From positions 1 to 64,000 of the forward strand of contig NZ_CAIPNF010000242.1 of the NCBI RefSeq assembly GCF_903866365.1: DNA of 64,000 bases, read 5' to 3'. Source of the DNA: an uncultured Thiocystis sp. (GTDB lineage Bacteria > Pseudomonadota > Gammaproteobacteria > Chromatiales > Chromatiaceae). A program made the position numbers and the translations under genes. Shown one piece after another: positions 1 through 64,000 of this stretch; within the stretch, counting starts at the first letter, position 1; the number at the start of each line of letters is the position of its first letter. The notes beneath the pieces were generated by a model. The model had not been told where the DNA came from. It saw only the letters and a program-made list of their open reading frames with translations, and made no database searches.

Positions 1-42
1 CAGCGACAGCCCAGGTTGGAATTGAATGCGGTTCATGGGCAT
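1..42 (-). mobile_element. IS1595-family transposase, N-terminus only
   Basis: Reading leftwards from the ATG at 40-42, the 14 visible codons give MPMNRIQFQPGLSL. This matches the typical N-terminus of IS1595-family transposases as I remember it. The gene runs off the left edge, so the zinc ribbon and DDE-type domain cannot be seen. Between its start and lptF, at about 104-122, the short tandem motif ggcctaact probably belongs to the element end. The identification rests on few residues. Confidence 0.6.
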
Positions 43-150
43 GGCGGAATTCCTCAGCGAGACGGCGGAACCCAGTGTGCGCCAATTGGCCTCAGAATAC
101 TGGCCTAACTGGGCCTAACTGAGGGATCTTGCTAATCAGGAATGCGCTTG

Positions 151-1284
151 CTAGCCTCCACGGCCACCGTCGGCTCCAACCGTAGGACGGCCGGCAAGGC
201 GCTGGTTGAGACGCTGGATCCAGAAGCTGTCAGGCAGCAGGATCAAATAGACGCTACCCAAGATCGCCAGCTGATACCACAGACTCCCCAGCCACGATGG
301 CGTCAGGCCCATCCCCAGCCAAGTCTCCGCCAGTCGCTGGAGATTAAAAAAGCTGAAATAGGCCAGAAAGGCGAGGAACAGACGTCCGCCAGTCTTTTGG
401 CGCGGAGAGATGTCGACCAGCGGAATCGCCAGCATGGCAAGGGTGAAGATTGCCAGGGGCGCGGCGATGCGGTGTTCGAGTTCGGCTCGATCCGCCAGCT
501 CGGATGACGACCACAATTCCACGGTTGACGCCGTGGCACGTTTGGAACTAGTGGGTTGCTTGACGCCGGAACCCTGGATGCGGATCCGGTACTCCTCGAA
601 ATCGCCGATAAGAAAGGCACCGGAGCCCGGATTGCCATCGAAACGATGCCCCTGGTTCAAGGTGACAAGATGATCGCCGGTCGCCTCTTCGACCCGGTGC
701 CGACCGCCATTGCTGACGACAAGACGCCCGTTACCGCCTCGCCGGTCGAGAACAAAAATATCGCCCAGCAACTTTCGGCGATCGATCTCACCGATATAGA
801 CCACAACCTCCCCTTGCGCTTCCACATAAAATCGTCCGGGCTGTAAACCGGCAATCTGCGTCGCCTGCTCCTTCTGCTGAAGACGAATCTCCTGGATCGC
901 GCCGGCGGCCTCGGGCTGAAGATAGAGCGCAAACCAAGCAGTCAGAAGCGCAACCGGAATCGCCAGCAACAGCAGTGTGCGATAGATCCGCGGCGGACCA
1001 ATGCCGCAAGCATTCAGCGCAATCAGTTCGCTGTCGCGCGCGAGTCGGCTGAGGGTCACCAGCATGGCCAGAAAGAAGGCCGGCGGTAACAAACTGGAAG
1101 TGTCGCGGACCATCTGCAGACGCAGATAACGAAACACCAGATCGATGCTTAGTCCGCCCAGATTGACCTCTTCCAGAGTGCGCAGGAACATCAGACTGAT
1201 CACGATCAGCAACAGAACGACGACGATGGCGGCAAACGCCTTCGATACTTCGAGGAAAAGATAGCGGTCGACGATCCCGAACAT
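151..1284 (-). CDS. lptF: LPS export permease LptF (YjgP/YjgQ family)
   Basis: A 377-residue inner-membrane protein, close to the usual LptF length of about 366. It would form the LptB2FG ABC exporter that extracts lipopolysaccharide from the inner membrane and feeds the Lpt bridge. Visible hydrophobic segments lie near residues 12-35, 60-78 and 100-122, then a hydrophilic periplasmic domain (about 125-265), then three more near 270-350, which is the family layout. The N-terminal MFGIVDRYLFLEV resembles LptF more than LptG. lptG normally follows directly, but here an IS1595-type element begins about 30 bp after the stop. The gene is divergent from the zinc-finger gene at 1451. Confidence 0.9.
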   Translation of the reverse strand: MFGIVDRYLFLEVSKAFAAIVVVLLLIVISLMFLRTLEEVNLGGLSIDLVFRYLRLQMVRDTSSLLPPAFFLAMLVTLSRLARDSELIALNACGIGPPRIYRTLLLLAIPVALLTAWFALYLQPEAAGAIQEIRLQQKEQATQIAGLQPGRFYVEAQGEVVVYIGEIDRRKLLGDIFVLDRRGGNGRLVVSNGGRHRVEEATGDHLVTLNQGHRFDGNPGSGAFLIGDFEEYRIRIQGSGVKQPTSSKRATASTVELWSSSELADRAELEHRIAAPLAIFTLAMLAIPLVDISPRQKTGGRLFLAFLAYFSFFNLQRLAETWLGMGLTPSWLGSLWYQLAILGSVYLILLPDSFWIQRLNQRLAGRPTVGADGGRGG

Positions 1285-1450
1285 GAACCTTCCTTTATAG
1301 GAGCTCCTGGCATTCTGTCACGACGCCGCGATCCCGGACCATCGTCTCAACGGCTCGACCGTCATGATCCCGCCACCGAACGCTCATCCCAGGATCATGA
1401 AGCGGGAACATACTCGGGTCTCGTCTCTCCAGCACAGGTCAGAAAATCCG

Positions 1451-1693
1451 ATGGAAAAATACGCCGATGTGCTCGACTTGGCCCAAGCCCACACGGAACG
1501 GGAAATCCAACTGCGAATTGCCGCGATCCAAGGCTACACCAACAGCGGACACGGTCGTGAATTCTGCGTCGATTGCGGCGAGCCGATCCCGGACATCCGC
1601 CGCCAGCATGTTCCCAATGCCAAACGTTGCGCCATCTGCCAGGAAGCCGATGAACGCAGCCGCACACCGCCGTTGCGGCGTTGCGCGGCATAA
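1451..1693 (+). CDS. DksA/TraR-type C4 zinc-finger protein
   Basis: An 80-residue protein. Its C-terminal half has CVDC, 17 residues, then CAIC, the exact CX2C-X17-CX2C spacing of DksA/TraR zinc fingers. The N-terminal half (about residues 1-35) should form a short helix. Small TraR-like proteins can bind the RNA polymerase secondary channel and alter promoter kinetics, but no acidic-tip motif of full-length DksA is visible, so that role is inferred. I chose the ATG at 1451; in-frame upstream ATGs at 1364 and 1397 would add an unconserved-looking extension. It is convergent with pepN, 15 bp away. Confidence 0.75.
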   Translation: MEKYADVLDLAQAHTEREIQLRIAAIQGYTNSGHGREFCVDCGEPIPDIRRQHVPNAKRCAICQEADERSRTPPLRRCAA

Positions 1694-1708
1694 AGGCGAG
1701 CCCCGCGG

Positions 1709-4350
1709 CTAATTGCTTTCCAATGCCTTCGAGGCAACCTCGAAGGCATCCTTGGATAATTCCTCGGAACCCAGGATACGCTCGATTTCGGCGCGCATCA
1801 GCGCTTGCCGGCCTGGATCGAAGCGCCGCCAGCGAATCATCGCCTTGAGCAGGCGCGAAGCGATCTGCGGATTGAGCGGATCGAGCTCCAGCACTCGATC
1901 GGCCAGAAAGCGATAGCCGCCACCGTCGAGGGCGTGAAAGCGCACCTGATTGGCCGTGCAGAAGGCGCCAACCAGGCTACGCACGCGGTTGGGATTGCGC
2001 AGCGAAAAATCGGTGTGCCCCATGAGATGGCGCACCCGCTCCAGAGTCTCCGGACGCGAACTGGTCGCCTGCACGCTGAACCATTTATCCAGGACCAGGG
2101 GTTCCCGGAACCAGCGGCGATAGAATTCATCCAGCGCTTGCGCGCCTTCCGCTCCTCCATGATCGACCAGCAGACGCAACGCCGCCATCACGTCCGTCAT
2201 GCTGTGCGCCGCGGCAAACTGCGACTGACAGTCTTGCAGCGCCTGTGCATCGCCCACCCGCATCAGGTAACCCAGGGCCAGGTTCTTGAGCGCGCGATGC
2301 CCGCTCGCCGCAGGCGTGAAAGCATAGGGCCCCATCTCGCGGTTATCCCGATAGACCCCGAGCAAATCCTCGCGCAGACGTTCGCCGACGAGACGCCCGA
2401 GCGCCATGCGCGCGCGATGGATCCCATCGACGTCGACCACCTCCATCTGATCGCCAAGATAGGATTCGGAAGGCAGGGTTAACACTTCGGCGAGCAGCGC
2501 CCGGTCGCTCGACGGATTGAGCAGCGCGCGGCGAAAGGCCTCGAAAAAATGCTCGGGGATTCCGGCCTCGGGGTCCGCGACCAGTGCCAGCAGCAGACGC
2601 TGCAAGAGTGTCTGGGCCGCATCCCAACGATTGAAACCGTCACTGTCGTGCGCCATCAGAAACAGCAGGTCATCGTCGCTGTAGGCAAAACGCAATTTCA
2701 CTGGCGCGGGAAAGCCGCGCAGCAGCGACGGCACCGGACGCGCGGTCAAATCGATACAGCAAAAGCGTTCCTCGACCTCGCACAGTTCCAGTACGCGCGT
2801 GCCGGGGGCAGTCGCTGACGGCTCGCCCGCAAGCCGCAGCGGCAGATCCCGGCCATCGGGGCCGAGCAGACCGATCGCCAGCGGGATATGAAAAGGCGCC
2901 TTGACCGTCTGACCGGGCGTCGGCGGGGTGTGCTGGCGGATCGTCAGGGTATAGGCGCCAGACGTTGCGTCATAGTCGCCGGCGACGGTCAGTTCCGGGG
3001 TTCCCGCCTGGTCGTACCAGCGGCGGAACTGGCCGAGGTCGCGGCCGCTCGCGTTTTCCATGCAGCGCACGAAATCGTCCGTGGTCACGGCCTGACCGTC
3101 GTGGCGCTCGAAATAGAGATCGGTCGCCTGGCGGAACCGCTCGGGTCCGAGCAGATTGGCCTGCATCCGCACCACCTCGGCGCCTTTCTGATAGACGGTG
3201 GCGGTGTAGAAGTTATTGATCTCAATATAGGACTCGGGGCGAACCGGGTGTGCCATCGGGCCGCCATCCTCGGGAAACTGGTGCGCCCGCAACAACCGGA
3301 CATCGTTGATTCGCTTGACCCCGCGCGATCCCATGTCGGCGGAAAACTCCTGATCCCGATAGACGGTGAAGCCCTCTTTCAGACTCAGCTGGAACCAGTC
3401 GCGGCAGGTGATGCGGTTGCCGGTCCAGTTATGGAAATACTCGTGGGCGATGACGCCCTCGATGCCCTCGAAATCCGCATCGGTGGCGGTATCCGGACGT
3501 GCCAGTACATATTTGTCGTTAAAGACATTGAGCCCCTTGTTCTCCATGGCGCCCATGTTGAAATGGCTGACCGCGACGATCATGAAAACATCCAGGTCAT
3601 ATTCGCGCCCGAAACGCTCCTCGTCCCAGCGCAGGGCCTTTTTGAGCGACCGCATCGCATGATCGCACTTGTCCAGATTGTGCGGCTCGACATAGATTTT
3701 GAGTTCGACCTCGCGCCCCGAGGCGGTGGTATAGCGATCCTCGACCGCGCTCAGATCGCCGGCGATCAGCGCGAACAGATAACTCGGCTTGGAAAAGGGT
3801 CTTCCCAGCGCACCAGATGGCGCCCATCGGGGAGATCCCGCGCTTCGACCCGGTTGCCATTGGACAGCAGCACCGGGAAACGGCGCCGGTCGGCAACCAG
3901 GGTTGTGCCGTAACAGGCCATCACGTCCGGGCGGTCCAGGAAATAGGTGATGCGGCGAAAACCCTCCGCCTCGCATTGGGTGCAGAGCATGTCGCCGGAT
4001 TGATAGAGTCCCTCCAGCGCGGTATTGAGGTTGGGATGGATCCGCACCCGCGTCATCAGACCAAAGCGATCCGGCACCCGCAACAGCGTCAGCGACTCCG
4101 CGTCCACCCGATAGTCGGCCGGCGTCAGGGGGCGATCATTGATGGCGACCTGTTCCAGATCCAACTGCTCGCCATGCAAACGCAGCGAACCGTCGCCGCG
4201 CGTCGCGGCCGGATTGCGGCGCAGCTTGAGCCGCGCCTCGACCGAAGTCCGCTCGGGATCCAGCTCGAAACGCAGATCGACCCGATCGATCAGAAACTCC
4301 GGCGGCCGATAATCGTGCAGAGAGATGGGATGCGGAGTGTTTCGATACAT
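1709..4350 (-). pseudogene. pepN: Aminopeptidase N (M1 family), frameshifted pepN
   Basis: This is a PepN-type M1 aminopeptidase read in two frames. The N-terminal part (about 186 residues from the ATG at 4350) runs to the conserved stretch RWEDPFP. The rest, beginning KPSYLFALIAG, continues in another frame to 1709. Restoring one base near 3789-3792 gives an uninterrupted 880-residue protein; E. coli PepN has 870. The catalytic part is intact: GAMEN substrate motif, HEYFHNWTGNR zinc site (HEXXH) and downstream Glu. The gene is either recently inactivated or carries an assembly error in a short A/T run. It would normally trim N-terminal residues from peptides in the cytoplasm. It is divergent from grxC, 86 bp apart. 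Confidence 0.9.
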
Positions 4351-4436
4351 GATGAGCCTATTTTCAAGGTTGCCTTGACGATTTCCGCCCAAACGGCGAA
4401 GCTCGTGAATCGGACAGAAAAGGACAACGTGAGACG

Positions 4437-4691
4437 ATGCCTCAGGTCACCATCTACACCACCATGGTGTGCCCCTATTGTAGCCGCGCCAAACGCCTGC
4501 TGAAACGCAAGGGCATCGGATTCGACGAGATCCCGGTTGATCGCGATCCGGCGCGGATGCAACTCATGGTCGAACTCAGCCAGCGCCATACCGTCCCCCA
4601 GATCTTTATCGACGACCGGCTGATCGGCGGCTATGACGATCTGGCCCTGCTCGATGAGCGCGGCGAACTGGATGCCCTGCTCGGTTTGTAG
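4437..4691 (+). CDS. grxC: Glutaredoxin 3
   Basis: An 84-residue thioredoxin-fold protein with the redox motif CPYC at residues 12-15, the cis-proline TVP at 52-54 and the glutathione-site GGYDD at 65-69. Length and motifs fit class I GrxC, a glutathione-dependent cytoplasmic disulfide reductase. It starts a run of plus-strand genes (hslR, the Cys-rich protein, the SDR) with short gaps that may be co-transcribed. Confidence 0.95.
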   Translation: MPQVTIYTTMVCPYCSRAKRLLKRKGIGFDEIPVDRDPARMQLMVELSQRHTVPQIFIDDRLIGGYDDLALLDERGELDALLGL

Positions 4692-4743
4692 CGCATGCGA
4701 CGAGCGCTTGATTGCACGCCCATCGGCCACACTCTGATCGTTC

Positions 4744-5169
4744 ATGAAAGAAGACATCCCCACACCGGAACTGCGGCTCGACAAATGGCTCTGGGCCGCG
4801 CGATTTTTCAAGACCCGCCATCTGGCCGTCGAGGCGATCAATAGCGGCAAGATCCAGGTCGACGGTCAGCGCGCCAAGCCGGGACGCACCATCCGCCCCG
4901 GTACCCGCCTGGACATCCGCAAGGGCGGTCTCTCCTGGGAGATCGAGGTGCTCGCCATCGCCAAACAACGCCGCCCGGCCACCGAGGCGGCCCTTCTCTA
5001 CGCGGAGAATGAGGCCAGTCGACTGAAACGCCAGACGCTGATCCGCGAACGCCGCGAAATCGGCGCGGATTCCGGCGACACGGACGGCCGGCCCAGCAAG
5101 CGCGACCGACGGATGATCCAGCAATTCACCGGTCGCGGCGACACCGGCAAAACCGCTCCGGGGAGTTGA
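4744..5169 (+). CDS. hslR: Heat shock protein 15 homologue (S4 RNA-binding domain)
   Basis: A 141-residue protein with an N-terminal S4 domain at about residues 9-70 (LRLDKWLWAARFFKTR start, basic helix and turn) and a basic, Arg/Lys-rich C-terminal tail. This is the Hsp15 layout; E. coli HslR has 133 residues. Hsp15 binds 50S subunits carrying stalled nascent chains and helps return the peptidyl-tRNA to the P site. It follows grxC by 52 bp and ends 7 bp before the next gene. Confidence 0.9.
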   Translation: MKEDIPTPELRLDKWLWAARFFKTRHLAVEAINSGKIQVDGQRAKPGRTIRPGTRLDIRKGGLSWEIEVLAIAKQRRPATEAALLYAENEASRLKRQTLIRERREIGADSGDTDGRPSKRDRRMIQQFTGRGDTGKTAPGS

Positions 5170-5176
5170 TGCCAGC

Positions 5177-5641
5177 GTGGACAGCGAAGCCTTCCGAAGC
5201 ACCTACCGCGCCATCAACGAGCGTTTCTGTCCCTACGAAAAGGCGATTCTGACCAACCAATGCGCCTGCTCCCTAGCGCGGAAATTTTGTATCGCCGAAC
5301 GTGAAGGGGTGCAATGCTCCTCGGATTCGGCCCAAGCCGACTGCCTGGAACTTCTGGAGCGACTGCGCCAGCAGGCACGTTTCGCCCTCAAGTTGACCGA
5401 TACCCGCGGCGCCCTCCCCCACGCCAAGGCCATGCGTATTCAGGTTGGCGGTCTGCGCGGCATCCAGTCGTCCCTGACGCCTGATGACCCCGCGCCCCTC
5501 TTCATCGCGGATATCCGAGCGATGGTCGAAGCCGCGATCGAACGGTTTGGCGCGCTGGAGCGGCTACCCTTCGACCACATCATGCAACAGGTCGCCGCCT
5601 ATCGGGGCCGCCAGGGCCCGCACCAGCGGGGCAAGAGATGA
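5177..5641 (+). CDS. Cysteine-rich conserved hypothetical protein
   Basis: A 154-residue protein that I do not recognise. Six cysteines crowd the N-terminal third (C18, C29, C31, C38, C47, C56) in a CX10CXCX6C-like arrangement, which suggests a metal or Fe-S site. The remainder is helical-looking with no cysteine. There is no signal peptide or membrane segment. The start is GTG at 5177, 7 bp after hslR. The stop overlaps the ATG of the SDR gene (ATGA), so the two are probably translationally coupled. Confidence 0.7.
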   Translation: MDSEAFRSTYRAINERFCPYEKAILTNQCACSLARKFCIAEREGVQCSSDSAQADCLELLERLRQQARFALKLTDTRGALPHAKAMRIQVGGLRGIQSSLTPDDPAPLFIADIRAMVEAAIERFGALERLPFDHIMQQVAAYRGRQGPHQRGKR

Positions 5642-6534
5642 AACCTATGTCAACGTCCCACGGGAAGACCGCGCTCGTCACCGGCGCCAATTCGGGCCTG
5701 GGCAAGGCGATCGCGCACGCACTGGCCAGCACCGGATGGCGCGTTGGACTGGTCGCGCGTCACCGTGCGCGCGGCGAAGCGGCGGTTGCCGAGATACAGA
5801 CCAGCACCGACAACGCGGATCTGCATCTGTTCGTTGCCGATCTGGCCGATCAATCGGCACTGCGCGCACTGGCAGAGCAGGTTCTGGAACGATTCGACCG
5901 GGTACATCTTCTGGTCAACAATGCCGGAACCGCCTTTCCCGCGCGGCGGTTGAGCCCCGACGGCATCGAATGCGCTCTGGCGGTCAACCACCTCGCCCCC
6001 TTTCTCCTGACGCATCTGCTCCTGGAGCGATTGCAGTCCAGCGCGCCCGCGCGGATCGTCAACGTTGGCACCCGCATCGACACCGTCATGGACTTCACGG
6101 ACCTGAACTGGGAGCGGCGGCCCTACCGCATGATGCAGGCCTATGGCCAGTCCAAGCTCGGCAACCTGCATTTCACCTTCGAACTGGCGCGCCGTCTTCA
6201 GGGTAGCGGCGTGACAGTCAACTGCGTCTTCCCTGGCGTTTTCAAATCCAACCTGGGAGGCACGGATGGGGCGCAAGGTCTCTTCTGGAAGCTGGTCTCG
6301 GTGCTAGTGGGTTGGGCGTTACCGACAGCGGATCAAGCCGCGCGGCGAGTACTGCATGTCGCCACGGCACCGGAGGTGGACGATGTCAGCGGGCGATATT
6401 TCGGCGACCGCAAGACCCTCAAGGCACCGCCCCAGGTGCTGAACCCGGCGGCCAACCGGCGTTTGTGGGAGATCAGCGAGACGCTGACGGGGCTGTCGGA
6501 GGACGCAAGCGCACTGGATGTTTCAAATGCCTGA
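5638..6534 (+). CDS. Short-chain dehydrogenase/reductase (retinol dehydrogenase-like)
   Basis: A 298-residue Rossmann-fold oxidoreductase. It shows the dinucleotide motif TGANSGLG (residues 15-22), NNAG (94-97) and the catalytic YGQSK (Y169, K173). Where most classical SDRs read VNVSS, this one reads VNVGT, so the catalytic serine appears replaced; T145 may substitute. The C-terminal part has a hydrophobic stretch like retinol dehydrogenase-type SDRs that act on lipophilic substrates. The substrate is unknown. Translation is coupled to the upstream Cys-rich gene by ATGA. Confidence 0.85.
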   Translation: MKPMSTSHGKTALVTGANSGLGKAIAHALASTGWRVGLVARHRARGEAAVAEIQTSTDNADLHLFVADLADQSALRALAEQVLERFDRVHLLVNNAGTAFPARRLSPDGIECALAVNHLAPFLLTHLLLERLQSSAPARIVNVGTRIDTVMDFTDLNWERRPYRMMQAYGQSKLGNLHFTFELARRLQGSGVTVNCVFPGVFKSNLGGTDGAQGLFWKLVSVLVGWALPTADQAARRVLHVATAPEVDDVSGRYFGDRKTLKAPPQVLNPAANRRLWEISETLTGLSEDASALDVSNA

Positions 6535-6706
6535 AGTGGCGCGCAAACCCGGCATCGCCACGTCAACCTGATCGGTGGCGGGGCAGGCGACGAACCGACT
6601 GGACAAAATTCCGTAAAATCCGCACAATTCGCGGCGATTTGTCGCCGTTCGCATCGAACTGGCCACAACCCCTCAAACCGAAACCCTCTGAAAGGCAGCA
6701 CCCGCG

Positions 6707-7168
6707 ATGGCCGCGATTCTGGTCCTGAATGGACCGAACCTCAATCTGCTCGGCACCCGCGAGCCCGGACACTATGGCCGGACGACCCTGGCCGATCTCC
6801 AGCGCGCGCTGGAAACCACGGCCCAGGCCGCGGGTTATCGGCTCGATTTCATTCAGAGCAACGCAGAACACATCCTGATCGAAGCCATCCATCGTGCTCC
6901 GCTGGACGAGGTGCGCTTCATCCTCTTCAATCCGGCCGCTTTCACCCATACCAGCGTCGCCCTGCGCGATGCCCTGCTTGCCGTCGCGATCCCCTTTATC
7001 GAGGTGCACCTGTCGAACGTGCACGCCCGCGAGCCATTCCGCGCCCACTCCTATTTCTCGGACATCGCGGTGGGCGTGATCAGCGGACTCGGGGCCGAGG
7101 GATACGCACTGGCGTTACGCGCCGCGCTCAATCGCCTGGCGCAGGAACCGACGAACGAGAACCTATGA
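6707..7168 (+). CDS. aroQ: 3-dehydroquinate dehydratase, type II
   Basis: A 153-residue protein with the type II signature near its start ([10 protein letters not shown] followed by the catalytic-loop arginine and tyrosine in GTREPGHYG) and the substrate-binding stretches NPAAFTHTS and [11 protein letters not shown]. It converts 3-dehydroquinate to 3-dehydroshikimate in the shikimate pathway, and the family forms dodecamers. The stop overlaps the start of accB. The aroQ-accB-accC order is common in gammaproteobacteria. Confidence 0.97.
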
Positions 7169-7626
7169 CCATGGATATCCGCAAGGTAAAGAAGTTGATC
7201 GAGCTACTGGAGCAATCCGACGTGGCCGAGATCGAGATCCACGAGGGCGAGGAATCGGTGCGCATCAGCCGTCATGGCAGCGCGCCGATGCCCTATTACA
7301 TGCCCCAACCGATGCCAGGGCCGTTCAACGCTCCCGTGGCGCCCGCGGCACTGACCGTCGCGACCGACGACGACCCCTTGGCCGGACTGGATGGCGAAAT
7401 CGTCCGCTCGCCCATGGTCGGCACCTTCTATCGGGCGCCCTCGCCCGGCGCCAAATCCTTTGTGGAGGAGGGTCAGACGGTCCAGGCCGGCGAGACGCTC
7501 TGTATCATCGAGGCGATGAAAATCCTCAACCAGATCGAATGCGAACAGGCCGGAACGGTCCGGCGCATCCTGGTCGAAAACGGTCAACCGGTCGAATACA
7601 ACCAGCCGCTGTTCGTGATCGAATGA
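7165..7626 (+). CDS. accB: Biotin carboxyl carrier protein of acetyl-CoA carboxylase
   Basis: A 153-residue BCCP. It has an N-terminal dimerisation helix ([14 protein letters not shown]), a Pro/Ala-rich linker (about residues 40-65) and a C-terminal biotinyl domain with the biotinylation site EAMKI at K119, including the usual thumb region. It carries CO2 from biotin carboxylase to the carboxyltransferase, the first step of fatty-acid synthesis. The ATG at 7165 overlaps aroQ; an ATG at 7171 is also possible. A 171-bp gap without a gene precedes accC. Confidence 0.97.
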
Positions 7627-7797
7627 GGAGCGAACCGTCTCCGGCATGGCGCGCCTCTTTTCCCGAACGGTTTGGCTTCGACTGAACCGACCGACGTTGC
7701 CGATGGCCTGGACACGGTTTGAAACACCCGTCAGCGCGCGGCCGGTCCGGCGCTTCCGTGGCCCAACCTGCCGCCCCCTACTGAAGACATCCCCATC

Positions 7798-9147
7798 ATG
7801 GCAATGATCGAGAAGGTACTGATCGCGAATCGCGGCGAGATCGCGCTGCGCATCCTGCGCGCCTGCCGCGAACTCGGCATCAAGACGGTCGCCGTCCACT
7901 CCGAGGCCGACCGCGACCTGAAACACGTCCTGCTAGCCGACGAGTCCGTCTGCATCGGACCGGCCGCCTCGCTCCAGAGTTATCTCAACGTGCCGGCGAT
8001 CATCAGCGCGGCCGAGGTCACGGATACCGTCGCCATTCATCCCGGCTATGGCTTCCTGTCCGAGAACGCCGATTTCGCCGAGCGGGTCGAGCGCTCGGGT
8101 TTCATCTTCATCGGCCCACGCCCGGAGACCATCCGACTGATGGGCGATAAGGTCTCCGCCATCGCGGCCATGAAGGCCGCTGGCGTACCCTGCGTGCCGG
8201 GTTCCGACGGACCGATCGACGACGACAACAAAAAGCGCACCCTGGAGATTGCCCGCGAGATCGGCTATCCGATCATCATCAAGGCGTCCGGCGGCGGCGG
8301 CGGACGCGGCATGCGGGTAGTCCATTCCGAGGCGACCCTACTCAACGCCATCTCGCTGACCAAGGCGGAGGCCGCCGCGACCTTCAACAACGACATGGTC
8401 TACTTGGAAAAGTATCTGGAGAACCCGCGTCATGTCGAGTTCCAGATCCTCGCCGACCAGATGGGCAACGCCATCCATCTGGGCGAGCGTGACTGCTCCA
8501 TGCAGCGGCGTCACCAAAAGGTCGTCGAGGAAGCCCCGGCTCCGGGCATCACCGAGGCCCAGCGGCGCGAGATCGGCGAACGCTGCGCCGCCGCCTGCCG
8601 CACCATCGGTTATCGCGGCGCCGGCACCTTCGAGTTTCTCTACGAGAACGGCCACTTCTATTTCATCGAGATGAACACGCGGGTGCAGGTCGAGCACCCG
8701 GTCACCGAGATGGTCACGGGCGTGGACATCGTCAAGGAACAGATCCTGATCGCCGCCGGCGAGCCGTTGCGTTACACCCAGAAAGACATCGTCATGCGCG
8801 GTCACGCCATCGAGTGCCGGATCAACGCCGAGGACTCCGAGACCTTCATGCCAAGCCCCGGCAAGATCACCGAGTTCCACGCCCCCGGCGGCCCCGGAGT
8901 ACGACTGGAGACCCACATCTACACCGGCTATACGGTGCCGCGTTACTACGACTCCATGATCGGCAAGCTGATCACCCATGGCGAGGACCGCGAATCGGCG
9001 ATCGCACGCATGTGCAACGCCCTGCGCGAGACCGTCATCGACGGCATCAACACCAACATCAAGCTCCAGCGCGCCATCCTGCGGGACGGCGCCTTTCTCG
9101 CGGGCGGCGCCAACATCCACTACCTTGAAAAAAAACTCGGGATGTAA
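7798..9147 (+). CDS. accC: Biotin carboxylase subunit of acetyl-CoA carboxylase
   Basis: A 449-residue protein, the same size as E. coli AccC. It has the N-terminal biotin-carboxylase domain ([14 protein letters not shown]), the ATP-grasp glycine loop [11 protein letters not shown], the active-site stretch [10 protein letters not shown] and the C-terminal domain. It carboxylates biotin on AccB using ATP and bicarbonate. The start could be 7798 or 7804. An 87-bp dispersed repeat begins directly after the stop. Confidence 0.97.
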
Positions 9148-9148
9148 A

Positions 9149-9235
9149 TTAAATCGCGTCCGGCGTGGCATGTCCTGTTCGTCCATTGGGCCAACATTGA
9201 CCAAACCCACGGACGTTGGCGTTAACGCGGTTTAA
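9149..9235. repeat. 87-bp repeat with TTAAAYCGCGTC / GCGGTTTAA ends
   Basis: The element starts TTAAATCGCGTC one base after the accC stop and ends AACGCGGTTTAA, so its ends are imperfect inverted repeats. Two more of the same length with the same ends lie between gcvH and gcvPA. Internal sequences are not clearly alike. Confidence 0.5.
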
Positions 9236-9248
9236 GCGTTTCGCTTTT

Positions 9249-9339
9249 ATCGCCTTCGCACCCGATATCCCGGCATACCCTGTCGCAGGAGCGGGTTGCA
9301 AACCCGCTCCTGCGTCCGGTGATCGCATGCGACGGCTAT
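9249..9339 (-). repeat. 91-bp dispersed palindromic repeat, copy 1
   Basis: On the minus strand this 91-bp segment matches 17670-17760 at about 79 of 91 positions by hand alignment, without gaps. Its centre is a perfect 14-bp hairpin (arms 9284-9297 and 9301-9314, loop GCA). Together with the 87-bp repeat, it accounts for most of the 347-bp gap between accC and prmA. Confidence 0.85.
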
Positions 9340-9494
9340 CTGCGCAAAAACTCCTGGGAGCGCCGACAGATCGTCGGCAGACTCAGCGCGACGCCAACAG
9401 GCGTTTCGGTCATCCCAACGCACATTGCCTGACCGACTCAATCGGTCAACCGCGCTTGTTCGATCATCATCTTTAAGGATTCGATGCCACCCCC

Positions 9495-10391
9495 ATGCCC
9501 TGGCTGCAACTCTCCTTCAACGTCCCGCGCGCGCAAACCGAAGCCTTCTCGCTTAACCTGGAGATCGCGGGCGCGCTGTCCATCACGCTCGGCGATGCCG
9601 GCGAGGAGCCGCAACTCGAACCCGGCCCTGGCGAAACCCCGCTGTGGTCCGAGGTCACGCTCACCGCCCTGTTCGAGAGCGATCCGGAGACCCAGACGCT
9701 GGTCGAGCGGCTCGCCCGTCACCTGACCGTCCAGTTAGGCACCCCGCCACGCATCGAGCGTATCGAGGATCGGGTCTGGGAACGGGTCTGGCTGGACACC
9801 TTCAAACCCACCCGTTTCGGTCGCCGACTCTGGGTCTGTCCGCACGGCCAGGCGCCGAACGATCCGCGCGCCGTCGTCGTGGCGCTCGATCCGGGGCTGG
9901 CCTTCGGCACCGGACATCACGCGACCACCGCGCTCTGCCTGGAGTGGCTCGATGGTGCCTCGCTCGCCGACAAGACCGTCCTCGATTTTGGCTGCGGTTC
10001 CGGCATCCTGGCCATCGCCGCGCTGAAGCTCGGCGCCGCGCGCGCCATCGCCGTGGACCACGATCCGCAGGCGCTGGAGGCCACCCGTGACAACGCGCTG
10101 GCCAACGGCGTCGCCGACCGACTCGACATTCACGCCCCGGAGCATCTCCCGGACCACGCCGCCGACTGCGTCCTGGCCAACATCCTCGCCGCCACCCTGA
10201 TCGCGCTGGCCCCACGCCTGATCGAACGGCTGCGGCCCCAGGGCGAGCTGGTGCTGTCCGGCGTCCTCGCCGAGCAGGCGGACAGCGTCCGCGCTGCTTA
10301 TACGGATTCCCTTGATCTGGATCCAACCCGTATCCGCGAGGATTGGGTGCTGATCAGCGGCAGTCGGAAACACCGCCATCCGGACGGATGA
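9495..10391 (+). CDS. prmA: Ribosomal protein L11 methyltransferase
   Basis: A 298-residue protein with an N-terminal substrate-recognition domain and a C-terminal SAM-dependent methyltransferase domain. It shows DFGCGSGILAIAA (motif I, about residue 162), the acidic motif II AVDHDPQA and the catalytic-loop LANILA. The pre-motif GLAFGTGHHATT is diagnostic for PrmA. It trimethylates L11 on lysines and the N-terminus. The position downstream of accBC is usual in gammaproteobacteria. Confidence 0.96.
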   Translation: MPWLQLSFNVPRAQTEAFSLNLEIAGALSITLGDAGEEPQLEPGPGETPLWSEVTLTALFESDPETQTLVERLARHLTVQLGTPPRIERIEDRVWERVWLDTFKPTRFGRRLWVCPHGQAPNDPRAVVVALDPGLAFGTGHHATTALCLEWLDGASLADKTVLDFGCGSGILAIAALKLGAARAIAVDHDPQALEATRDNALANGVADRLDIHAPEHLPDHAADCVLANILAATLIALAPRLIERLRPQGELVLSGVLAEQADSVRAAYTDSLDLDPTRIREDWVLISGSRKHRHPDG

Positions 10392-10427
10392 AAAGCCAGG
10401 AAAGATCGCCATGCGCCGGAGACATGT

Positions 10428-12332
10428 CTACCGCCGCCCCTCCAACACCTCCCAACGGGCATAGGCATCCTCCAGCGTCGCGTCCACGACCTCCAGCCGG
10501 GCCTTGACCTTCGCGACCTCGCCCCCGTCCGCCTGATAGAGCGCGGGATCGGCCAGGCAGGCGTGCAGATCCGCCTGCTCCTGCTCCAGCGATTCGATGC
10601 GCGCCGGCAGTTCGGCCAGTTCGCGGGTTTCCTTGAAACTCAACTTGTCCGCGCCGCGCTTGGGTTTGGCGGCATCCGTGCCGGATTCCGCGAGTTTCGG
10701 CTTGGCCTCGGCAGGTCGAGATGATGCGGCCGAGGCCGGACGCTGGCGCAGCCAGTCCTCGTAACCGCCGACGTAATCGCACACCCGTCCGTCGCCCTCG
10801 AACACCAGCGTACTGGTGACGACGTTATCCAGCATGACGCGGTCATGGCTGACCAGCAGCAGGGTGCCGGCGAATTGCACCAGCAGTTCCTCCAGCAGTT
10901 CGAGCGTCTCGGTGTCCAGATCGTTGGTCGGCTCGTCGAGTACCAGCAAATTGGCCGGGCGCGTGAACAGCTTGGCCAGCAGCAGACGATTGCGCTCGCC
11001 GCCGGACAAGGCCTTGACCGGCTGGCGCGCGCGCTCGGGCGTGAAGAGGAAGTCCTTGAGATAGGACAGAACATGCCGCGACTGGCCATCGATTTCGATC
11101 TGATCGCTGCCGCCGGCGACGTTGTCCTGCACGCTCTTTTCCAGATCGAGTTGGGCGCGCAGTTGGTCGAAATAGGCGACCTGGAGATTGGTGCCGCGCT
11201 GGATGCGTCCGCTCTGCGGCTCCAGACCGCCCAGCAGCAGCTTGAGCAGGGTGCTCTTGCCCACCCCGTTGGGGCCGATGATGCCGATCTTGTCGCCGCG
11301 CAGGATCAGCGTACTGAAGTCGCGGATGACCGGACGCCCGCCCAAACCGAAGGTCACGCCCTCGGCCTCCACCACCAGCTTGCCCGAACGCTCCGCGTCG
11401 CTCACCCGCAGTCGCGCGGTGCCCTGTTGCTCGCGCCGCTCGCGGCGTTCCTCGCGCAGCGCCTTGAGCGCGCGCACCCGGCCCTCGTTGCGGGTCCGTC
11501 GCGCCTTGACGCCCTGACGGATCCACACCTCCTCCTCGGCCAGCTTACGGTCGAATTGCTCGACCGCCATCGACTCGGCGTGCAGACGCTCCTCGCGGCG
11601 ACGCAGATAATTCGCGTAATCACCCGGCCAGTCAGTGATGCGCCCGCGGTCGATTTCGAGAATCCGGGTCGCGACCCGTTGCAGAAAGCGCCGGTCATGG
11701 GTAACGAACAACAGCGAGCCGGGAAAATCCAGCAGAAACTCTTCGAGCCAATGGATGGATTCGATATCCAGATGGTTGGTCGGCTCGTCGAGCAGCAGCA
11801 GATCGGGCTCGATGACGAGCGCGCGGGCGAGCAGCACGCGGCGCTGAAGACCGCCCGAGAGCGACTGGAACTGGGCCTCGGCGTTCAGCCCGAGCCGCGT
11901 GATGACCCGCTCGGTGCGCCGCTCGATCTCCCAGCCGTTGCGATCCTCCAACTGCTGCTGCACCCGCGCCAAGCGGTCGAGTTCGCCCTCGGTGGCATTG
12001 GCGCCGAGACCATGCGACAGCCGGAAATACTCCCGCACCAGACCGCCAAGATCGCCCAGCCCATCCGCGACCACCTCGAAGACCGTGGCGTCCGTCTGGT
12101 CGCGCGGAATCTCCTGGGCCAGCTTGGCGATGGTCACGCCCTGCACGACCCGGACCTGGCCGCCGTCGGCCTGCGCCTCGCCGGCGATGATGCGCAGCAA
12201 CGTGGACTTGCCGGCGCCATTGCGGCCGATCAGACAGATCCGCTCGCCCCGGTCGATGGTCAAGGTGACATCCTCCAGCAGCGGCGGCTGGCCATAGGAG
12301 AGCGAGATCGAGTCGAGATTGAGCAGTGGCAT
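10428..12332 (-). CDS. uup: ABC-F ATPase Uup
   Basis: A 634-residue soluble protein with two ABC ATPase domains: Walker A GRNGAGKS (residues 36-43) with LLLDEPTNHLD, and a second Walker A GPNGVGKS with LVLDEPTNDLD. A charged interdomain linker lies between them, and a C-terminal coiled-coil extension (about residues 560-634) is typical of Uup. There are no membrane segments, so it is not a transporter. ABC-F proteins act on ribosomes, and Uup affects precise transposon excision and replication intermediates. I chose MPLLNLDS at 12332 because the upstream in-frame extension is not protein-like. It is divergent from the Crp/Fnr gene. Confidence 0.93.
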   Translation of the reverse strand: MPLLNLDSISLSYGQPPLLEDVTLTIDRGERICLIGRNGAGKSTLLRIIAGEAQADGGQVRVVQGVTIAKLAQEIPRDQTDATVFEVVADGLGDLGGLVREYFRLSHGLGANATEGELDRLARVQQQLEDRNGWEIERRTERVITRLGLNAEAQFQSLSGGLQRRVLLARALVIEPDLLLLDEPTNHLDIESIHWLEEFLLDFPGSLLFVTHDRRFLQRVATRILEIDRGRITDWPGDYANYLRRREERLHAESMAVEQFDRKLAEEEVWIRQGVKARRTRNEGRVRALKALREERRERREQQGTARLRVSDAERSGKLVVEAEGVTFGLGGRPVIRDFSTLILRGDKIGIIGPNGVGKSTLLKLLLGGLEPQSGRIQRGTNLQVAYFDQLRAQLDLEKSVQDNVAGGSDQIEIDGQSRHVLSYLKDFLFTPERARQPVKALSGGERNRLLLAKLFTRPANLLVLDEPTNDLDTETLELLEELLVQFAGTLLLVSHDRVMLDNVVTSTLVFEGDGRVCDYVGGYEDWLRQRPASAASSRPAEAKPKLAESGTDAAKPKRGADKLSFKETRELAELPARIESLEQEQADLHACLADPALYQADGGEVAKVKARLEVVDATLEDAYARWEVLEGRR

Positions 12333-12400
12333 CGGGTTTCCTGAAGGTTGAGCACGGGCGACGCCATGCGGTTGCGTCCGCACGGCGGTGCATGACTGAT

Positions 12401-12414
12401 TTGCGATTTCGCAA
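12401..12414. promoter_or_regulatory. Palindrome TTGCG-N4-CGCAA, candidate Crp/Fnr-type operator
   Basis: A perfect 5-4-5 palindrome lies between the divergent uup and Crp/Fnr genes. Its geometry equals the FNR site TTGAT-N4-ATCAA with altered inner bases. The nearby regulator has the FNR-like recognition residues E..SR. Autoregulation is inferred. Confidence 0.4.
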
Positions 12415-12520
12415 TGAGGCGATGATAATTGTTTCTCGATACGCCTGATCCGGCAAAGAGGGCATCCTGCACCTGACGTGCCCGCAGGCAAACGCGGTTT
12501 TTCAGGAATAACCTTAACCG

Positions 12521-13228
12521 ATGGCGAAAAGTGTGACATTACGGGATGCCTGGTCCGGCGAGGCAAACTGCCAAAACTGCTCGCTCCGAACCTCGGTTCT
12601 CTTTGCTGGGCTGCAAGAGTCCGACTTCGAGCGCATTCACGATCCCATCGACCAGTTCACGCTGAAGCCTGGGACGAGCCTCTACCGTGCCGGCGACACC
12701 GGCGACCACATGTTCACGGTCCGCGTCGGCGCCCTGAAGCTGGTCCAGTATCTGCCGGACGGGAGTCAGCGCATCGTGCGCATCGTGCGCGTGACCGACG
12801 TGCTGGGCCTGGAGGCCATCCTTGACGATGCCTACCACCATGACGCCATCGCGCTGCATGTCACCGAAGTCTGCCGCTTTCCGGCACGTCTCGTGCGCGA
12901 CCTGGGACGCGAAAACCCGAGCCTGCACCACGAACTCATGACCCGCTGGCAGCGCGCCTTGACCGAGGCCGATGCCTGGCTGACCGAACTCTCCACCGGC
13001 GCGGCCCGCCAGCGGGTCGCGCGTCTGCTGCTGCGTCTGGTGCTGAATCGCGAGACCAGCGAGTGTCATCTGTTCAGCCGCGAGGACATGGGCGCCATGC
13101 TCGGCGTGACCACCGAAACCACCAGCCGCACCATCGCCGAATTCAAGCGTCAGAGTCTGCTGGTCGAAACCGCGCCCAATCTGTTTCTGCTCGACATCCC
13201 GAATCTGCGCCGCATCGCCGAGGATTAA
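12521..13228 (+). CDS. Crp/Fnr family transcriptional regulator
   Basis: A 235-residue protein with an N-terminal cyclic-nucleotide-binding-type beta roll (about residues 25-120), a dimerisation helix, and a C-terminal winged helix (SREDMGAMLGVTTETTSRTIAEF). Its recognition helix carries the E-x-x-S-R pattern of FNR. It has C17, C20 and C118 but lacks the third N-terminal cysteine of E. coli FNR, so a classical 4Fe-4S sensor is doubtful. The ligand is unknown. cydABX lies 1.2 kb downstream in the same direction, so control of microaerobic respiration is plausible but inferred. Confidence 0.88.
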   Translation: MAKSVTLRDAWSGEANCQNCSLRTSVLFAGLQESDFERIHDPIDQFTLKPGTSLYRAGDTGDHMFTVRVGALKLVQYLPDGSQRIVRIVRVTDVLGLEAILDDAYHHDAIALHVTEVCRFPARLVRDLGRENPSLHHELMTRWQRALTEADAWLTELSTGAARQRVARLLLRLVLNRETSECHLFSREDMGAMLGVTTETTSRTIAEFKRQSLLVETAPNLFLLDIPNLRRIAED

Positions 13229-13396
13229 AGCCATCCCGTCTCCGGGGTGTCGAGTTTGACTGATTTCAATGCCGCACGTCGAAACAACTCGTACTCTCCG
13301 CCTGTTGTGTCGCTCACGGCCGCGCACTCATCCACGGCGACTGGCGACAGGAACGCGATGACCGCCAGAATCCAATCAGTGTCGATGGAGATCGTC

Positions 13397-13804
13397 ATGA
13401 AACAAACCCTCACGCTCGCGGAATATCCGCTGTTCACCCTGGAAATCGAGCGCGAGGAGACCCGTTTCGATTCGGTCGATGCCATCTGCGCCTACTTCCG
13501 GGCCTGTATCGAGGCGCATCGCGGGGCGCAGTTCATCGCCGAGTTCGACCATTACGCGCACACCAGATCGCTGCCGGAAGGTCATATCGGCGCAGGGATC
13601 CTCGCCGCCAAGAATGTCGTCTTCTGTCTGGGAATCGCGCTGCCGAATCCGCATCTACTCGCCGACCGCCCGAGATCCATTGGCGTCGCCGAGACCGATC
13701 GGGGGTTCCTGATTACCTTTCTGGAAGCCCCCATGCCGGTGGTCAACGCCGCCATGGAAGACTGGGCGCTGGGACTCTGCGACCGACCGCGGGCGGCGCC
13801 CTGA
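13397..13804 (+). CDS. Conserved hypothetical protein
   Basis: A 135-residue soluble protein (MKQTLTLAEYPLFTLEIERE start). It has no signal peptide, membrane segment or recognised catalytic motif. I recall similar small proteins in Chromatiaceae but cannot name a function. The ATG at 13397 has GGAG six bases upstream, so the in-frame codons further upstream are unlikely starts. It precedes the NifX-like gene by 31 bp and probably shares its transcript. Confidence 0.7.
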   Translation: MKQTLTLAEYPLFTLEIEREETRFDSVDAICAYFRACIEAHRGAQFIAEFDHYAHTRSLPEGHIGAGILAAKNVVFCLGIALPNPHLLADRPRSIGVAETDRGFLITFLEAPMPVVNAAMEDWALGLCDRPRAAP

Positions 13805-13835
13805 CCCGTTCAATCCCTCAGCTTTGGAGTCATCC

Positions 13836-14231
13836 ATGCGCATCGCCGTCACCAGCCAGAACTTTCGTACCATCACCGGCCATGCCGGCAAGAGCAGACG
13901 CTTTCTCATCCTGGAAGCCGACGGCGTGACCGATCCGATCGAGATCGACCGGCTGGACCTGCCCATGGACCTATCGCTGCATGAGTATCATGGCGACGAT
14001 CATCCGCTGTTCGAGCTGCAACTCGACGCCATTGTCACCCAGAGCGCCGGTCAGGGCTTCATCCAGCGCCTGTCGCGACACGGCATCCGGGTACACACGA
14101 CCAGTGCCACCGACCCGATCGAGGCCGTCAACGCCATCGCGGCGGGAACATCGCTGCCCGTCGCCGCGCCGCATGACCATGACCACGCACCTGACCGTCA
14201 GCGCATGACGCTCTCCCCCGACACGCATTGA
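13836..14231 (+). CDS. NifX/NifB-type cofactor-binding domain protein
   Basis: A 131-residue protein whose start (MRIAVTSQNFRTITGHAGKS) and alternating beta/alpha pattern fit the dinitrogenase iron-molybdenum cofactor-binding family. That family includes NifX, NafY and many stand-alone proteins outside nitrogen fixation. The C-terminus is His/Asp-rich (HDHDHAPD), which may bind metal. No nif genes are nearby, so a role in nitrogenase assembly is not supported. It is probably paired with the upstream hypothetical gene. GGAG precedes the ATG at suitable spacing. Confidence 0.8.
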   Translation: MRIAVTSQNFRTITGHAGKSRRFLILEADGVTDPIEIDRLDLPMDLSLHEYHGDDHPLFELQLDAIVTQSAGQGFIQRLSRHGIRVHTTSATDPIEAVNAIAAGTSLPVAAPHDHDHAPDRQRMTLSPDTH

Positions 14232-14483
14232 TCCTGTCCCCCGAGCGGCACGACCCCGGAGCATCAGGCGATGCGAGTCGTTTTGATAGGGGTATAAAAA
14301 GATGCTGCGCTACACTTAGTCTCGGGTCATTCCTGACAACTCTGTTATGGATTACCCTCTCGCGATGGAACCTCCGGCATGACGCGCGAGACGCCGCGCC
14401 AAACACAGGCTCGGCGCTTCAAAAACACCGCCGGATCGTGACTTATCTCTCTTACTTGACGGCTTGGATCAGGAGAATCGTTC

Positions 14484-16088
14484 ATGCTCGACAGCGCCAT
14501 GGTTGAACTCTCGCGATGGCAGTTCGCCAGTACCGCGATGTATCACTTTCTCTTCGTTCCCCTGACACTGGGGCTCTCCTGGATCCTGGTGATCATGGAG
14601 AGCGTCTATGTCATGACCGGACGGGAAATCTACCGGGACATGACCAAGTTCTGGGGCAAGCTCTTCGGCATTAACTTTGCCCTCGGCGTCACCACCGGAC
14701 TCACGATGGAGTTCCAGTTCGGTACGAACTGGGCCTATTACAGCCACTATGTCGGGGATGTCTTCGGCGCCCCGCTCGCCATCGAGGGCCTGATGGCCTT
14801 CTTCCTGGAGTCCACCTTCATCGGACTCTTCTTCCTCGGCTGGGAGCGCCTGACCAAGCGCCAGCATCTGGCCGTTACCTTCCTGATGGCCTTCGGCTCG
14901 AATCTCTCCGCGCTCTGGATCCTGATCGCCAACGGCTGGATGCAGAATCCGGTCGGTTCCGAATTCAGTTTCGAGACCATGCGCATGGAAATGACCAGCT
15001 TCGGCGAACTGCTGATGAATCCGGTCGCCCAGGTCAAGTTCGTGCACACCGTCGCCGCCGGCTATGTCACCGCCACCATGTTCGTGCTCGGCATCAGCGC
15101 CTGGTACATGCTGAAGGGACGCGATCTGGCCTTCGCCAAACGCTCCTTCTCGGTCGCCGTCGGTTTCGGACTGGCGTCGATCCTCTCGGTTATCCTGCTC
15201 GGCGACGAGTCCGGCTACGAGGTGGGCGACATCCAGCGGGTGAAGCTCGCGGCCATCGAAGCGGAGTGGGAGACCGAGAAGGCGCCCGCTGCCTTCACCA
15301 TCTACGGCAACCCGAGCAACGAGGACGAGGAGACGCATAACGCCATCAAGGTGCCCTGGCTGCTCGGGCTGATCGCCACCCGCTCGCTCGACACCGAGGT
15401 CAAGGGACTGAAAGACCTGATGGTCGATCATGAGGTGCGCATCCGCAGCGGCATGGTCGCCTTTGAATACCTGGAGCGACTGCGCAGCGGCGAGGACACC
15501 CCCGGCAACCGTGCCAGCTTCGAGGATCATAAGGACGATCTGGGCTATGGACTGCTGTTGAAGCCCTATACCGAGAATCCCGCCCAGGCCACCGAGGAAC
15601 AGATCCAGATGGCGGTCAAGGATTCCATCCCCGAAGTCGCGCCCATCTTCTGGGCCTTCCGGGTCATGGTCGGGGCCGGCGTCTGGATGCTGCTGTTGTT
15701 GGTGCTTGGTTTCTACTATAACGCCAAGCGCGTGATTCAGGAGAAACGCTGGCTGCTGCGTCTGTTCCTGTGGAGCATCCCGGTACCCTGGCTCGCCGTC
15801 GAAACCGGCTGGTTCGTCGCCGAGTTCGGACGTCAACCCTGGGCCATCGGCGAGGTGCTTCCCACCAGTATCGCCGCGTCGAGCCTGACCGCCACCGACC
15901 TCGTCATCAGCATGTCCGGCTTTCTCCTCTTCTATACGGCGCTCTTTATTATCGAGATGTTCCTGATGGTCAAATTCGCCCGTCAGGGGCCAAGCTCGCT
16001 GCACACTGGCCGTTATCATCACGAGTGCGAGACCGGCCACGCCGGCGGCATGACACCCGCGACGGCCCCTCAGAAACAGGCTGAATAG
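14484..16088 (+). CDS. cydA: Cytochrome bd quinol oxidase subunit I
   Basis: A 534-residue membrane protein with nine or so hydrophobic segments. It has an N-terminal heme-ligand histidine (H21), the [11 protein letters not shown] histidine of the b558 site, an internal hydrophilic Q-loop, and the conserved GRQPW motif near residue 443. It oxidises quinol and reduces O2 to water without pumping protons. It is the first gene of cydA-cydB-cydX. An in-frame AGGAG-like site lies just before the ATG at 14484. Confidence 0.97.
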
Positions 16089-16105
16089 CCCCGGAGCTTT
16101 TGACC

Positions 16106-17248
16106 ATGATTCTTGATTACGAAACGCTGAAGTTCATCTGGTGGGTACTGGTCGGCGTGCTTTTCATCGGCTTTGCCGTCACCGACGGCATGGACATGGG
16201 CGTCGGCACCCTGCTTCCGTTCCTGGGCAAGACCGACGATGAACGGCGCGTCATCATCAACACCATCGGCCCGCACTGGGACGGCAACCAGGTCTGGCTC
16301 ATCACCGCCGGCGGCGCAATTTTCGCCGCCTGGCCGCTGGTCTACGCGGCGGCCTTCTCGGGCTTCTACTTCGCCATGCTGCTGGCGCTGTTCGCGCTCT
16401 TCTTCCGGCCGGTCGGCTTCGACTACCGCAGCAAGATCGAGGATCCGCGCTGGCGCAATGCCTGGGACTGGGGCCTGTTCGTCGGCGGCGCCGTGCCCGC
16501 GCTCGTGTTCGGCATCGCCTTCGGCAATCTGCTCCAGGGGGTTCCCTTTCATCTGGATAACTTCCTGCGGCCATTCTACAGCGGCGGTTTCTTTGGGCTG
16601 TTGAATCCCTTTGCCCTGCTCGCCGGCCTGATCAGTCTCGGCATGCTAACCATGCACGGCGCGATCTGGCTGCAACTGCGCACCGCCGAGCCGATCGCCT
16701 CACGGGCCAAGGTCTGGGCCAAGAAGGTCGGTCTCGCGACCATCGTCGGCTTTGCCATCGCGGGCGTGTGGATGAGTCTGGGCATCGAGGGGTTCCGGGT
16801 GGTGTCGGAGCATGTCCCCAACGCCACACCCAACCCGCTGAATAAAGAAGTCATTCAGGAAGCAGGTGCCTGGCTCGCGAACTATGGCAACTATCCCTGG
16901 ACCCTGCTATTCCCGCTGCTGGGTTTCGCTGGACTGGGGCTTGGCATTCTGGGGTCGATGTCCGATCGTCCCGGACTCGGGCTGATTGCGAGCAGTCTGG
17001 GCCTGACCGGAGTGATCATGACCGCGGGTGCGGCCATGTTCCCCTTCATCATGCCGTCGAGCACCAATCCGAACAGCAGCCTGATCGCCTGGGATGCGGT
17101 CTCCAGTCACCTGACGCTCACCGTCATGTTCTGGGCCGCGGTGATCTTTATTCCGCTGATTCTGGCCTACACCACCTGGACCTACGCCAAGATGTGGCGG
17201 CGGGTGACGGTGGAAGAGATCCGGGCGCAGGATCATCTGGCGTATTAA
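16106..17248 (+). CDS. cydB: Cytochrome bd quinol oxidase subunit II
   Basis: A 380-residue polytopic membrane protein, about the usual CydB length of 379. It opens with the family pattern MILDYETLKFIWWVLVGVLFIGFAV (split as MILDYETLKF and IWWVLVGVLF) and the GMDMGVG and GPHWDGNQVW motifs. It pairs with CydA to hold heme b595/d. I chose the ATG at 16106 because GGAG lies nine bases before it; a TTG at 16100 would sit too close to the ribosome-binding site. Confidence 0.96.
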   Translation: MILDYETLKFIWWVLVGVLFIGFAVTDGMDMGVGTLLPFLGKTDDERRVIINTIGPHWDGNQVWLITAGGAIFAAWPLVYAAAFSGFYFAMLLALFALFFRPVGFDYRSKIEDPRWRNAWDWGLFVGGAVPALVFGIAFGNLLQGVPFHLDNFLRPFYSGGFFGLLNPFALLAGLISLGMLTMHGAIWLQLRTAEPIASRAKVWAKKVGLATIVGFAIAGVWMSLGIEGFRVVSEHVPNATPNPLNKEVIQEAGAWLANYGNYPWTLLFPLLGFAGLGLGILGSMSDRPGLGLIASSLGLTGVIMTAGAAMFPFIMPSSTNPNSSLIAWDAVSSHLTLTVMFWAAVIFIPLILAYTTWTYAKMWRRVTVEEIRAQDHLAY

Positions 17249-17357
17249 ACCGGGCCCAGACCGATCCGCGCGGTGGCGAGCTGTCGCCCGCCACCGCGCG
17301 TTCGCCCAAACCGCGTCAGCCATTTTTTATTGACGACCGAATCGAGAGGAACATTCC

Positions 17358-17474
17358 ATGTGGTACTTCGCCTGGCTCTTAGGCGTCTTTCTGGCACTGG
17401 CCCTCGGAATCATCAACGTGATGTGGTATGAATCCGAGCAGTGCATGGGCGCGAACGACGACCAACCGACTTGA
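17358..17474 (+). CDS. cydX: Cytochrome bd small subunit CydX
   Basis: A 38-residue single-span membrane peptide beginning MWYFAWLLG, the CydX/YbgT hallmark. One hydrophobic helix (about residues 4-23) is followed by a short polar tail. CydX stabilises the heme d/b595 site of CydAB. It lies 109 bp after cydB and is followed 20 bp later by an intrinsic terminator, so it closes the cyd operon. Confidence 0.93.
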   Translation: MWYFAWLLGVFLALALGIINVMWYESEQCMGANDDQPT

Positions 17475-17494
17475 CCCGTCCTTGATCGAGACAG

Positions 17495-17525
17495 AAAAAA
17501 ACGCGGCTTCGAGCCGCGTTTTTTA
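17495..17525 (+). terminator. Intrinsic terminator of cydABX
   Basis: The inverted repeat AACGCGGCT-TCG-AGCCGCGTT is followed by a run of T; an A-run on the other side would also let it work on the minus strand. Confidence 0.9.
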
Positions 17526-17561
17526 TTGGATCGATCAGCCTAAATCCGGCATTTGGAACTG

Positions 17562-17633
17562 CAAAGGCGCAAAGGACACAAAGGACACAAAGGACACAAA
17601 GGACACAAAGGACACAAAGGACACAAAGGAAAA
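17562..17633. repeat. 9-bp tandem repeat (AAAGGACAC)
   Basis: Six perfect copies of AAAGGACAC occupy 17571-17624 and are flanked by degenerate copies. The 9-bp period keeps an open frame that would encode repeated Lys-Asp-Thr, but there is no start context and I regard it as non-coding. Confidence 0.9.
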
Positions 17634-17669
17634 CAGGGTTCGCAGTTCGATCACTCTATTTTAGGTTCT

Positions 17670-17760
17670 ATAGCCATCGCATGTGATCACCGGACGTAGG
17701 TGCGGGTTTGAAACACGCTCCTACGACAGGGTATATCTGGATATCAGGTGCGAAGGTGAT
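17670..17760 (+). repeat. 91-bp dispersed palindromic repeat, copy 2
   Basis: It aligns without gaps to the minus strand of 9249-9339. In the hairpin, a C-G pair of copy 1 is a T-A pair here (cgtagg/cctacg against cgcagg/cctgcg), so the pairing is kept. Confidence 0.85.
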
Positions 17761-17779
17761 TAACCGCGCTGGGCGTCGC

Positions 17780-18457
17780 CTACGTCGCCGTGATCGGCAC
17801 AATGATGATATCGACCCGGCGATTCAAACGCCGACCCGCGTCGGTCTCGTTGCTCGCGACCGGCTTGTTCATGCCAAACCCGGCGGACGCGATGCGTTCC
17901 TGATAGACGCCGGAGCCGGTGAGATAATTCTCGACCGATCCCGCGCGGCGCTCCGATAGAAGCTGATTATGTTCGGCCGATCCAGTGCTGTCGGTATGAC
18001 CCGCGACCGCCAGCTCGGTCTTGCCATACTGGTTCACGATGGCGGCGATCTTGTCCATGGTGCTATAGAAACCGGGTTTGATCCGGTCCGAATCCACCTC
18101 GAAGGCGGTCTCGCCGGTCATGCCCACCAGCAGTTCGTCATTGGGTAACTTCTGAACCCGAATCATGCCGTTGGCAATCTCGTCGGCCAGCGCCTTCTGG
18201 AAATCCTTGTGCTGCTGCTCCATGTAGGCGCCGACCATGCCGCCCGCCAGGGCGCCGCCAATGGCACCAATCAAGGCACCGCGTCCCGCGTTGGCGCCCA
18301 GCGAGCCGATAAGCGCCCCGGCGGCGGCGCCAGTCGCGGTGCCGATGGCCGCGCCCCGGCCGGTCTGGGACATGCCCGAACCGTCGGCGGCACAGCCGGT
18401 AATGAGTACGGCCACGGTTGCCGCGACAGCAATGCGTTTGGAACAATCTGCTTTCAT
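17780..18457 (-). CDS. OmpA-family lipoprotein with glycine-zipper segment
   Basis: A 225-residue protein with a lipoprotein signal (VLITGC, lipidated C22). It has a Gly/Ala-rich zipper-like stretch (about residues 33-75) and a C-terminal OmpA-type peptidoglycan-binding domain (about 110-220, with AGHTDSTGSAEHNQLLSERRA). It resembles YiaD-type envelope lipoproteins that tie the outer membrane to peptidoglycan. It is divergent from the DUF2878 gene. The 3' side faces the repeat-rich gap after cydX. Confidence 0.9.
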   Translation of the reverse strand: MKADCSKRIAVAATVAVLITGCAADGSGMSQTGRGAAIGTATGAAAGALIGSLGANAGRGALIGAIGGALAGGMVGAYMEQQHKDFQKALADEIANGMIRVQKLPNDELLVGMTGETAFEVDSDRIKPGFYSTMDKIAAIVNQYGKTELAVAGHTDSTGSAEHNQLLSERRAGSVENYLTGSGVYQERIASAGFGMNKPVASNETDAGRRLNRRVDIIIVPITAT

Positions 18458-18723
18458 TCGAGACTCCTTGCGGTATGGACAGCGATGATCGCGCCAGCCG
18501 CCCCTGTCAAAAACCGGGACATCTCCGATGCTCGGACATCCGGTTCATGGCGGCTTGGCTGACATTGTGTATTGAGTGCCAATCATACCAGAGCATCCCG
18601 CGCAGTCGGATCATCGAGATTCGGAACCCGATGGTTGTGCCATCGACTCACCGGGGCCTTGCATATCGAGACCTTGGGCATCAATTGGACGAATACCGCG
18701 CCGACATTCTCCCAGGAGACCGA

Positions 18724-19296
18724 GTGACCCGCATCATCACGAACCTCATCGCCTTCCAGATTGGCTGGTTCGCCTGCGTGCTCGGCGGCGCTAACGGCCT
18801 GCCGTGGCTCGGCGTCGGCGTCGTCGCGCTCGTGGCGGGGCTACACCTGTCGCAATCTCGCCACCCCCGGCGAGAGGCGGCGCTTCTGCTGACGATCGGT
18901 TTCCTCGGTACCGGTTGGGACAGTCTGCTGGTCCGCTTCGGGTTCCTCGAATACCCCTCCGGCATGCTATTGCCCTGGCTCGCGCCAGTCTGGATCGTCG
19001 CCATCTGGATTGCCTTCGCGACGACCCTGAACGTCTCGCTGGGCTGGCTGAAAGACCGCTGGTTTCTCGCCACCGCGTTCGGAGCCTTGGGCGGTCCGCT
19101 CGCCTATTACGCCGGCTACAAACTGGGCGGCGTGCAGTTTCCCGATGTCTTCGTCGGCATGGCCGTGCTGGCCGGCGGCTGGTCATTCCTGATGCCGCTG
19201 TCCGCCTGGATCGCGCAGAAAATCGACGACGTTGACCGGTCGGAGCCCAGTCCAACCGATGAATCGAACCTTGATGGAGAATACCGGCATGTTTGA
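18724..19296 (+). CDS. DUF2878 family membrane protein
   Basis: A 190-residue protein with about six hydrophobic segments and a short acidic tail. The N-terminus (TRIITNLIAFQIGWFACVLGG) matches the DUF2878 pattern as I recall it. I chose the GTG at 18724 because AGGAG lies five bases upstream; a longer upstream extension would be non-hydrophobic. The gene overlaps the DUF1295 gene by 8 bp. In many proteobacteria DUF2878 genes cluster with DUF1295 and cyclopropane-lipid genes, so a role in membrane-lipid modification is possible. Confidence 0.75.
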   Translation: MTRIITNLIAFQIGWFACVLGGANGLPWLGVGVVALVAGLHLSQSRHPRREAALLLTIGFLGTGWDSLLVRFGFLEYPSGMLLPWLAPVWIVAIWIAFATTLNVSLGWLKDRWFLATAFGALGGPLAYYAGYKLGGVQFPDVFVGMAVLAGGWSFLMPLSAWIAQKIDDVDRSEPSPTDESNLDGEYRHV

Positions 19297-20089
19297 TCTC
19301 CAGATCTACAGCCTCGGTCTTGCCGCTGCCCTGACGCTTGGGCTTGGCGGCTGGATCGCGAGCCTCCCGCTGAAGGATGTCAGCATCGTCGACTCGCTCT
19401 GGTCGCTGTTTTTCCTGCTGATGGGGGCGATCTATCTGCTGCTCGCCCCCGCGTGGGGCGCGCGCGCGCTGCTGGTCTTTGCCTTGACGGCGCTCTGGGC
19501 GATCCGCTTGAGCGCCTTCATTACCCGTCGCAACCACGGTCATGGCGAGGATCGACGCTATCAGGCGATCCGCGCCGATCACGAGCCGGGTTTCTGGTGG
19601 AAAAGCAGTTATATCGTCTTCGGCCTTCAGGCGCTGCTGGCCTGGGTGATTTCGCTGCCGCTGCTGGCCGCCCTGCTGGGGCAGTCGCCGCTGGGCTGGC
19701 TCGATGCCGTGGCCCTAGGGCTCTGGCTGATCGGTTTCTTCTTCGAGGCGGTGGGCGACCAGCAACTCGCCGAGTTCAAAGCGCGTCCGGAGAACCGGGG
19801 ACAGGTCATGGATCGGGGGCTCTGGCGTTATACCCGTCATCCAAACTATTTCGGCGAGGCCTGCATCTGGTGGGGGTTTTTTCTCTTCGCACTGGCTGCG
19901 GGCGGCTGGTGGTCCATGCTCGCGCCCATTCTCATGACCTTTCTGCTGTTGCGGGTCTCTGGCGTCTCGTTGCTGGAAAAAGACATCCAGGAACGCCGAC
20001 CCGCCTACCGGACCTACATCGAACGCACCAACGCTTTCTTTCCTGGGCCGCCCCGGCGCTCCAGTGAAGGTCGAGCCTTGGCCGAATAA
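19289..20089 (+). CDS. DUF1295 family protein (steroid 5-alpha-reductase C-terminal-like)
   Basis: A 266-residue polytopic membrane protein. The C-terminal half has the DUF1295 hallmark stretch RGLWRYTRHPNYFGEACIWWG and LEKDIQERRPAYRTYIERT. These are shared with 5-alpha-reductase and isoprenylcysteine methyltransferase-type enzymes that bind NADPH or SAM cofactors. The substrate is unknown and probably lipid. I chose the ATG at 19289 with GGAGA eight bases upstream. It sits between DUF2878 and a lipocalin, a grouping that suggests lipid remodelling or transport. Confidence 0.82.
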   Translation: MFDLQIYSLGLAAALTLGLGGWIASLPLKDVSIVDSLWSLFFLLMGAIYLLLAPAWGARALLVFALTALWAIRLSAFITRRNHGHGEDRRYQAIRADHEPGFWWKSSYIVFGLQALLAWVISLPLLAALLGQSPLGWLDAVALGLWLIGFFFEAVGDQQLAEFKARPENRGQVMDRGLWRYTRHPNYFGEACIWWGFFLFALAAGGWWSMLAPILMTFLLLRVSGVSLLEKDIQERRPAYRTYIERTNAFFPGPPRRSSEGRALAE

Positions 20090-20119
20090 CGGTTTTCATG
20101 TTTCAACCGGAGGATTGCG

Positions 20120-20659
20120 ATGCAACGCATCCTGGCTCTAACCATCGTCGCATTTCTGCTCGCCCTGACGAGCGCCTGTACCGAGGAAGGGGGTTCACCA
20201 ATGCAGACCGTCAGTCACGTCGATCTCGAACGCTTCATGGGCGACTGGTATGTCATCGCCAACATCCCGACCTTCATCGAAAAGGGCGCCCACAATGCCG
20301 TGGAATCCTATGCCCTGAACGAAGACGGTTCGATCGCGACCACCTTCAGGTTCAACCAGGACGCCTTCGATGGCCCGCTGAAGACCTATCGTCCCACCGG
20401 ATTCGTGCGCGATCCCTCATCGAACGCACTCTGGGGCATGCAATTCCTCTGGCCCTTCAAGGCGGATTATCGCATCGTCTGGCTGGAACCGGATAACAGC
20501 ATCACCGTCATCGCCCGCGCCAAACGCGATTATGTCTGGATCATGGCCCGACAGCCCGAGATCGCCGCCGACAAATATGACGAGATCGTCGACTTCATCG
20601 GCAAGCTCGGCTACGACACCGACAAAGTCGAAAAGGTACCCCAGCGCTGGCCTGAGTGA
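20120..20659 (+). CDS. Lipocalin-family outer-membrane lipoprotein (Blc-like)
   Basis: A 179-residue protein with a lipoprotein signal (LALTSAC, C20) and a lipocalin fold. It has the GxW motif GDWYVIA (about residues 41-47), the VESYALNEDGSI strand pair and the C-terminal arginine region RQPEIAADKYDEIV. Blc-type lipocalins bind lysophospholipids or fatty acids at the outer membrane. It is probably in one unit with DUF2878 and DUF1295. It converges on xrtD, stop to stop 8 bp apart. Confidence 0.92.
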   Translation: MQRILALTIVAFLLALTSACTEEGGSPMQTVSHVDLERFMGDWYVIANIPTFIEKGAHNAVESYALNEDGSIATTFRFNQDAFDGPLKTYRPTGFVRDPSSNALWGMQFLWPFKADYRIVWLEPDNSITVIARAKRDYVWIMARQPEIAADKYDEIVDFIGKLGYDTDKVEKVPQRWPE

Positions 20660-20666
20660 GAGGTTG

Positions 20667-22271
20667 TCACTCCGGAACAAAGCGCCGGAGTGGACTTTCA
20701 ATAATCCTGACAAAATCGGACAAGAGGACATCCTTCTCATCCAGATTGGCGCCGAGAGGAACTTTCGTCGTCATTCTGACAAGTGCCCCATCGGTGCGAT
20801 TCCGTGTCATTGCGTCCCAGAATAGATTCCATTTCACCAGATATTCATTGGTCATGATACGGCCACGCTGCTGAAACCAATAATAAACCAGTAGACGCTC
20901 GTCTCCCATTTGAATCAAAGAGCGGTTGACGCGGATTGGCTGACCGTCAAATCCGCTGGCATCGATTTCAACTTGAGAAAATTCCTGAATACGCCAACCG
21001 CCTCCCGGCAGACAGCTTTTCGGCGAGTGCACTGAAGCGCCCTTGCGCTGAGACGCATAATAGGCCACGTAGAGATTAATCGAGTCGCCAGCCCCGTTCG
21101 CGTAATCGGATAGAAGATAGTCATCGAATTTAAGCGCGTCGACATAGATCTTTTCCAACCGATCGGGTCGACCGCGCCACTCGCCAATATCTCTGGGGAA
21201 GAAGACAAATTCAACTCGCTCAGGAATGATTTCCTCCCGCTGAGGCAATAACTGGGAGACGACCATCACAGCCAGCAGGAGGGGAAGGACCAAATAAAAG
21301 GAGGAGGGTATGATTTGCGCTTGAATCCTGGCGTTCGCGGGCAGCGGATCCGGGCCTTCGATCGCAAAGGCATCCCGCAGCGGTAAACGATCCCGCCCGA
21401 TCTTCGCAAGAAGCCACATCTCAAGCACCAGGATTGCAGCGCAGGCCATGAAGACGATCCACCCCTCGAAATCATGCATGAACCCCTCGGCCATGCCCGC
21501 TCCGCCATAATTGACCAGCACCCCGATCACGCCGATCCGAAAGCTGTTCATGAAGACGGTAATGGGTATCGTCGAGAGAAACAGCACAACCTTCTTCCAC
21601 AATGCCCCCTTGAATAAAACCGCGGCAATAAACCCGAGCGCCGTTAGAGGGAAAAGATAACGCAAGCCACTGCATGCCTCGACAACCTGCAGTTGATAAT
21701 TACCGAGATCGATGACATTACCTTCAAGGAAAACCGTGATTCCAAACAGGCGAATCACCATCACCCCTAACTGAGATGAAATCAATTGCAGTTCGGAGGA
21801 AAGATTATTGTAAAGAAAGCTGGGCAGGGGCACTGTAAAGAACAGCAGAACATAGGCCGGGAGGATCAATCGAAACGCCCGCCAGCCCATGAACGAGAGA
21901 AATACGCCACCTAGGGTGACGAGAAACCCATATTGGATCACCGTATAGAGCGTGCCCAATTCTCCGGCAATGTAGATAAAAAGACCGAAGAGCGTGACCA
22001 GTACACCTAACCAACTCGCGCGAAACGGCATCTGCGCCAGTGCGCTGGATTTCTGCCACACGAAGAACGCGGCAACGAGCGGAAGCATATAACCATGGCT
22101 ATATTCTTCCTGCCCCCAGGCAGCGACCATACCCTTCAATCCATCGGAAAAAATAAAAACCAGCATCCCAAGTGCCGCAACGACAAGAGACCATTGCCAT
22201 GGTTTTATTTTCCAAAAAACGTCGATCACGGGCGAAGTCTGCTCCTCATTCCTTGACAGCGACATGAACAT
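20667..22271 (-). CDS. xrtD: Exosortase XrtD (VPLPA-CTERM type), fused to an EpsI-like domain
   Basis: A 534-residue protein. The N-terminal 300 residues form eight or so membrane segments with the exosortase catalytic set: Cys in EACSG (C200), Arg in NSFRIG (R245) and His in MHDFEGW (H266). The C-terminal part (about 320-534) is an EpsI-like periplasmic domain ([15 protein letters not shown]). Exosortases are proposed to cleave C-terminal sorting signals of exported proteins. The XrtD class goes with VPLPA-CTERM signals, and three such proteins are encoded at 45602, 47444 and 60575. The gene stands alone beside cimA, about 20 kb from the polysaccharide genes. Confidence 0.92.
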
Positions 22272-22344
22272 TACCTCATTGGCGATTTGAAACTAGCATT
22301 GGACAACGTCTTCAATCAAAGCCTGCGACGACATTTCGATCGGA

Positions 22345-23970
22345 TTAACGCAAAATCCGTTCTGCGGCGGCTGGCGGGTTGTCGGAGGCCCGCTGTTCGC
22401 TCAGAATCCGATGCATGAGGATATTGAGCATGCGTAGCGTCGCCGCAATCGCGGCGAACACCTGATTGGCGTGGACGCCGCGAGTGCGCAATTCGCCCTG
22501 CCCGGTGTCCCAGGTAATGCTGCATTCGGTCAAGGCATCGGTTCGCCCGCCCCGGGGAATCCGCACCTCGTAGTTCGCCAGCGACGGCAGGTTCAGACCG
22601 CGCCGCTTCACGACCTTCGCCAACGCGCTCACAAAGGCGTCGAAACCGCCATTACCGCTGCCGACTGCCGTATAGATCTCGTCGTCCAAGCGCACCCGGA
22701 TGCTGGCGGTCGATTCCAGATCCAGGGTCGATGCCACCGAGCAGGCCAGCAGTTCGGCGTGATTGTAATCCTGACTCTCCAGCACCTCGGCGATGATGAA
22801 GGGCAGATCCTCGGTGGTGATGCTCTTCTTGGAGTCGCCCAGCTCGACGATGCGCTTGAGCACCTTGCGCTGATTTTCTTCGGACAGCTCAATATCGAGG
22901 CGTTCCAGATTCTTGGCGAGCGACGCCTTGCCAGCCAGCTTGCCGAGCGCATAGTTGCGCCGCCGGGCGAAGCGTTCGGGCGACAGCCGGCTGTGGTAGA
23001 GACTGCCCTTCCGGTCCCCGTCGGCATGAATGCCGGCCGTCTGGGTGAAGACATCGGCGCCGACGATGGGGGCGTTATCGGCGATCCGCTTGCCGGAAAA
23101 ATATTCGACCAGCTCGCTGACCCGCGCCAGATGCGTCTCGTCGATCCCAATCTCGAACCCGAGCTGATCGCGCAGATTGACCGCGACCTCGGCCAGCGAG
23201 GCATTGCCGGCGCGCTCGCCCAGACAATTGACGGTGCAGTGCACCGCTGCCGCGCCGGCCTGGGCCGCGGCGAGCACGTTGGCGGTGGCGAGTCCGTAAT
23301 CGTTGTGCGGATGGAAATCGAATTGCAGACCGGGGAAACGCCCGACCATGTCCGAGATCGCGGCGAACACCCGCTCCGGGGTCATGACGCCGAGCGTATC
23401 CGGCAGCATGAAATGACCGATCCCGCAATCGGCGAGCCGCTCGACCAGCTCGAAGACATAGGCCGGACAATCGCGATAGCCGTTGGACCAGTCTTCCAGA
23501 TAGAGATTGGCGGCCAACCCGCGTTCCAACGCCAGCGCGATGGTCTCGCGCACGTCGGCGGCATGCAATGCGAGCGTCTTGCCCAACTGACCGCGACAGT
23601 GCTTTTCGCTCCCCTTGGCGAGCAGGTTGATGACCCGCCCGCCGGCGCTCCGGATCCAGTCGACGCTGAGACCGCGATCGACGAACCCCAACACCTCGAC
23701 GCGCTCCGCCAGCCCGCGTTCCTCGGCCCACTGGACGATCCGCGACACCGCGTCAGCCTCGCCGGAGGACACGCGCGCCGAAGCCACCTCGATGCGGTCG
23801 ACCCGCACCAATTCCAGCAACGCCTTCGCGATATTGACCTTCTCGTCCGGCGAAAAAGACACGCCCTGAGTCTGCTCGCCGTCGCGTAGCGTCGTATCCA
23901 GAATGCGCACGTAGCGGCCAGTCTCGGTCATCACATCGATCTCATTGAAAACAGTTTGGACATCAGACAT
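22345..23970 (-). CDS. cimA: (R)-citramalate synthase-type enzyme (isopropylmalate synthase family)
   Basis: A 541-residue protein with an HMGL-like TIM-barrel domain (DTTLRDGEQTQG at the start, metal-binding HPHNDYG, NCLGERAGNASLAE) and a C-terminal LeuA-type allosteric dimer domain (about 410-530). The length and lack of the longer LeuA linker fit citramalate synthase, which condenses pyruvate and acetyl-CoA on a threonine-independent route to isoleucine. A 2-isopropylmalate or homocitrate specificity cannot be excluded. The ATG at 23970 overlaps the end of thrC by 8 bp. Confidence 0.85.
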   Translation of the reverse strand: MSDVQTVFNEIDVMTETGRYVRILDTTLRDGEQTQGVSFSPDEKVNIAKALLELVRVDRIEVASARVSSGEADAVSRIVQWAEERGLAERVEVLGFVDRGLSVDWIRSAGGRVINLLAKGSEKHCRGQLGKTLALHAADVRETIALALERGLAANLYLEDWSNGYRDCPAYVFELVERLADCGIGHFMLPDTLGVMTPERVFAAISDMVGRFPGLQFDFHPHNDYGLATANVLAAAQAGAAAVHCTVNCLGERAGNASLAEVAVNLRDQLGFEIGIDETHLARVSELVEYFSGKRIADNAPIVGADVFTQTAGIHADGDRKGSLYHSRLSPERFARRRNYALGKLAGKASLAKNLERLDIELSEENQRKVLKRIVELGDSKKSITTEDLPFIIAEVLESQDYNHAELLACSVASTLDLESTASIRVRLDDEIYTAVGSGNGGFDAFVSALAKVVKRRGLNLPSLANYEVRIPRGGRTDALTECSITWDTGQGELRTRGVHANQVFAAIAATLRMLNILMHRILSEQRASDNPPAAAERILR

Positions 23971-25366
23971 CCCCGCCCGCCAAGGCGCCAAGCGTCGCTT
24001 GGAGATGGCTCTTGACGGCCCCGACCGTCGCCTCCAGTTCAGCGCAACGCACCTCCTTCTCCATCAACCCCTGGAGCGATGGCGGCGGAGGCGCCTCCCG
24101 CCCGATCGCCATGGTCACCGCCTCGTTGAACTTGGCGGGATGAGCCGTCGCGAGACAAACGACACCATCCCGACCGCCCGCCGCCCGCACCCCCACCGCC
24201 GTATGCGGGCAGAGGATATAATCGCTGGCCGCATGCGTGGCGCGGATCTGCTCCAGGGTTTCGGGATCGCTCACCGCCACGGCGTCGAAGTCCGACCGGA
24301 CGCGTGCTTGCCGCTCGGGCGCGATCTCCAGCCGTCCGGTCGCCTGCAGGTCGGCCAGCAAGGCGCGTATCCGGGCCGTGTCGCCATCATGCAGGAAATA
24401 GAGATAGCGCTCGAAGTTGGACGCGATCTGGATATCCATCGCCGGACTCAGGGTCTGGTACACTGCGTCCCCGACGGCATAGACGCCAGTGTGCACGAAG
24501 CGCGTCAGAATGTCGTTCCGGTTGGTGGCGATGATCAGACGCTCGATCGGCAAGCCCATACGTCTGGCAAGATCGCCGGCAAAGACATCGCCGAAATTTC
24601 CGGTGGGCACCGCGAAACTGACGCGCCGCGCGGGATCGCCGCCGCTGATCCGGCCCCAGGCATAAAAATAGTAAACCGTCTGGGCCAGGATCCGCGCCCA
24701 GTTGATCGAGTTGACCGCCCCCAGACGATAGGCCGACTTGAAGGGCAGATCGTTGAACAGCGCCTTGACGATATTCTGCGCGTCGTCGAAGGTTCCGCGC
24801 ACCGCGAGATTGTGCACATTGGCATCCAGCACCGTGGTCATCTGCCGTTCCTGAATCGGCGAGACCCGACCCTTGGGATGCAGAATGAAGATCTGGATGC
24901 GCTGCTTGCCGCGCACGCCATCGATCGCCGCCGAGCCGGTATCGCCGGAGGTCGCGCCGACGATGTTGAGCGAGCTGCCGTCGCGGGCCAGCAGATACTC
25001 GAACAGATTCCCCAGAAACTGCAACGCCACGTCCTTGAAGGCGGCGGTCGGTCCGTGGAAAAGTTCGAGGATCCGGACGCCGCCAGCGTCCATCACCGGC
25101 GTCACCTCGGGGTGCGAGAAGCGCGCGTAGGAGGCGTCGATCAGCGCGCGCAGATCCGCGCGCGGGATCTCCTCGCCGACAAAGGGCGTCAACACCTCCA
25201 GCGCCAGTTGCTGGAAGCTCAGGCCGGACCAGGCGCGCAAGGTGTCGGCATCGAGGTGGGGGATCTCGGCGGGCACCAGCAGACCGCCATCGGTGGCGAG
25301 TCCCATCATCACCGCGTCCGTGAAACCGATGGGGGCGATGCCGCCCCGTGTGCTCAGATAATGCAT
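23963..25366 (-). CDS. thrC: Threonine synthase
   Basis: A 467-residue PLP enzyme starting MHYLSTRGGIAP. The PLP lysine lies in GPTAAFKDVALQF, and the glycine-rich phosphate loop reads TSGDTGSAA. This is the long gammaproteobacterial/yeast-type ThrC that converts O-phosphohomoserine to threonine. It is followed and overlapped by the citramalate synthase gene. That pairing joins two routes into isoleucine precursors, which could balance threonine and 2-oxobutyrate supply. Confidence 0.95.
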   Translation of the reverse strand: MHYLSTRGGIAPIGFTDAVMMGLATDGGLLVPAEIPHLDADTLRAWSGLSFQQLALEVLTPFVGEEIPRADLRALIDASYARFSHPEVTPVMDAGGVRILELFHGPTAAFKDVALQFLGNLFEYLLARDGSSLNIVGATSGDTGSAAIDGVRGKQRIQIFILHPKGRVSPIQERQMTTVLDANVHNLAVRGTFDDAQNIVKALFNDLPFKSAYRLGAVNSINWARILAQTVYYFYAWGRISGGDPARRVSFAVPTGNFGDVFAGDLARRMGLPIERLIIATNRNDILTRFVHTGVYAVGDAVYQTLSPAMDIQIASNFERYLYFLHDGDTARIRALLADLQATGRLEIAPERQARVRSDFDAVAVSDPETLEQIRATHAASDYILCPHTAVGVRAAGGRDGVVCLATAHPAKFNEAVTMAIGREAPPPPSLQGLMEKEVRCAELEATVGAVKSHLQATLGALAGGDV

Positions 25367-25748
25367 GCTGTTCTCTGTACTGTGATGACGATCGGATTGG
25401 CCAGGCACCCGTCTGGCGTTCCGCCGGACAGAGTAAAAAACCCGGCACCGATTGGCAACCGATGTCCGCGAATGTTTGATCTGGAATCCGGTTCATCCGC
25501 CCGCTTGCCACTCAAGCACCGCGCCGCGCCTCCCTCGTCAATGGCCCTGATCGCGTCTCGGTCATTGACAGCATGCCGAAGGTGCTCAGAGAATGCCCCG
25601 AGCCGCCAGGCTAACGGTCAACGCGGATGGAAGAAGAATCATTAAACGGGCGCATTGCCCGCCCCCGGCACTGACTGGCAAGACGCAATCATCGCCCAAT
25701 ACGCCCATTTCCCGCTCACCGCAAACACCGATACGGAGTGACAACGCT
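25367..25748. other. Intergenic region between divergent thrC and the symporter genes
   Basis: The 382 bp must hold the promoters of both transcripts. I see no convincing gene, riboswitch, strong palindrome or repeat. Open frames here are short and lack ribosome-binding sites. Confidence 0.5.
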
Positions 25749-26006
25749 ATGACGCCCGATAAGCGCTCGGACTACTGGAGTGCGAACCTACGCCTTCTCA
25801 CGGTCCTCTTGATCATCTGGTTCATCGTCTCGTTTGGGTTCGGCATCCTGCTCGTCGAACCTCTGAACGCCATTTCTCTCGGTGGATACCCGCTTGGCTT
25901 CTGGTTCGCCCAACAGGGTTCGATCTACATTTTCGTCGTGCTCATCTTCGTCTATGCGGCACTGATGAGTCGGCTCGACAAAAAATTCGACGTCGAAGAA
26001 GACTAA
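25749..26006 (+). CDS. DUF4212 small subunit of a sodium/solute symporter
   Basis: An 85-residue protein with two hydrophobic segments (about residues 15-38 and 50-73) and a charged tail ending DVEED. This is the DUF4212 pattern, in which the gene almost always precedes a VC_2705-type acetate/solute symporter. It probably acts as an accessory subunit of that transporter. The ATG at 25749 follows GGAG. The gap to the symporter gene is 12 bp. Confidence 0.88.
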   Translation: MTPDKRSDYWSANLRLLTVLLIIWFIVSFGFGILLVEPLNAISLGGYPLGFWFAQQGSIYIFVVLIFVYAALMSRLDKKFDVEED

Positions 26007-26018
26007 GGAGCGCACGCC

Positions 26019-27818
26019 ATGACCGAACTTGAACTCTGGAGCTACGGTGTGGTTGGCGCGACCTTCGCGCTCTACATCGGCATCGCCGTCTGGGCGCGCG
26101 CGTCAACCACCAGCGAATTCTATGTCGCCGGCGGCGGCATCCATCCGATCGCCAACGGCATGGCGACCGCCGCCGACTGGATGTCGGCGGCCTCTTTTAT
26201 CTCCATGGCCGGCATGATTGCCTTCGGCGGCTATGGCGGCTCGGTCTTTTTGATGGGCTGGACCGGCGGCTATGTGTTGCTGGCGCTCCTACTGGCACCG
26301 TATCTGCGTAAATTCGGCAAGTTCACGGTGCCGGAATTCATCGGCGACCGGTATTACTCGCAGTCCGCGCGCGTGGTGGCCGTCATCTGTCTGATCCTCG
26401 CCTCGGTGACCTATGTCATCGGCCAGATGACGGGTATCGGCGTGGCCTTCTCCCGTTTCCTGGGCGTTTCCTACGAGATCGGCATCCTGGTTGGCATGGG
26501 GATCGTCGCCGTCTACGCGATCCTGGGTGGCATGAAGGGCATTACCTACACCCAGATCGCGCAATATATCGTGCTCATCTTCGCCTACACGGTCCCGGCC
26601 GTCTTCATCGCGCTGACCCTCACCGGCGTCGCCATCCCGCAGATCGGACTCGGCGGAACCTACATCGGTGACGACAGCGGCATCTCCCTGCTCGCCAAGC
26701 TCGACCAAGTGGTGACCGATCTTGGCTTTAAACAGTACACCACTCAGGTCATGGGCAGCACGCTCAACATGTTCGTCTACACCCTGTCGCTGATGATCGG
26801 CACCGCCGGACTGCCGCACGTCATTATCCGCTTCTTCACCGTCCCCAAGGTCAAGGATGCCCGTTACTCGGCGGGCTGGGCACTGATCTTCATCGCCATC
26901 CTCTACACCACGGCCCCCGCGGTTGGCGCCATGGCGCGGTTGAACCTGATGGACACCATCCAGATCGGCCCAGTCGGCAGCGAGACCGGCAATCTGGTCT
27001 ATGACGAGCGCCCGGAGTGGTTCAAGCGCTGGGAGACCACCGGACTGCTCAAGTTCGAGGACAAGAACGGCGACGGACGCATCCAGTACTACAACGACGC
27101 CAATCCGGCCTTCGTCGCCAAGGCCGAGGAATTTGGCTGGAAAGGCAACGAGATGGTGACGGTCAACAACGACATCATGGTGCTGGCCAATCCCGAAATC
27201 GCCAATCTCCCGGCCTGGGTCGTCGCGCTGGTGGTGGCCGGCGGTCTCGCCGCCGCGCTCTCCACCGCGGCCGGTCTGCTGCTCGCCATCTCCTCGTCGA
27301 TTTCGCATGACCTGCTCAAGGGCGTGATGATGCCGAAGATCTCGGAGAAGAGCGAACTCCTGGCCGGGCGAATCGCCATGATCGGCGCCATCCTGCTGGC
27401 CGGTTATCTGGGTCTGAATCCACCTGGATTCGCCGCCGGAACGGTGGCGCTGGCCTTTGGTCTCGCGGCCTCGTCGATCTTCCCGGCAATCATGCTGGGC
27501 ATCTTCTCGAAACGGACCAACAACATCGGTGCGATCGTCGGCATGGTCACCGGGATTACGGTCACTCTGCTCTATGTGTTTCAGCACAAGGGGATTTTCT
27601 TCGTCAAGGGCACCGAGTTCCTGATGCCCGAGCTCGGGATGGGCGCCAACTGGTTCCTCGGTATCACGCCCGAGGCATTCGGCGCCGTCGGCGCGCTGGC
27701 GAACTTCATGGCCGCCATTCTAGTCTCCATGCTCACCGCGCCGCCTCCGGAGCACATCCGGCATCTAGTCGAGGATGTACGGGTTCCGCGGGGTGCGGGA
27801 GTCGCGACCGGCCACTAA
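26019..27818 (+). CDS. actP: Cation:acetate symporter (SSS family, VC_2705 type)
   Basis: A 599-residue protein with about 13 membrane segments of the sodium:solute symporter family. TM1 has the broken-helix region FYVAGGGIHPIANGMATAADWMSAASF, seen here as FYVAGGGIHP and TAADWMSAASF. It is longer than E. coli ActP (549) because of a hydrophilic insert near residues 310-370, as in the DUF4212-associated subfamily. It likely takes up acetate or another short organic acid with Na+. The exact substrate is not shown by the sequence. Confidence 0.88.
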   Translation: MTELELWSYGVVGATFALYIGIAVWARASTTSEFYVAGGGIHPIANGMATAADWMSAASFISMAGMIAFGGYGGSVFLMGWTGGYVLLALLLAPYLRKFGKFTVPEFIGDRYYSQSARVVAVICLILASVTYVIGQMTGIGVAFSRFLGVSYEIGILVGMGIVAVYAILGGMKGITYTQIAQYIVLIFAYTVPAVFIALTLTGVAIPQIGLGGTYIGDDSGISLLAKLDQVVTDLGFKQYTTQVMGSTLNMFVYTLSLMIGTAGLPHVIIRFFTVPKVKDARYSAGWALIFIAILYTTAPAVGAMARLNLMDTIQIGPVGSETGNLVYDERPEWFKRWETTGLLKFEDKNGDGRIQYYNDANPAFVAKAEEFGWKGNEMVTVNNDIMVLANPEIANLPAWVVALVVAGGLAAALSTAAGLLLAISSSISHDLLKGVMMPKISEKSELLAGRIAMIGAILLAGYLGLNPPGFAAGTVALAFGLAASSIFPAIMLGIFSKRTNNIGAIVGMVTGITVTLLYVFQHKGIFFVKGTEFLMPELGMGANWFLGITPEAFGAVGALANFMAAILVSMLTAPPPEHIRHLVEDVRVPRGAGVATGH

Positions 27819-27969
27819 ACCGATCCCCCGATCCATGCAATCGATCAGCCCTGCCCATGTGGGGCTTTTCATTGCTACCTCATTCAGAATCGACTCGCGC
27901 GCCCGGTCATCCTGTCGATACCACGGCTGGAAATCCCGGCGTCCCGCGCTTATAGTGCGCCTTCGTGTC

Positions 27970-28265
27970 ATGTCCCGTGGGAGAGATCGGCGTTCCAGCG
28001 CCGACGCCGAAGGCGCAACACCGCCCGGAATCGCTCAGGCAAACGGACCGCGGGGATAACGACCGACTCTGGAGAGCGGTGCCGGCTGATCATTCGGCCG
28101 CCACCCACCGACGGGGCAGCGGCGGAGAGCAGGTTTCGACGGCCTTCACAATCCGTTCGCGATACGCCTTCAGTGAATCGAAGGGGCGAATCATGAAAGG
28201 ATTGCGAAGGGAGCGGCGATCCGTCTCCCATCCGCAAACTCTCAGGTTCAGGACAGAGGGGCGAC
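27970..28265 (+). promoter_or_regulatory. Tandem glycine riboswitch
   Basis: Two glycine aptamers lie upstream of gcvT. Aptamer 1 (about 27974-28080) shows GGGAGAG, GCCGAAGG-GCAA, GCTCAGGCAAACGGACCG and ACTCTGGAGAGC in order. Aptamer 2 (about 28112-28265) shows GGAGAGC, CGAAGGGGCGAA, AAACTCTCAGG and GGACAGAGGGG. The linker is longer than usual, and aptamer 2 has an enlarged P-stem region before its conserved core. Glycine binding should permit expression of the glycine-cleavage genes. Confidence 0.93.
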
Positions 28266-28299
28266 GTCGATGGCCGCGAGCCATCGGCGTCGTTTTCGT
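28263..28299 (+). terminator. Expression-platform terminator of the glycine riboswitch
   Basis: A 12-bp stem (28263-28274 with 28280-28291, one G-T pair, 5-nt loop) is followed by GTTTTCGTT and overlaps the 3' edge of aptamer 2. The layout fits a transcriptional ON switch in which bound glycine blocks the terminator. Confidence 0.75.
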
Positions 28300-28352
28300 T
28301 GTCGATGGCCACAAGGCCGGGGCGACGTCCGACAGGTCCAGCGGAGAGTCGA

Positions 28353-29450
28353 ATGGGATTGCGTACCCCTTTGTTTTCGGAACACGAGCGTCTCGGCGCC
28401 CGCATCGTTCCCTTTGGCGGCTGGGATATGCCGCTGCACTACGGCTCCCAGATCGAGGAGCACCACGCCGTGCGACGCGATGCAGGCATGTTCGATGTTT
28501 CGCATATGCGGCCCGTGGATATTGAGGGTCCAGGCGCCCTGCCCTTTCTGCGGTTTCTGCTTGCCAATGATGTCGCCAGACTCCAGTTCCCCGGCAAGGC
28601 GCTCTATAGCTGCATGCTCAATGAGCAGGGCGGCGTGGTCGACGATCTGATCGTCTATGCCCGCGGCCCGGATCGCTATCGCCTGGTCGTCAACGCCGGC
28701 ACCGCGAACAAGGATCTTGCCTGGATGAATGCCCGCAGCATCGGCTTCGAGGCCGCCATCCGACCCCGCGTCGAGCTGGCGATGATCGCCGTGCAAGGCC
28801 CCGAGGCCCGCGCCAGGGCCGAGCCGCTGCTTCCCGCCGCGATCCGCGCAAACGCCATGCAACTCCCGTCTTTCTTCGCCGCCGAGGGCGATGGCTGGTT
28901 CGTCGGTCGCACCGGCTATACCGGCGAGGACGGTTTCGAGATCATGCTTCCCGGCGAGCAGGCCGCCGGTCTCTGGCTGGCGCTGCTGGCGGCCGGGGTG
29001 CGACCCTGCGGACTCGGCGCCCGCGATACGCTGCGCCTGGAGGCCGGCATGAACCTGTACGGTCAGGACATGGACGACACCGTCGGCCCGCTGGAATCCG
29101 GTCTGGGCTGGACCGTCGCCTGGGAACCCGCCGAGCGTGACTTTATCGGACGCGCGGCGCTGACCGCACTGCGCGACGCCCCCGCGCGGCGCCAGTTCGT
29201 CGGCCTGCTGTTGACCGGACCTGGGATCATCCGCAACCATCTGAAGGTGCTGAGCAACGGCGTGGAGATGGGCGAGATCGCCTCCGGCGGCTTCTCGCCG
29301 ACCCTGGAGCGCTCCATTGCGTTCGCGCGGGTTGCCCCTGGATTGGGCGAAACCTGCGAGGTGGAAATTCGCGGCAAGGCGGTGTCGGCGCGAGTGGTCA
29401 AGCCGCCATTCGTGCGCCACGGCAAGATCCTCGTCGACCGTTTAACTTGA
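28353..29450 (+). CDS. gcvT: Glycine cleavage system T protein (aminomethyltransferase)
   Basis: A 365-residue folate-dependent aminomethyltransferase ([24 protein letters not shown] start, DDLIVYARG and [16 protein letters not shown] motifs). It transfers the aminomethyl carbon from lipoyl-GcvH to tetrahydrofolate and releases ammonia. I chose the ATG at 28353 because GGAGAG lies just upstream and it is the first start after the riboswitch terminator. It is the first gene of gcvT-gcvH-gcvPA-(tpx)-gcvPB. Confidence 0.96.
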
Positions 29451-29470
29451 AAAGCATGGAGAACCGAACA

Positions 29471-29863
29471 ATGAGCAACATACCGACCGACCTGAAATAC
29501 ACCAAATCGCACGAATGGGTGCGCGACAATGCCGACGGCACCGTGACCGTCGGCATCACCGACCACGCTCAGGAGGCATTGGGCGACATCGTGTTCGTGG
29601 AAGCCCCCGAGTCCGGTCGCGAGGTGGACGCCGACGAAGCCACCGCCGTGGTGGAATCGGTCAAGGCCGCCTCCGATATCTACTCCCCGCTGGCCGGCGA
29701 GGTCGTCGACTCCAACGAACTCCTGACCGACACCCCGGACGTCATCAATACCAGCCCCTATGACGAAGGCTGGATCTTCCGTCTCGCCCCGAGCGACATG
29801 GCCGCGCTCGACGGGCTGCTCGATGCCGCCGCCTACGAGAAGGTCGTCGAAGACGACGCCTGA
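29471..29863 (+). CDS. gcvH: Glycine cleavage system H protein
   Basis: A 130-residue lipoyl-domain protein. The lipoylated lysine is K65 in VVESVKAAS, the same position as in E. coli. It shuttles the aminomethyl group between P, T and L proteins. The ATG at 29471 has GGAGA upstream; upstream in-frame ATGs are less well placed. A long repeat begins directly after the stop and separates it from gcvPA by 213 bp. Confidence 0.96.
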   Translation: MSNIPTDLKYTKSHEWVRDNADGTVTVGITDHAQEALGDIVFVEAPESGREVDADEATAVVESVKAASDIYSPLAGEVVDSNELLTDTPDVINTSPYDEGWIFRLAPSDMAALDGLLDAAAYEKVVEDDA

Positions 29864-29952
29864 TTAAGCCGCGTCCAACACGCTCAGGCGTTGTTTGCAT
29901 GCCGACTTCTGCCTCGCGTCAGTCAACGGGCGCCGTCGTTGACGCGGTTTAA
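29864..29952. repeat. 89-bp repeat with TTAAGCCGCGTC / GACGCGGTTTAA ends
   Basis: It begins at the base after the gcvH stop and has inverted terminal sequences like the element at 9149-9235. Its right end (29941-29952) also forms a perfect 12-bp inverted repeat with the start of the next copy (29974-29985). Confidence 0.55.
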
Positions 29953-29973
29953 ATTTTTAATTTCCTTAACCAG

Positions 29974-30061
29974 TTAAACCGCGTCGACTTCGTCTTTCAT
30001 GACGGCTTGCCAACTTAGCCAACCACTCGAAACGACGCATGACGTCATGAATACGGTTTAT
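29974..30061. repeat. Third, degenerate repeat with TTAAACCGCGTC end
   Basis: It starts TTAAACCGCGTC and ends near ACGGTTTA, about 87 bp in length, directly before gcvPA. The right end is degenerate. Confidence 0.4.
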
Positions 30062-30076
30062 TCCGGATAGCCTCTT

Positions 30077-31477
30077 ATGCCTTTCGTACCCCATACCGAC
30101 GACGACATCGCCGCGATGCTCGCGACCATTGGCGTCGACGCCATCGACGACCTGTTCGACGAGATCCCGGCCGAATTGCGGATCGGCGAACTGACCGCCA
30201 TCCCCACCGGCATGGCGGAGATGGACATCGCCCGTCTGATGCACGCCCGTGCTCGGGCGGACGGTCAGCCGGTCTGCTTCATCGGCGCGGGCGCCTACGA
30301 TCATCATATCCCGGCCGCGGTCTGGCAGATCGCGGCCCGCGGCGAGTTCTACAGCGCCTACACGCCCTATCAGGCGGAGGCGAGTCAGGGCACGCTCCAG
30401 GTGCTCTATGAATTCCAGTCGATGATGACCGCGCTCACCGGGCTGGATGTCTCCAATGCCTCGCTCTATGACGGCGCCTCGGCGTTGGCCGAGGCGGTGC
30501 TGATGGCGGTGCGCGCCAACCGTAAGACCAAATCGAACAAGGTCATGGTCCCGCGCGCGCTTCATCCGGCCTACCGGCGCACGGTGCATGCCATCGTTGC
30601 GGCACAGGGGATCGAGCTGGTTGAAATCCCCTTCGACCTCAAGGGCGGCCAGACGACGGTCGAGCAACTGGACGCGGTCGCCGGCAGCGATGAATTCGCC
30701 GCCGTGGTCGTCAACCAACCCAATGTGTTCGGCGTGCTCGAAGACGTGGATGCGCTGACCGAGTGGGCGCATGCCCGCAACGCACTGGCCATCGCCGTCG
30801 TCAATCCGATCGCGCTGGCCCTGCTGTCGCCGCCCGGCGACTGGGGCGGCACCGGCGCGGATATCGCCTGCGGCGAGGCCCAACCCCTGGGGATGCCGCT
30901 GTCCTCGGGCGGACCCTATGCCGGCTTTCTCTGCTGCAAGCAGGAATTCGTGCGCCAGTTACCCGGTCGCATCGCAGGACGGACGCTGGATCTGGACGGC
31001 AAGCCCGGTTTCACCCTGACCCTGCAGGCGCGCGAGCAGCATATCCGCCGCGGCAAGGCGACCTCCAACATCTGCACCAATCAGGGTCTGCTGGTCACGG
31101 CGGCAACCATCCACCTGGCGCTGCTGGGGGCCGAGGGTCTGGAACGGGTGGCGTCCGCCTGCCATGCCAACACCCAACGGCTCGCCGCCCTGCTGTGCGA
31201 AATCCCCGGCATCGTGCCACTGTTCGACCAGCCCATCTTTCACGAACAGGCGCTGCGCCTGCCCGCGCCGACCGCCGATTTGCTGCGCTCGCTGGCGGCG
31301 CACAACGTGCTTGGTGGTTTCGATCTGAGTCGGGACTATCCCGAATTGGGCCAAGCCCTCTTGATTTGCGCGACCGAACTCCGCACGAAAGAGGAGATGC
31401 GCGGCTATGCCGACAAGCTGGCGCGCATCGTCGCCACCCGGACCCAGGCAAAATGCCCGGTCGAACCGAAATTCTGA
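30077..31477 (+). CDS. gcvPA: Glycine dehydrogenase (decarboxylating) subunit 1
   Basis: A 466-residue alpha subunit of the split glycine decarboxylase ([20 protein letters not shown] start; [12 protein letters not shown] and [10 protein letters not shown] blocks). It forms an alpha2beta2 P protein with GcvPB that decarboxylates glycine and loads the methylamine onto lipoyl-GcvH. The PLP lysine is on the other subunit, as expected. Unusually, its partner gcvPB is not adjacent: tpx and a two-gene AT-rich module lie between. Confidence 0.95.
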
Positions 31478-31499
31478 ACCGATCAACCCGGAGACTCAC

Positions 31500-31997
31500 A
31501 TGGCCCAAACCGCACTCCAAGGCAACCCCGTCAACCTCAGCGGCGACCTGCCCGCCATCGGCAGCACGGCGCCCGACTTCAAACTCGTCGACAAGGATCT
31601 GGCCGACAAGACGCTGGCCGATTTCGCCGGCAAGAAGAAGCTGCTGAACATCGTGCCCAGTCTGGATACCCCGGTCTGCGCGACCTCGACCAAAAAGTTC
31701 AACGCCGCCATCTCCGGGAAGGCCGATGCCGTCGCGCTGGTGATCTCGGCCGATCTGCCCTTCGCGATGGGCCGTTTCTGCGGCGCCGAGGGGATCGAGA
31801 ACGTCATCGGTCTGTCGATGATGCGCTCGCGCAACTTCGCCAAGGACTATGGCGTGCTGATCGAAGACGGCCCGCTCGCCGGCATCACCGCCCGCGCGGT
31901 CGTCGTTCTGGATGCGGACAACACCGTGCTCTACACCCAACTGGTGCCAGAGATTACTGAGGAACCGGATTACGACGCGGCGCTGGCTGTACTTTAA
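31500..31997 (+). CDS. tpx: Thiol peroxidase (Tpx, atypical 2-Cys peroxiredoxin)
   Basis: A 165-residue peroxiredoxin with the peroxidatic cysteine C60 in [12 protein letters not shown] and the resolving cysteine C94 in GRFCGAEG, matching E. coli Tpx (C61/C95). It reduces lipid and other hydroperoxides with thioredoxin. The ATG at 31500 has GGAG nine bases upstream. It sits 22 bp after gcvPA inside the gcv operon and is followed by a hairpin with a T-run that may end transcription. Confidence 0.95.
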
Positions 31998-32054
31998 AAG
32001 TTTATCGTCAAGATACTTTTGATACATCGAAGCGCAATGCAGCTTTGTGAGTCG

Positions 32055-32100
32055 CGAATCAGTTTCTCAAGTCTTAACGCTTGGGAAACCGATTCGTTTT
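32055..32100 (+). terminator. Hairpin after tpx, probable terminator
   Basis: Arms CGAATC-a-GTTTC-t-CAAG (32055-32071) and CTTG-g-GAAAC-c-GATTCG (32080-32096) pair with one mismatch and one T-G pair and are followed by TTTTCAT. It could end the gcv/tpx transcript or act in the leader of the methyltransferase gene. Confidence 0.65.
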
Positions 32101-32145
32101 CATAACCAAATGACACGAAAATATTGAGAGAGTTTTGAGACAGTA

Positions 32146-34311
32146 ATGCCCGAGATCACAATTACAGAACAGCTAAAAGAAATTCGAGCACAGACCGGGC
32201 TCAGTTACCAGGAACTTGCTCAACTTCTTGGTACTTCACTAGTGGCGGTCGATCATTGGGAACGTAATATCAGCGATCCATCTTTTTCGCAAAAAGAAAA
32301 TATCGCGAAAGTTCTTTCGGACATCAAAAAAAACCAAGGAATTCGTATACCAGAAGTTGTCCTGCAAAACGGATCTTTCGCATCGCGCGGTTCAACAAGG
32401 GCTGCGATGCGTCTTCATCAACCGGATCTTTTTACGACAGAATCTAGGATTCGTTTTAACTTATCTCCATTACAACCCATTCTCGCGCGTCTCAAATCCG
32501 GAATTTTTTTTGACCAGGGTGAGAGCACTCTGGAAACCATGCTTGATCGTCATGCGATTCCGGCAAGTACCCCGGATCAGGCGACCATCATGAATATTTC
32601 CGCAGGGAAAAATACTTACACCTACGACGCTCATACCTATCACACCAAGGTTCCTCCGCAGGGAATTCTCGCGTTCCTGCGTCACTACCTCCCGGAAGAC
32701 GGCCTTGTTCTCGATCCGTTTGCGGGAAGCGGAATGACGGGCGTTGCCGCGCGAATCGCAGGAATGGATGTCATTCTGAACGAACTGTCCCCCGCCGCCT
32801 GTTTTATCGCTCGCAATTTTACGACATCAGTTTCTCCGGAAGATTTCAGCTCATCTATCAAGGAAGTTATGAGGGCCGTTGCCGATGTCAGAAATCGGCT
32901 CTATAGCACAACGTGTCGAGAATGCGGGAAAGAGACGGAGATACTCTATACGGTCTGGTCATACCGCGTTCTCTGTACGCATTGTCAGTCTGAATTTGTT
33001 TTATGGAATCATTGCCGCCAATACGGCAAAACCGTTCGCGAACATAAAATTTTAAAAGAATTTCCTTGCCCGAATTGCAATAAAAAAATTAAAAAGCGCG
33101 AACTGTCACGCTCATCGGTCGAGCCCGTCCTCATCGGTTATAAATGCTGTAGCAAGCACCAAATCGAACACGCTCTCTCACACGAAGATATCAAAAAAAT
33201 TGAAGACATTAACTCGGGAGATTTTCTAGCCGAGCATTTTTATCCCACGAATAAGATCCCGGAAGGTGTCAACCTCAATCAACCCAGGCATCATGGATTG
33301 CTCGCCATCGATCAACTTTATACGAAAAGAAATCTATCGGCGATGAGTCAACTTTGGAAAGCAATTCATCGGATCGAAAATAACGATCTCGCCGCTGCCG
33401 CTGCCTTCGTTTTTACCTCGCTCTATCAAAGAGTGACTCGAATGTCCGAGTTTCGTTTTTGGGGTGGCAGCGGAAATACGGCAAGATTTAATGTCCCTTT
33501 TATTTTTAACGAAGCAAACGTTTTTGTGACTTTCGAGAGGAAGGCTGGAAATATTCTGGATCATCTTGAGACGACTGCCGTTCATTATAAAGGCACGCAA
33601 GCGGTGATCTGCCAGTCCGCGACGAATCTTGATTACCTTCCAGATAACTCCATCGATTTAATTTTTACCGACCCCCCATTTGGGGCTAATATTAATTACT
33701 CGGAAATGAATATTCTTTGGGAATCCTGGCTTGGAAATTTCACTGATACGACGCATGAAGCAATTATCAATCGCGCACAGGGAAAAAACATACAGGATTA
33801 CCAGGATCTGATGTGTCAAAGTCTGTCCGAATGTTTTCGGGTTTTACGTCCTGGCCATTGGATGCTGCTTGTTTTCATGAATTCATCCGGACAAGTGTGG
33901 GCTGCCCTCAAATCAGCGATAGAAAAATCCGGATTTATCATCAAAAAGATGGATATATTCGACAAGCAACACGGGACATTCAAACATTTTGTTAGCGATA
34001 ATACCGCCGGTTGCGATTTGGTTCTACATTGTCAAAAACCATTTAACGCCAAACAATCCGAAGATCGGGAAGAAATATCAAATTCTTCAGTGACAATCGC
34101 CGATTTTCTTGCAGGTAGAGACAGAGCGATTCCAATCACAAACTATCTACATGTCGTGCGAAGCGACGAGTTAGATTGGCGCAGACTTTATAGTGAGTGG
34201 CTTGTTTTTAGCATGCAGAAAAATCACGAACAGATTAGTTTTATAGAATTTAAAGACGCGGCAATGCGTTTTTTAGCAGCATTGCAAAACATCGTCAAGA
34301 ATTCAGAATAG
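32146..34311 (+). CDS. DNA methyltransferase with N-terminal XRE helix-turn-helix
   Basis: A 721-residue protein. Residues 5-60 form an XRE-type helix-turn-helix (LSYQELAQLLGTSLVAVDHWER). Motif I is DPFAGSGMTG (about 190-199) and motif IV is DPPF (about 509-512), an amino-methyltransferase layout. Between them are cysteine pairs (CRECGKE, CTHCQSE, CPNCNKK) forming zinc ribbons, as in DNA methylases of the type II/DUF1156-like group. The gene is clearly AT-richer than its neighbours. It lies 9 bp from the next gene and interrupts the gcv operon, which suggests a transferred restriction-modification-like module. Target sequence and N4/N6 class cannot be told. Confidence 0.85.
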   Translation: MPEITITEQLKEIRAQTGLSYQELAQLLGTSLVAVDHWERNISDPSFSQKENIAKVLSDIKKNQGIRIPEVVLQNGSFASRGSTRAAMRLHQPDLFTTESRIRFNLSPLQPILARLKSGIFFDQGESTLETMLDRHAIPASTPDQATIMNISAGKNTYTYDAHTYHTKVPPQGILAFLRHYLPEDGLVLDPFAGSGMTGVAARIAGMDVILNELSPAACFIARNFTTSVSPEDFSSSIKEVMRAVADVRNRLYSTTCRECGKETEILYTVWSYRVLCTHCQSEFVLWNHCRQYGKTVREHKILKEFPCPNCNKKIKKRELSRSSVEPVLIGYKCCSKHQIEHALSHEDIKKIEDINSGDFLAEHFYPTNKIPEGVNLNQPRHHGLLAIDQLYTKRNLSAMSQLWKAIHRIENNDLAAAAAFVFTSLYQRVTRMSEFRFWGGSGNTARFNVPFIFNEANVFVTFERKAGNILDHLETTAVHYKGTQAVICQSATNLDYLPDNSIDLIFTDPPFGANINYSEMNILWESWLGNFTDTTHEAIINRAQGKNIQDYQDLMCQSLSECFRVLRPGHWMLLVFMNSSGQVWAALKSAIEKSGFIIKKMDIFDKQHGTFKHFVSDNTAGCDLVLHCQKPFNAKQSEDREEISNSSVTIADFLAGRDRAIPITNYLHVVRSDELDWRRLYSEWLVFSMQKNHEQISFIEFKDAAMRFLAALQNIVKNSE

Positions 34312-34319
34312 GCGATTTC

Positions 34320-35342
34320 ATGCATACTCTCAAAGCATTTTCGGATTCTGAATTTAGTCATGCAAAACTATTGCTTGCAACCCAAGTTGCCAGCATGATG
34401 GGCCGCAAGTTTGAAGAAGACGACTGGAACAAAGTTTATTGCGCAGCCAAGAGAATACCGCATTCCGGCTGGAGCAACTTGAACATCGATGTGAATCATG
34501 GCGGTCTCGGCGTTGAACAGAAACTTCTTCGCGTATCCGGGCTTGGAGCACGACCGATCAAGTCAGTGTGTGGCACAACCATGATGCATCCCGCAGCGAC
34601 ACGTTCCATTCGTATCGACAACACAGAACAGGCCGCTGACGATACGATGCGCGATGTTTTCAGGCAATATACCGATTTAATTGAACTTAGAACGCAAAAA
34701 GTACGCGAACAAGCACCCGCTCATATTGAAACAGATATGCGACTGGGCTGGCTGTTATGGGAAGACTCATTGATGGAATTCCTTTACTTCGAGCAGCCAT
34801 GGGAGATTCCAGAACCTGATCGATATTATGCGGAGTGGAATGTCACACCTGCTAAGGGTGCCAGAAAAGCAAGCAAGAGTCTTTGGATCTACGAACGCGA
34901 CACCGACAAAAAACGCTATTCGGTGACGACCAGTGCCGGAATTAAAATTCAGCCTTATTTCGATGTACCGGCGCCGTCCGATGAGAATCTTTACTATTTC
35001 AGAGTTCAGAGTGAGCCGATCGACTACGACACCGTGAAGATATGGATATCGGGAAGCACGGCCCGCGCTTTACAGCGACTGCTTGGCGACCTGGACAAAG
35101 AAACTGTCAGCACGGCGATCATCCAGGCCGCCCAGTATGCAAAAGTCAGCGACGCACCCGCCGTCGAGGATATCGACTTTGCCAAACCCATCCTGATCAA
35201 CATGGCCGCGTTCCAGCGTTTCCAGTCGGCTTGGGATGGTGTCAGCGACGAACATCGTGCACAACTTTTCCTAGAGTCGCTTCACGAGCGGCCACCATCA
35301 TCATCGGACTCACAAGACAATCCTTCCACACCACACCTGTAA
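34320..35342 (+). CDS. Unknown protein paired with the DNA methyltransferase (possible restriction enzyme)
   Basis: A 340-residue soluble protein that I do not recognise. It starts 9 bp after the methyltransferase. Conserved-looking blocks are [23 protein letters not shown] (seen as GLGARPIKS and MMHPAATRS), an acidic stretch [20 protein letters not shown] and a C-terminal low-complexity tail ([12 protein letters not shown]). No clear PD-(D/E)XK or HNH motif is visible, so calling it an endonuclease rests on context only. The 5' part is AT-rich like the methyltransferase gene; the 3' part is nearer the host composition. It ends 13 bp before gcvPB. Confidence 0.6.
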
Positions 35343-35355
35343 CACTGAGACATCG

Positions 35356-36831
35356 ATGCTGATCCACGACCAATCCCGCCCCGGCCGCCGGGCGACCGCC
35401 CAGGCGCCGCTCAACCCGCCCGCGATAACCGACCTTCCCGAGGGGCTGCGCCGCCGCGCGCGGCCCGCGCTGCCGGAGGTCTCCGAGTTACAGGCGGTGC
35501 GTCACTACACCCGGCTGTCGCAGAAGAATTTCTCGATCGACACCCATTTCTACCCGCTGGGCTCCTGCACCATGAAGTACAACCCGCGGGCCTGTCACAG
35601 TCTGGCTTCGCTGCCGGGCTTCCTCGCCCGTCACCCGCTGGCGCCGGACAGCCACGGCCAGGGCGTACTGGCCTGTCTCCACGAGCTTCAGGAAATGCTC
35701 AAGGAGATTACCGGCATGCATGCGGTGTCACTCGCTCCCTCCGCTGGCGCGCAGGGCGAATTCGCCGGGGTCGCGATGATTCGCGCCTATCATCGGGCGC
35801 GCGGCGATCTGGCGCGCACCGAGATTCTGGTGCCGGATGCCGCGCATGGCACCAACCCCGCCTCGGCGGCGATGTGCGGTTTCAAGGTCCGCGAGATTCC
35901 CACCGGCACCGCTGGCGATGTCGATCTCGCGGCCCTGAACGCGGCGGTCGGCCCCCAGACCGCCGGCATCATGCTCACCAATCCAAGCACGGTCGGCGTC
36001 TTCGACCGGAATATCCAGGCCATCGCCCGCACGGTCCACGCCGCCGGCGGTCTGCTCTATTACGATGGGGCCAATCTCAACGCCATCCTCGGTAAGGTGC
36101 GGCCGGGCGACATGGGCTTCGATGTCATCCACATGAATCTGCACAAGACCTTCTCGACGCCGCACGGCGGCGGCGGTCCCGGCGCGGGTCCGGTGGGCGT
36201 CTCGCAGCGACTGGAGCCCTATCTGCCGGTCCCGCTGGTCGCTTTCGATGGGGACGACTACCGCTGGATGACGGAGGACGAACGACCCGACAGCATCGGC
36301 CGACTGACCGCGTTCGGCGGCAACATGGGCATCCTGCTGCGCGCCTATGTCTACGCCCGCATGCTGGGCCGCGAGGGCATGGGACGGGTCGCCGACTTCG
36401 CCACCCTGAACGCCAACTATCTGATGGCGCGTCTGAAGTCGGCCGGTTTCGAGGCCGCCTATCCGGAGCGTCGCGCCAGTCACGAGTTCATCGTCACGCT
36501 CAAGCGCGAGTCGAAAGAATTGGGCGTCAACGCCATGGACTTCGCCAAGCGTCTGCTCGATGACGGCTATCACGCCCCAACCACCTATTTCCCGCTGCTG
36601 GTGCCCGAGTGTCTGCTGATCGAGCCGACCGAGACCGAAACCAAGGAGGAACTGGATGGCTTCGTCGAGGCCATGATCGCGATCCGCCGCGAGGCGCTGG
36701 ACGACCCGGAGAAACTCAAGGGCGCGCCTTATCGCCTGCCGGTCCGTCGACTCGACGACGTGCGCGCGGCCCGTCTGCTCGATCTGGCCTGGAAACCCGA
36801 GGCAAACGAGATCCAAGATGGCCAACAATAA
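35356..36831 (+). CDS. gcvPB: Glycine dehydrogenase (decarboxylating) subunit 2
   Basis: A 491-residue beta subunit of the split P protein, with the PLP lysine in [16 protein letters not shown] and the N-terminal [19 protein letters not shown] block ([12 protein letters not shown] visible). It completes the glycine decarboxylase with GcvPA encoded 3.9 kb upstream. The ribosome-binding site is weak. With the methyltransferase module now in front of it, its expression may depend on readthrough or a new promoter. Confidence 0.95.
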
Positions 36832-37186
36832 CGCCAAGGGCTGGAGCCGCGTGATCCATGCCTTCGGCTACTCGATGAAGGGACTGAAGGCATGCTTCGA
36901 GTTGGAGGAAGCCTTTCGCCAAGAGGTCTTTCTGCTGATCCCGCTGGTTCCGCTGGCGCTGTGGCTCGGCGAAACGCCCGTGGAGCGGGCGATTCTGGTC
37001 GGCAGCCTGCTGATGGTACCCATCGTGGAACTGCTGAACTCGGCCATCGAGGCCAACGTCGACCGCGTCGGTCTGGAGCGTCACGAGCTGTCCGGTCGGG
37101 CCAAGGACATCGCCTCCGCGGCGGTCTTTTCCAGCATCGCCTTTTGTCTGGTGAACTGGGGGCTGATCCTGATCCCGAAACTGTAA
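36818..37186 (+). CDS. dgkA: Diacylglycerol kinase
   Basis: A 122-residue integral membrane protein with three hydrophobic segments and the catalytic stretch [16 protein letters not shown]. This is the prokaryotic DgkA type, which recycles diacylglycerol to phosphatidic acid using ATP. Its ATG overlaps the end of gcvPB by 14 bp in another frame, suggesting coupled translation. A 114-bp gap precedes the metal-transport genes. Confidence 0.95.
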
Positions 37187-37300
37187 GCGTCATCTTCTGA
37201 ACTGACGGGCCTTGCGGGACGAGTTGACATCGAGCAGTGTTACAAATGAAAATCCGATCACACTCCTCCTCCGGCGATGCCCGGTGATCGACGATCCGCC

Positions 37301-38086
37301 ATGACTCGACCGAGATTGATACGCCTGTTCGCCACGCTAACCGGGTCGGTCGCCCTCGCCCTCTCCGCAAGTGCGCCCGCCCATTTCCAGGAACTCATCC
37401 CCGCCGCCGAGATCGTCACGGCCGAGAGCGGCAATCCGGTCGCGCTCCAGCTCCAGTTCACCCATCCGATGGAACGCGGTCCGGCGATGGACATGGGCAA
37501 GCCCGCGCGGTTCGGAGTCCTCGGTCCCGCCGGACCGGAGGATCTGCTGGCAAGCCTGACCGCTCGCGAGGTCGATGGCAAACACGCCTACGCGGCCGAG
37601 TATCGCGTCAAACAACCGGGCGACTATGTCTTCTTCGTCGAACCCGCGCCCTATTGGGAACCCGCCGAAGGGGTCATGATCGTCCACTACACCAAGGTCG
37701 TCGTCGACGCCTTCGGAGCCGGGGAAGGCTGGGATGCCGAGGTCGGACTGCCGGTCGAGATCGTCCCGCTCACGCGCCCCTACGGTCTCTGGACCGGCAA
37801 CCTGTTCAGCGGCATCGTCAAGCAGTCTGGCCAACCGGTCCCCTTCGCCGAGATCGAAGTGGAATGGCGCAACGACGGCTCGGTCACGCCTCCCGCGGAC
37901 GTCTTCATCACCCAGGTCGTGAAGGCGGATCGCAATGGGGTCTTTCACTACGCCATGCCGCGCGCCGGCTGGTGGGGTTTCGCGGCCCTGCTGGACGGGG
38001 ACGCGCCGCTGAAGAACCCGGAGGGCAAGGCGGTGCCGGTCGAGGCCGGCGCCTTGATCTGGGTGCGCGCGCGGGATATGCGCTAG
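37301..38086 (+). CDS. nikK: NikK-like periplasmic component (DUF4198) of a nickel/cobalt ECF transporter
   Basis: A 261-residue protein with a signal peptide (about residues 1-27, cleavage near SAPAH) that leaves a mature N-terminal His. This feature is noted for NikK/DUF4198 metal-binding proteins. The rest is beta-rich. It opens a five-gene cluster whose other members are M, L, Q and O components, so nickel is the more likely metal, with cobalt possible. The start could also be 37277. No NikR box or cobalamin riboswitch is visible in the 114 bp upstream. Confidence 0.8.
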
Positions 38087-38098
38087 GGCCGCCGCGCG

Positions 38099-38719
38099 AT
38101 GGCTCACATCCCCGATGGCGTACTCTCGGCGCCGGTGCTGATCGTCGGCGGCCTGGTCTCGGTCGGGCTGCTCACGGTCGCGTTGCGCCGGCTCGATTAT
38201 GATCGCCTGCCTCAGACGGCCGTGTTGTCGGCGGCCTTTTTCGTCTCCTCGCTCATCAATGTCCCGGTCGGACCCAGTAGTGTGCATCTGCTGCTCAATG
38301 GGCTCATGGGCCTGCTGCTCGGCTGGACCGCGCTGCCGGCGCTGTTCGTGGCCCTGGTGCTTCAGGCCGCCTTTTTCGGCTATGGCGGCATTCTGGTGCT
38401 CGGCGTCAATACCATGAATATGGCCCTGCCCGCGCTGCTCTGCGCGCTGTTGCTGGCCCCCTGGATGCGGCGGGTCGCGACTCCGCGTCTGTTCTGGATC
38501 GGTGCGGCGGCCGGCGGGCTCGGCGTGCTGATGACCGGCGTACTGGTCGCCCTGAGCCTGGGACTGAGCGGCAAGGCGTTTCTGCCTGCCGCTGGGGTGC
38601 TGGTGGTGACCTACCTGCCGCTGGCGCTGGTCGAGGCGGTCATCACGGGCACGGTGGTGGCCTTTCTCGCGCGGGTTGCCCCGGAGTTGCTGCGGTCTCC
38701 CGAGGTCTCCCATGCCTGA
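38099..38719 (+). CDS. nikM: Nickel/cobalt ECF transporter S component NikM/CbiM
   Basis: A 206-residue protein with six or seven hydrophobic segments. It begins MAHIPDGVLS, the CbiM/NikM signature in which the N-terminal amine and the adjacent histidine coordinate the metal. It binds Ni2+ or Co2+ in the membrane. The last codons overlap the start of the next gene (ATGCCTGA). Confidence 0.93.
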   Translation: MAHIPDGVLSAPVLIVGGLVSVGLLTVALRRLDYDRLPQTAVLSAAFFVSSLINVPVGPSSVHLLLNGLMGLLLGWTALPALFVALVLQAAFFGYGGILVLGVNTMNMALPALLCALLLAPWMRRVATPRLFWIGAAAGGLGVLMTGVLVALSLGLSGKAFLPAAGVLVVTYLPLALVEAVITGTVVAFLARVAPELLRSPEVSHA

Positions 38720-39380
38720 TCCCGTTTCGCGCGCCAGAGCCCCCTTCCCCCGTCATCTGGTGCTGCCGCTCATGCTCGCGTTGACCAGCCTGCCGGTTGC
38801 CGCCCACAAGCTCCAGGTCTTCGCATTCGCCGAGGGCGACCGCATCGAGGGCACGGCCTATTTTGCCGGCGGCGCGAAGGCGGCGGGGGCACGCATCCAG
38901 ATCCAGGATGCCGCTGGACAGGTGCTCGCCCAACTGACGCCGACGGACGAGGGCCATTTCCGCTATCGGGCGCGGACGCCGACCGACCATCTCATCGTCG
39001 CCGAGAGCGGCGACGGTCATCGCGCGCAATGGCGGATACGGGCGGACGAACTGGCGGGCGGGTTTCCCCGCGCCGGCGCCGATTCACCCCAGCTCCTGAC
39101 CACCGACACCCCGACCTCCGAACCCACGGAAACCGAGGGCGCCCGTCTCGCCAATCCCGTCGCCGCTCCGGTTTCCGGCGAGACACGCCACCTCGACCCG
39201 ACGCTCATCGCCGCCATCGATCAGGCCGTCGCCCGCCAGGTGCGTCCGCTGCGCGAACAACTGATCGCCGCTCAGGATGAGGTCCGGTTACGCGACATCC
39301 TGGGCGGGCTCGGCTACATCCTCGGTCTAACCGGGCTTGCGCTCTGGTGGCACGGCCGACGGCCCGACCCGCGAGCATGA
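38712..39380 (+). CDS. nikL: NikL/CbiL-like component of the ECF transporter
   Basis: A 222-residue protein with an N-terminal signal (about 1-30, ending near VAAHKLQ), a beta-rich periplasmic domain (HKLQVFAFAEGDRIEGTAYF), a charged coiled linker and one C-terminal membrane helix (about 195-213). This is the NikL arrangement. As in NikK, the predicted mature start begins at a His. It overlaps nikM at the start and nikQ at the stop (ATGA). Confidence 0.82.
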   Translation: MPDPVSRARAPFPRHLVLPLMLALTSLPVAAHKLQVFAFAEGDRIEGTAYFAGGAKAAGARIQIQDAAGQVLAQLTPTDEGHFRYRARTPTDHLIVAESGDGHRAQWRIRADELAGGFPRAGADSPQLLTTDTPTSEPTETEGARLANPVAAPVSGETRHLDPTLIAAIDQAVARQVRPLREQLIAAQDEVRLRDILGGLGYILGLTGLALWWHGRRPDPRA

Positions 39381-40135
39381 GCCAGACCGCCTTGCTCAGC
39401 CCGCGCGGGTCGGGCTGGATCACCGTCCGCGACCCCCGACTGCGCATCGTCGCCGCCCTGTTGTTCGCGCTGGTCGCCGTCAGCCTTCGGCACCCGCCCG
39501 CGCTGCTGGCCGCCGTCCTGTTCGCCGCCGCGCTGGCCGCCAGCGCTGGGATGCGCGCACCCGATCTTTTGCGGCAACTGCTGGCCCTGGAAGGGTTCAT
39601 GCTCATCCTGCTGATCACCCTGCCCTTCACGGTGCCCGGCAGTCCACTGATCGCGGTCGGCCCTCTCGCCGCCAGTCAGGAGGGCCTGGCGCTCGCCGTC
39701 AAGATCCTGCTGCGGGCCAACGCCGTGGTGCTGGTCCTGCTGGCGCTGGTCGGCAGCCTGGAACCGGTCGTCTTCGGTCATGCGCTGGCGCGGCTGGGCG
39801 TGCCCGAAAAACTGGTCCATCTGCTCTTGATGACGATCCGCCAGATCCATCTGCTGCATCAGGAATTCATCCGTCTGCGCCAGGCGATGCGGGCGCGCGC
39901 CTTCGTTCCGCACAGCGATCGGCACACCTGGAACAGCTATGGCTGGTTGATGGGCATGCTGCTGGTGCGCAGTCTGGCGCGCGCGCAACGCCTGCTGGCG
40001 GCGATGCGCTGCCGGGGTTTCCAGGGCCGGCTCTATCTGCTGGATTCGACGCATTGGCGACCTGCCGATACCGCGCTGGCGCTTGGATTCGCGCTGTTTC
40101 TCGGCGGCCTGACGACCCTGGATCGGCTGACATGA
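39377..40135 (+). CDS. nikQ: ECF transporter T component NikQ/CbiQ
   Basis: A 252-residue membrane protein with about five hydrophobic segments. A cytoplasmic coupling region carries the short Arg motifs expected of T components (AMRARAF and AMRCRGF), which contact the ATPase. It transmits ATP hydrolysis to the S component. The ATG at 39377 overlaps the previous stop, and its own stop overlaps nikO, so nikM-L-Q-O are translationally coupled. Confidence 0.92.
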   Translation: MSQTALLSPRGSGWITVRDPRLRIVAALLFALVAVSLRHPPALLAAVLFAAALAASAGMRAPDLLRQLLALEGFMLILLITLPFTVPGSPLIAVGPLAASQEGLALAVKILLRANAVVLVLLALVGSLEPVVFGHALARLGVPEKLVHLLLMTIRQIHLLHQEFIRLRQAMRARAFVPHSDRHTWNSYGWLMGMLLVRSLARAQRLLAAMRCRGFQGRLYLLDSTHWRPADTALALGFALFLGGLTTLDRLT

Positions 40136-40914
40136 CGGCGCCGCTGCTCGAACTGCGCCAGGCCACCTTTGGATATCCCGAGCGCGCCGTCCTGAGCGAC
40201 GTGGATTTCACGCTGAACGCGGGCGATCGGGTCGCGCTGGTCGGGCCGAATGGTGCCGGCAAGACCACCTTGCTGCATCTGCTGGTCGGTCTGCGGCGCC
40301 CGAGCGCCGGGCAGGTGCTGGCGTTTGGCGACGCACGCCGGACCGAGGCCGATTTCCGCCCGGTGCGGGCGCGGGTCGGCTTGCTGTTCCAGGACTCGGA
40401 CGATCAGTTGTTCTGCCCGACGGTGCTTGAGGATGTCGCCTTCGGACCGCTGAATCTGGGCCGCCCGCCTGCGGCCGCGCGCGACGATGCGTTGCGGACG
40501 CTGGAGGCGCTCGGGCTGGCCGGATTTGCCGAGCGTGTCACCCATCGTCTGTCCGCCGGCGAAAAGCGACTGGTGGCGCTGGCGACCGTGCTCGCGATGA
40601 GCCCCGAGGCGCTGTTGCTCGACGAACCGACCAACGGTCTCGACGAGGCCACTGAGCAGCGCCTCATCGAACATCTGTCCGGGCTGGATCAGGCCATGAT
40701 CATCGTCTCCCACGACCGGCGATTCCTGGAACGACTGGCGACCCGCGCCGTGCGGCTGGCCGATGGACGCCTGACGGACGCCATCCTGCACAGCCACGGA
40801 CACCGCCACCGACACGCCCACCTCCATCTGCACGCGCCCGGCGTCAGCGCCGAGCACGGCCATGACCCGTCCGCGCCAGCCCATGCGGACCATCATGTCC
40901 TGGATGAGCACTGA
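40132..40914 (+). CDS. nikO: ECF transporter ATPase NikO/CbiO with His-rich tail
   Basis: A 260-residue ABC ATPase with Walker A GPNGAGKTT (about 38-46), Q-loop LFQDSDDQLFC, signature LSAGEKR and Walker B LLLDEPTNGLD. After the ATPase core, the last 40 residues hold 14 histidines (for example HSHGHRHRHAH). Metal storage or sensing by this tail is plausible and supports nickel as substrate. It is the last gene of the cluster, followed by 112 bp without a gene. Confidence 0.92.
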   Translation: MTAPLLELRQATFGYPERAVLSDVDFTLNAGDRVALVGPNGAGKTTLLHLLVGLRRPSAGQVLAFGDARRTEADFRPVRARVGLLFQDSDDQLFCPTVLEDVAFGPLNLGRPPAAARDDALRTLEALGLAGFAERVTHRLSAGEKRLVALATVLAMSPEALLLDEPTNGLDEATEQRLIEHLSGLDQAMIIVSHDRRFLERLATRAVRLADGRLTDAILHSHGHRHRHAHLHLHAPGVSAEHGHDPSAPAHADHHVLDEH

Positions 40915-41026
40915 GGGTGGAATGAACTCGATTGGATGGCTGATGCCGACACCTTGGAGCCACGATCTCGCTACTCATCTCTGATTTCTTTAAACGAGAG
41001 GGTGTCTTCGCCCCCGTTCCGCAGCT

Positions 41027-42328
41027 TTATCCGTCGTCGATCGCCGCCACCGCGTCCGCCGCGACGACCCGATAATACGGCTTGCCATCCGTGGGCAAAC
41101 GTAGCCGAAGCGGATTGGCATCCGGCTTGACGAAGGCTCCGACAGGCCGATAAGGCCCCATCGGCTGGTCGGCGGATTCGAGTCGATAGCGGCCCGGCAG
41201 GAGCGCAAAGGTCTTCAGGATCCAGGCCGCGCCGTCGAAGGTCAGCTCATAACCGCCAAAGGGCCGTGCCAGCGGCTCGCCGATCAGGATGCCCTGCCCC
41301 GGCATGAGCAGACTTTTCCAATAGGCTTCGATCAGGGTGGCGCCACTGAGATAGGTTCCGATCAGGATGACCGGGTCCGGGAATTTCGCGGTGAAATTGC
41401 AGGGTTCGACGACACTGCCATAACTGCCGGTCGCTCCGGCGTCGAGCCAGGCCAGGCTGCTCATCTGGCGGCTATCGGTCAACTGACCGCCGGTCGAGGT
41501 CAAATGATCGGCGATGGCGCCCGGAAGGAACTGGTTCGTCGCGATCTCGGGCACCTCGGCCGCACCGGTGAGATAAACCAGCACGTTCTGCTGATGGGCG
41601 ATGGCATCGGCCTCGATTCGCTCGATCCGAATGGCCGCTCCAAACAACGCTTGAACGCGTCCAAAACTCTGAGCGCGCACGCTGCGCGCGGCATCGCTGG
41701 TTTTGACCAGATAGACCGTCCCACTGGGGCGCGTGTCATCGGAGGCCACGCCACGGTCGATGAGCGCCCGGACCGCATCCAGACTGGAACCGGCCAGCGC
41801 CATGGTGGGCCGCCAGCCAAAATCGGTCGAGGGACGCAGGCTGGCCGACGCGAAATAGGGGCTCGCCTTGGTGGCGCGACAACCGTCAGCGCAGAATGAC
41901 TCGTCATATCCCGCCGCGAAGGCCGTGGTGATGGACATGCAGCCGACCCGATAGGGTTCGGTCCAGGTCAGGGCATACGCCTGCACGCGCTCGGGCGTCG
42001 TCGCCGTCACCCGAGCCTGGATCGCCTGGAACTGCTCGGGCGTGATCATCCGTCGATGCGGGGGAAAACTGACGTGGATGAGGTTTTCTGGAGGAATCCG
42101 ACGCTTGGCGCTGTACTCGCGCGCGATCCGGCGGCTGCGCGGATCCCGGTCGTTGACGATAACCCCGAGTTCCTCGGGACCGAGCGCCTGACGCGGTAGC
42201 AGAACCAGCGGCGCCAGCGTTGCGGGCGGTTGGCCGGTCTCGGCGAACGCGCCGAGGCTCGCCAGCGCGAGCCACAGCGACAGAGGGATCCCGACTCGTC
42301 TCGGTCGAGGAGGTTTCAGCCAAGCCAT
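41027..42328 (-). CDS. TIGR03790 family protein (exosortase-associated)
   Basis: A 433-residue secreted protein with a signal peptide (about residues 1-30). Conserved blocks include VIVNDRDPRSRRIAREYSAKR (seen as VIVNDRDPRS and REYSAKR), PYRVGCMSITTAFAAGYDE and GSYGSVVEPC. As I recall the family, TIGR03790 proteins are found only in genomes that carry exosortases; the function is unknown. It lies 41 bp downstream of prsT on the same strand and probably shares its transcript. I chose the ATG at 42328 as the first that gives a clean signal peptide. Confidence 0.8.
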   Translation of the reverse strand: MAWLKPPRPRRVGIPLSLWLALASLGAFAETGQPPATLAPLVLLPRQALGPEELGVIVNDRDPRSRRIAREYSAKRRIPPENLIHVSFPPHRRMITPEQFQAIQARVTATTPERVQAYALTWTEPYRVGCMSITTAFAAGYDESFCADGCRATKASPYFASASLRPSTDFGWRPTMALAGSSLDAVRALIDRGVASDDTRPSGTVYLVKTSDAARSVRAQSFGRVQALFGAAIRIERIEADAIAHQQNVLVYLTGAAEVPEIATNQFLPGAIADHLTSTGGQLTDSRQMSSLAWLDAGATGSYGSVVEPCNFTAKFPDPVILIGTYLSGATLIEAYWKSLLMPGQGILIGEPLARPFGGYELTFDGAAWILKTFALLPGRYRLESADQPMGPYRPVGAFVKPDANPLRLRLPTDGKPYYRVVAADAVAAIDDG

Positions 42329-42369
42329 GTCCAGTTCAAGTCGTTCGATTGCCGTCGGGCGATCTTGGG

Positions 42370-44751
42370 CTACAGCCCCCCAAGCGTCTCGCGCGCCTCC
42401 GCGATGCCAGGAAAGGGGCTCTTGGCGTCCAGCGCGCTGGTCAGCAACGTCTTGGCCGCATCGCGCCGCCCCTGCGCGGCATAGACCATGCCGAGGTGAT
42501 ACTGCATCTCCGGCGGGTCCGGATCGATCAGACCGGCCGCTTTTTCCAGAGTCGCGACGGCCTTCTCGACCTCGCCGGCACGAAACTGGACCCATCCGAG
42601 CGTATCCAGCAACACCCATTGATCGGAGTCCTCGAAACGCCGCGCCAGCTCCAGCGCCCGCGTCAGGCTCGCGGGATCCGTCCGGCGACTGGCCAGCAGC
42701 ATGGCCAGATTATTGATCACCGCGTCCGCTTCGGGATTGTTCTTGAGCACTTCTTCATAGGCCGCGATCGCCGCGTCATCGTCGCCGGACTCCTGCAGGG
42801 CGATCCCGAGCCGGAAGACCAGGAAGGCGTTACGGTTCGTGGCCTCGACCCCCGAGCGCAGGGTCGCGAGCGCCGCCTTCGGATCGCCGCTCTGTCCTTG
42901 CAGCTCGGCTAGACGCGCATAGGCGTTCGGCGATTTCGGGAACAGCACGATCACCTGCTTGAACTGCGCCAGGGCGTCGGGATAACGCCGTGTCGAGGCG
43001 TAAACCTCGCCCAGCAGATTGAGCGCGGCGGCATTCGCGGGTTGCTCGGCGAGCAATTGCTTGAGTCTCTGCTCGGCCTGCTCCGCCTGGCCCAGGGCCA
43101 TGTGACTGCGGGTGAGCGCCAGCAGCGGCTCGACGGCGTCCGGACGTTTTTCGAGCGCCTTCTCGAACTGCGCGATACTCTCCTGCAACCGATCGTTGCG
43201 CTGGAAAATCAGCCCCTTGAGATAATAGCCCAGCGGGTGTTCGGGACGGGTCTCGAGGATCCGCGTGGCGGTGCGCTCCATCGCCCCCCAATCCTGCTGA
43301 CTGAGCTGAATCCGCGCCAAGGCGCTTTGCACCTGATCGTTTTCGGGGACGCGGTCAAGGAAGCGCTCCAGCGTGACCGACGCCCCCTGCATGTCGCCAC
43401 TGTCGACCCGCAACTGGGCCAGCGCCAGATAGGCTTGCGGTTCGGTCGGCGCCGCGTCGATCGCCTTTTCCAGCGCATCCTGCGCCAGCGTGGGCTCCTC
43501 CTTCAAAACGTGGGCCTGCGCCAGCAATAACAGCGCCCCGGTCGCCTTCGGGTTGTTCTGCAGGACATTCTGAAGATCCGCGATGGCCTGATCGGCATCC
43601 TTGCGCCCAACCGCAATGGCGGCCCTGACCAGCAGCGCATCGCCATCGCGCGCGTCTTCCTTCAACACCTCCTCGACCAGCGTCGCGGCCTCCTCCGCGC
43701 GCTGGTCCGCCAGCAGCAGCGCGGCGAGTTGGGTGCGCGCCTTCATCCCCTGCGGCCCCAGCGAATCGCGTTCGATGATCGTGCGATAGACCGTGGCGGC
43801 ATCCTCCTTGCGCCCCGCGGCCCGCTCCAGCTCAGCCAGCGCGAAACGCAGATCGTAGACATCGGGCGCGGCGGCGATCAAGCCCTCCAGCACCTGGATG
43901 CCGGGATCGACACCCCGCTGCTGCGCGGTCCACTCGACCAGCAGCAGTTTGGCCTTGAGCTGCTCGGGGTTGGCCGCGATGGCCACCCGCAAGACTGCTT
44001 CGGCCGCGTCCTTCTGGCCCTCTTGGGTGAGAAACGCGGCCAGACGCGCCACATGCGCCAATTCGTTCGGTTCCAACTCGATCAATTGCTCAAGCTGCGC
44101 CCGCGCCGCCTCCGGCTTGCCGGATGCCTGAGATACCCCGGCCAACATCAGCCGCGGACGCACCTCGCGCGGATGCGCCTGAATCGCTCGCTCCAGAAAT
44201 TGACCGGCCGTCTCGCGATCGTTGCGCGCCATGGCGATTTCGGCCAGCAGCGCCAGCGCATTGAGATGTTGAGGGTCCACCGCCAGCGCCGCCTGGGCGT
44301 CCGTCTCGGCGGCGTCCAGATCGCCCTGACGCCCTCGCACCCCGGCCCGCAGCGCCAACGCATCCGCGTGCTTCGGATCCGCAGTCAAAATGATCTCGGC
44401 ATCGGCCAGCGCATCGTCGATCTGGTTGGCGTCGAACAGCAACTGCGCGCGGCTCACCCGGGCCTCGGCATTCTGCGGATCCAGCTCGACCGCCTTGCCA
44501 TAGGCGCCGAAGGCCGCGTTCCAGTTCTCCTGCGCGGCCTCGATTTTGGCGAGTTGGTACCAGGCCGGCGCATATTTCGGATCGATCTGGAGCGCATTCT
44601 TGAACTCCAGCCGCGCCTTGGGCTGATTATCCTGCGCCAGCAGTTCCATGCCGCGATCGAAATACGCTTGCTTGCGATCCGCCTCGCCGCAGCCGACGAG
44701 CAATGCAACCAGCATCGAAGCCAGCAAAAATCTCCCAAACAATCGTTCCAT
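42370..44751 (-). CDS. prsT: PEP-CTERM-system TPR lipoprotein PrsT
   Basis: A 793-residue protein with a lipoprotein signal (VALLVGCGEAD) followed by about 20 tetratricopeptide repeats covering almost the whole chain. This matches PrsT, the giant TPR lipoprotein of exosortase/exopolysaccharide loci, thought to act in the envelope in polymer or protein export. Three consecutive ATG codons (44757, 44754, 44751) follow AAGGAG; the last has the best spacing. An 18-bp tandem repeat lies about 20 bp upstream. Confidence 0.88.
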   Translation of the reverse strand: MERLFGRFLLASMLVALLVGCGEADRKQAYFDRGMELLAQDNQPKARLEFKNALQIDPKYAPAWYQLAKIEAAQENWNAAFGAYGKAVELDPQNAEARVSRAQLLFDANQIDDALADAEIILTADPKHADALALRAGVRGRQGDLDAAETDAQAALAVDPQHLNALALLAEIAMARNDRETAGQFLERAIQAHPREVRPRLMLAGVSQASGKPEAARAQLEQLIELEPNELAHVARLAAFLTQEGQKDAAEAVLRVAIAANPEQLKAKLLLVEWTAQQRGVDPGIQVLEGLIAAAPDVYDLRFALAELERAAGRKEDAATVYRTIIERDSLGPQGMKARTQLAALLLADQRAEEAATLVEEVLKEDARDGDALLVRAAIAVGRKDADQAIADLQNVLQNNPKATGALLLLAQAHVLKEEPTLAQDALEKAIDAAPTEPQAYLALAQLRVDSGDMQGASVTLERFLDRVPENDQVQSALARIQLSQQDWGAMERTATRILETRPEHPLGYYLKGLIFQRNDRLQESIAQFEKALEKRPDAVEPLLALTRSHMALGQAEQAEQRLKQLLAEQPANAAALNLLGEVYASTRRYPDALAQFKQVIVLFPKSPNAYARLAELQGQSGDPKAALATLRSGVEATNRNAFLVFRLGIALQESGDDDAAIAAYEEVLKNNPEADAVINNLAMLLASRRTDPASLTRALELARRFEDSDQWVLLDTLGWVQFRAGEVEKAVATLEKAAGLIDPDPPEMQYHLGMVYAAQGRRDAAKTLLTSALDAKSPFPGIAEARETLGGL

Positions 44752-44770
44752 CATCATCTCCTTAAAGATT

Positions 44771-44806
44771 GTGTTCACTACGCACAAAGTGTTCACTACG
44801 CACAAA
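44771..44806. repeat. 18-bp perfect tandem duplication upstream of prsT
   Basis: GTGTTCACTACGCACAAA occurs twice head to tail, at 44771-44788 and 44789-44806, in the likely promoter or leader of prsT. Confidence 0.85.
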
Positions 44807-44857
44807 ACGCCGACTGGCCTTCGATCATCGTTTGCGCCGAACGCGCATCCGCCGCCG

Positions 44858-44932
44858 CTGGGATCGCCGAGTTGCACCCGGCCCTCCGGCCACGGGCCGG
44901 AGTCAACGCCGAGAGCAATTCGGCGATCCCAG
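44858..44932. repeat. Long inverted repeat of the CTGGGATCGCCGA family
   Basis: Outer arms of 18 bases (44858-44875 and 44915-44932) pair with one mismatch. An inner CCGGCCC/GGGCCGG hairpin lies inside. The outer arm sequence recurs at 55290-55322. Confidence 0.8.
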
Positions 44933-45466
44933 GTCGCGACATCGTTCCTGTCCGGATGATGATCAAGTCCCGTTGATTGAATTCGTGCGTCATCATGCCG
45001 ATGACTTGGAAAGAAGGCAACGGCCGATCAAATCCGCGCCCAGCGCGCGACGCCTCGTGATCCAACGCCCCAGTTCCGTGTCATCTTCGTACTCCGCGAA
45101 GCCCCGGCTCAATAAAGATGTAACGGAAACGTGACAGTTCGGCATGATCCCGTTTCGAAAACCCAGGCAATACGCCAGCCAACCCGGAACTTTCCATTAT
45201 ATTTTCAAGGCATTAAAGATGCGTGACGAGCGGCGTCGGGAGAGGTGCGGCAACCTTCGGCACGCCGGCTGCGTCCATTGCTGGAAACGCACACGTTCAA
45301 CCCGAGACTGGTTAGAAGTCGCTTGATCCGCAAGGAATTCCACAAAAAACGTCCGCGGTTTCAGGAATCGGGGCGACCGCTGCCCCACGTTTCGCCAACC
45401 TTACACTTTAACCACCGATCAAACGCATCTGAAAAACTAACTTTTTATTTTTAAACGTCTTTTTAA

Positions 45467-45482
45467 TGGCCTGTTAATTGCC
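45467..45482 (+). promoter_or_regulatory. Sigma-54-type promoter of the first VPLPA-CTERM gene
   Basis: TGGCCTG-TTAA-TTGCC has the GG-N10-GC geometry with both TGGC and TTGC elements. It lies 120 bp before the ATG at 45602. Confidence 0.6.
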
Positions 45483-45601
45483 TTATCTCTTGCAAGACGA
45501 ACGATGACCGAATGCGCGGATGCTCCGGCTGCTTTCACTCGCTTCAGGCCCGGACCGCTTCGCGTTTTGAGATTTTGCATTTCATCGGGAACGGCATAAA
45601 A

Positions 45602-46267
45602 ATGAATAAGCTCATGACTAGTTTAGCGATTTCCGCGATGATCGACCTCTTTTGCGTATCCGGCATGGCTTCCGCCGCCTCCGTGAACCATGTTGTCAAC
45701 GGCGATTTCGAGGTGGACAGTCCAGCGCATCACGACGGCAAATGGCAAGTTTACAAAGAGGGCATCACTGGCTGGACCACGACCACGGGACCTGGAATCG
45801 AAGTGCAGCGCGGTGATATTGGCGGATCCCCTGCTTATACAGGCGTGCAGAAAGTCGAGTTGGACAGCCACGGCAATTTCAACAACGCCAATTCCGGCAT
45901 GTCCCAAAAAATCCTCCTCGAGGCCGGCAGTTATCTCCTTTCATTTGCCTATTTCGGCCGTACTGGAGATATAGACACGAATGGCATCAATTACCGCTTT
46001 GCGGGTACCGGAATTAATGAGAATAAAGTGAACACCGTGTCCGGAGTTTTCGACGATGGTTGGAAAGTCTTCAATTTCAACTTCACCCTGAATGACCGAA
46101 CAACGATCTCCCTGTTTTTCGAAGCGACGGGCAAGAGCGATACACTCGGCGGTTATCTTGATGCGGTCAGCGTCACCGGCGTCCCCATCCCGCCTGCCGT
46201 CTGGCTCTTTGGCTCCGCGCTCATGGGGCTGGTCGGCATTGCCCGGCGCCAGACAGCCAAGGTCTAA
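45602..46267 (+). CDS. VPLPA-CTERM sorting-domain protein (DUF642/choice-of-anchor-like)
   Basis: A 221-residue exported protein with a signal peptide (about residues 1-26, ending near ASAAS). A beta-sandwich-like domain (VNGDFEV, GPGIEVQ, KVELDSH, DTNGINY) is followed by the C-terminal sorting signal VPIPPAVWLFGSALMG, a hydrophobic helix and the basic end RRQTAKV. XrtD should cut this signal, leaving the protein released or anchored in the extracellular matrix. The gene at 47444 is a paralogue. A sigma-54-type promoter lies 120 bp upstream. Confidence 0.88.
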   Translation: MNKLMTSLAISAMIDLFCVSGMASAASVNHVVNGDFEVDSPAHHDGKWQVYKEGITGWTTTTGPGIEVQRGDIGGSPAYTGVQKVELDSHGNFNNANSGMSQKILLEAGSYLLSFAYFGRTGDIDTNGINYRFAGTGINENKVNTVSGVFDDGWKVFNFNFTLNDRTTISLFFEATGKSDTLGGYLDAVSVTGVPIPPAVWLFGSALMGLVGIARRQTAKV

Positions 46268-46291
46268 CGAACGAAGCACGCTCTTTGCGTC

Positions 46292-46312
46292 GACAGACCA
46301 TCCTGGTCTGTC
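46292..46312. repeat. Short palindrome GACAGACCA-TCC-TGGTCTGTC
   Basis: A perfect 9-bp inverted repeat with a 3-base loop lies 25 bp after the first VPLPA gene. A near copy with the same flanks (tcccgtc) lies at 48692-48714. It could act as a weak terminator or a REP-like unit. Confidence 0.6.
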
Positions 46313-46540
46313 CCGTCAGATCATTCAGCCCGCGCGATGCAGGTTGATGACTGAAACGCACTCCAATCCTTCCGTGTTTAAGGCGATTCTCGGAAAAGGC
46401 TGTACCGCGTCGGGGCGATTTCAATCGCCCCGACTTGCAGGGAGACTTATTCTCGGAAATCGCCTCATCCCTTGCTTGGCCAAACACCCGCGTTCGCCCC
46501 TCCTTCTTCTTCAATGGTAGAGACTTTCCTGGATATCGCC

Positions 46541-46652
46541 TCAGTTCCACGCAACAAAAGCGCCCCCGGCCTGCCCTGAGCGAAGTCGAAGGGTTTTCCA
46601 AGGGCGTTTAAAACGTCAGGCGTTGGAGCGTTGGTTTCGGTGGGTTTCGTGA
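46541..46652 (+). repeat. 112-bp dispersed repeat, copy A
   Basis: It matches the minus strand of 48284-48396 at roughly 90 percent by hand alignment. The core includes the TTCGACTTCGCTCAGGG-type palindrome. Copies A and B face each other around the second VPLPA gene. Confidence 0.85.
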
Positions 46653-46752
46653 GCAACCGGCATCCGTGCCAATCATCAGCGTCATACCGCAGTCAGTCTG
46701 CCCAGCCTCTCTCGCTACGCGGGCTCAACCAGCGGATGAGCCACAATTTGTT

Positions 46753-46866
46753 GTAGGTTGGGGTGAGGGACGAACCCCAACCTGCCACCGTGCCGGGAAT
46801 GAACACCGGCCCCGGTTGCATGGCCGGCGTGGATGTTGGGGTTCACTCTCGTTCACCCCAACCTAC
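46753..46866. repeat. Element bounded by GTAGGTTGGGGTGA inverted repeats
   Basis: GTAGGTTGGGGTGA (46753-46766) and its exact complement (46853-46866) bound about 114 bp that contain further GGGGTT/AACCCC hairpins. Similar TAGGTTGGGG palindromes are common intergenic repeats in proteobacteria. Confidence 0.75.
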
Positions 46867-46895
46867 GCGGGCTGGAGATTCCGAAGACGTAACAC

Positions 46896-46913
46896 TGTCT
46901 CAACAGTGTGACA
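46896..46913. promoter_or_regulatory. 7-4-7 palindrome TGTCTCA-ACAG-TGTGACA
   Basis: It is the most distal of three related sites upstream of the second VPLPA gene and matches the sites at 51697, 61397 and 61470. Confidence 0.5.
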
Positions 46914-47105
46914 GCTTTGAAAATGTATCACAGCAATGAACCGTTCGGTTTTCCCCCTTCACGACGCCGGGCAAGGTAGCGGCCAGAGGCGCTAAGTAGC
47001 TAGGAAATAAAGGAATGATGGCGTTAACACACCGGGTTCGCGGATGTTCGAAGAGACACGGAACAGGCTCTGTCAGGGTATCCGGGACCATTCGAGGACG
47101 GTCGC

Positions 47106-47123
47106 TGTCACATTCCTGGTACA
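47106..47123. promoter_or_regulatory. 7-4-7 palindrome TGTCACA-TTCC-TGGTACA
   Basis: The left half is identical to the site at 51697; the right half has two mismatches. It lies about 185 bp upstream of the sigma-54-type promoter. Confidence 0.45.
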
Positions 47124-47226
47124 GAGTCGAAACTCCGATCATGCCCGGCCGATAGCAAAAAAATAGATTTATTTCAACAACTTAAGATCGGAAATCGGAT
47201 ACTCGAAGCGACCTAGAAATCCACCG

Positions 47227-47244
47227 CGTATCACCGATGTGACA
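47227..47244. promoter_or_regulatory. 7-4-7 palindrome CGTATCA-CCGA-TGTGACA
   Basis: The right half is perfect and the left half has two mismatches. It lies about 65 bp upstream of the -24 element, a position usual for activators of sigma-54 promoters. Confidence 0.4.
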
Positions 47245-47306
47245 CTTTGAGCGTGGAAGTGGATCGCTATCCGACATAAGTCATTGATTTTATTTATGAC
47301 TTTAAA

Positions 47307-47323
47307 TTGGCACGCCAATCGCT
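47307..47323 (+). promoter_or_regulatory. Sigma-54-type promoter of the second VPLPA-CTERM gene
   Basis: TTGGCACG-CCAA-TCGCT differs from the consensus TTGGCACG-N4-TTGCW at one base and keeps GG-N10-GC. It lies about 120 bp before the ATG at 47444. Confidence 0.75.
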
Positions 47324-47443
47324 TATACAACTGCGTAACAGATTTCGAGAGACACGCAATCATCGTTTCTCGGATTCGTTCATGTGCTCTTAATGTGTCT
47401 TTGCGTTTCTTGATCGGCACCTAACCTTCACTTCAGGATTTAT

Positions 47444-48115
47444 ATGAAAAAGTCAGTTCTTGTTGCATTCGGCGGTCTTGCTCTGCTTGGCGCATCAGTT
47501 GGCGCGAACGCAGCATCGTACTTTTTTGATGGTTTCGAGTCTACAACACCAGCTATCACAGCAAACGGCGGCCAATGGCAGGTTTTCAATGAACTTACCA
47601 AGTGGAAGACTGTCGGTGGCCCCGGAATCGAAGTGCAAAATGGCGTTGTTGACGGTATCGCAGCATATGACGGTGAAAGGAAAATCGAGCTGGACAGCCA
47701 CCCCGCTCCAGGCAATTCTGCCATGGAGACCAAGAATGGCATTGACCTCTTGGCTGGCAGTTACACACTTTCCTTTTGGTATCTCGGGCGGACAGCTACC
47801 GCAGAGACGAATGGCATCAACTACAAGATTTTCAACGTCGACGATGTCGACGGTGACAATGTAATTGGGTTCGGCACTGCAGAAGACGTGCTCGCTAAAA
47901 ACTGGCAGAAGATCAAGCTCGACTTTAATTTGACTGCAGCCACAAAAATCGGCATTTATTTCGCAGCGGTTGGTACGGACGACACATATGGTGGTCTCGT
48001 CGATAATGTGAGACTCGTTGGCACCCCCGTTCCCGTCCCCGCCGCCGCTTGGCTCTTTGGTTCCGCGCTCATGGGTCTGGTCGGGGTTGCCCGCCGCCGC
48101 TCCAGCAAGGTCTGA
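47444..48115 (+). CDS. VPLPA-CTERM sorting-domain protein, paralogue
   Basis: A 223-residue exported protein: signal peptide (about 1-23, ending GANAAS), a beta-rich domain sharing GPGIEVQ, KIELDSH, SYTLSFWYLGRT and ETNGINY with the protein at 45602, then PVPAAAWLFGSALMGLVG and RRRSSKV. It is a predicted XrtD substrate delivered to the surface or matrix. It stands alone between two inverted 112-bp repeats, has its own sigma-54-type promoter and ends in a strong terminator. Confidence 0.9.
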   Translation: MKKSVLVAFGGLALLGASVGANAASYFFDGFESTTPAITANGGQWQVFNELTKWKTVGGPGIEVQNGVVDGIAAYDGERKIELDSHPAPGNSAMETKNGIDLLAGSYTLSFWYLGRTATAETNGINYKIFNVDDVDGDNVIGFGTAEDVLAKNWQKIKLDFNLTAATKIGIYFAAVGTDDTYGGLVDNVRLVGTPVPVPAAAWLFGSALMGLVGVARRRSSKV

Positions 48116-48184
48116 TCTCAGTCGTCGGGGATCCGCGATCCGGCATTCGCTGCCGGCTCTGGATCACGTCTAACCCTGGCGCAC

Positions 48185-48214
48185 AAAAGCCCTGCCACTC
48201 GGCAGGGCTTTTTT
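48185..48214 (+). terminator. Intrinsic terminator of the second VPLPA gene
   Basis: AAAAGCCCTGCC-ACTC-GGCAGGGCTTTTTT forms a 12-bp perfect stem followed by further T residues. Confidence 0.93.
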
Positions 48215-48283
48215 GTGGAGCAAGGTAGGGTGGTTAGAGTGATCACGGTATAACGTCGATCATTGGCACAGATACCGTGCTGG

Positions 48284-48396
48284 TCACGAAACCCACCGAA
48301 CCCACGCGCCAACGCCTGACCTTTGTAAACGCCCTTGGAAAACCCTTCGACTTCGCTCAGGGTAGGCCGGGGGCGTTTTTTGTTGCGCGGAACTGA
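48284..48396 (-). repeat. 112-bp dispersed repeat, copy B
   Basis: It is the inverted counterpart of 46541-46652. Within it AAACGCCC pairs with GGGGGCGTTT and a T-run follows, so this copy could also terminate plus-strand transcription. Confidence 0.85.
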
Positions 48397-48691
48397 ACCG
48401 TCGGCGCGGGGTTCGGTGGGTTTCGCTTCGCTCTACCCACCCTACGAAACTTGATCACAGTGTTTGCGGCAGACCCGCTTGTTTGAGAACGGTGTTGGCC
48501 ATGTGGCGCGAGCGGATTTTCCCATCCACGGGAAAGCGCCGACCGCTGATCGGACTTTCCCAGATGTCGTGGTCACCCTTGGAAGGGCCAACTAACCGAG
48601 GGAGTTGAACGATGCCCGACGATCCCGATCCTGCCAAGCGTGACTGTAGCCGAATGGTACGCGATGCGTACCCTACGAAACTCGCTCGCGT

Positions 48692-48714
48692 GGACAGACC
48701 GTCCTGGTCTGTCC
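48692..48714. repeat. Short palindrome GGACAGACC-GTCCT-GGTCTGTCC
   Basis: It is the second copy of the palindrome at 46292-46312, with matching flanks. Confidence 0.6.
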
Positions 48715-49017
48715 CGTCTGGGGCCTGAAGGCCGGGAGCCCTGTCGTCGTGGGTTGGTTGACGGAACCCATCCCAAGCAAACCAGACGACAGTCAGGTCC
48801 ATTCACTGACCGGCGATGAGGAGACCGCCGTTTTCCCTGGACCTTACCTGCCGTATTGCCTAAGATTCGGCGGCATTCAGGAGAATGGGTGCGTCCTCGT
48901 ACAGCCGCACGGAACGTTCAGTGTGGCTCTCGCGGCACGGAGGTGCGATGTCGCGAGCGAGGGTGACTGATTGGACGTGACGGATCGTTTTTCGGCATTC
49001 AGGAGTACAGGTGAATC

Positions 49018-50745
49018 GTGGACGAGCAGTTACAGACCCTTGACGACTATCTGGCCATTCTCAAGCGCCGCAAGTGGCAGCTCATCGTCCCCGCGGTCAT
49101 CCTGGCGGTGCTGACGGCGGCGGTCGCGGTCCTGCTTCCGGCTTCCTATCGCTCCTCGGCGACGATCCTCATCGAACAGCAGGAAATTCCTTCGGATCTG
49201 GTTCAGACGACGGTGACGAGTTTCGCGGATCAGCGGATTCAGGTCATCAGCCGGCGCGTGATGACGACCGAAAACCTCGGCCAATTGATCGAACGCTACG
49301 ACCTCTATCCGGAGCTGCGCCGCAAGATCAGTCTGAACATGGCCGTGGAGCAGATGCGCGACCGCATCAAGCTGGACATGATCAGCGCCGATGTGATGGA
49401 TCCGCGCAGCGGGCGCGCGCAGGAGGCGACCATCGCCTTTTCGCTCTCCTTCGAAAACGAATCTCCGGGGCAGGCGCAAAAGGTCACCAGCGGTCTGGTC
49501 TCGCTCTTTCTGCAGGAGAATATCGAACAGCGCCAGGCGGCGGTGACCGACGCGACGACCTTCCTCCAGGCCGAGGCGGACAAGCTCGGCGAGCAGATCG
49601 CCACGCTGGAAGCGCGGCTCGCGGCCTTCAAGGAAGAGCATGGCGAGGCGCTTCCCGAGTTCGCTTCGCTCAATCGCGAGCTGATGGCGCGCACCGAGTC
49701 CCAATTGCGCGACAACATCCAGTCGCAACAGAGCCTGGAACAGCAGAAGCTCTATCTGGAATCGGAACTGGCCCAGATGGACGCGACCGGCACAACGGAC
49801 GCCTCGACGCTGCGGCTCCGGGAGCTGGAGGCCCAGTACGCCCAGACCGTCTCGCGCTATTCGACCACGCATCCCGACCGGATTCGACTGGAACGGGAGA
49901 TGGCTACGCTCCGCGGCATGGTCGGCCAGACGAGCTCGGGCGAACTGCAATCCCGGCTGGCCGAGCTGCACACCGAGCTGGCGGTGCTGCGCGAACGCTA
50001 TGCCGAAGACCACCCGGATGTCCTCCGCTTGAAGCGGAGTATCGAGGCCACCCGCAAGCAGCTCGCCGAGGTCGATCCAGCCAGCGATCGCCTGGCTCGG
50101 AACCGGGCCGCGACCGATCCGGCCTCGGTGCAATTGCGCACCCGTCTCGATGCGGCGCGTCAGGACATCGAATCGCTCAAACTCAAGCGCGTGGAACTGG
50201 AAAAAGAACTGGCGAAGTACGAGGAATACGTCAAGGCCTCTCCGCGAATCGAACAGCAGTACAGCGCCCTGACCCGCGACTATGACAATGCCATGAACAA
50301 GTATCGCGAGGTGCGCGATAAGGTGCTGCAGGCGGAGTTGGCGCAGTCGCTGGAAACGAACCGCAAGGGCGAACGCTTCCTGCTGATCGAGCCCCCGCTG
50401 GTCCCGGAAAAACCCTTCAAACCGAATCGGCCGGCGATCCTGGTGCTGGGCGTCGTGCTGTCGCTGGCGGGCGGCGTGGGCCATCTGGCGCTGCGCGAGA
50501 TGCTGGACAAGGGCATCCACGGCGCGCGCGCGCTGCAAACTATCGCGAAGGTTCCCTTGCTCGGAGTCATCCCGTATATCGAAACGAGCCTGGATCGCCG
50601 CCGCCGGATCCGGCGGCGGCTGCTGACGATCGGCGCGGTGTTGCTGGCGCTGATCGGGGGCGTGATCGTCTTCCACCTCTTCGTCATGCCGCTGGATGTC
50701 CTCTGGTTCGCGCTCATGCGCAAACTCGATCTTCTCATGCTCTAA
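49018..50745 (+). CDS. Polysaccharide chain-length determinant (Wzz/GumC family)
   Basis: A 575-residue inner-membrane protein with a Wzz domain around the first membrane helix (about residues 20-42) and a long periplasmic coiled-coil region (about 160-430). A GNVR-type tail lies before a second helix (about 467-485), and an extra C-terminal helix (about 530-552) follows. It sets chain length or exports exopolysaccharide together with the adjacent tyrosine kinase. It uses a GTG start at 49018 with AGGAG 12 bases upstream, a somewhat long spacing. The third hydrophobic segment is unusual for the family. Confidence 0.88.
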   Translation: MDEQLQTLDDYLAILKRRKWQLIVPAVILAVLTAAVAVLLPASYRSSATILIEQQEIPSDLVQTTVTSFADQRIQVISRRVMTTENLGQLIERYDLYPELRRKISLNMAVEQMRDRIKLDMISADVMDPRSGRAQEATIAFSLSFENESPGQAQKVTSGLVSLFLQENIEQRQAAVTDATTFLQAEADKLGEQIATLEARLAAFKEEHGEALPEFASLNRELMARTESQLRDNIQSQQSLEQQKLYLESELAQMDATGTTDASTLRLRELEAQYAQTVSRYSTTHPDRIRLEREMATLRGMVGQTSSGELQSRLAELHTELAVLRERYAEDHPDVLRLKRSIEATRKQLAEVDPASDRLARNRAATDPASVQLRTRLDAARQDIESLKLKRVELEKELAKYEEYVKASPRIEQQYSALTRDYDNAMNKYREVRDKVLQAELAQSLETNRKGERFLLIEPPLVPEKPFKPNRPAILVLGVVLSLAGGVGHLALREMLDKGIHGARALQTIAKVPLLGVIPYIETSLDRRRRIRRRLLTIGAVLLALIGGVIVFHLFVMPLDVLWFALMRKLDLLML

Positions 50746-50778
50746 CCAAATCCGCTCGTCGTCTTGAGGTGTGTCCGT

Positions 50779-51624
50779 ATGGATCGCTTAACCACGCTGG
50801 AGAAATCCGCGCTCAGGGAAACCGCTTCGCCCACACCCGCTCCCGCGGAGCGCCACCCGCTGGCGCCCGACGAGCGCGGACTCCCCGCCGCCAATACGCT
50901 GGCGACAGCCTCCGGCGTGGATGTCGCCTATACCCGAACCACGACCGTTCAGGTCGATCCGGCGCGCCTGCGCGAACTGCGTATCTTCGTGTCCAAGAAG
51001 CATGATCCGGTCGAACAATCGTATAAGGTGTTGCGCACGCATGTGTTGCAGCGGATGCGCGCCAACGGTTGGCGGACCCTGGCGATCACGAGCGCGGGCG
51101 AAGGCAACGGCAAGACCCTGACCGCGATCAACCTCGGGATCAGTCTGGCGCGCGAGGTCAATCAGACGGTGCTGCTGGTGGATCTGGATCTGCGGCGCCC
51201 CTCGCTCGGGCGCTATTTCGTCCCGGCAGGACACCCCGGGCTCAGCGACTATCTGATGGGCGAGGCGGAACTCTCGGAGATTCTGATTCACCCGAATATC
51301 GAGCGGCTGGTAGTCCTGCCCGGTCACAAGCCCTTCATTCACAGCTCGGAGGTTCTGTCCTCCCCCAGGATGGTTCAGCTCGTGCATGAAATCAGGAGCC
51401 GGTACGAAGATCGCATCACCCTGTTCGACATGCCGCCGCTGCTCGCCAGCGACGATGTCATCGCCTTCCTGCCCTATCTGGATGCGGTGCTGCTGGTGGT
51501 GGAAGAAGGCAAGACGACGAAAGAAGAGGTCCAGCATGCGCAGCAATTGCTGGGCGTCGAGAAGATCATCGGGATGGTGCTCAACAAGTCCTCCAGCGCG
51601 GGCTCGACGCTGACCTATTACTGA
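50779..51624 (+). CDS. CpsD/CapB-type tyrosine autokinase
   Basis: A 281-residue cytoplasmic P-loop protein with the BY-kinase Walker A SAGEGNGKT, Walker A' LLVDLDLRRP and Walker B TLFDMPPLL. The C-terminal end (SAGSTLTYY) carries two adjacent tyrosines, suitable for autophosphorylation. The N-terminal 65 residues are Pro/Ala-rich. It works with the Wzz-type protein encoded 33 bp upstream to control polysaccharide polymerisation. Confidence 0.9.
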   Translation: MDRLTTLEKSALRETASPTPAPAERHPLAPDERGLPAANTLATASGVDVAYTRTTTVQVDPARLRELRIFVSKKHDPVEQSYKVLRTHVLQRMRANGWRTLAITSAGEGNGKTLTAINLGISLAREVNQTVLLVDLDLRRPSLGRYFVPAGHPGLSDYLMGEAELSEILIHPNIERLVVLPGHKPFIHSSEVLSSPRMVQLVHEIRSRYEDRITLFDMPPLLASDDVIAFLPYLDAVLLVVEEGKTTKEEVQHAQQLLGVEKIIGMVLNKSSSAGSTLTYY

Positions 51625-51696
51625 ATCGAACCTGCGCTGTCAGCCGACCGCCAGCCTGCGACCCACTTAACGCTTTTCATCCAACGCCTCCTGTAA

Positions 51697-51714
51697 TGTC
51701 ACATTTGTGTGACA
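51697..51714. promoter_or_regulatory. 7-4-7 palindrome TGTCACA-TTTG-TGTGACA
   Basis: A perfect inverted repeat lies 148 bp before the VpsR-like start codon. It is the best copy of the motif also found upstream of the VPLPA genes and suggests autoregulation. It is not a CRP site, whose half-sites have the opposite order. Confidence 0.6.
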
Positions 51715-51861
51715 CTTACCGTCTCGAAATCGATATACTTGCCCTCAAAATCGCTCATACAAGATGGCGGCGGACCACCGGTACTCGGCTGGTCGCCGCC
51801 TGTGAAGCCTGTCTGGATCTCTATTCGAGACCCGACCGCATCAGTCAAGGATCAACCGTTT

Positions 51862-53259
51862 ATGCGCAAGCTTCTCGTGATTTCGCCAGATCCTTTACCC
51901 GAAGAAATCGTCCGCTTCCTGGAGCAGAAGCAGTGGGCGATCGCCCATGCGCTCGACGCTACAGACGCACTCGGCCTCGATGCCGAGCACCATTTTCTGG
52001 TTGGCCTGATCGTCTTCCCGGATTCCGCCGACCTTCAACTGGAGACACGACTGGTCGAGCAGACGCTGTCGCTTCCCAACCTCAAATGGGTTGCCACCCT
52101 CGCTCACGAGCAACTCGACCGACTCGCGATCAAGCGCTTCATCGCCGAACGACTGTATGACTTTCAGGTCTTGCCGATCGATGGCGCCCGACTTGCGATG
52201 ATTCTCGGGCATGCCTATGGCATGGCCAGAATCGAGCACGACTATCGACACAAACATGCGGCCATCTACCACACGCATTTCGGGCTGGTCGGCAACAGCC
52301 CCGTCATGCAGAGGCTGTATCGAACCTTGCAGCGCGCCGCCGAGTCGGATGTGTCGGTGCTGATCACGGGCCCAACCGGCACCGGCAAGGAACTGGCCGC
52401 GCGGGCCATTCATGAGCATTCCGGACGGGCCAAAGGACCCTTCGTCGCGATCAACTGCGCGGCGATTCCGCACACGCTGCTGCAATCGGAGTTGTTTGGC
52501 CACGAAAAGGGTTCCTTTACCAGCGCGAGCGCACGTAAGGTCGGGTATATCCAGACCGCGACCGGCGGCACCCTGTTTCTGGACGAGATCGGCGATATGC
52601 CGCTGGAATCGCAGGCGACCCTGCTGCGCTTCCTGGAAGACAAGATCGTCACGCCGTTGGGCAGCACGCAAGGCAACTATATGGATGTGCGGGTCATTGC
52701 CTCGACCAATGTCGATCTCGCCCTGGCCATCGAGGAGAAAGCGTTTCGCGCCGACCTCTACTATCGGCTTGCCTTTCTGAGCGTCACGACGCCCAGCTTG
52801 AGCAGCCGGGGGGACGATATCGAACTGCTCGCCCATTTTTTTCTTGAAGAGATCACGAAAGATCGCCGCAAGTGCGGCCTGAGATTCGGCAAGAAGGCCC
52901 TTGCGGTCATGCGCGGTTACGCATGGCCGGGGAACATTCGCGAGTTGCACAGCGTCGTCCATCATGCGGCCATGAACTGCGAGGGCGACGAGATCCGACC
53001 CGCGGATCTCAAGATTCGCATCGGGCAGGCCAGAAAACCTAAGGGCAACGTCGCTCACCGCAAAAACAATGTGCCCACGCACTTGATCCTGGGCACCCTC
53101 AAGAGCGGACGGGATCAGTCAGAAAAGCATAATCTGGAGTTTGCGCTTGAACGCAACGATTCGAACGTCAGCCGTACCGCCCAGGATTTGGGCATCTCGC
53201 GCATGACGCTCTATCGATTGATGGCAAAACACGGTGTCACCCGCAGCCTCCCCGACTGA
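51862..53259 (+). CDS. VpsR-like AAA+ transcriptional regulator (sigma-54 activator type)
   Basis: A 465-residue protein with an N-terminal receiver-like domain without an obvious phosphoacceptor (about 1-125). The AAA+ domain has Walker A GPTGTGKE (170-177), Walker B LFLDE (238-242) and arginine fingers in RADLYYR. A Fis-type helix-turn-helix lies at the C-terminus (NVSRTAQDLGISRMTLYRL). The GAFTGA loop that contacts sigma-54 reads GSFTSA (217-222): F and T are kept, two positions changed. VpsR relatives control exopolysaccharide genes and respond to cyclic di-GMP. The gene follows the Wzz/kinase pair. Confidence 0.87.
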   Translation: MRKLLVISPDPLPEEIVRFLEQKQWAIAHALDATDALGLDAEHHFLVGLIVFPDSADLQLETRLVEQTLSLPNLKWVATLAHEQLDRLAIKRFIAERLYDFQVLPIDGARLAMILGHAYGMARIEHDYRHKHAAIYHTHFGLVGNSPVMQRLYRTLQRAAESDVSVLITGPTGTGKELAARAIHEHSGRAKGPFVAINCAAIPHTLLQSELFGHEKGSFTSASARKVGYIQTATGGTLFLDEIGDMPLESQATLLRFLEDKIVTPLGSTQGNYMDVRVIASTNVDLALAIEEKAFRADLYYRLAFLSVTTPSLSSRGDDIELLAHFFLEEITKDRRKCGLRFGKKALAVMRGYAWPGNIRELHSVVHHAAMNCEGDEIRPADLKIRIGQARKPKGNVAHRKNNVPTHLILGTLKSGRDQSEKHNLEFALERNDSNVSRTAQDLGISRMTLYRLMAKHGVTRSLPD

Positions 53260-53297
53260 GTCGATGGGCGGATCGCGGAAACCGATTCCGCGCGGAC

Positions 53298-53720
53298 TTA
53301 GGCAGCGTCCTCATGCGAACCACCGGCCTTGACATGGAGCGAGTACAACATATCCTCGTCGGCGATATGGTCGATCAGCCAGTCCTGCGTGATATCCAGG
53401 GCGCGATCGGCGAGATCCTGACTTGGACCGAACATCATGAGGTCATTGTCGAGTTCTTCCAGATGCCGGAAGAATCGGGCGTGCAGCCTCAGATGTTCTT
53501 TCAGGCCAGGATAGCGATGCTTGCGCATGAACGCCTCTTCGGTCTGGAAATGCTGCCCGGCGTATTCCCGCATGAACGTCATGGCCTCGATGACGGCGTT
53601 TTTTCCCTCGCGATCGAGAATCTCTTCATAGAGGCGATGCGCGGCGTTGAAAAACCCTTGGTGCTGCCGATCGATCTCGGCGATGCCGACAAGGTATATG
53701 TCTGACCAGTCTCTTAACAT
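53298..53720 (-). CDS. Bacteriohemerythrin
   Basis: A 140-residue protein with the full diiron ligand set of the family: H20, H57, E61, H76, H80, H118 and D123, in the patterns RQH, HFQTEE, HLRLH and DHIADED. Such proteins bind O2 reversibly, store it or act as oxygen or NO sensors. There is no signal peptide or fused domain, so it is a stand-alone cytoplasmic form. It is convergent with the VpsR-like gene. Confidence 0.94.
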   Translation of the reverse strand: MLRDWSDIYLVGIAEIDRQHQGFFNAAHRLYEEILDREGKNAVIEAMTFMREYAGQHFQTEEAFMRKHRYPGLKEHLRLHARFFRHLEELDNDLMMFGPSQDLADRALDITQDWLIDHIADEDMLYSLHVKAGGSHEDAA

Positions 53721-53862
53721 AGACCACCTTCATCTTTGAGCATTCGGTATCGGCTTGCGATCATAGCCTGTTTGCGCCGCGTCCAACAATGCGGTCAAGT
53801 CGGATGACCTACCCCGAGCGCCCCATCGCTCAGGCGCGCGAGTGATCCGGGACGAAAAAAGA

Positions 53863-53879
53863 ATCACACACGACGTGAT
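53863..53879. promoter_or_regulatory. Palindrome ATCAC-N7-GTGAT before the XRE gene
   Basis: A 5-7-5 inverted repeat lies about 60 bp upstream of the XRE-regulator start, between it and the divergent hemerythrin gene. It may be an operator; no partner site was found. Confidence 0.3.
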
Positions 53880-53941
53880 CGTTTTGCTACAGTTATGCCA
53901 TCGGGATCGTGGATTCCCGCCAACCTTGGAGAAACCGTATC

Positions 53942-54298
53942 GTGGAACCTGAATTTACCTCACTCACTCGACGGATCGGGAGCCGTCTTCGCGCCGAACG
54001 GCAGCGCCGCGGCTGGTCCTTGAGCGAACTGTCCGCACGCACCGCTGACCAATTGTCCAAATCCAGGATCAGCAACTACGAGCAGGGAATTCGTCGGATG
54101 GGGCTGGAAGCGGCGCATCAGATCGCGGCGGCCCTGGAAACCGTCTCGCCGGCCTGGTTGCTGTTGCTGGACGAATGCAACCCGCTCAGCGATGACGAGT
54201 TACGCCTCCTGCGGGGCTTCCGTGCATTGGACGAAAACGGCCAGCGTCAATTGCTCGAGATGGCGCAAGTCCCGCCGTCCGACGAATCCTCGACATAA
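53942..54298 (+). CDS. XRE-family helix-turn-helix regulator
   Basis: A 118-residue protein with an HTH_3 domain (about residues 8-65: LRAERQRRGWSLSELSARTADQLSKSRISNYEQG, visible as SLSELSART and SRISNYEQG) and a C-terminal stretch DDELRLLRGFRALDENGQRQLLEMA seen in phage-type and stand-alone regulators. I chose the GTG at 53942 because GGAG precedes it; a GTG at 53909 is also in frame. Targets are unknown; no phage genes are nearby. Confidence 0.82.
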   Translation: MEPEFTSLTRRIGSRLRAERQRRGWSLSELSARTADQLSKSRISNYEQGIRRMGLEAAHQIAAALETVSPAWLLLLDECNPLSDDELRLLRGFRALDENGQRQLLEMAQVPPSDESST

Positions 54299-54421
54299 CT
54301 CCCCTCCCCCGGTGGCGGATCAGTCGATCCGCCATCCCCAGCGCCGGCACGTGCTCCGTGCCCGCTCCCGATCGAGACCCGTCGACGTCAACCATGCTTT
54401 GTTCTTCATTTGGAGGAATCC

Positions 54422-55207
54422 ATGCGCCAACCGATTTGCATGCTCATGCTCGTCTTGCTCGCGATTGGTACCACCGTTCAAGCCGAGGTCCAGACCCGGG
54501 CGGTCACGTATGACGATGAGGGTACGCCGCTGACCGGCCATCTGTTTTGGGATGACGCCATCGCTGGAAAACGCCCCGGCATCCTGGTGATTCACGAGTG
54601 GTGGGGGCTGAACGACTATGCGAAACAGCGCGCGCGCATGCTTGCCGAACTGGGCTATGTGGCTTTTGCCCTGGACATGTACGGCAGCGATCACGTCACC
54701 GATCAGCGCGGACAGGCCAGCGAGTGGATGCAGGAAATCACCGCGGACGTCGATCTCTGGCGCCAGCGCGCGGGCCTGGGCCTTGAGCAACTGAAAGCGA
54801 GCGCGCTCGTCGATGCCGATAACATCGCGGCGATCGGCTATTGCTTCGGCGGCGGCACCCTGTTGCAGATGGCCTATGGCGGGACCGATCTCAAAGGGAT
54901 CGTCAGCTTTCACGGCTCGCTGCCGGCCGCGCCAGAGGAGGCCGAGGGCAAGATCAAGCCAAAGCTCCTGATTCAGCATGGGCAGGCGGATACCTTCGTC
55001 GCCCCGGAGGTGGTGGCGAACTTCCAGAATCGACTGGAGGCGGCGGGTGCCAACTGGGAGATGAACATCTATGGCGGCGCGCGCCACGGCTTCACGAACC
55101 CCAAGGCCAGCGAATACGGCATGGACAATCTGGGCTACGACGCCCAGGCCGACGCCCGCTCCTGGCAGCGGATGCAGGTCTTTTTCTACGAACTCTTTGG
55201 CGGCTGA
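54422..55207 (+). CDS. Dienelactone hydrolase family protein, exported
   Basis: A 261-residue alpha/beta hydrolase with a signal peptide (about 1-21, ending VQAEV). The catalytic set of the family is visible: C141 in GYCFGG, D190 in HGQAD and H222 in ARHGFTN. Exported members are common in gammaproteobacteria; their substrates are unknown and the classical chlorocatechol role is unlikely here. A palindromic repeat separates it from the convergent FadL-type gene. Confidence 0.9.
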   Translation: MRQPICMLMLVLLAIGTTVQAEVQTRAVTYDDEGTPLTGHLFWDDAIAGKRPGILVIHEWWGLNDYAKQRARMLAELGYVAFALDMYGSDHVTDQRGQASEWMQEITADVDLWRQRAGLGLEQLKASALVDADNIAAIGYCFGGGTLLQMAYGGTDLKGIVSFHGSLPAAPEEAEGKIKPKLLIQHGQADTFVAPEVVANFQNRLEAAGANWEMNIYGGARHGFTNPKASEYGMDNLGYDAQADARSWQRMQVFFYELFGG

Positions 55208-55289
55208 GCGCATGAAGAAAGTGTCCATCGATACATTCCCGATTTGACCGGCACAAGACCAGCCACACCCGGATACCGCGCACGGCGCC

Positions 55290-55322
55290 CTGGGATCGGC
55301 GAGCTGTCCTCGGCGATCCCAG
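55290..55322. repeat. CTGGGATCG palindrome between convergent genes
   Basis: CTGGGATCGGCGAG and CTCGGCGATCCCAG pair at 13 of 14 positions around a 5-base loop. The arm sequence matches the outer arms of the inverted repeat at 44858-44932. It may serve as a bidirectional terminator. Confidence 0.75.
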
Positions 55323-55334
55323 GAGACGCGGAGG

Positions 55335-56639
55335 TCAGAAGACCTTGACGAGCTCCAGTCCGAGCAGATGCGCATCCATCGAGTAATCGCCATTGAGCGC
55401 ATCCGTGCCATTGAGTGCGCCGCCGGGGAGATAACGGGTATCGCCGCGATAGTCGCGATCCTGTGCGACCACGTACATGTAGCCCGCCTCCAGCGAATAC
55501 CCCTGCCCCAGTGCTTGGGCGAGACCGAGACTGAACAGGTGACGGTTATTATCCGGCACCCGGGCGCTGAAGCGATCGTCTCCCTGGCCGGTTTCATCGT
55601 AGGCATAGCCGACGCGCAACTGAGTCTCGGGGCGCAATTGGTAGGTGGCGCCAAGGCGATAGGCGTTGGCGTCATCCCATTGATTGGAGTCGGTGAAGAT
55701 GGGCGCGCCGGTGTTTTTCCCCTTGATCTTGAGTTCCTTGAATTCGCTCCAGCCGGTGCGCGTCACGTCGAACTCCACGGCCAATCGATCGTCGACGGCG
55801 TAGCGCACGCCGATTTGCAGCCGCCAGGGCAGATCGAGATCCAACTCAGCCTCCTGCGTCGGCGCCAAGCGTCCGAGTGCGACCAGGGTCGGGCTGAGCG
55901 CCCGGTAATCGCCTTCGAGCGCAAGGGTCGCGGCCGAACGGAAGGCACCGCCCAGACTCCAGGCGCCGTGACGGTAGAGCGCGCTGAGATTGAAGCCTAA
56001 GCCAGTCCCCTCGCCGTCGCCGCGGAGTTCCCCGGCGGTCGAATCGAGCTGTGCGGTCTTGGCCCAGTAAATGTCCAGCCCGCCGGAGAGGCTCAGATCG
56101 TCGGTCACGCGATAGGTCGCGGTCGGGCTGAAGTCCAGAATCTCCAGTTTGCTGGCGGTCGGATGATTGCCGCGCGGAACCTTAGGGTTGAGCGGCGGCG
56201 GGACCGGCAGCTTGACGGTGCCGCTCACCGCCGGAAAGGTGCCATCCCGCCAGCGCGTCTCAAGCCCGAACGGAGCCGTCAGGCCCAGACCGAGCCGCCA
56301 CTGGTCGTTGAGCCTGAACATGCCCTGGAACATCGGCCCCGCCAACCAATCCGCGCCCTGACTATCGTGTTCGCCACTGGCGGTTTCGACGCTAAAACCG
56401 GGACCGATCACGATCGTCCCGAGAGACAGGCTGGAGGCGTCATGGAAACCCATGGCGGCCGGATTGTAGGGGAAGGCGCCCGTTTCGTTGGGGTTCGCGA
56501 CCATCGCGTTGGCGGTTCCCAAGCCGGCAGTGGAGGCTTCGGGCAGCGAAAAACCGGCCGCGCCGGCTGGATTCTGGACACCCACCGCGCTGGCCGCCAG
56601 GATGAAACCGATCGAGCGTGTGAGCCGGTGCTTGAGCAT
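55335..56639 (-). CDS. OmpP1/FadL/TodX family outer-membrane channel
   Basis: A 434-residue protein with a signal peptide (about 1-27, ending GAAGF). The family N-terminal plug region (STAGLGTANAMVANPNETGAFPYNPAAMG, visible as STAGLGTANA and YNPAAMGF) is followed by many amphipathic strands and a C-terminal aromatic residue (LVKVF). FadL channels take up long-chain fatty acids or other hydrophobic compounds. I chose the ATG at 56639 with GAGG upstream. It is divergent from the LysR gene, a possible regulator. Confidence 0.9.
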   Translation of the reverse strand: MLKHRLTRSIGFILAASAVGVQNPAGAAGFSLPEASTAGLGTANAMVANPNETGAFPYNPAAMGFHDASSLSLGTIVIGPGFSVETASGEHDSQGADWLAGPMFQGMFRLNDQWRLGLGLTAPFGLETRWRDGTFPAVSGTVKLPVPPPLNPKVPRGNHPTASKLEILDFSPTATYRVTDDLSLSGGLDIYWAKTAQLDSTAGELRGDGEGTGLGFNLSALYRHGAWSLGGAFRSAATLALEGDYRALSPTLVALGRLAPTQEAELDLDLPWRLQIGVRYAVDDRLAVEFDVTRTGWSEFKELKIKGKNTGAPIFTDSNQWDDANAYRLGATYQLRPETQLRVGYAYDETGQGDDRFSARVPDNNRHLFSLGLAQALGQGYSLEAGYMYVVAQDRDYRGDTRYLPGGALNGTDALNGDYSMDAHLLGLELVKVF

Positions 56640-56768
56640 GAGACGTTTCCTCAAAAATCATGATTTTTTATTCGGTTTTTAGGCGAGTAAAACTGAAACT
56701 ATATCGTCACGAGCGTCTATGATATAAACATTTTCTATGTAGGCATCTCATAATAGAGTGGCATCTCG

Positions 56769-57677
56769 ATGGCTGATCGCAGGCTACAGGTGTTTCATAC
56801 GGTCGCGCGGCTGCTGAGTTTTACCAAGGCCGCGCAAACGCTCCACATGACTCAACCAGCGGTGACCTTCCAGGTTCGCCAACTGGAGGAACACTTCAAC
56901 ACTCGATTGTTCGACCGCACCCATAACCGCATCAGTCTCACCGATGCCGGCCGCAAGGTTTGCGAATCGGCCGACCGCATCTTCGAACTCTACGCGGAAA
57001 TGGAAAACGCGGTCTGCGGGATCACCGGCCAGATCAGCGGCGTGCTCACCATCGGCGCCAGCACCACGATCGCCGAGTACATGCTGCCCCCGCTGCTCGG
57101 GGACTTCAAGGAGCGCTATCCGGATGTCGCCATCCATCTCAAGGTCTCCAATACCGAAGGGATCGTGTCGATGGTGGAGAATAATGCCATCGATCTGGGG
57201 GTCGTGGAGGCTCCGGTCGCCAACAAAAATCTGGTGGTGGAGATCTGCAAACGCGATTCGCTGGTAGCGATCATGCACCCCAGTCACCCGCTCGCCGCGC
57301 TCCAGCAAGTGACGTTCGAGCAACTGCTGGAATACCCCTTCATTTGTCGCGAGGAGGGCTCCGGAACCCGCGAAGTCATCAGCGATCATTTACAGCATCA
57401 ACCCGAAGGTCATTCGACCCTGAAGATCGCCATGGAACTGGGTAGCCCGGAGGCGCTCAAGGGTGCGGTCGAGGCTGGCATGGGCGTCTCCGTGGTTTCC
57501 GGGACGACCATCCAAAAGGAGTTGAAGCTGGGAACCCTGGTCGCGCTCCCCTTGGATCCGCCGCTGGACCGGCCCTTTTCCTTCGTGCATCAGAAGCAGA
57601 AATTCCGTCTGCGCGTGATGGAGGAACTTCTGGAATTCGCCCGCGACTATTGCCGCCATCAATGCAAACGCACATAA
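56769..57677 (+). CDS. LysR-family transcriptional regulator
   Basis: A 302-residue protein with an N-terminal winged helix (about 5-63: LLSFTKAAQTLHMTQPAVTFQVRQLE, visible as TKAAQTLHMTQPA) and a periplasmic-binding-protein-like effector domain (about 90-295). It is similar to CbbR/CysB-like LysR proteins in general form, but the ligand is unknown. It is divergent from the FadL-type gene across 129 bp, the classical arrangement for a LysR regulator and its target. Confidence 0.9.
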   Translation: MADRRLQVFHTVARLLSFTKAAQTLHMTQPAVTFQVRQLEEHFNTRLFDRTHNRISLTDAGRKVCESADRIFELYAEMENAVCGITGQISGVLTIGASTTIAEYMLPPLLGDFKERYPDVAIHLKVSNTEGIVSMVENNAIDLGVVEAPVANKNLVVEICKRDSLVAIMHPSHPLAALQQVTFEQLLEYPFICREEGSGTREVISDHLQHQPEGHSTLKIAMELGSPEALKGAVEAGMGVSVVSGTTIQKELKLGTLVALPLDPPLDRPFSFVHQKQKFRLRVMEELLEFARDYCRHQCKRT

Positions 57678-57714
57678 TCCGCTCCCGCGCAGTCCGGTTG
57701 TCATCCCGCCACGC

Positions 57715-58155
57715 TTGTCGTCAGACCGAGCGCAATCTTACACGCGGACGATCGAGATGCTGAAACGGACCCTGGAATCCGCCGATGGCGTAACCCTTGC
57801 GAAGATCTTCCAGAAGCTGTCCCCCGCCGACCGCCAGACGCTGCTCGCCTTCGCGGACTTTCTGGCGCAGCGCGCCCAACCCGCAGACTCCGGCGAAACG
57901 CCACCGCGAGAGCCACGGTCGCTGCCGCGTCCAGACACCGAAAGCGTGGTCGGAGCGATCAAGCGCCTGTCGCACACCTACGACATGCTTGAGCGCGGAG
58001 CGCTGCTCAACGAGACTTCGGCCCTGATGTCCGCTCACGTTCTGCAGGGCCGCGCTGCTGTCGTCGTCATCGATGAACTGGAAGCGCTGTTCGCCCGTCA
58101 TTATCAGGATTATCGGGTCAAGCACGACGCGCGCGACGAGCCGCCCTCCCAATGA
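57715..58155 (+). CDS. Conserved hypothetical protein
   Basis: A 146-residue helical, soluble protein that I do not recognise. Two helical segments (about 15-55 and 80-140) flank a Pro/Arg-rich linker. The start is uncertain: TTG at 57715 or ATG at 57757. It follows the LysR gene by 37 bp on the same strand. Its 3' end overlaps the decayed transporter fragment on the other strand. Confidence 0.6.
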   Translation: MSSDRAQSYTRTIEMLKRTLESADGVTLAKIFQKLSPADRQTLLAFADFLAQRAQPADSGETPPREPRSLPRPDTESVVGAIKRLSHTYDMLERGALLNETSALMSAHVLQGRAAVVVIDELEALFARHYQDYRVKHDARDEPPSQ

Positions 58156-58400
58156 ATACTATCGGCACCGTGAACAGCGCCCACCAGAGGGACACGGAGA
58201 GAAAGGAGGCGCGGACCGCCTCGCCGGGGCCGGCAAGGCCGAACCAATCCGGGTTTTTGACCATCAGCACATTGACGGCGAACAGCAGGCCTCCGCCCAC
58301 ATAGCCCAGCGCGTAGCCGAAGGCCGAAACAAGGTCGAATTCGCGCGCGCTGGAGACGTCGTCGCAAAGGCGGAATTGGCCCAGTCGTAAAGTGCCCAGG
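58118..58400 (-). pseudogene. Remnant of an Atg22/UMF1-type MFS transporter
   Basis: On the minus strand, the segment DDVSSAREFDLVSAFGYALGY onward (read here as SAFGYALGYVGGGLLF, NPDWFGLAG and SFLSVSLWWALF) matches the middle of UMF1/Atg22-type transporters, which have about 440 residues. The N-terminal third and the whole C-terminal half are missing and a stop follows at 58118. It is a truncated, probably dead copy. Confidence 0.65.
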
Positions 58401-58609
58401 CCAAGACCGGGCGACGCATCAGGATGGTGGACACTTGAGTTCACACGCCCGCGGTAGACTGCAATCGAATATTCGGAATGATAGCCGCCGTCACCGCGCC
58501 CCGCTGGAAATACTCCGCTTGGAATCGCTTTGCTCTTTGCGTCGCTCACCAGGATTGACGCGGCGCGGTTTCGCACCCTTGACCATCGGATCTTGCTAAA
58601 GTAGCTGCC

Positions 58610-60310
58610 ATGGAATTAGACAGCTTCGTTCTCTCCGCCATCGTGCTGCTGACCGCGGCGGCGCTCGCTGTCACCCTGTTCAAGCATCTCGGGCTCGGGT
58701 CGATTCTGGGGTTGCTGGTCGCCGGCATCGTCGTCGGTCCCTATTCGCCCGGACCCAATGTCACCCCGCATGTCGAGGATGTTCGCCATTTCACCGAACT
58801 GGGCGTGGTGCTGCTGCTGTTCGTGATCGGTCTGGAGATGCAGCCCAAGCGTCTCTGGGCGCTGCGCCGGGAGGTTTTCGGGTTGGGGACCGTGCAGATT
58901 CTGCTGTGCGGCGGCGCCATCGCGGCCTATATCTCCTTCTATCAAGCCTCCTGGCAGGCGGCGCTGCTGATCGGGCTGACCATGGCGCTGTCGTCGACCG
59001 CGCTGGTCATGCAATTGCTCCACGAACGCGGCGATATCGCGACCCGCCATGGCAACGCCGCCTTTGCCGTGCTCCTGATGCAGGATCTCGCCGTGGTGCC
59101 CCTGCTCGCCCTGGTGCCGCTCTTTTCGGATCTGGGCGCCGCCGCCAACGCCGCGCCCTGGTGGGAGCAGTTCCTCATGGTCATCGCCATGATCGGGATG
59201 GTCCTGATCCTCGGCCGCTATGTCCTACCCTTCGCGCTGGAGCGTCTGCTGCGTCAGAACAATCGGGATGCCTTTGCGCTGGTGGTGCTGCTATCGGTCT
59301 TTCTCGCCGCCGGCGCCATGCACAAAGCGGGGCTCTCGATGGCCCTTGGCGCCTTTCTGATGGGGATGCTGCTCTCCTCCACGCGCTTCAGCTTCCAGAT
59401 CCAGGCCCACATCGAGCCCTTCAAGGGACTCCTGATGAGCCTCTTCTTCGTCGCCGTCGGCATGTCCATCGATCTGCCCGCCATTGCCGCGCAGCCCTGG
59501 CTGCTGACCCAGCATGTCCTGGTGATCCTGGCGATCAAGCTGGCCGTGCTGTTTCTGATCGCCCTGATCTTCGGGCTGCCCCGCGGGATCGCGACCCGAC
59601 TCGCGTTCCTGCTCGCGCAGAGCGGCGAATTCGGCTTCGTGCTGTTCGGTTCCGCCAAGCTTTTAGGGGTGATCGACGAGGCCACCTTTGTCATCGCCGT
59701 CAGCGTCATCTCGGTCAGCATGCTGCTCACGCCGCTGCTGGTGCGGATCGGCGACACACTGGCCATCCGCACAGAGCGTCGCACCGCGCCCCCCCTGTGC
59801 TTCGACCAAGAAGCGACCGGCATCACCTCCCAGGGACGGGTCGTGGTGGCCGGTTATGGGCGCGTGGGACATACCATCGCCACCCTGCTGGAAGTGAACA
59901 ATATCCCGTACATCGCCTTCGACACCAATCCGGCGCATGTCGAACGGGGCGAACGGGACGGACGCGCGGTGTATTACGGCGATATCGGCGATCTGGAACT
60001 GCTCACCGCCGCCCAGATCGAGGATGCCTCGCTGGTGATTCTGACCATCGATCACGGTCCGACCGCACTGCGAGCCGTCTCGCACATCCGGATGAACTAT
60101 CCGCGGGTGCCAGTCATCGCGCGGGCGCGCGATCTGGAAGCCTGTGCCAGTCTGATCCGCGCGGGCGCGACCCGCGCCTATCCCGAGGCGATCGAAAGCA
60201 GTCTGCGCCTCGGGGCGGAGGCACTGGAGATGCTCGGCGTGCCGACAGACGATGTGGACAACCTGTTACAGGGCGTGCGCAGCCAGGGCTATGCGCCGGT
60301 GGTCGATTAA
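58610..60310 (+). CDS. Kef-type potassium/proton antiporter with RCK domain
   Basis: A 566-residue protein with 12 or so membrane segments of the CPA2 exchanger family (about 1-385), followed by a cytoplasmic Rossmann RCK/TrkA-N domain (VVVAGYGRVG near residue 409). KefB/KefC use glutathione adducts to gate K+ efflux and protect against electrophiles. This protein has the same domain order, but the glutathione-site residues were not checked. There is no ancillary KefF/KefG gene nearby. The flanks are decayed. Confidence 0.9.
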   Translation: MELDSFVLSAIVLLTAAALAVTLFKHLGLGSILGLLVAGIVVGPYSPGPNVTPHVEDVRHFTELGVVLLLFVIGLEMQPKRLWALRREVFGLGTVQILLCGGAIAAYISFYQASWQAALLIGLTMALSSTALVMQLLHERGDIATRHGNAAFAVLLMQDLAVVPLLALVPLFSDLGAAANAAPWWEQFLMVIAMIGMVLILGRYVLPFALERLLRQNNRDAFALVVLLSVFLAAGAMHKAGLSMALGAFLMGMLLSSTRFSFQIQAHIEPFKGLLMSLFFVAVGMSIDLPAIAAQPWLLTQHVLVILAIKLAVLFLIALIFGLPRGIATRLAFLLAQSGEFGFVLFGSAKLLGVIDEATFVIAVSVISVSMLLTPLLVRIGDTLAIRTERRTAPPLCFDQEATGITSQGRVVVAGYGRVGHTIATLLEVNNIPYIAFDTNPAHVERGERDGRAVYYGDIGDLELLTAAQIEDASLVILTIDHGPTALRAVSHIRMNYPRVPVIARARDLEACASLIRAGATRAYPEAIESSLRLGAEALEMLGVPTDDVDNLLQGVRSQGYAPVVD

Positions 60311-60383
60311 AGCGCGTCCAGAGTGATAAAGCGTACTTTCGCGGATTGGCCATCACCTTGAGCAAGCCGCTGCTCTGACGGTA

Positions 60384-60446
60384 CTGATGTTCGACGACAC
60401 GATCCAGGAGAAGCACTGGACGGATGAGAGCGAGCTGATTGGCTGG
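60384..60446 (+). pseudogene. Transposase fragment
   Basis: A short reading frame gives LMFDDTIQEKHWTDESELI, similar to the DDT/S-I-x-EKP-x-TDE block of a DDE transposase group (IS701-like, from memory). No start, no inverted repeats and no further similarity are seen, so it is a remnant. Confidence 0.4.
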
Positions 60447-60456
60447 CAATCGGTGC

Positions 60457-60493
60457 ATAAAAAATCGCCCCGTTTCGATGACGAAACGGGGCG
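60457..60493 (-). terminator. Intrinsic terminator of the third VPLPA gene
   Basis: A perfect 12-bp stem CGCCCCGTTTCG-ATGA-CGAAACGGGGCG reads on the minus strand into a run of T. It lies 80 bp after the stop of the gene at 60575. Confidence 0.85.
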
Positions 60494-60574
60494 GTCCAAT
60501 CGGATCGTTCCGGCGATCACAACTAGCAAAGTGCCAGTTGGTTAGCCGTTCGGTGCGATGCTTGCAATACTCGG

Positions 60575-61174
60575 TTACGCAGGCTTGCGACGATAGCCGA
60601 TGCCAGCCACACCAAACAGAGCGGAGCCGAAGAGCCAGACGGCGGCTGGTAGCGGGACCGGGGCGGCTGAATAGGTGAAGGTCGCGCTGATCGTGGCGCC
60701 ATTATTCCGACCTGGATTTAGCTTGTAGTAACCTTTGTTGAAGTCTGCGTCATTAAGTGTGATCGAGAGCAATCCGCCGCTTCCGAAGGTCAAATTGAGG
60801 GGATTGTTCCAATCGACGTTGCCTGTCTGTGTCTGCAATAACCAGAGCCAATTCACGGAGCCGAAGCTTGTGCCGGAGAGATTGCCCGAAGTCAGCGGAT
60901 TGGTGAAATTGAAGGCGGCGGCGATCGAGCTTGAAGCGAGGTCATCGTTTTGGAGCGAACCCTCGTTCGTCCAGATGTCGAACAGGTCGACGGTGGTCGA
61001 CTGGCCGACGTCCAGATCGAAGGTGAAGTTGCCCGGGTTCGGAGCGACCTGAATCACCAGTCCCGGATCGCTAAATGCGGAGCCGGAGAGGTTGAAACTC
61101 CCGGAAAAGGTTGCAGCCCCGGCGATGCCAGGTACGCTAAGAGCTGTCGCTAAGGCAAATGTTGCAAGTTTCAT
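60575..61174 (-). CDS. VPLPA-CTERM sorting-domain protein
   Basis: A 199-residue exported protein: signal peptide (about 1-20, ending AGAATF), a beta-rich domain without relation to the other two substrates, and a textbook sorting signal VPLPAAVWLFGSALFGVAG followed by YRRKPA. It is a predicted XrtD substrate. It is transcribed leftwards from a sigma-54-type promoter at 61328-61346, with two 7-4-7 palindromes further upstream, and ends in its own terminator. Confidence 0.92.
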   Translation of the reverse strand: MKLATFALATALSVPGIAGAATFSGSFNLSGSAFSDPGLVIQVAPNPGNFTFDLDVGQSTTVDLFDIWTNEGSLQNDDLASSSIAAAFNFTNPLTSGNLSGTSFGSVNWLWLLQTQTGNVDWNNPLNLTFGSGGLLSITLNDADFNKGYYKLNPGRNNGATISATFTYSAAPVPLPAAVWLFGSALFGVAGIGYRRKPA

Positions 61175-61327
61175 AGATGCACCTCGAAGTTAGGTATTTG
61201 TAATATTGGAGAAGGCAGTACGGTCCATTAATCAATGATTAGGGTCACCCCAAGAACGTCGTCCGGGATCTCCGTCTTCTATTGATATCCGGAAGCTGAA
61301 CGTCGAGCGTTACTTCCATCAAAGCTT

Positions 61328-61346
61328 TAGCAAATTTAGCGCCAAA
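61328..61346 (-). promoter_or_regulatory. Sigma-54-type promoter of the third VPLPA-CTERM gene
   Basis: On the minus strand TTTGGCGC-TAAA-TTTGCTA has GG-N10-GC with a good -12 element (TTTGCT). It lies about 155 bp before the ATG at 61174. Confidence 0.65.
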
Positions 61347-61396
61347 AATAAAATCACAAATAATCAATGTGTTATATGCACAAGCAAACTGTCGAT

Positions 61397-61414
61397 TGTC
61401 ACAAAGTTGAGACA
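61397..61414. promoter_or_regulatory. 7-4-7 palindrome TGTCACA-AAGT-TGAGACA
   Basis: It lies about 55 bp upstream of the -24 element of the third VPLPA promoter. Only one half-site position breaks the symmetry. Confidence 0.55.
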
Positions 61415-61469
61415 GCCTAATTGGCATGATTTTTTTATTTTTTAAAATCAAAAAGATGACCAAGATTAA

Positions 61470-61487
61470 TGTCACTCTTTTGAGACG
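61470..61487. promoter_or_regulatory. 7-4-7 palindrome TGTCACT-CTTT-TGAGACG
   Basis: It lies exactly 73 bp (about seven helical turns) from the neighbouring copy at 61397, in the same orientation. Confidence 0.5.
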
Positions 61488-61628
61488 TGAGACGTTCATT
61501 TTTGTTACACCCAGCGAAACTGTCTATTATAGACCGACACTCGGTAGTGAATTTATTGCCGTTGACGCCTAAACTCAGTAGGCTCATCAGCCGCTTCATT
61601 ATCACGAGATCGGGAGAACCCGCCAGAC

Positions 61629-62294
61629 ATGGATAACCGCTTCGACCTTGCCCGTTTCAATATGATCCAGCAACAGATTCGTCCTTGGGACGTGCTCGAC
61701 GAGCACGTCCTGGACGCAATGTCCGCGATCGCGCGCGAGGCCTTCGTGCCCGACGCCTATCGCGGGCTGGCCTACGCGGATATCGAGGCGCCGATCGGCG
61801 CGGGGACGAGCATGCTCGCCCCGAAAGTCGTCGGCCGTCTGTTGCAGGCGCTCGACGTGCGGCCCGGCGAAAAGGTGCTGGAGATCGGAACCGGAACTGG
61901 CTATGTCACGGCCTGCCTGAGCCGGCTGGGCGGGCGTGCGATCAGCATCGAGATCGACCCGACGCTGGCCGCCGCGGCCCGCGAACGTCTGGCGGCACTG
62001 AAGTTCGAGGGCGTCGAGGTGCGCGAGGGGGACGGCCTGGCCGGCCCCGTCACGGGCGGTCCGTTCGAGGCGATCGCCATCACGGGCTCGATGCCGACGG
62101 ACGCCTCGCTGCCGATGCTCCAGGATCAACTCTCGGTGGGCGGGCGTCTGTTCTGCATCGTCGGCGAGGAGCCGGTCATGGAGGCGCTGCTGATCACCCG
62201 ACTCGACGGTCGAAATTTCAGCCGCGAGACACTCTTTGAGACCTGCGTGCCGTCCCTGGCCAAGGTCGTGGAGCCCGAAGGCTTTGTTTTTTAA
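61629..62294 (+). CDS. pcm: Protein-L-isoaspartate O-methyltransferase family protein
   Basis: A 221-residue SAM-dependent methyltransferase of the PCMT family, with motif I EIGTGTGYVTACL and the upstream GAGTSMLAPKVVGRLLQAL block. It lacks some canonical Pcm sequence (GTSMLAP in place of the usual QTISQPY), as in the divergent PCMT-like proteins of purple bacteria, so its true substrate may differ. Its stop overlaps the convergent glgX stop by 4 bp. Confidence 0.82.
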   Translation: MDNRFDLARFNMIQQQIRPWDVLDEHVLDAMSAIAREAFVPDAYRGLAYADIEAPIGAGTSMLAPKVVGRLLQALDVRPGEKVLEIGTGTGYVTACLSRLGGRAISIEIDPTLAAAARERLAALKFEGVEVREGDGLAGPVTGGPFEAIAITGSMPTDASLPMLQDQLSVGGRLFCIVGEEPVMEALLITRLDGRNFSRETLFETCVPSLAKVVEPEGFVF

Positions 62295-64000
62295 GAGCCT
62301 CGCCCTTCCAGGACCACGATACTGCGCGAACGCAGCAAGAACGGGGTCATGTCCACGGCGACCTGATCCGATGGATCGATAATATCCGTGGGCGAGGCGC
62401 GTCCGGTGTCGAGCGCGAGATGCCAGCGGACGGCGGGCAGCGCGGGCAACTCGAAACGGCGCGCCGCTTCGCTCATATTGATCATGACATGCAGCTGCGT
62501 CTCGCCCAGGCGCGCTTGGGCCAGCGTAAAGGCGAGCGATTGCGCCAGCGGATCGTTCCAGGGCGGGGCATTCAGCGTTTCGCCGTGCCAGACGATGTCC
62601 GGCAGATCCGAGCCCTGCTGCGCAACACCGGACAGGAAGTGGCGGCGACGCAGATTCGGATGACGCTTGCGCAGCGCGATCAGACCGCGCACGAACCGCA
62701 GCATGTGTGAATTTTGCTCGACCAGCGACCAATCGAACCACCCGAGATCGTTGTCCTGACACCAGGTGTTGTTGTTGCCATTCTGCGATCGCAACACCTC
62801 GTCGCCCGCCAGCAGCATCGGGACGCCTTGACTGAGAAACAGCAACGTCAGCAGATTCTTGGCCTGACGTCGCCGCAGGGCCAGAATTTGCGGGTCATTG
62901 GTTTCGCCCTCGACGCCACAGTTCCAGCTCTGGTTGTCGTTACTGCCGTCGCGATTGTTCTCGCGGTTGGCCTGATTGTGTTTACGGTCATAGGAGACCA
63001 GATCCCACAGCGTGAAACCGTCGTGACAGGTCACGAAATTGATGCTGTTGATGGGCTGACGCAGATTCGCCTGATAGAGATCGCTGCTCCCGGACAGGCG
63101 GGTCGCCACCTCGGAGACCAGCCCCGGATCGCCGCGCACGAAGCTGCGGACGGTATCGCGATAACGGCCGTTCCACTCCATCCAGCGGTAACCGGGGAAG
63201 CTGCCGACCTGATAGAGACCGGCGGCATCCCAGGCCTCGGCGATGATCTTGGCCGCGGCCAGGGTGTCGGAGAGTTCGATCTCCCACAGCACCGGCGGGT
63301 TAGCCATCGGACGCCCGTTGGCATCGCGCGCCATGGCGCTGGCGAGATCGAAACGGAAACCGTCGACGTGCATCTCGCGCACCCAGTATTCCAGGGCGTC
63401 GACGATGAAGTGGGCGACGATCGGATGGTTGGCGTTGACGGTATTGCCGCAGCCGGTGAAATCCAGATAGAGGCCCTTGTCGATTCCGTCCAGGCAATAA
63501 AAGGTCTCGTTGCCGATGCCTTTGAAGGTCAGGGTTGGCCCGCCGACCCCGCCCTCGCTGGTGTGGTTGAAGACCACGTCCATGATGACCCCGATGCGCG
63601 CGCGATGCAGGGCCTTGACCATCTCGCGGAATTCGCTGAGATGCGTCCCCTGCTCGGGCGTCACGCAGTATCCGGGATGCGGCGAAAAGAAGCCGAAACT
63701 GCTGTAGCCCCAATAGTTGCGCAGACCCGCGTCCCACACCCCCTCGGGCACGTCCTGTTCGTCGAAGGCCATGACCGGCATGAGTTCGACGTGGGTGATC
63801 CCGAGCTCCTGAAGATAGGGAATCTTCTCGATCAGCCCGAGAAAGGTTCCCGGATGCTCGACCCCCGCACTGGGATGCCGGGTGAAGCCGCCCACATGCA
63901 GCTCGTAGATGATGGTTTGCTCGGAGGGCAGCCGCAGCGGCGTATCGCCCTCCCAGTTGTATTCTTCGGCGAGGACCAGGCCGCGCGGCGAATCGTGGGG
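62291..64000 (-). CDS. glgX: Glycogen debranching enzyme GlgX, N-terminus outside the window
   Basis: A GH13 isoamylase-type enzyme, 569 residues visible; the frame stays open to the right edge, so the N-terminal CBM48-like part is missing from view. Catalytic regions are present: VDGFRFDLASAM (nucleophile Asp), IAEAWD (acid Glu) and TCHDGFTLWD (transition-state Asp). It removes limit-dextrin branches during glycogen breakdown. An internal ATG at 63895 is not the real start, since conserved sequence (TIIYELHVGGFTR) continues across it. Confidence 0.93.
   Translation of the reverse strand, partial: PHDSPRGLVLAEEYNWEGDTPLRLPSEQTIIYELHVGGFTRHPSAGVEHPGTFLGLIEKIPYLQELGITHVELMPVMAFDEQDVPEGVWDAGLRNYWGYSSFGFFSPHPGYCVTPEQGTHLSEFREMVKALHRARIGVIMDVVFNHTSEGGVGGPTLTFKGIGNETFYCLDGIDKGLYLDFTGCGNTVNANHPIVAHFIVDALEYWVREMHVDGFRFDLASAMARDANGRPMANPPVLWEIELSDTLAAAKIIAEAWDAAGLYQVGSFPGYRWMEWNGRYRDTVRSFVRGDPGLVSEVATRLSGSSDLYQANLRQPINSINFVTCHDGFTLWDLVSYDRKHNQANRENNRDGSNDNQSWNCGVEGETNDPQILALRRRQAKNLLTLLFLSQGVPMLLAGDEVLRSQNGNNNTWCQDNDLGWFDWSLVEQNSHMLRFVRGLIALRKRHPNLRRRHFLSGVAQQGSDLPDIVWHGETLNAPPWNDPLAQSLAFTLAQARLGETQLHVMINMSEAARRFELPALPAVRWHLALDTGRASPTDIIDPSDQVAVDMTPFLLRSRSIVVLEGRGS

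Follow-up and report, generated by a model that had tools for sequence, protein, structure and literature searches.

Within the glycine-cleavage operon of an uncultured Thiocystis sp., two adjacent genes very likely constitute a complete Type II-like restriction-modification (R-M) system that was acquired by horizontal transfer, as judged from sequence comparison. The first gene, which we call A, encodes a methyltransferase, and the predicted product of the second, B, is very probably the restriction enzyme that belongs to A. Both genes lie on the forward strand of the window, by which we mean the whole 64,000-nucleotide stretch of DNA that was analysed, with 8 bp between them. The module and its surroundings comprise the following features.

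31500..31997, + strand: tpx (thiol peroxidase), the left flank of the insertion, ancestral between gcvPA and gcvPB
31998..35355, no strand assigned: the inserted segment, which takes the place of the tpx-gcvPB spacer (109-135 bp in the closest relatives)
32055..32096, no strand assigned: imperfect palindrome CGAATCAGTTTCTCAA-N10-TTGGGAAACCGATTCG with 16-bp arms, a candidate operator of A or the tpx terminator
32146..34311, + strand: open reading frame of A, methyltransferase, 721 aa
34320..35342, + strand: open reading frame of B, predicted restriction endonuclease, 340 aa
35356..36831, + strand: gcvPB, the right flank, with native homology restarting at its ATG

An earlier note on this DNA had remarked on a sharp contrast in base composition between the two genes and their neighbours, and this contrast is clear: the GC content is 0.445 in A and 0.502 in B compared with 0.61-0.67 in seven neighbouring genes, and GC3 is 0.44 and 0.53 compared with 0.79-0.84. 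The 3.2-kb GC minimum of the window (0.456) is found at position 32001, whereas segments off the module have a mean of 0.619 (sd 0.031). The note had also described the module as splitting gcvPA from gcvPB by 3.9 kb. With the end of gcvPA at 31477 and the start of gcvPB at 35356, the distance itself (3.88 kb) is right, but the module accounts for only 3.36 kb of it and tpx was already there. In the majority of 29 relatives examined, tpx separates gcvPA from gcvPB and the module is absent; 94 of the 96 genomes sampled from the family yield a gcvPB match, and near relatives have the order gcvPA-tpx-gcvPB with a short tpx-gcvPB spacer. On this comparison, gcvPA-tpx-gcvPB is the ancestral order in the family, and tpx can be ruled out as part of the insertion because it sits between the two gcv genes in most near relatives.

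Comparison with relatives, which the note had proposed as a check, gave the uninterrupted version of the locus. The site is empty in G1228 (L070) and G1231 (L071), the two genomes of the genus that are closest to the window, and an unrelated spacer of 109-135 bp leads from the tpx stop to the gcvPB start. The DNA identity of these genomes to the window is 91-93% on both flanks; it ends at the tpx stop (about 31990-31996) and restarts at 35356. Because both genomes align on either side and carry only this short stretch in between, the module must have entered the locus and replaced the tpx-gcvPB spacer. The relatives thus differ from the window in gene order as well as in composition, contrary to what the note had named as grounds for abandoning the idea, and the foreign composition together with the empty sites points to horizontal acquisition. 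Neither an integrase nor a transposase or tRNA was seen among the window ORFs and features adjoining the module, so that a transposon or integron at this locus was rejected. A 7-bp direct repeat, ACATCGA, occurs at 32024 and 35350; as a trace of insertion it is no more than suggestive, 7 bp being too short to count. The same spacer is occupied by other genes in two further genomes. In G779 (L032) it measures about 0.94 kb and holds two ORFs of 138 and 134 aa that by eye are TIR-domain-like, and in G775 (L016) it holds a low-GC ORF (0.50) whose 267-aa product resembles a membrane protein, so that the tpx-gcvPB spacer may be a repeated insertion point.

Homologues of B are rare in the family, where 3 of the 210 scanned genomes hold one. 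By sequence, B homologues were found in Magnetocorallium (L003), a gammaproteobacterial MAG (L004), Saprospiraceae (L005), Sphingomonas (L006) and a virus-like contig (L008), as well as on the Komagataeibacter xylinus plasmid pGX1 (L002), in phage Phosso (L007), in the same-genus genome G1229 and in the same-family genome G770. In the first five of these, B directly follows a homologue of A and the flanking genes are unrelated. The window and these five unrelated contexts therefore have the gene order and a spacing of 8 to -4 bp in common and nothing else; in three of the five, the coordinates place the A stop and the B start in a 4-base overlap. The trees of A and B have the same topology, with (window,(L003,L004)), (L006,L008) and L005. 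Searches for B in 369 genomes from the class, 398 from the phylum and 385 from the class to which the Sphingomonas genome belongs returned only the known copies, and a search of viral contigs returned only L008.

Several of these loci have surroundings of their own. Upstream of the Magnetocorallium copy, an attC-like sequence, TAACCAGTCGTTTGAGCGG...CCGCTCAACTCATTGTTAG, was recognised by eye (L003:3690-3825), and this copy may be an integron cassette. The virus-like contig (L008, 37-3312 and 9297-10340) has, by eye from the translations, portal-like and lysozyme-like ORFs on one side of the pair and, on its other side, an ORF for an Mrr-like nuclease, an arrangement like the cargo region of a prophage. 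In the Sinorhizobium jumbo phage Phosso, a solitary 266-aa B homologue lies between tRNA genes (L007:2005-2805) and is 35% identical to B, with the motif described below kept; no methyltransferase gene is annotated within the 5 kb shown around it. In the Saprospiraceae locus (L005:3971-5977), the A homologue has no helix-turn-helix (HTH) and reads TAPPF for TDPPF, a change of the catalytic D to A, while the B beside it looks intact. With APPF in place of DPPF the methyltransferase should be inactive there and, if the change is real, the neighbouring B is either guarded otherwise or inactive.

The loss of that catalytic aspartate, the apparently recent insertion and the rarity of B in the family would all suit a pair that is decaying or selfish baggage without present restriction activity in its host, which would still allow an R-M origin. 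We consider this unlikely, as both frames in the window are open with all catalytic motifs intact, and A and B have been kept paired at 54-72% identity across several phyla.

A functional link between the two genes is also indicated by an exchange of the methyltransferase. In G1229 and on the 5.5-kb plasmid pGX1 of K. xylinus, B directly follows a C5-cytosine methyltransferase gene. These two C5 enzymes share 54% identity, BLAST finds no match between them and A, and that of K. xylinus matches TIGR00675 dcm. The B of G1229 has an intact frame of 323 aa and 50% identity to the window B, and that of K. xylinus is split over two overlapping frames. We attempted to derive the target site from the C5 methyltransferase, but no close relative was found on plasmids, the best other one being 29% identical. 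Because the partners of B, across phyla, are two methyltransferases of unrelated mechanism and nothing else is conserved, we read B as an R-M endonuclease with a site that either mark would protect. The partner exchange is best explained by a nuclease that would tolerate either mark at its site, and few other functions would explain it.

The composition of the loci fits this reading. A dedicated methyltransferase stands beside the endonuclease gene in six A-B and two C5-B loci, and neither a translocase or helicase of Type I/III systems nor an extra subunit is present; only two genes recur, and their flanks are unrelated. The proposal that B is a new restriction enzyme guarded by the methylase is the best-supported reading, and its strongest support comes from the C5 partners, which the note could not have seen. 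Methyl-dependent cutting by B (Type IV, DpnI-like) was ruled out, since such an enzyme would attack DNA methylated by its own partner.

B has no Pfam, NCBIfam or PADLOC family and no sequence relative in the PDB; no non-defence family, which would have told against a defence role, was matched. Two parts can be distinguished in the protein.

B residues about 1-240: PD-(D/E)XK-like, with E32/E33, D57, E66 and K68
B residues about 238-322: predicted tandem ribbon-helix-helix (RHH)

The motif D57-x8-E66-x-K68 is invariant in all aligned homologues down to the 35%-identical phage protein, as are E32/E33, and D-x8-E-x-K is also visible in the B homologues of G1229, K. xylinus and G770. These residues conform to the (P)D-Xn-(D/E)-X-K motif of PD-(D/E)XK nucleases. 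An AlphaFold2 model of B (pLDDT 77, pTM 0.75) gave no significant match to the PDB with Foldseek. With VIA-align, where by the tool's own warning a Z below 8 may reflect chance or a common arrangement, the top row was 3ndh (Z 7.0 over 158 residues at 4.6 A), followed by SfiI (6.3), DpnI (5.5) and HincII and MvaI (both 4.2). We take 3ndh to be ThaI; the row itself reads 'restriction endonuclease'. A second, domain-only model, truncated to the nuclease domain, was poorer (pLDDT 61) and matched no better, although 3ndh again came first (Z 4.8) and DpnI fourth. The predicted structure of the first 240 residues of B is suggestively closest to ThaI, SfiI, DpnI, HincII and MvaI, with which B has the D...ExK motif in common; B has no detectable sequence similarity to these enzymes and adds a C-terminal domain. 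For SfiI, an active site of E55-D79-D100-K102 has been proposed (PMC548270), and the spacing from E to D is 24 residues in both SfiI (E55-D79) and B (E33-D57). Taken together, motif and model make a PD-(D/E)XK core in B likely.

The predicted C-terminal elements of B are a strand (238-243) and two helices (245-255, 260-273) followed by a second strand (289-294) and two further helices (295-304, 310-322), i.e., beta-alpha-alpha repeated twice. In VIA-align this part matched F-plasmid relaxosome chains, presumably TraY, with Z 6.5 and DndE with Z 4.8. Both TraY and DndE have been described as two-RHH proteins (PMC10853773). B differs from these proteins in that the predicted RHH part follows a nuclease-like domain, and no DndD/CxC ATPase is found near B. 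No RHH family of Pfam matched B, and the RHH-annotated BFVD rows were not significant; the one significant viral match to the model in BFVD was an uncharacterised 270-aa phage protein (E 1.4e-7). On the strength of the model, we favour a tandem RHH domain in B, with less confidence than the nuclease core.

Given this domain and the lone homologue in Phosso, B might be a DNA-binding or regulatory partner of the methyltransferase (an RHH regulator or specificity factor) without nuclease function, and the pair an epigenetic regulator or a solitary modification module. This is improbable, since the conserved half of B is the N-terminal 240 residues with the invariant D-x8-E-x-K, for which the closest structural rows are restriction enzymes, and the Phosso homologue ends at about residue 270 and keeps the motif. 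The restriction endonuclease remains the preferred reading of B.

The earlier note had described A as an HTH/zinc-ribbon DNA methyltransferase, which is borne out by Pfam matches to HTH_3 (E 1.5e-6) and N6_N4_Mtase (E 4.6e-18) and a weak match to a double zinc ribbon. Its domains are as follows.

A residues about 10-57: XRE HTH
A residues 154-200: motif X/I (DPFAGSGMTG)
A residues about 230-480: nested zinc target recognition domain (TRD)
A residues 509-512: motif IV, DPPF

The best PADLOC family of A is PglXI (E 1.9e-115). Aligned with BREX-3 BrxXI methyltransferases, A has in common with them YHTKVP, the motif-I region, DPPFGANI and, within the insert, a 4-Cys zinc motif, and its identity to BREX-type methyltransferases (BrxXI/PglXI and the BREX-related DUF1156 enzymes) is 28-31%. 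Like these enzymes, A runs from motif X-I through a nested TRD with a 4-Cys zinc motif to DPPF, but it has the N-terminal XRE HTH and no BREX partners, and its homologues form a clade of their own (support 1.00). With 721 aa compared with 923-950 aa, it ends about 200 residues before the BREX-3 enzymes. The nested-TRD architecture has been described for BrxXI, with a TRD insert reported to have no homologues outside BREX, and the last 280-300 residues or so of the BREX-3 methyltransferase form a triple-HTH region (PMC12839542); going by length and alignment, with no domain model applied, A is without that region. From its sequence, A is an HTH-bearing amino-methyltransferase with a nested zinc TRD that belongs to the BREX-3 BrxXI/PglXI lineage. 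Its product is probably N6-methyladenine, since DPPF is in keeping with methylation of adenine at N6, the reaction of BREX-3; N4-cytosine is also possible. On the Pseudarthrobacter plasmid pASPHE301 (L010:3968-7581), two tandem A-like methyltransferase genes are preceded by a small HTH gene and followed by a gene for an AAA ATPase; this may be a further use of the lineage outside BREX.

The same genome has a BREX type 3 locus on contig C332:6000-22000 (L060), which encodes PglXI (936 aa), BrxC (1250 aa), BrxF and a helicase-like ORF and includes an OLD/HEC-01A-like ATPase gene. Because this separate locus has its own PglXI, A is not the BREX methyltransferase of the genome. That the pair is a minimal BREX-related system with B as a new accessory of BREX-type, non-cleaving exclusion is highly improbable: A is closest to PglXI/BrxXI and has the same nested-TRD architecture (PMC12839542), but neither BrxC nor PglZ nor a helicase such as BrxHII lies beside the pair in the window or at the other loci, the genuine BREX-3 locus with PglXI, BrxC and BrxF is elsewhere, and the C5 methyltransferases that B has as its other partners are not linked to BREX. 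BREX membership in the strict sense is ruled out by the missing partners and triple-HTH region.

Among known R-M systems, the Type II systems SsoII and Ecl18kI resemble A-B in consisting of two genes, a dedicated methyltransferase with an N-terminal HTH and an adjacent endonuclease, and in being mobile. The methyltransferases of SsoII and Ecl18kI are C5-cytosine enzymes, whereas A is of the amino-methyltransferase type and has a nested TRD, and the endonucleases of the two systems come from families other than that of B.

In the R-M system that we propose, A would methylate one exocyclic amino group (probably N6-adenine) at a site read by the zinc-containing nested TRD, and the PD-(D/E)XK-type domain of B (D57, E66 and K68, with E32/E33) would cut DNA with an unmarked site, probably aided in DNA binding by the C-terminal tandem RHH domain. 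Host DNA would be shielded by A, and unmodified incoming DNA would be cut. To balance methylase and endonuclease, the N-terminal HTH of A would probably act on the upstream palindrome and repress the promoter of A. Such repression by a methyltransferase with an N-terminal HTH of its own gene is documented in R-M systems (PMC3874152). The arms of the palindrome at 32055-32096 are complementary at 14 of 16 positions, which was equalled in 1 of 500 dinucleotide shuffles, and its inner part scores terminator-like; a conserved operator palindrome was not found upstream of the A homologues. Because the palindrome is not common to the homologues and is terminator-like, we infer autoregulation of A only provisionally.

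If B cuts DNA, an endonuclease family absent from Pfam, NCBIfam and PADLOC would be gained, and one and the same sequence should be protected by the A-type and the C5-type methyltransferases through marks on different bases. A methyltransferase of BREX-3 type, with a recognition insert for which no homologues outside BREX had been reported (PMC12839542), would also be placed in a simple restriction system of two genes. We see about an even chance that B represents a new family of Type II endonucleases, built of a PD-(D/E)XK domain and a tandem-RHH reader and paired with BREX-lineage and C5 methyltransferases for the same site, and that BREX-3 methyltransferases and R-M systems have exchanged parts.
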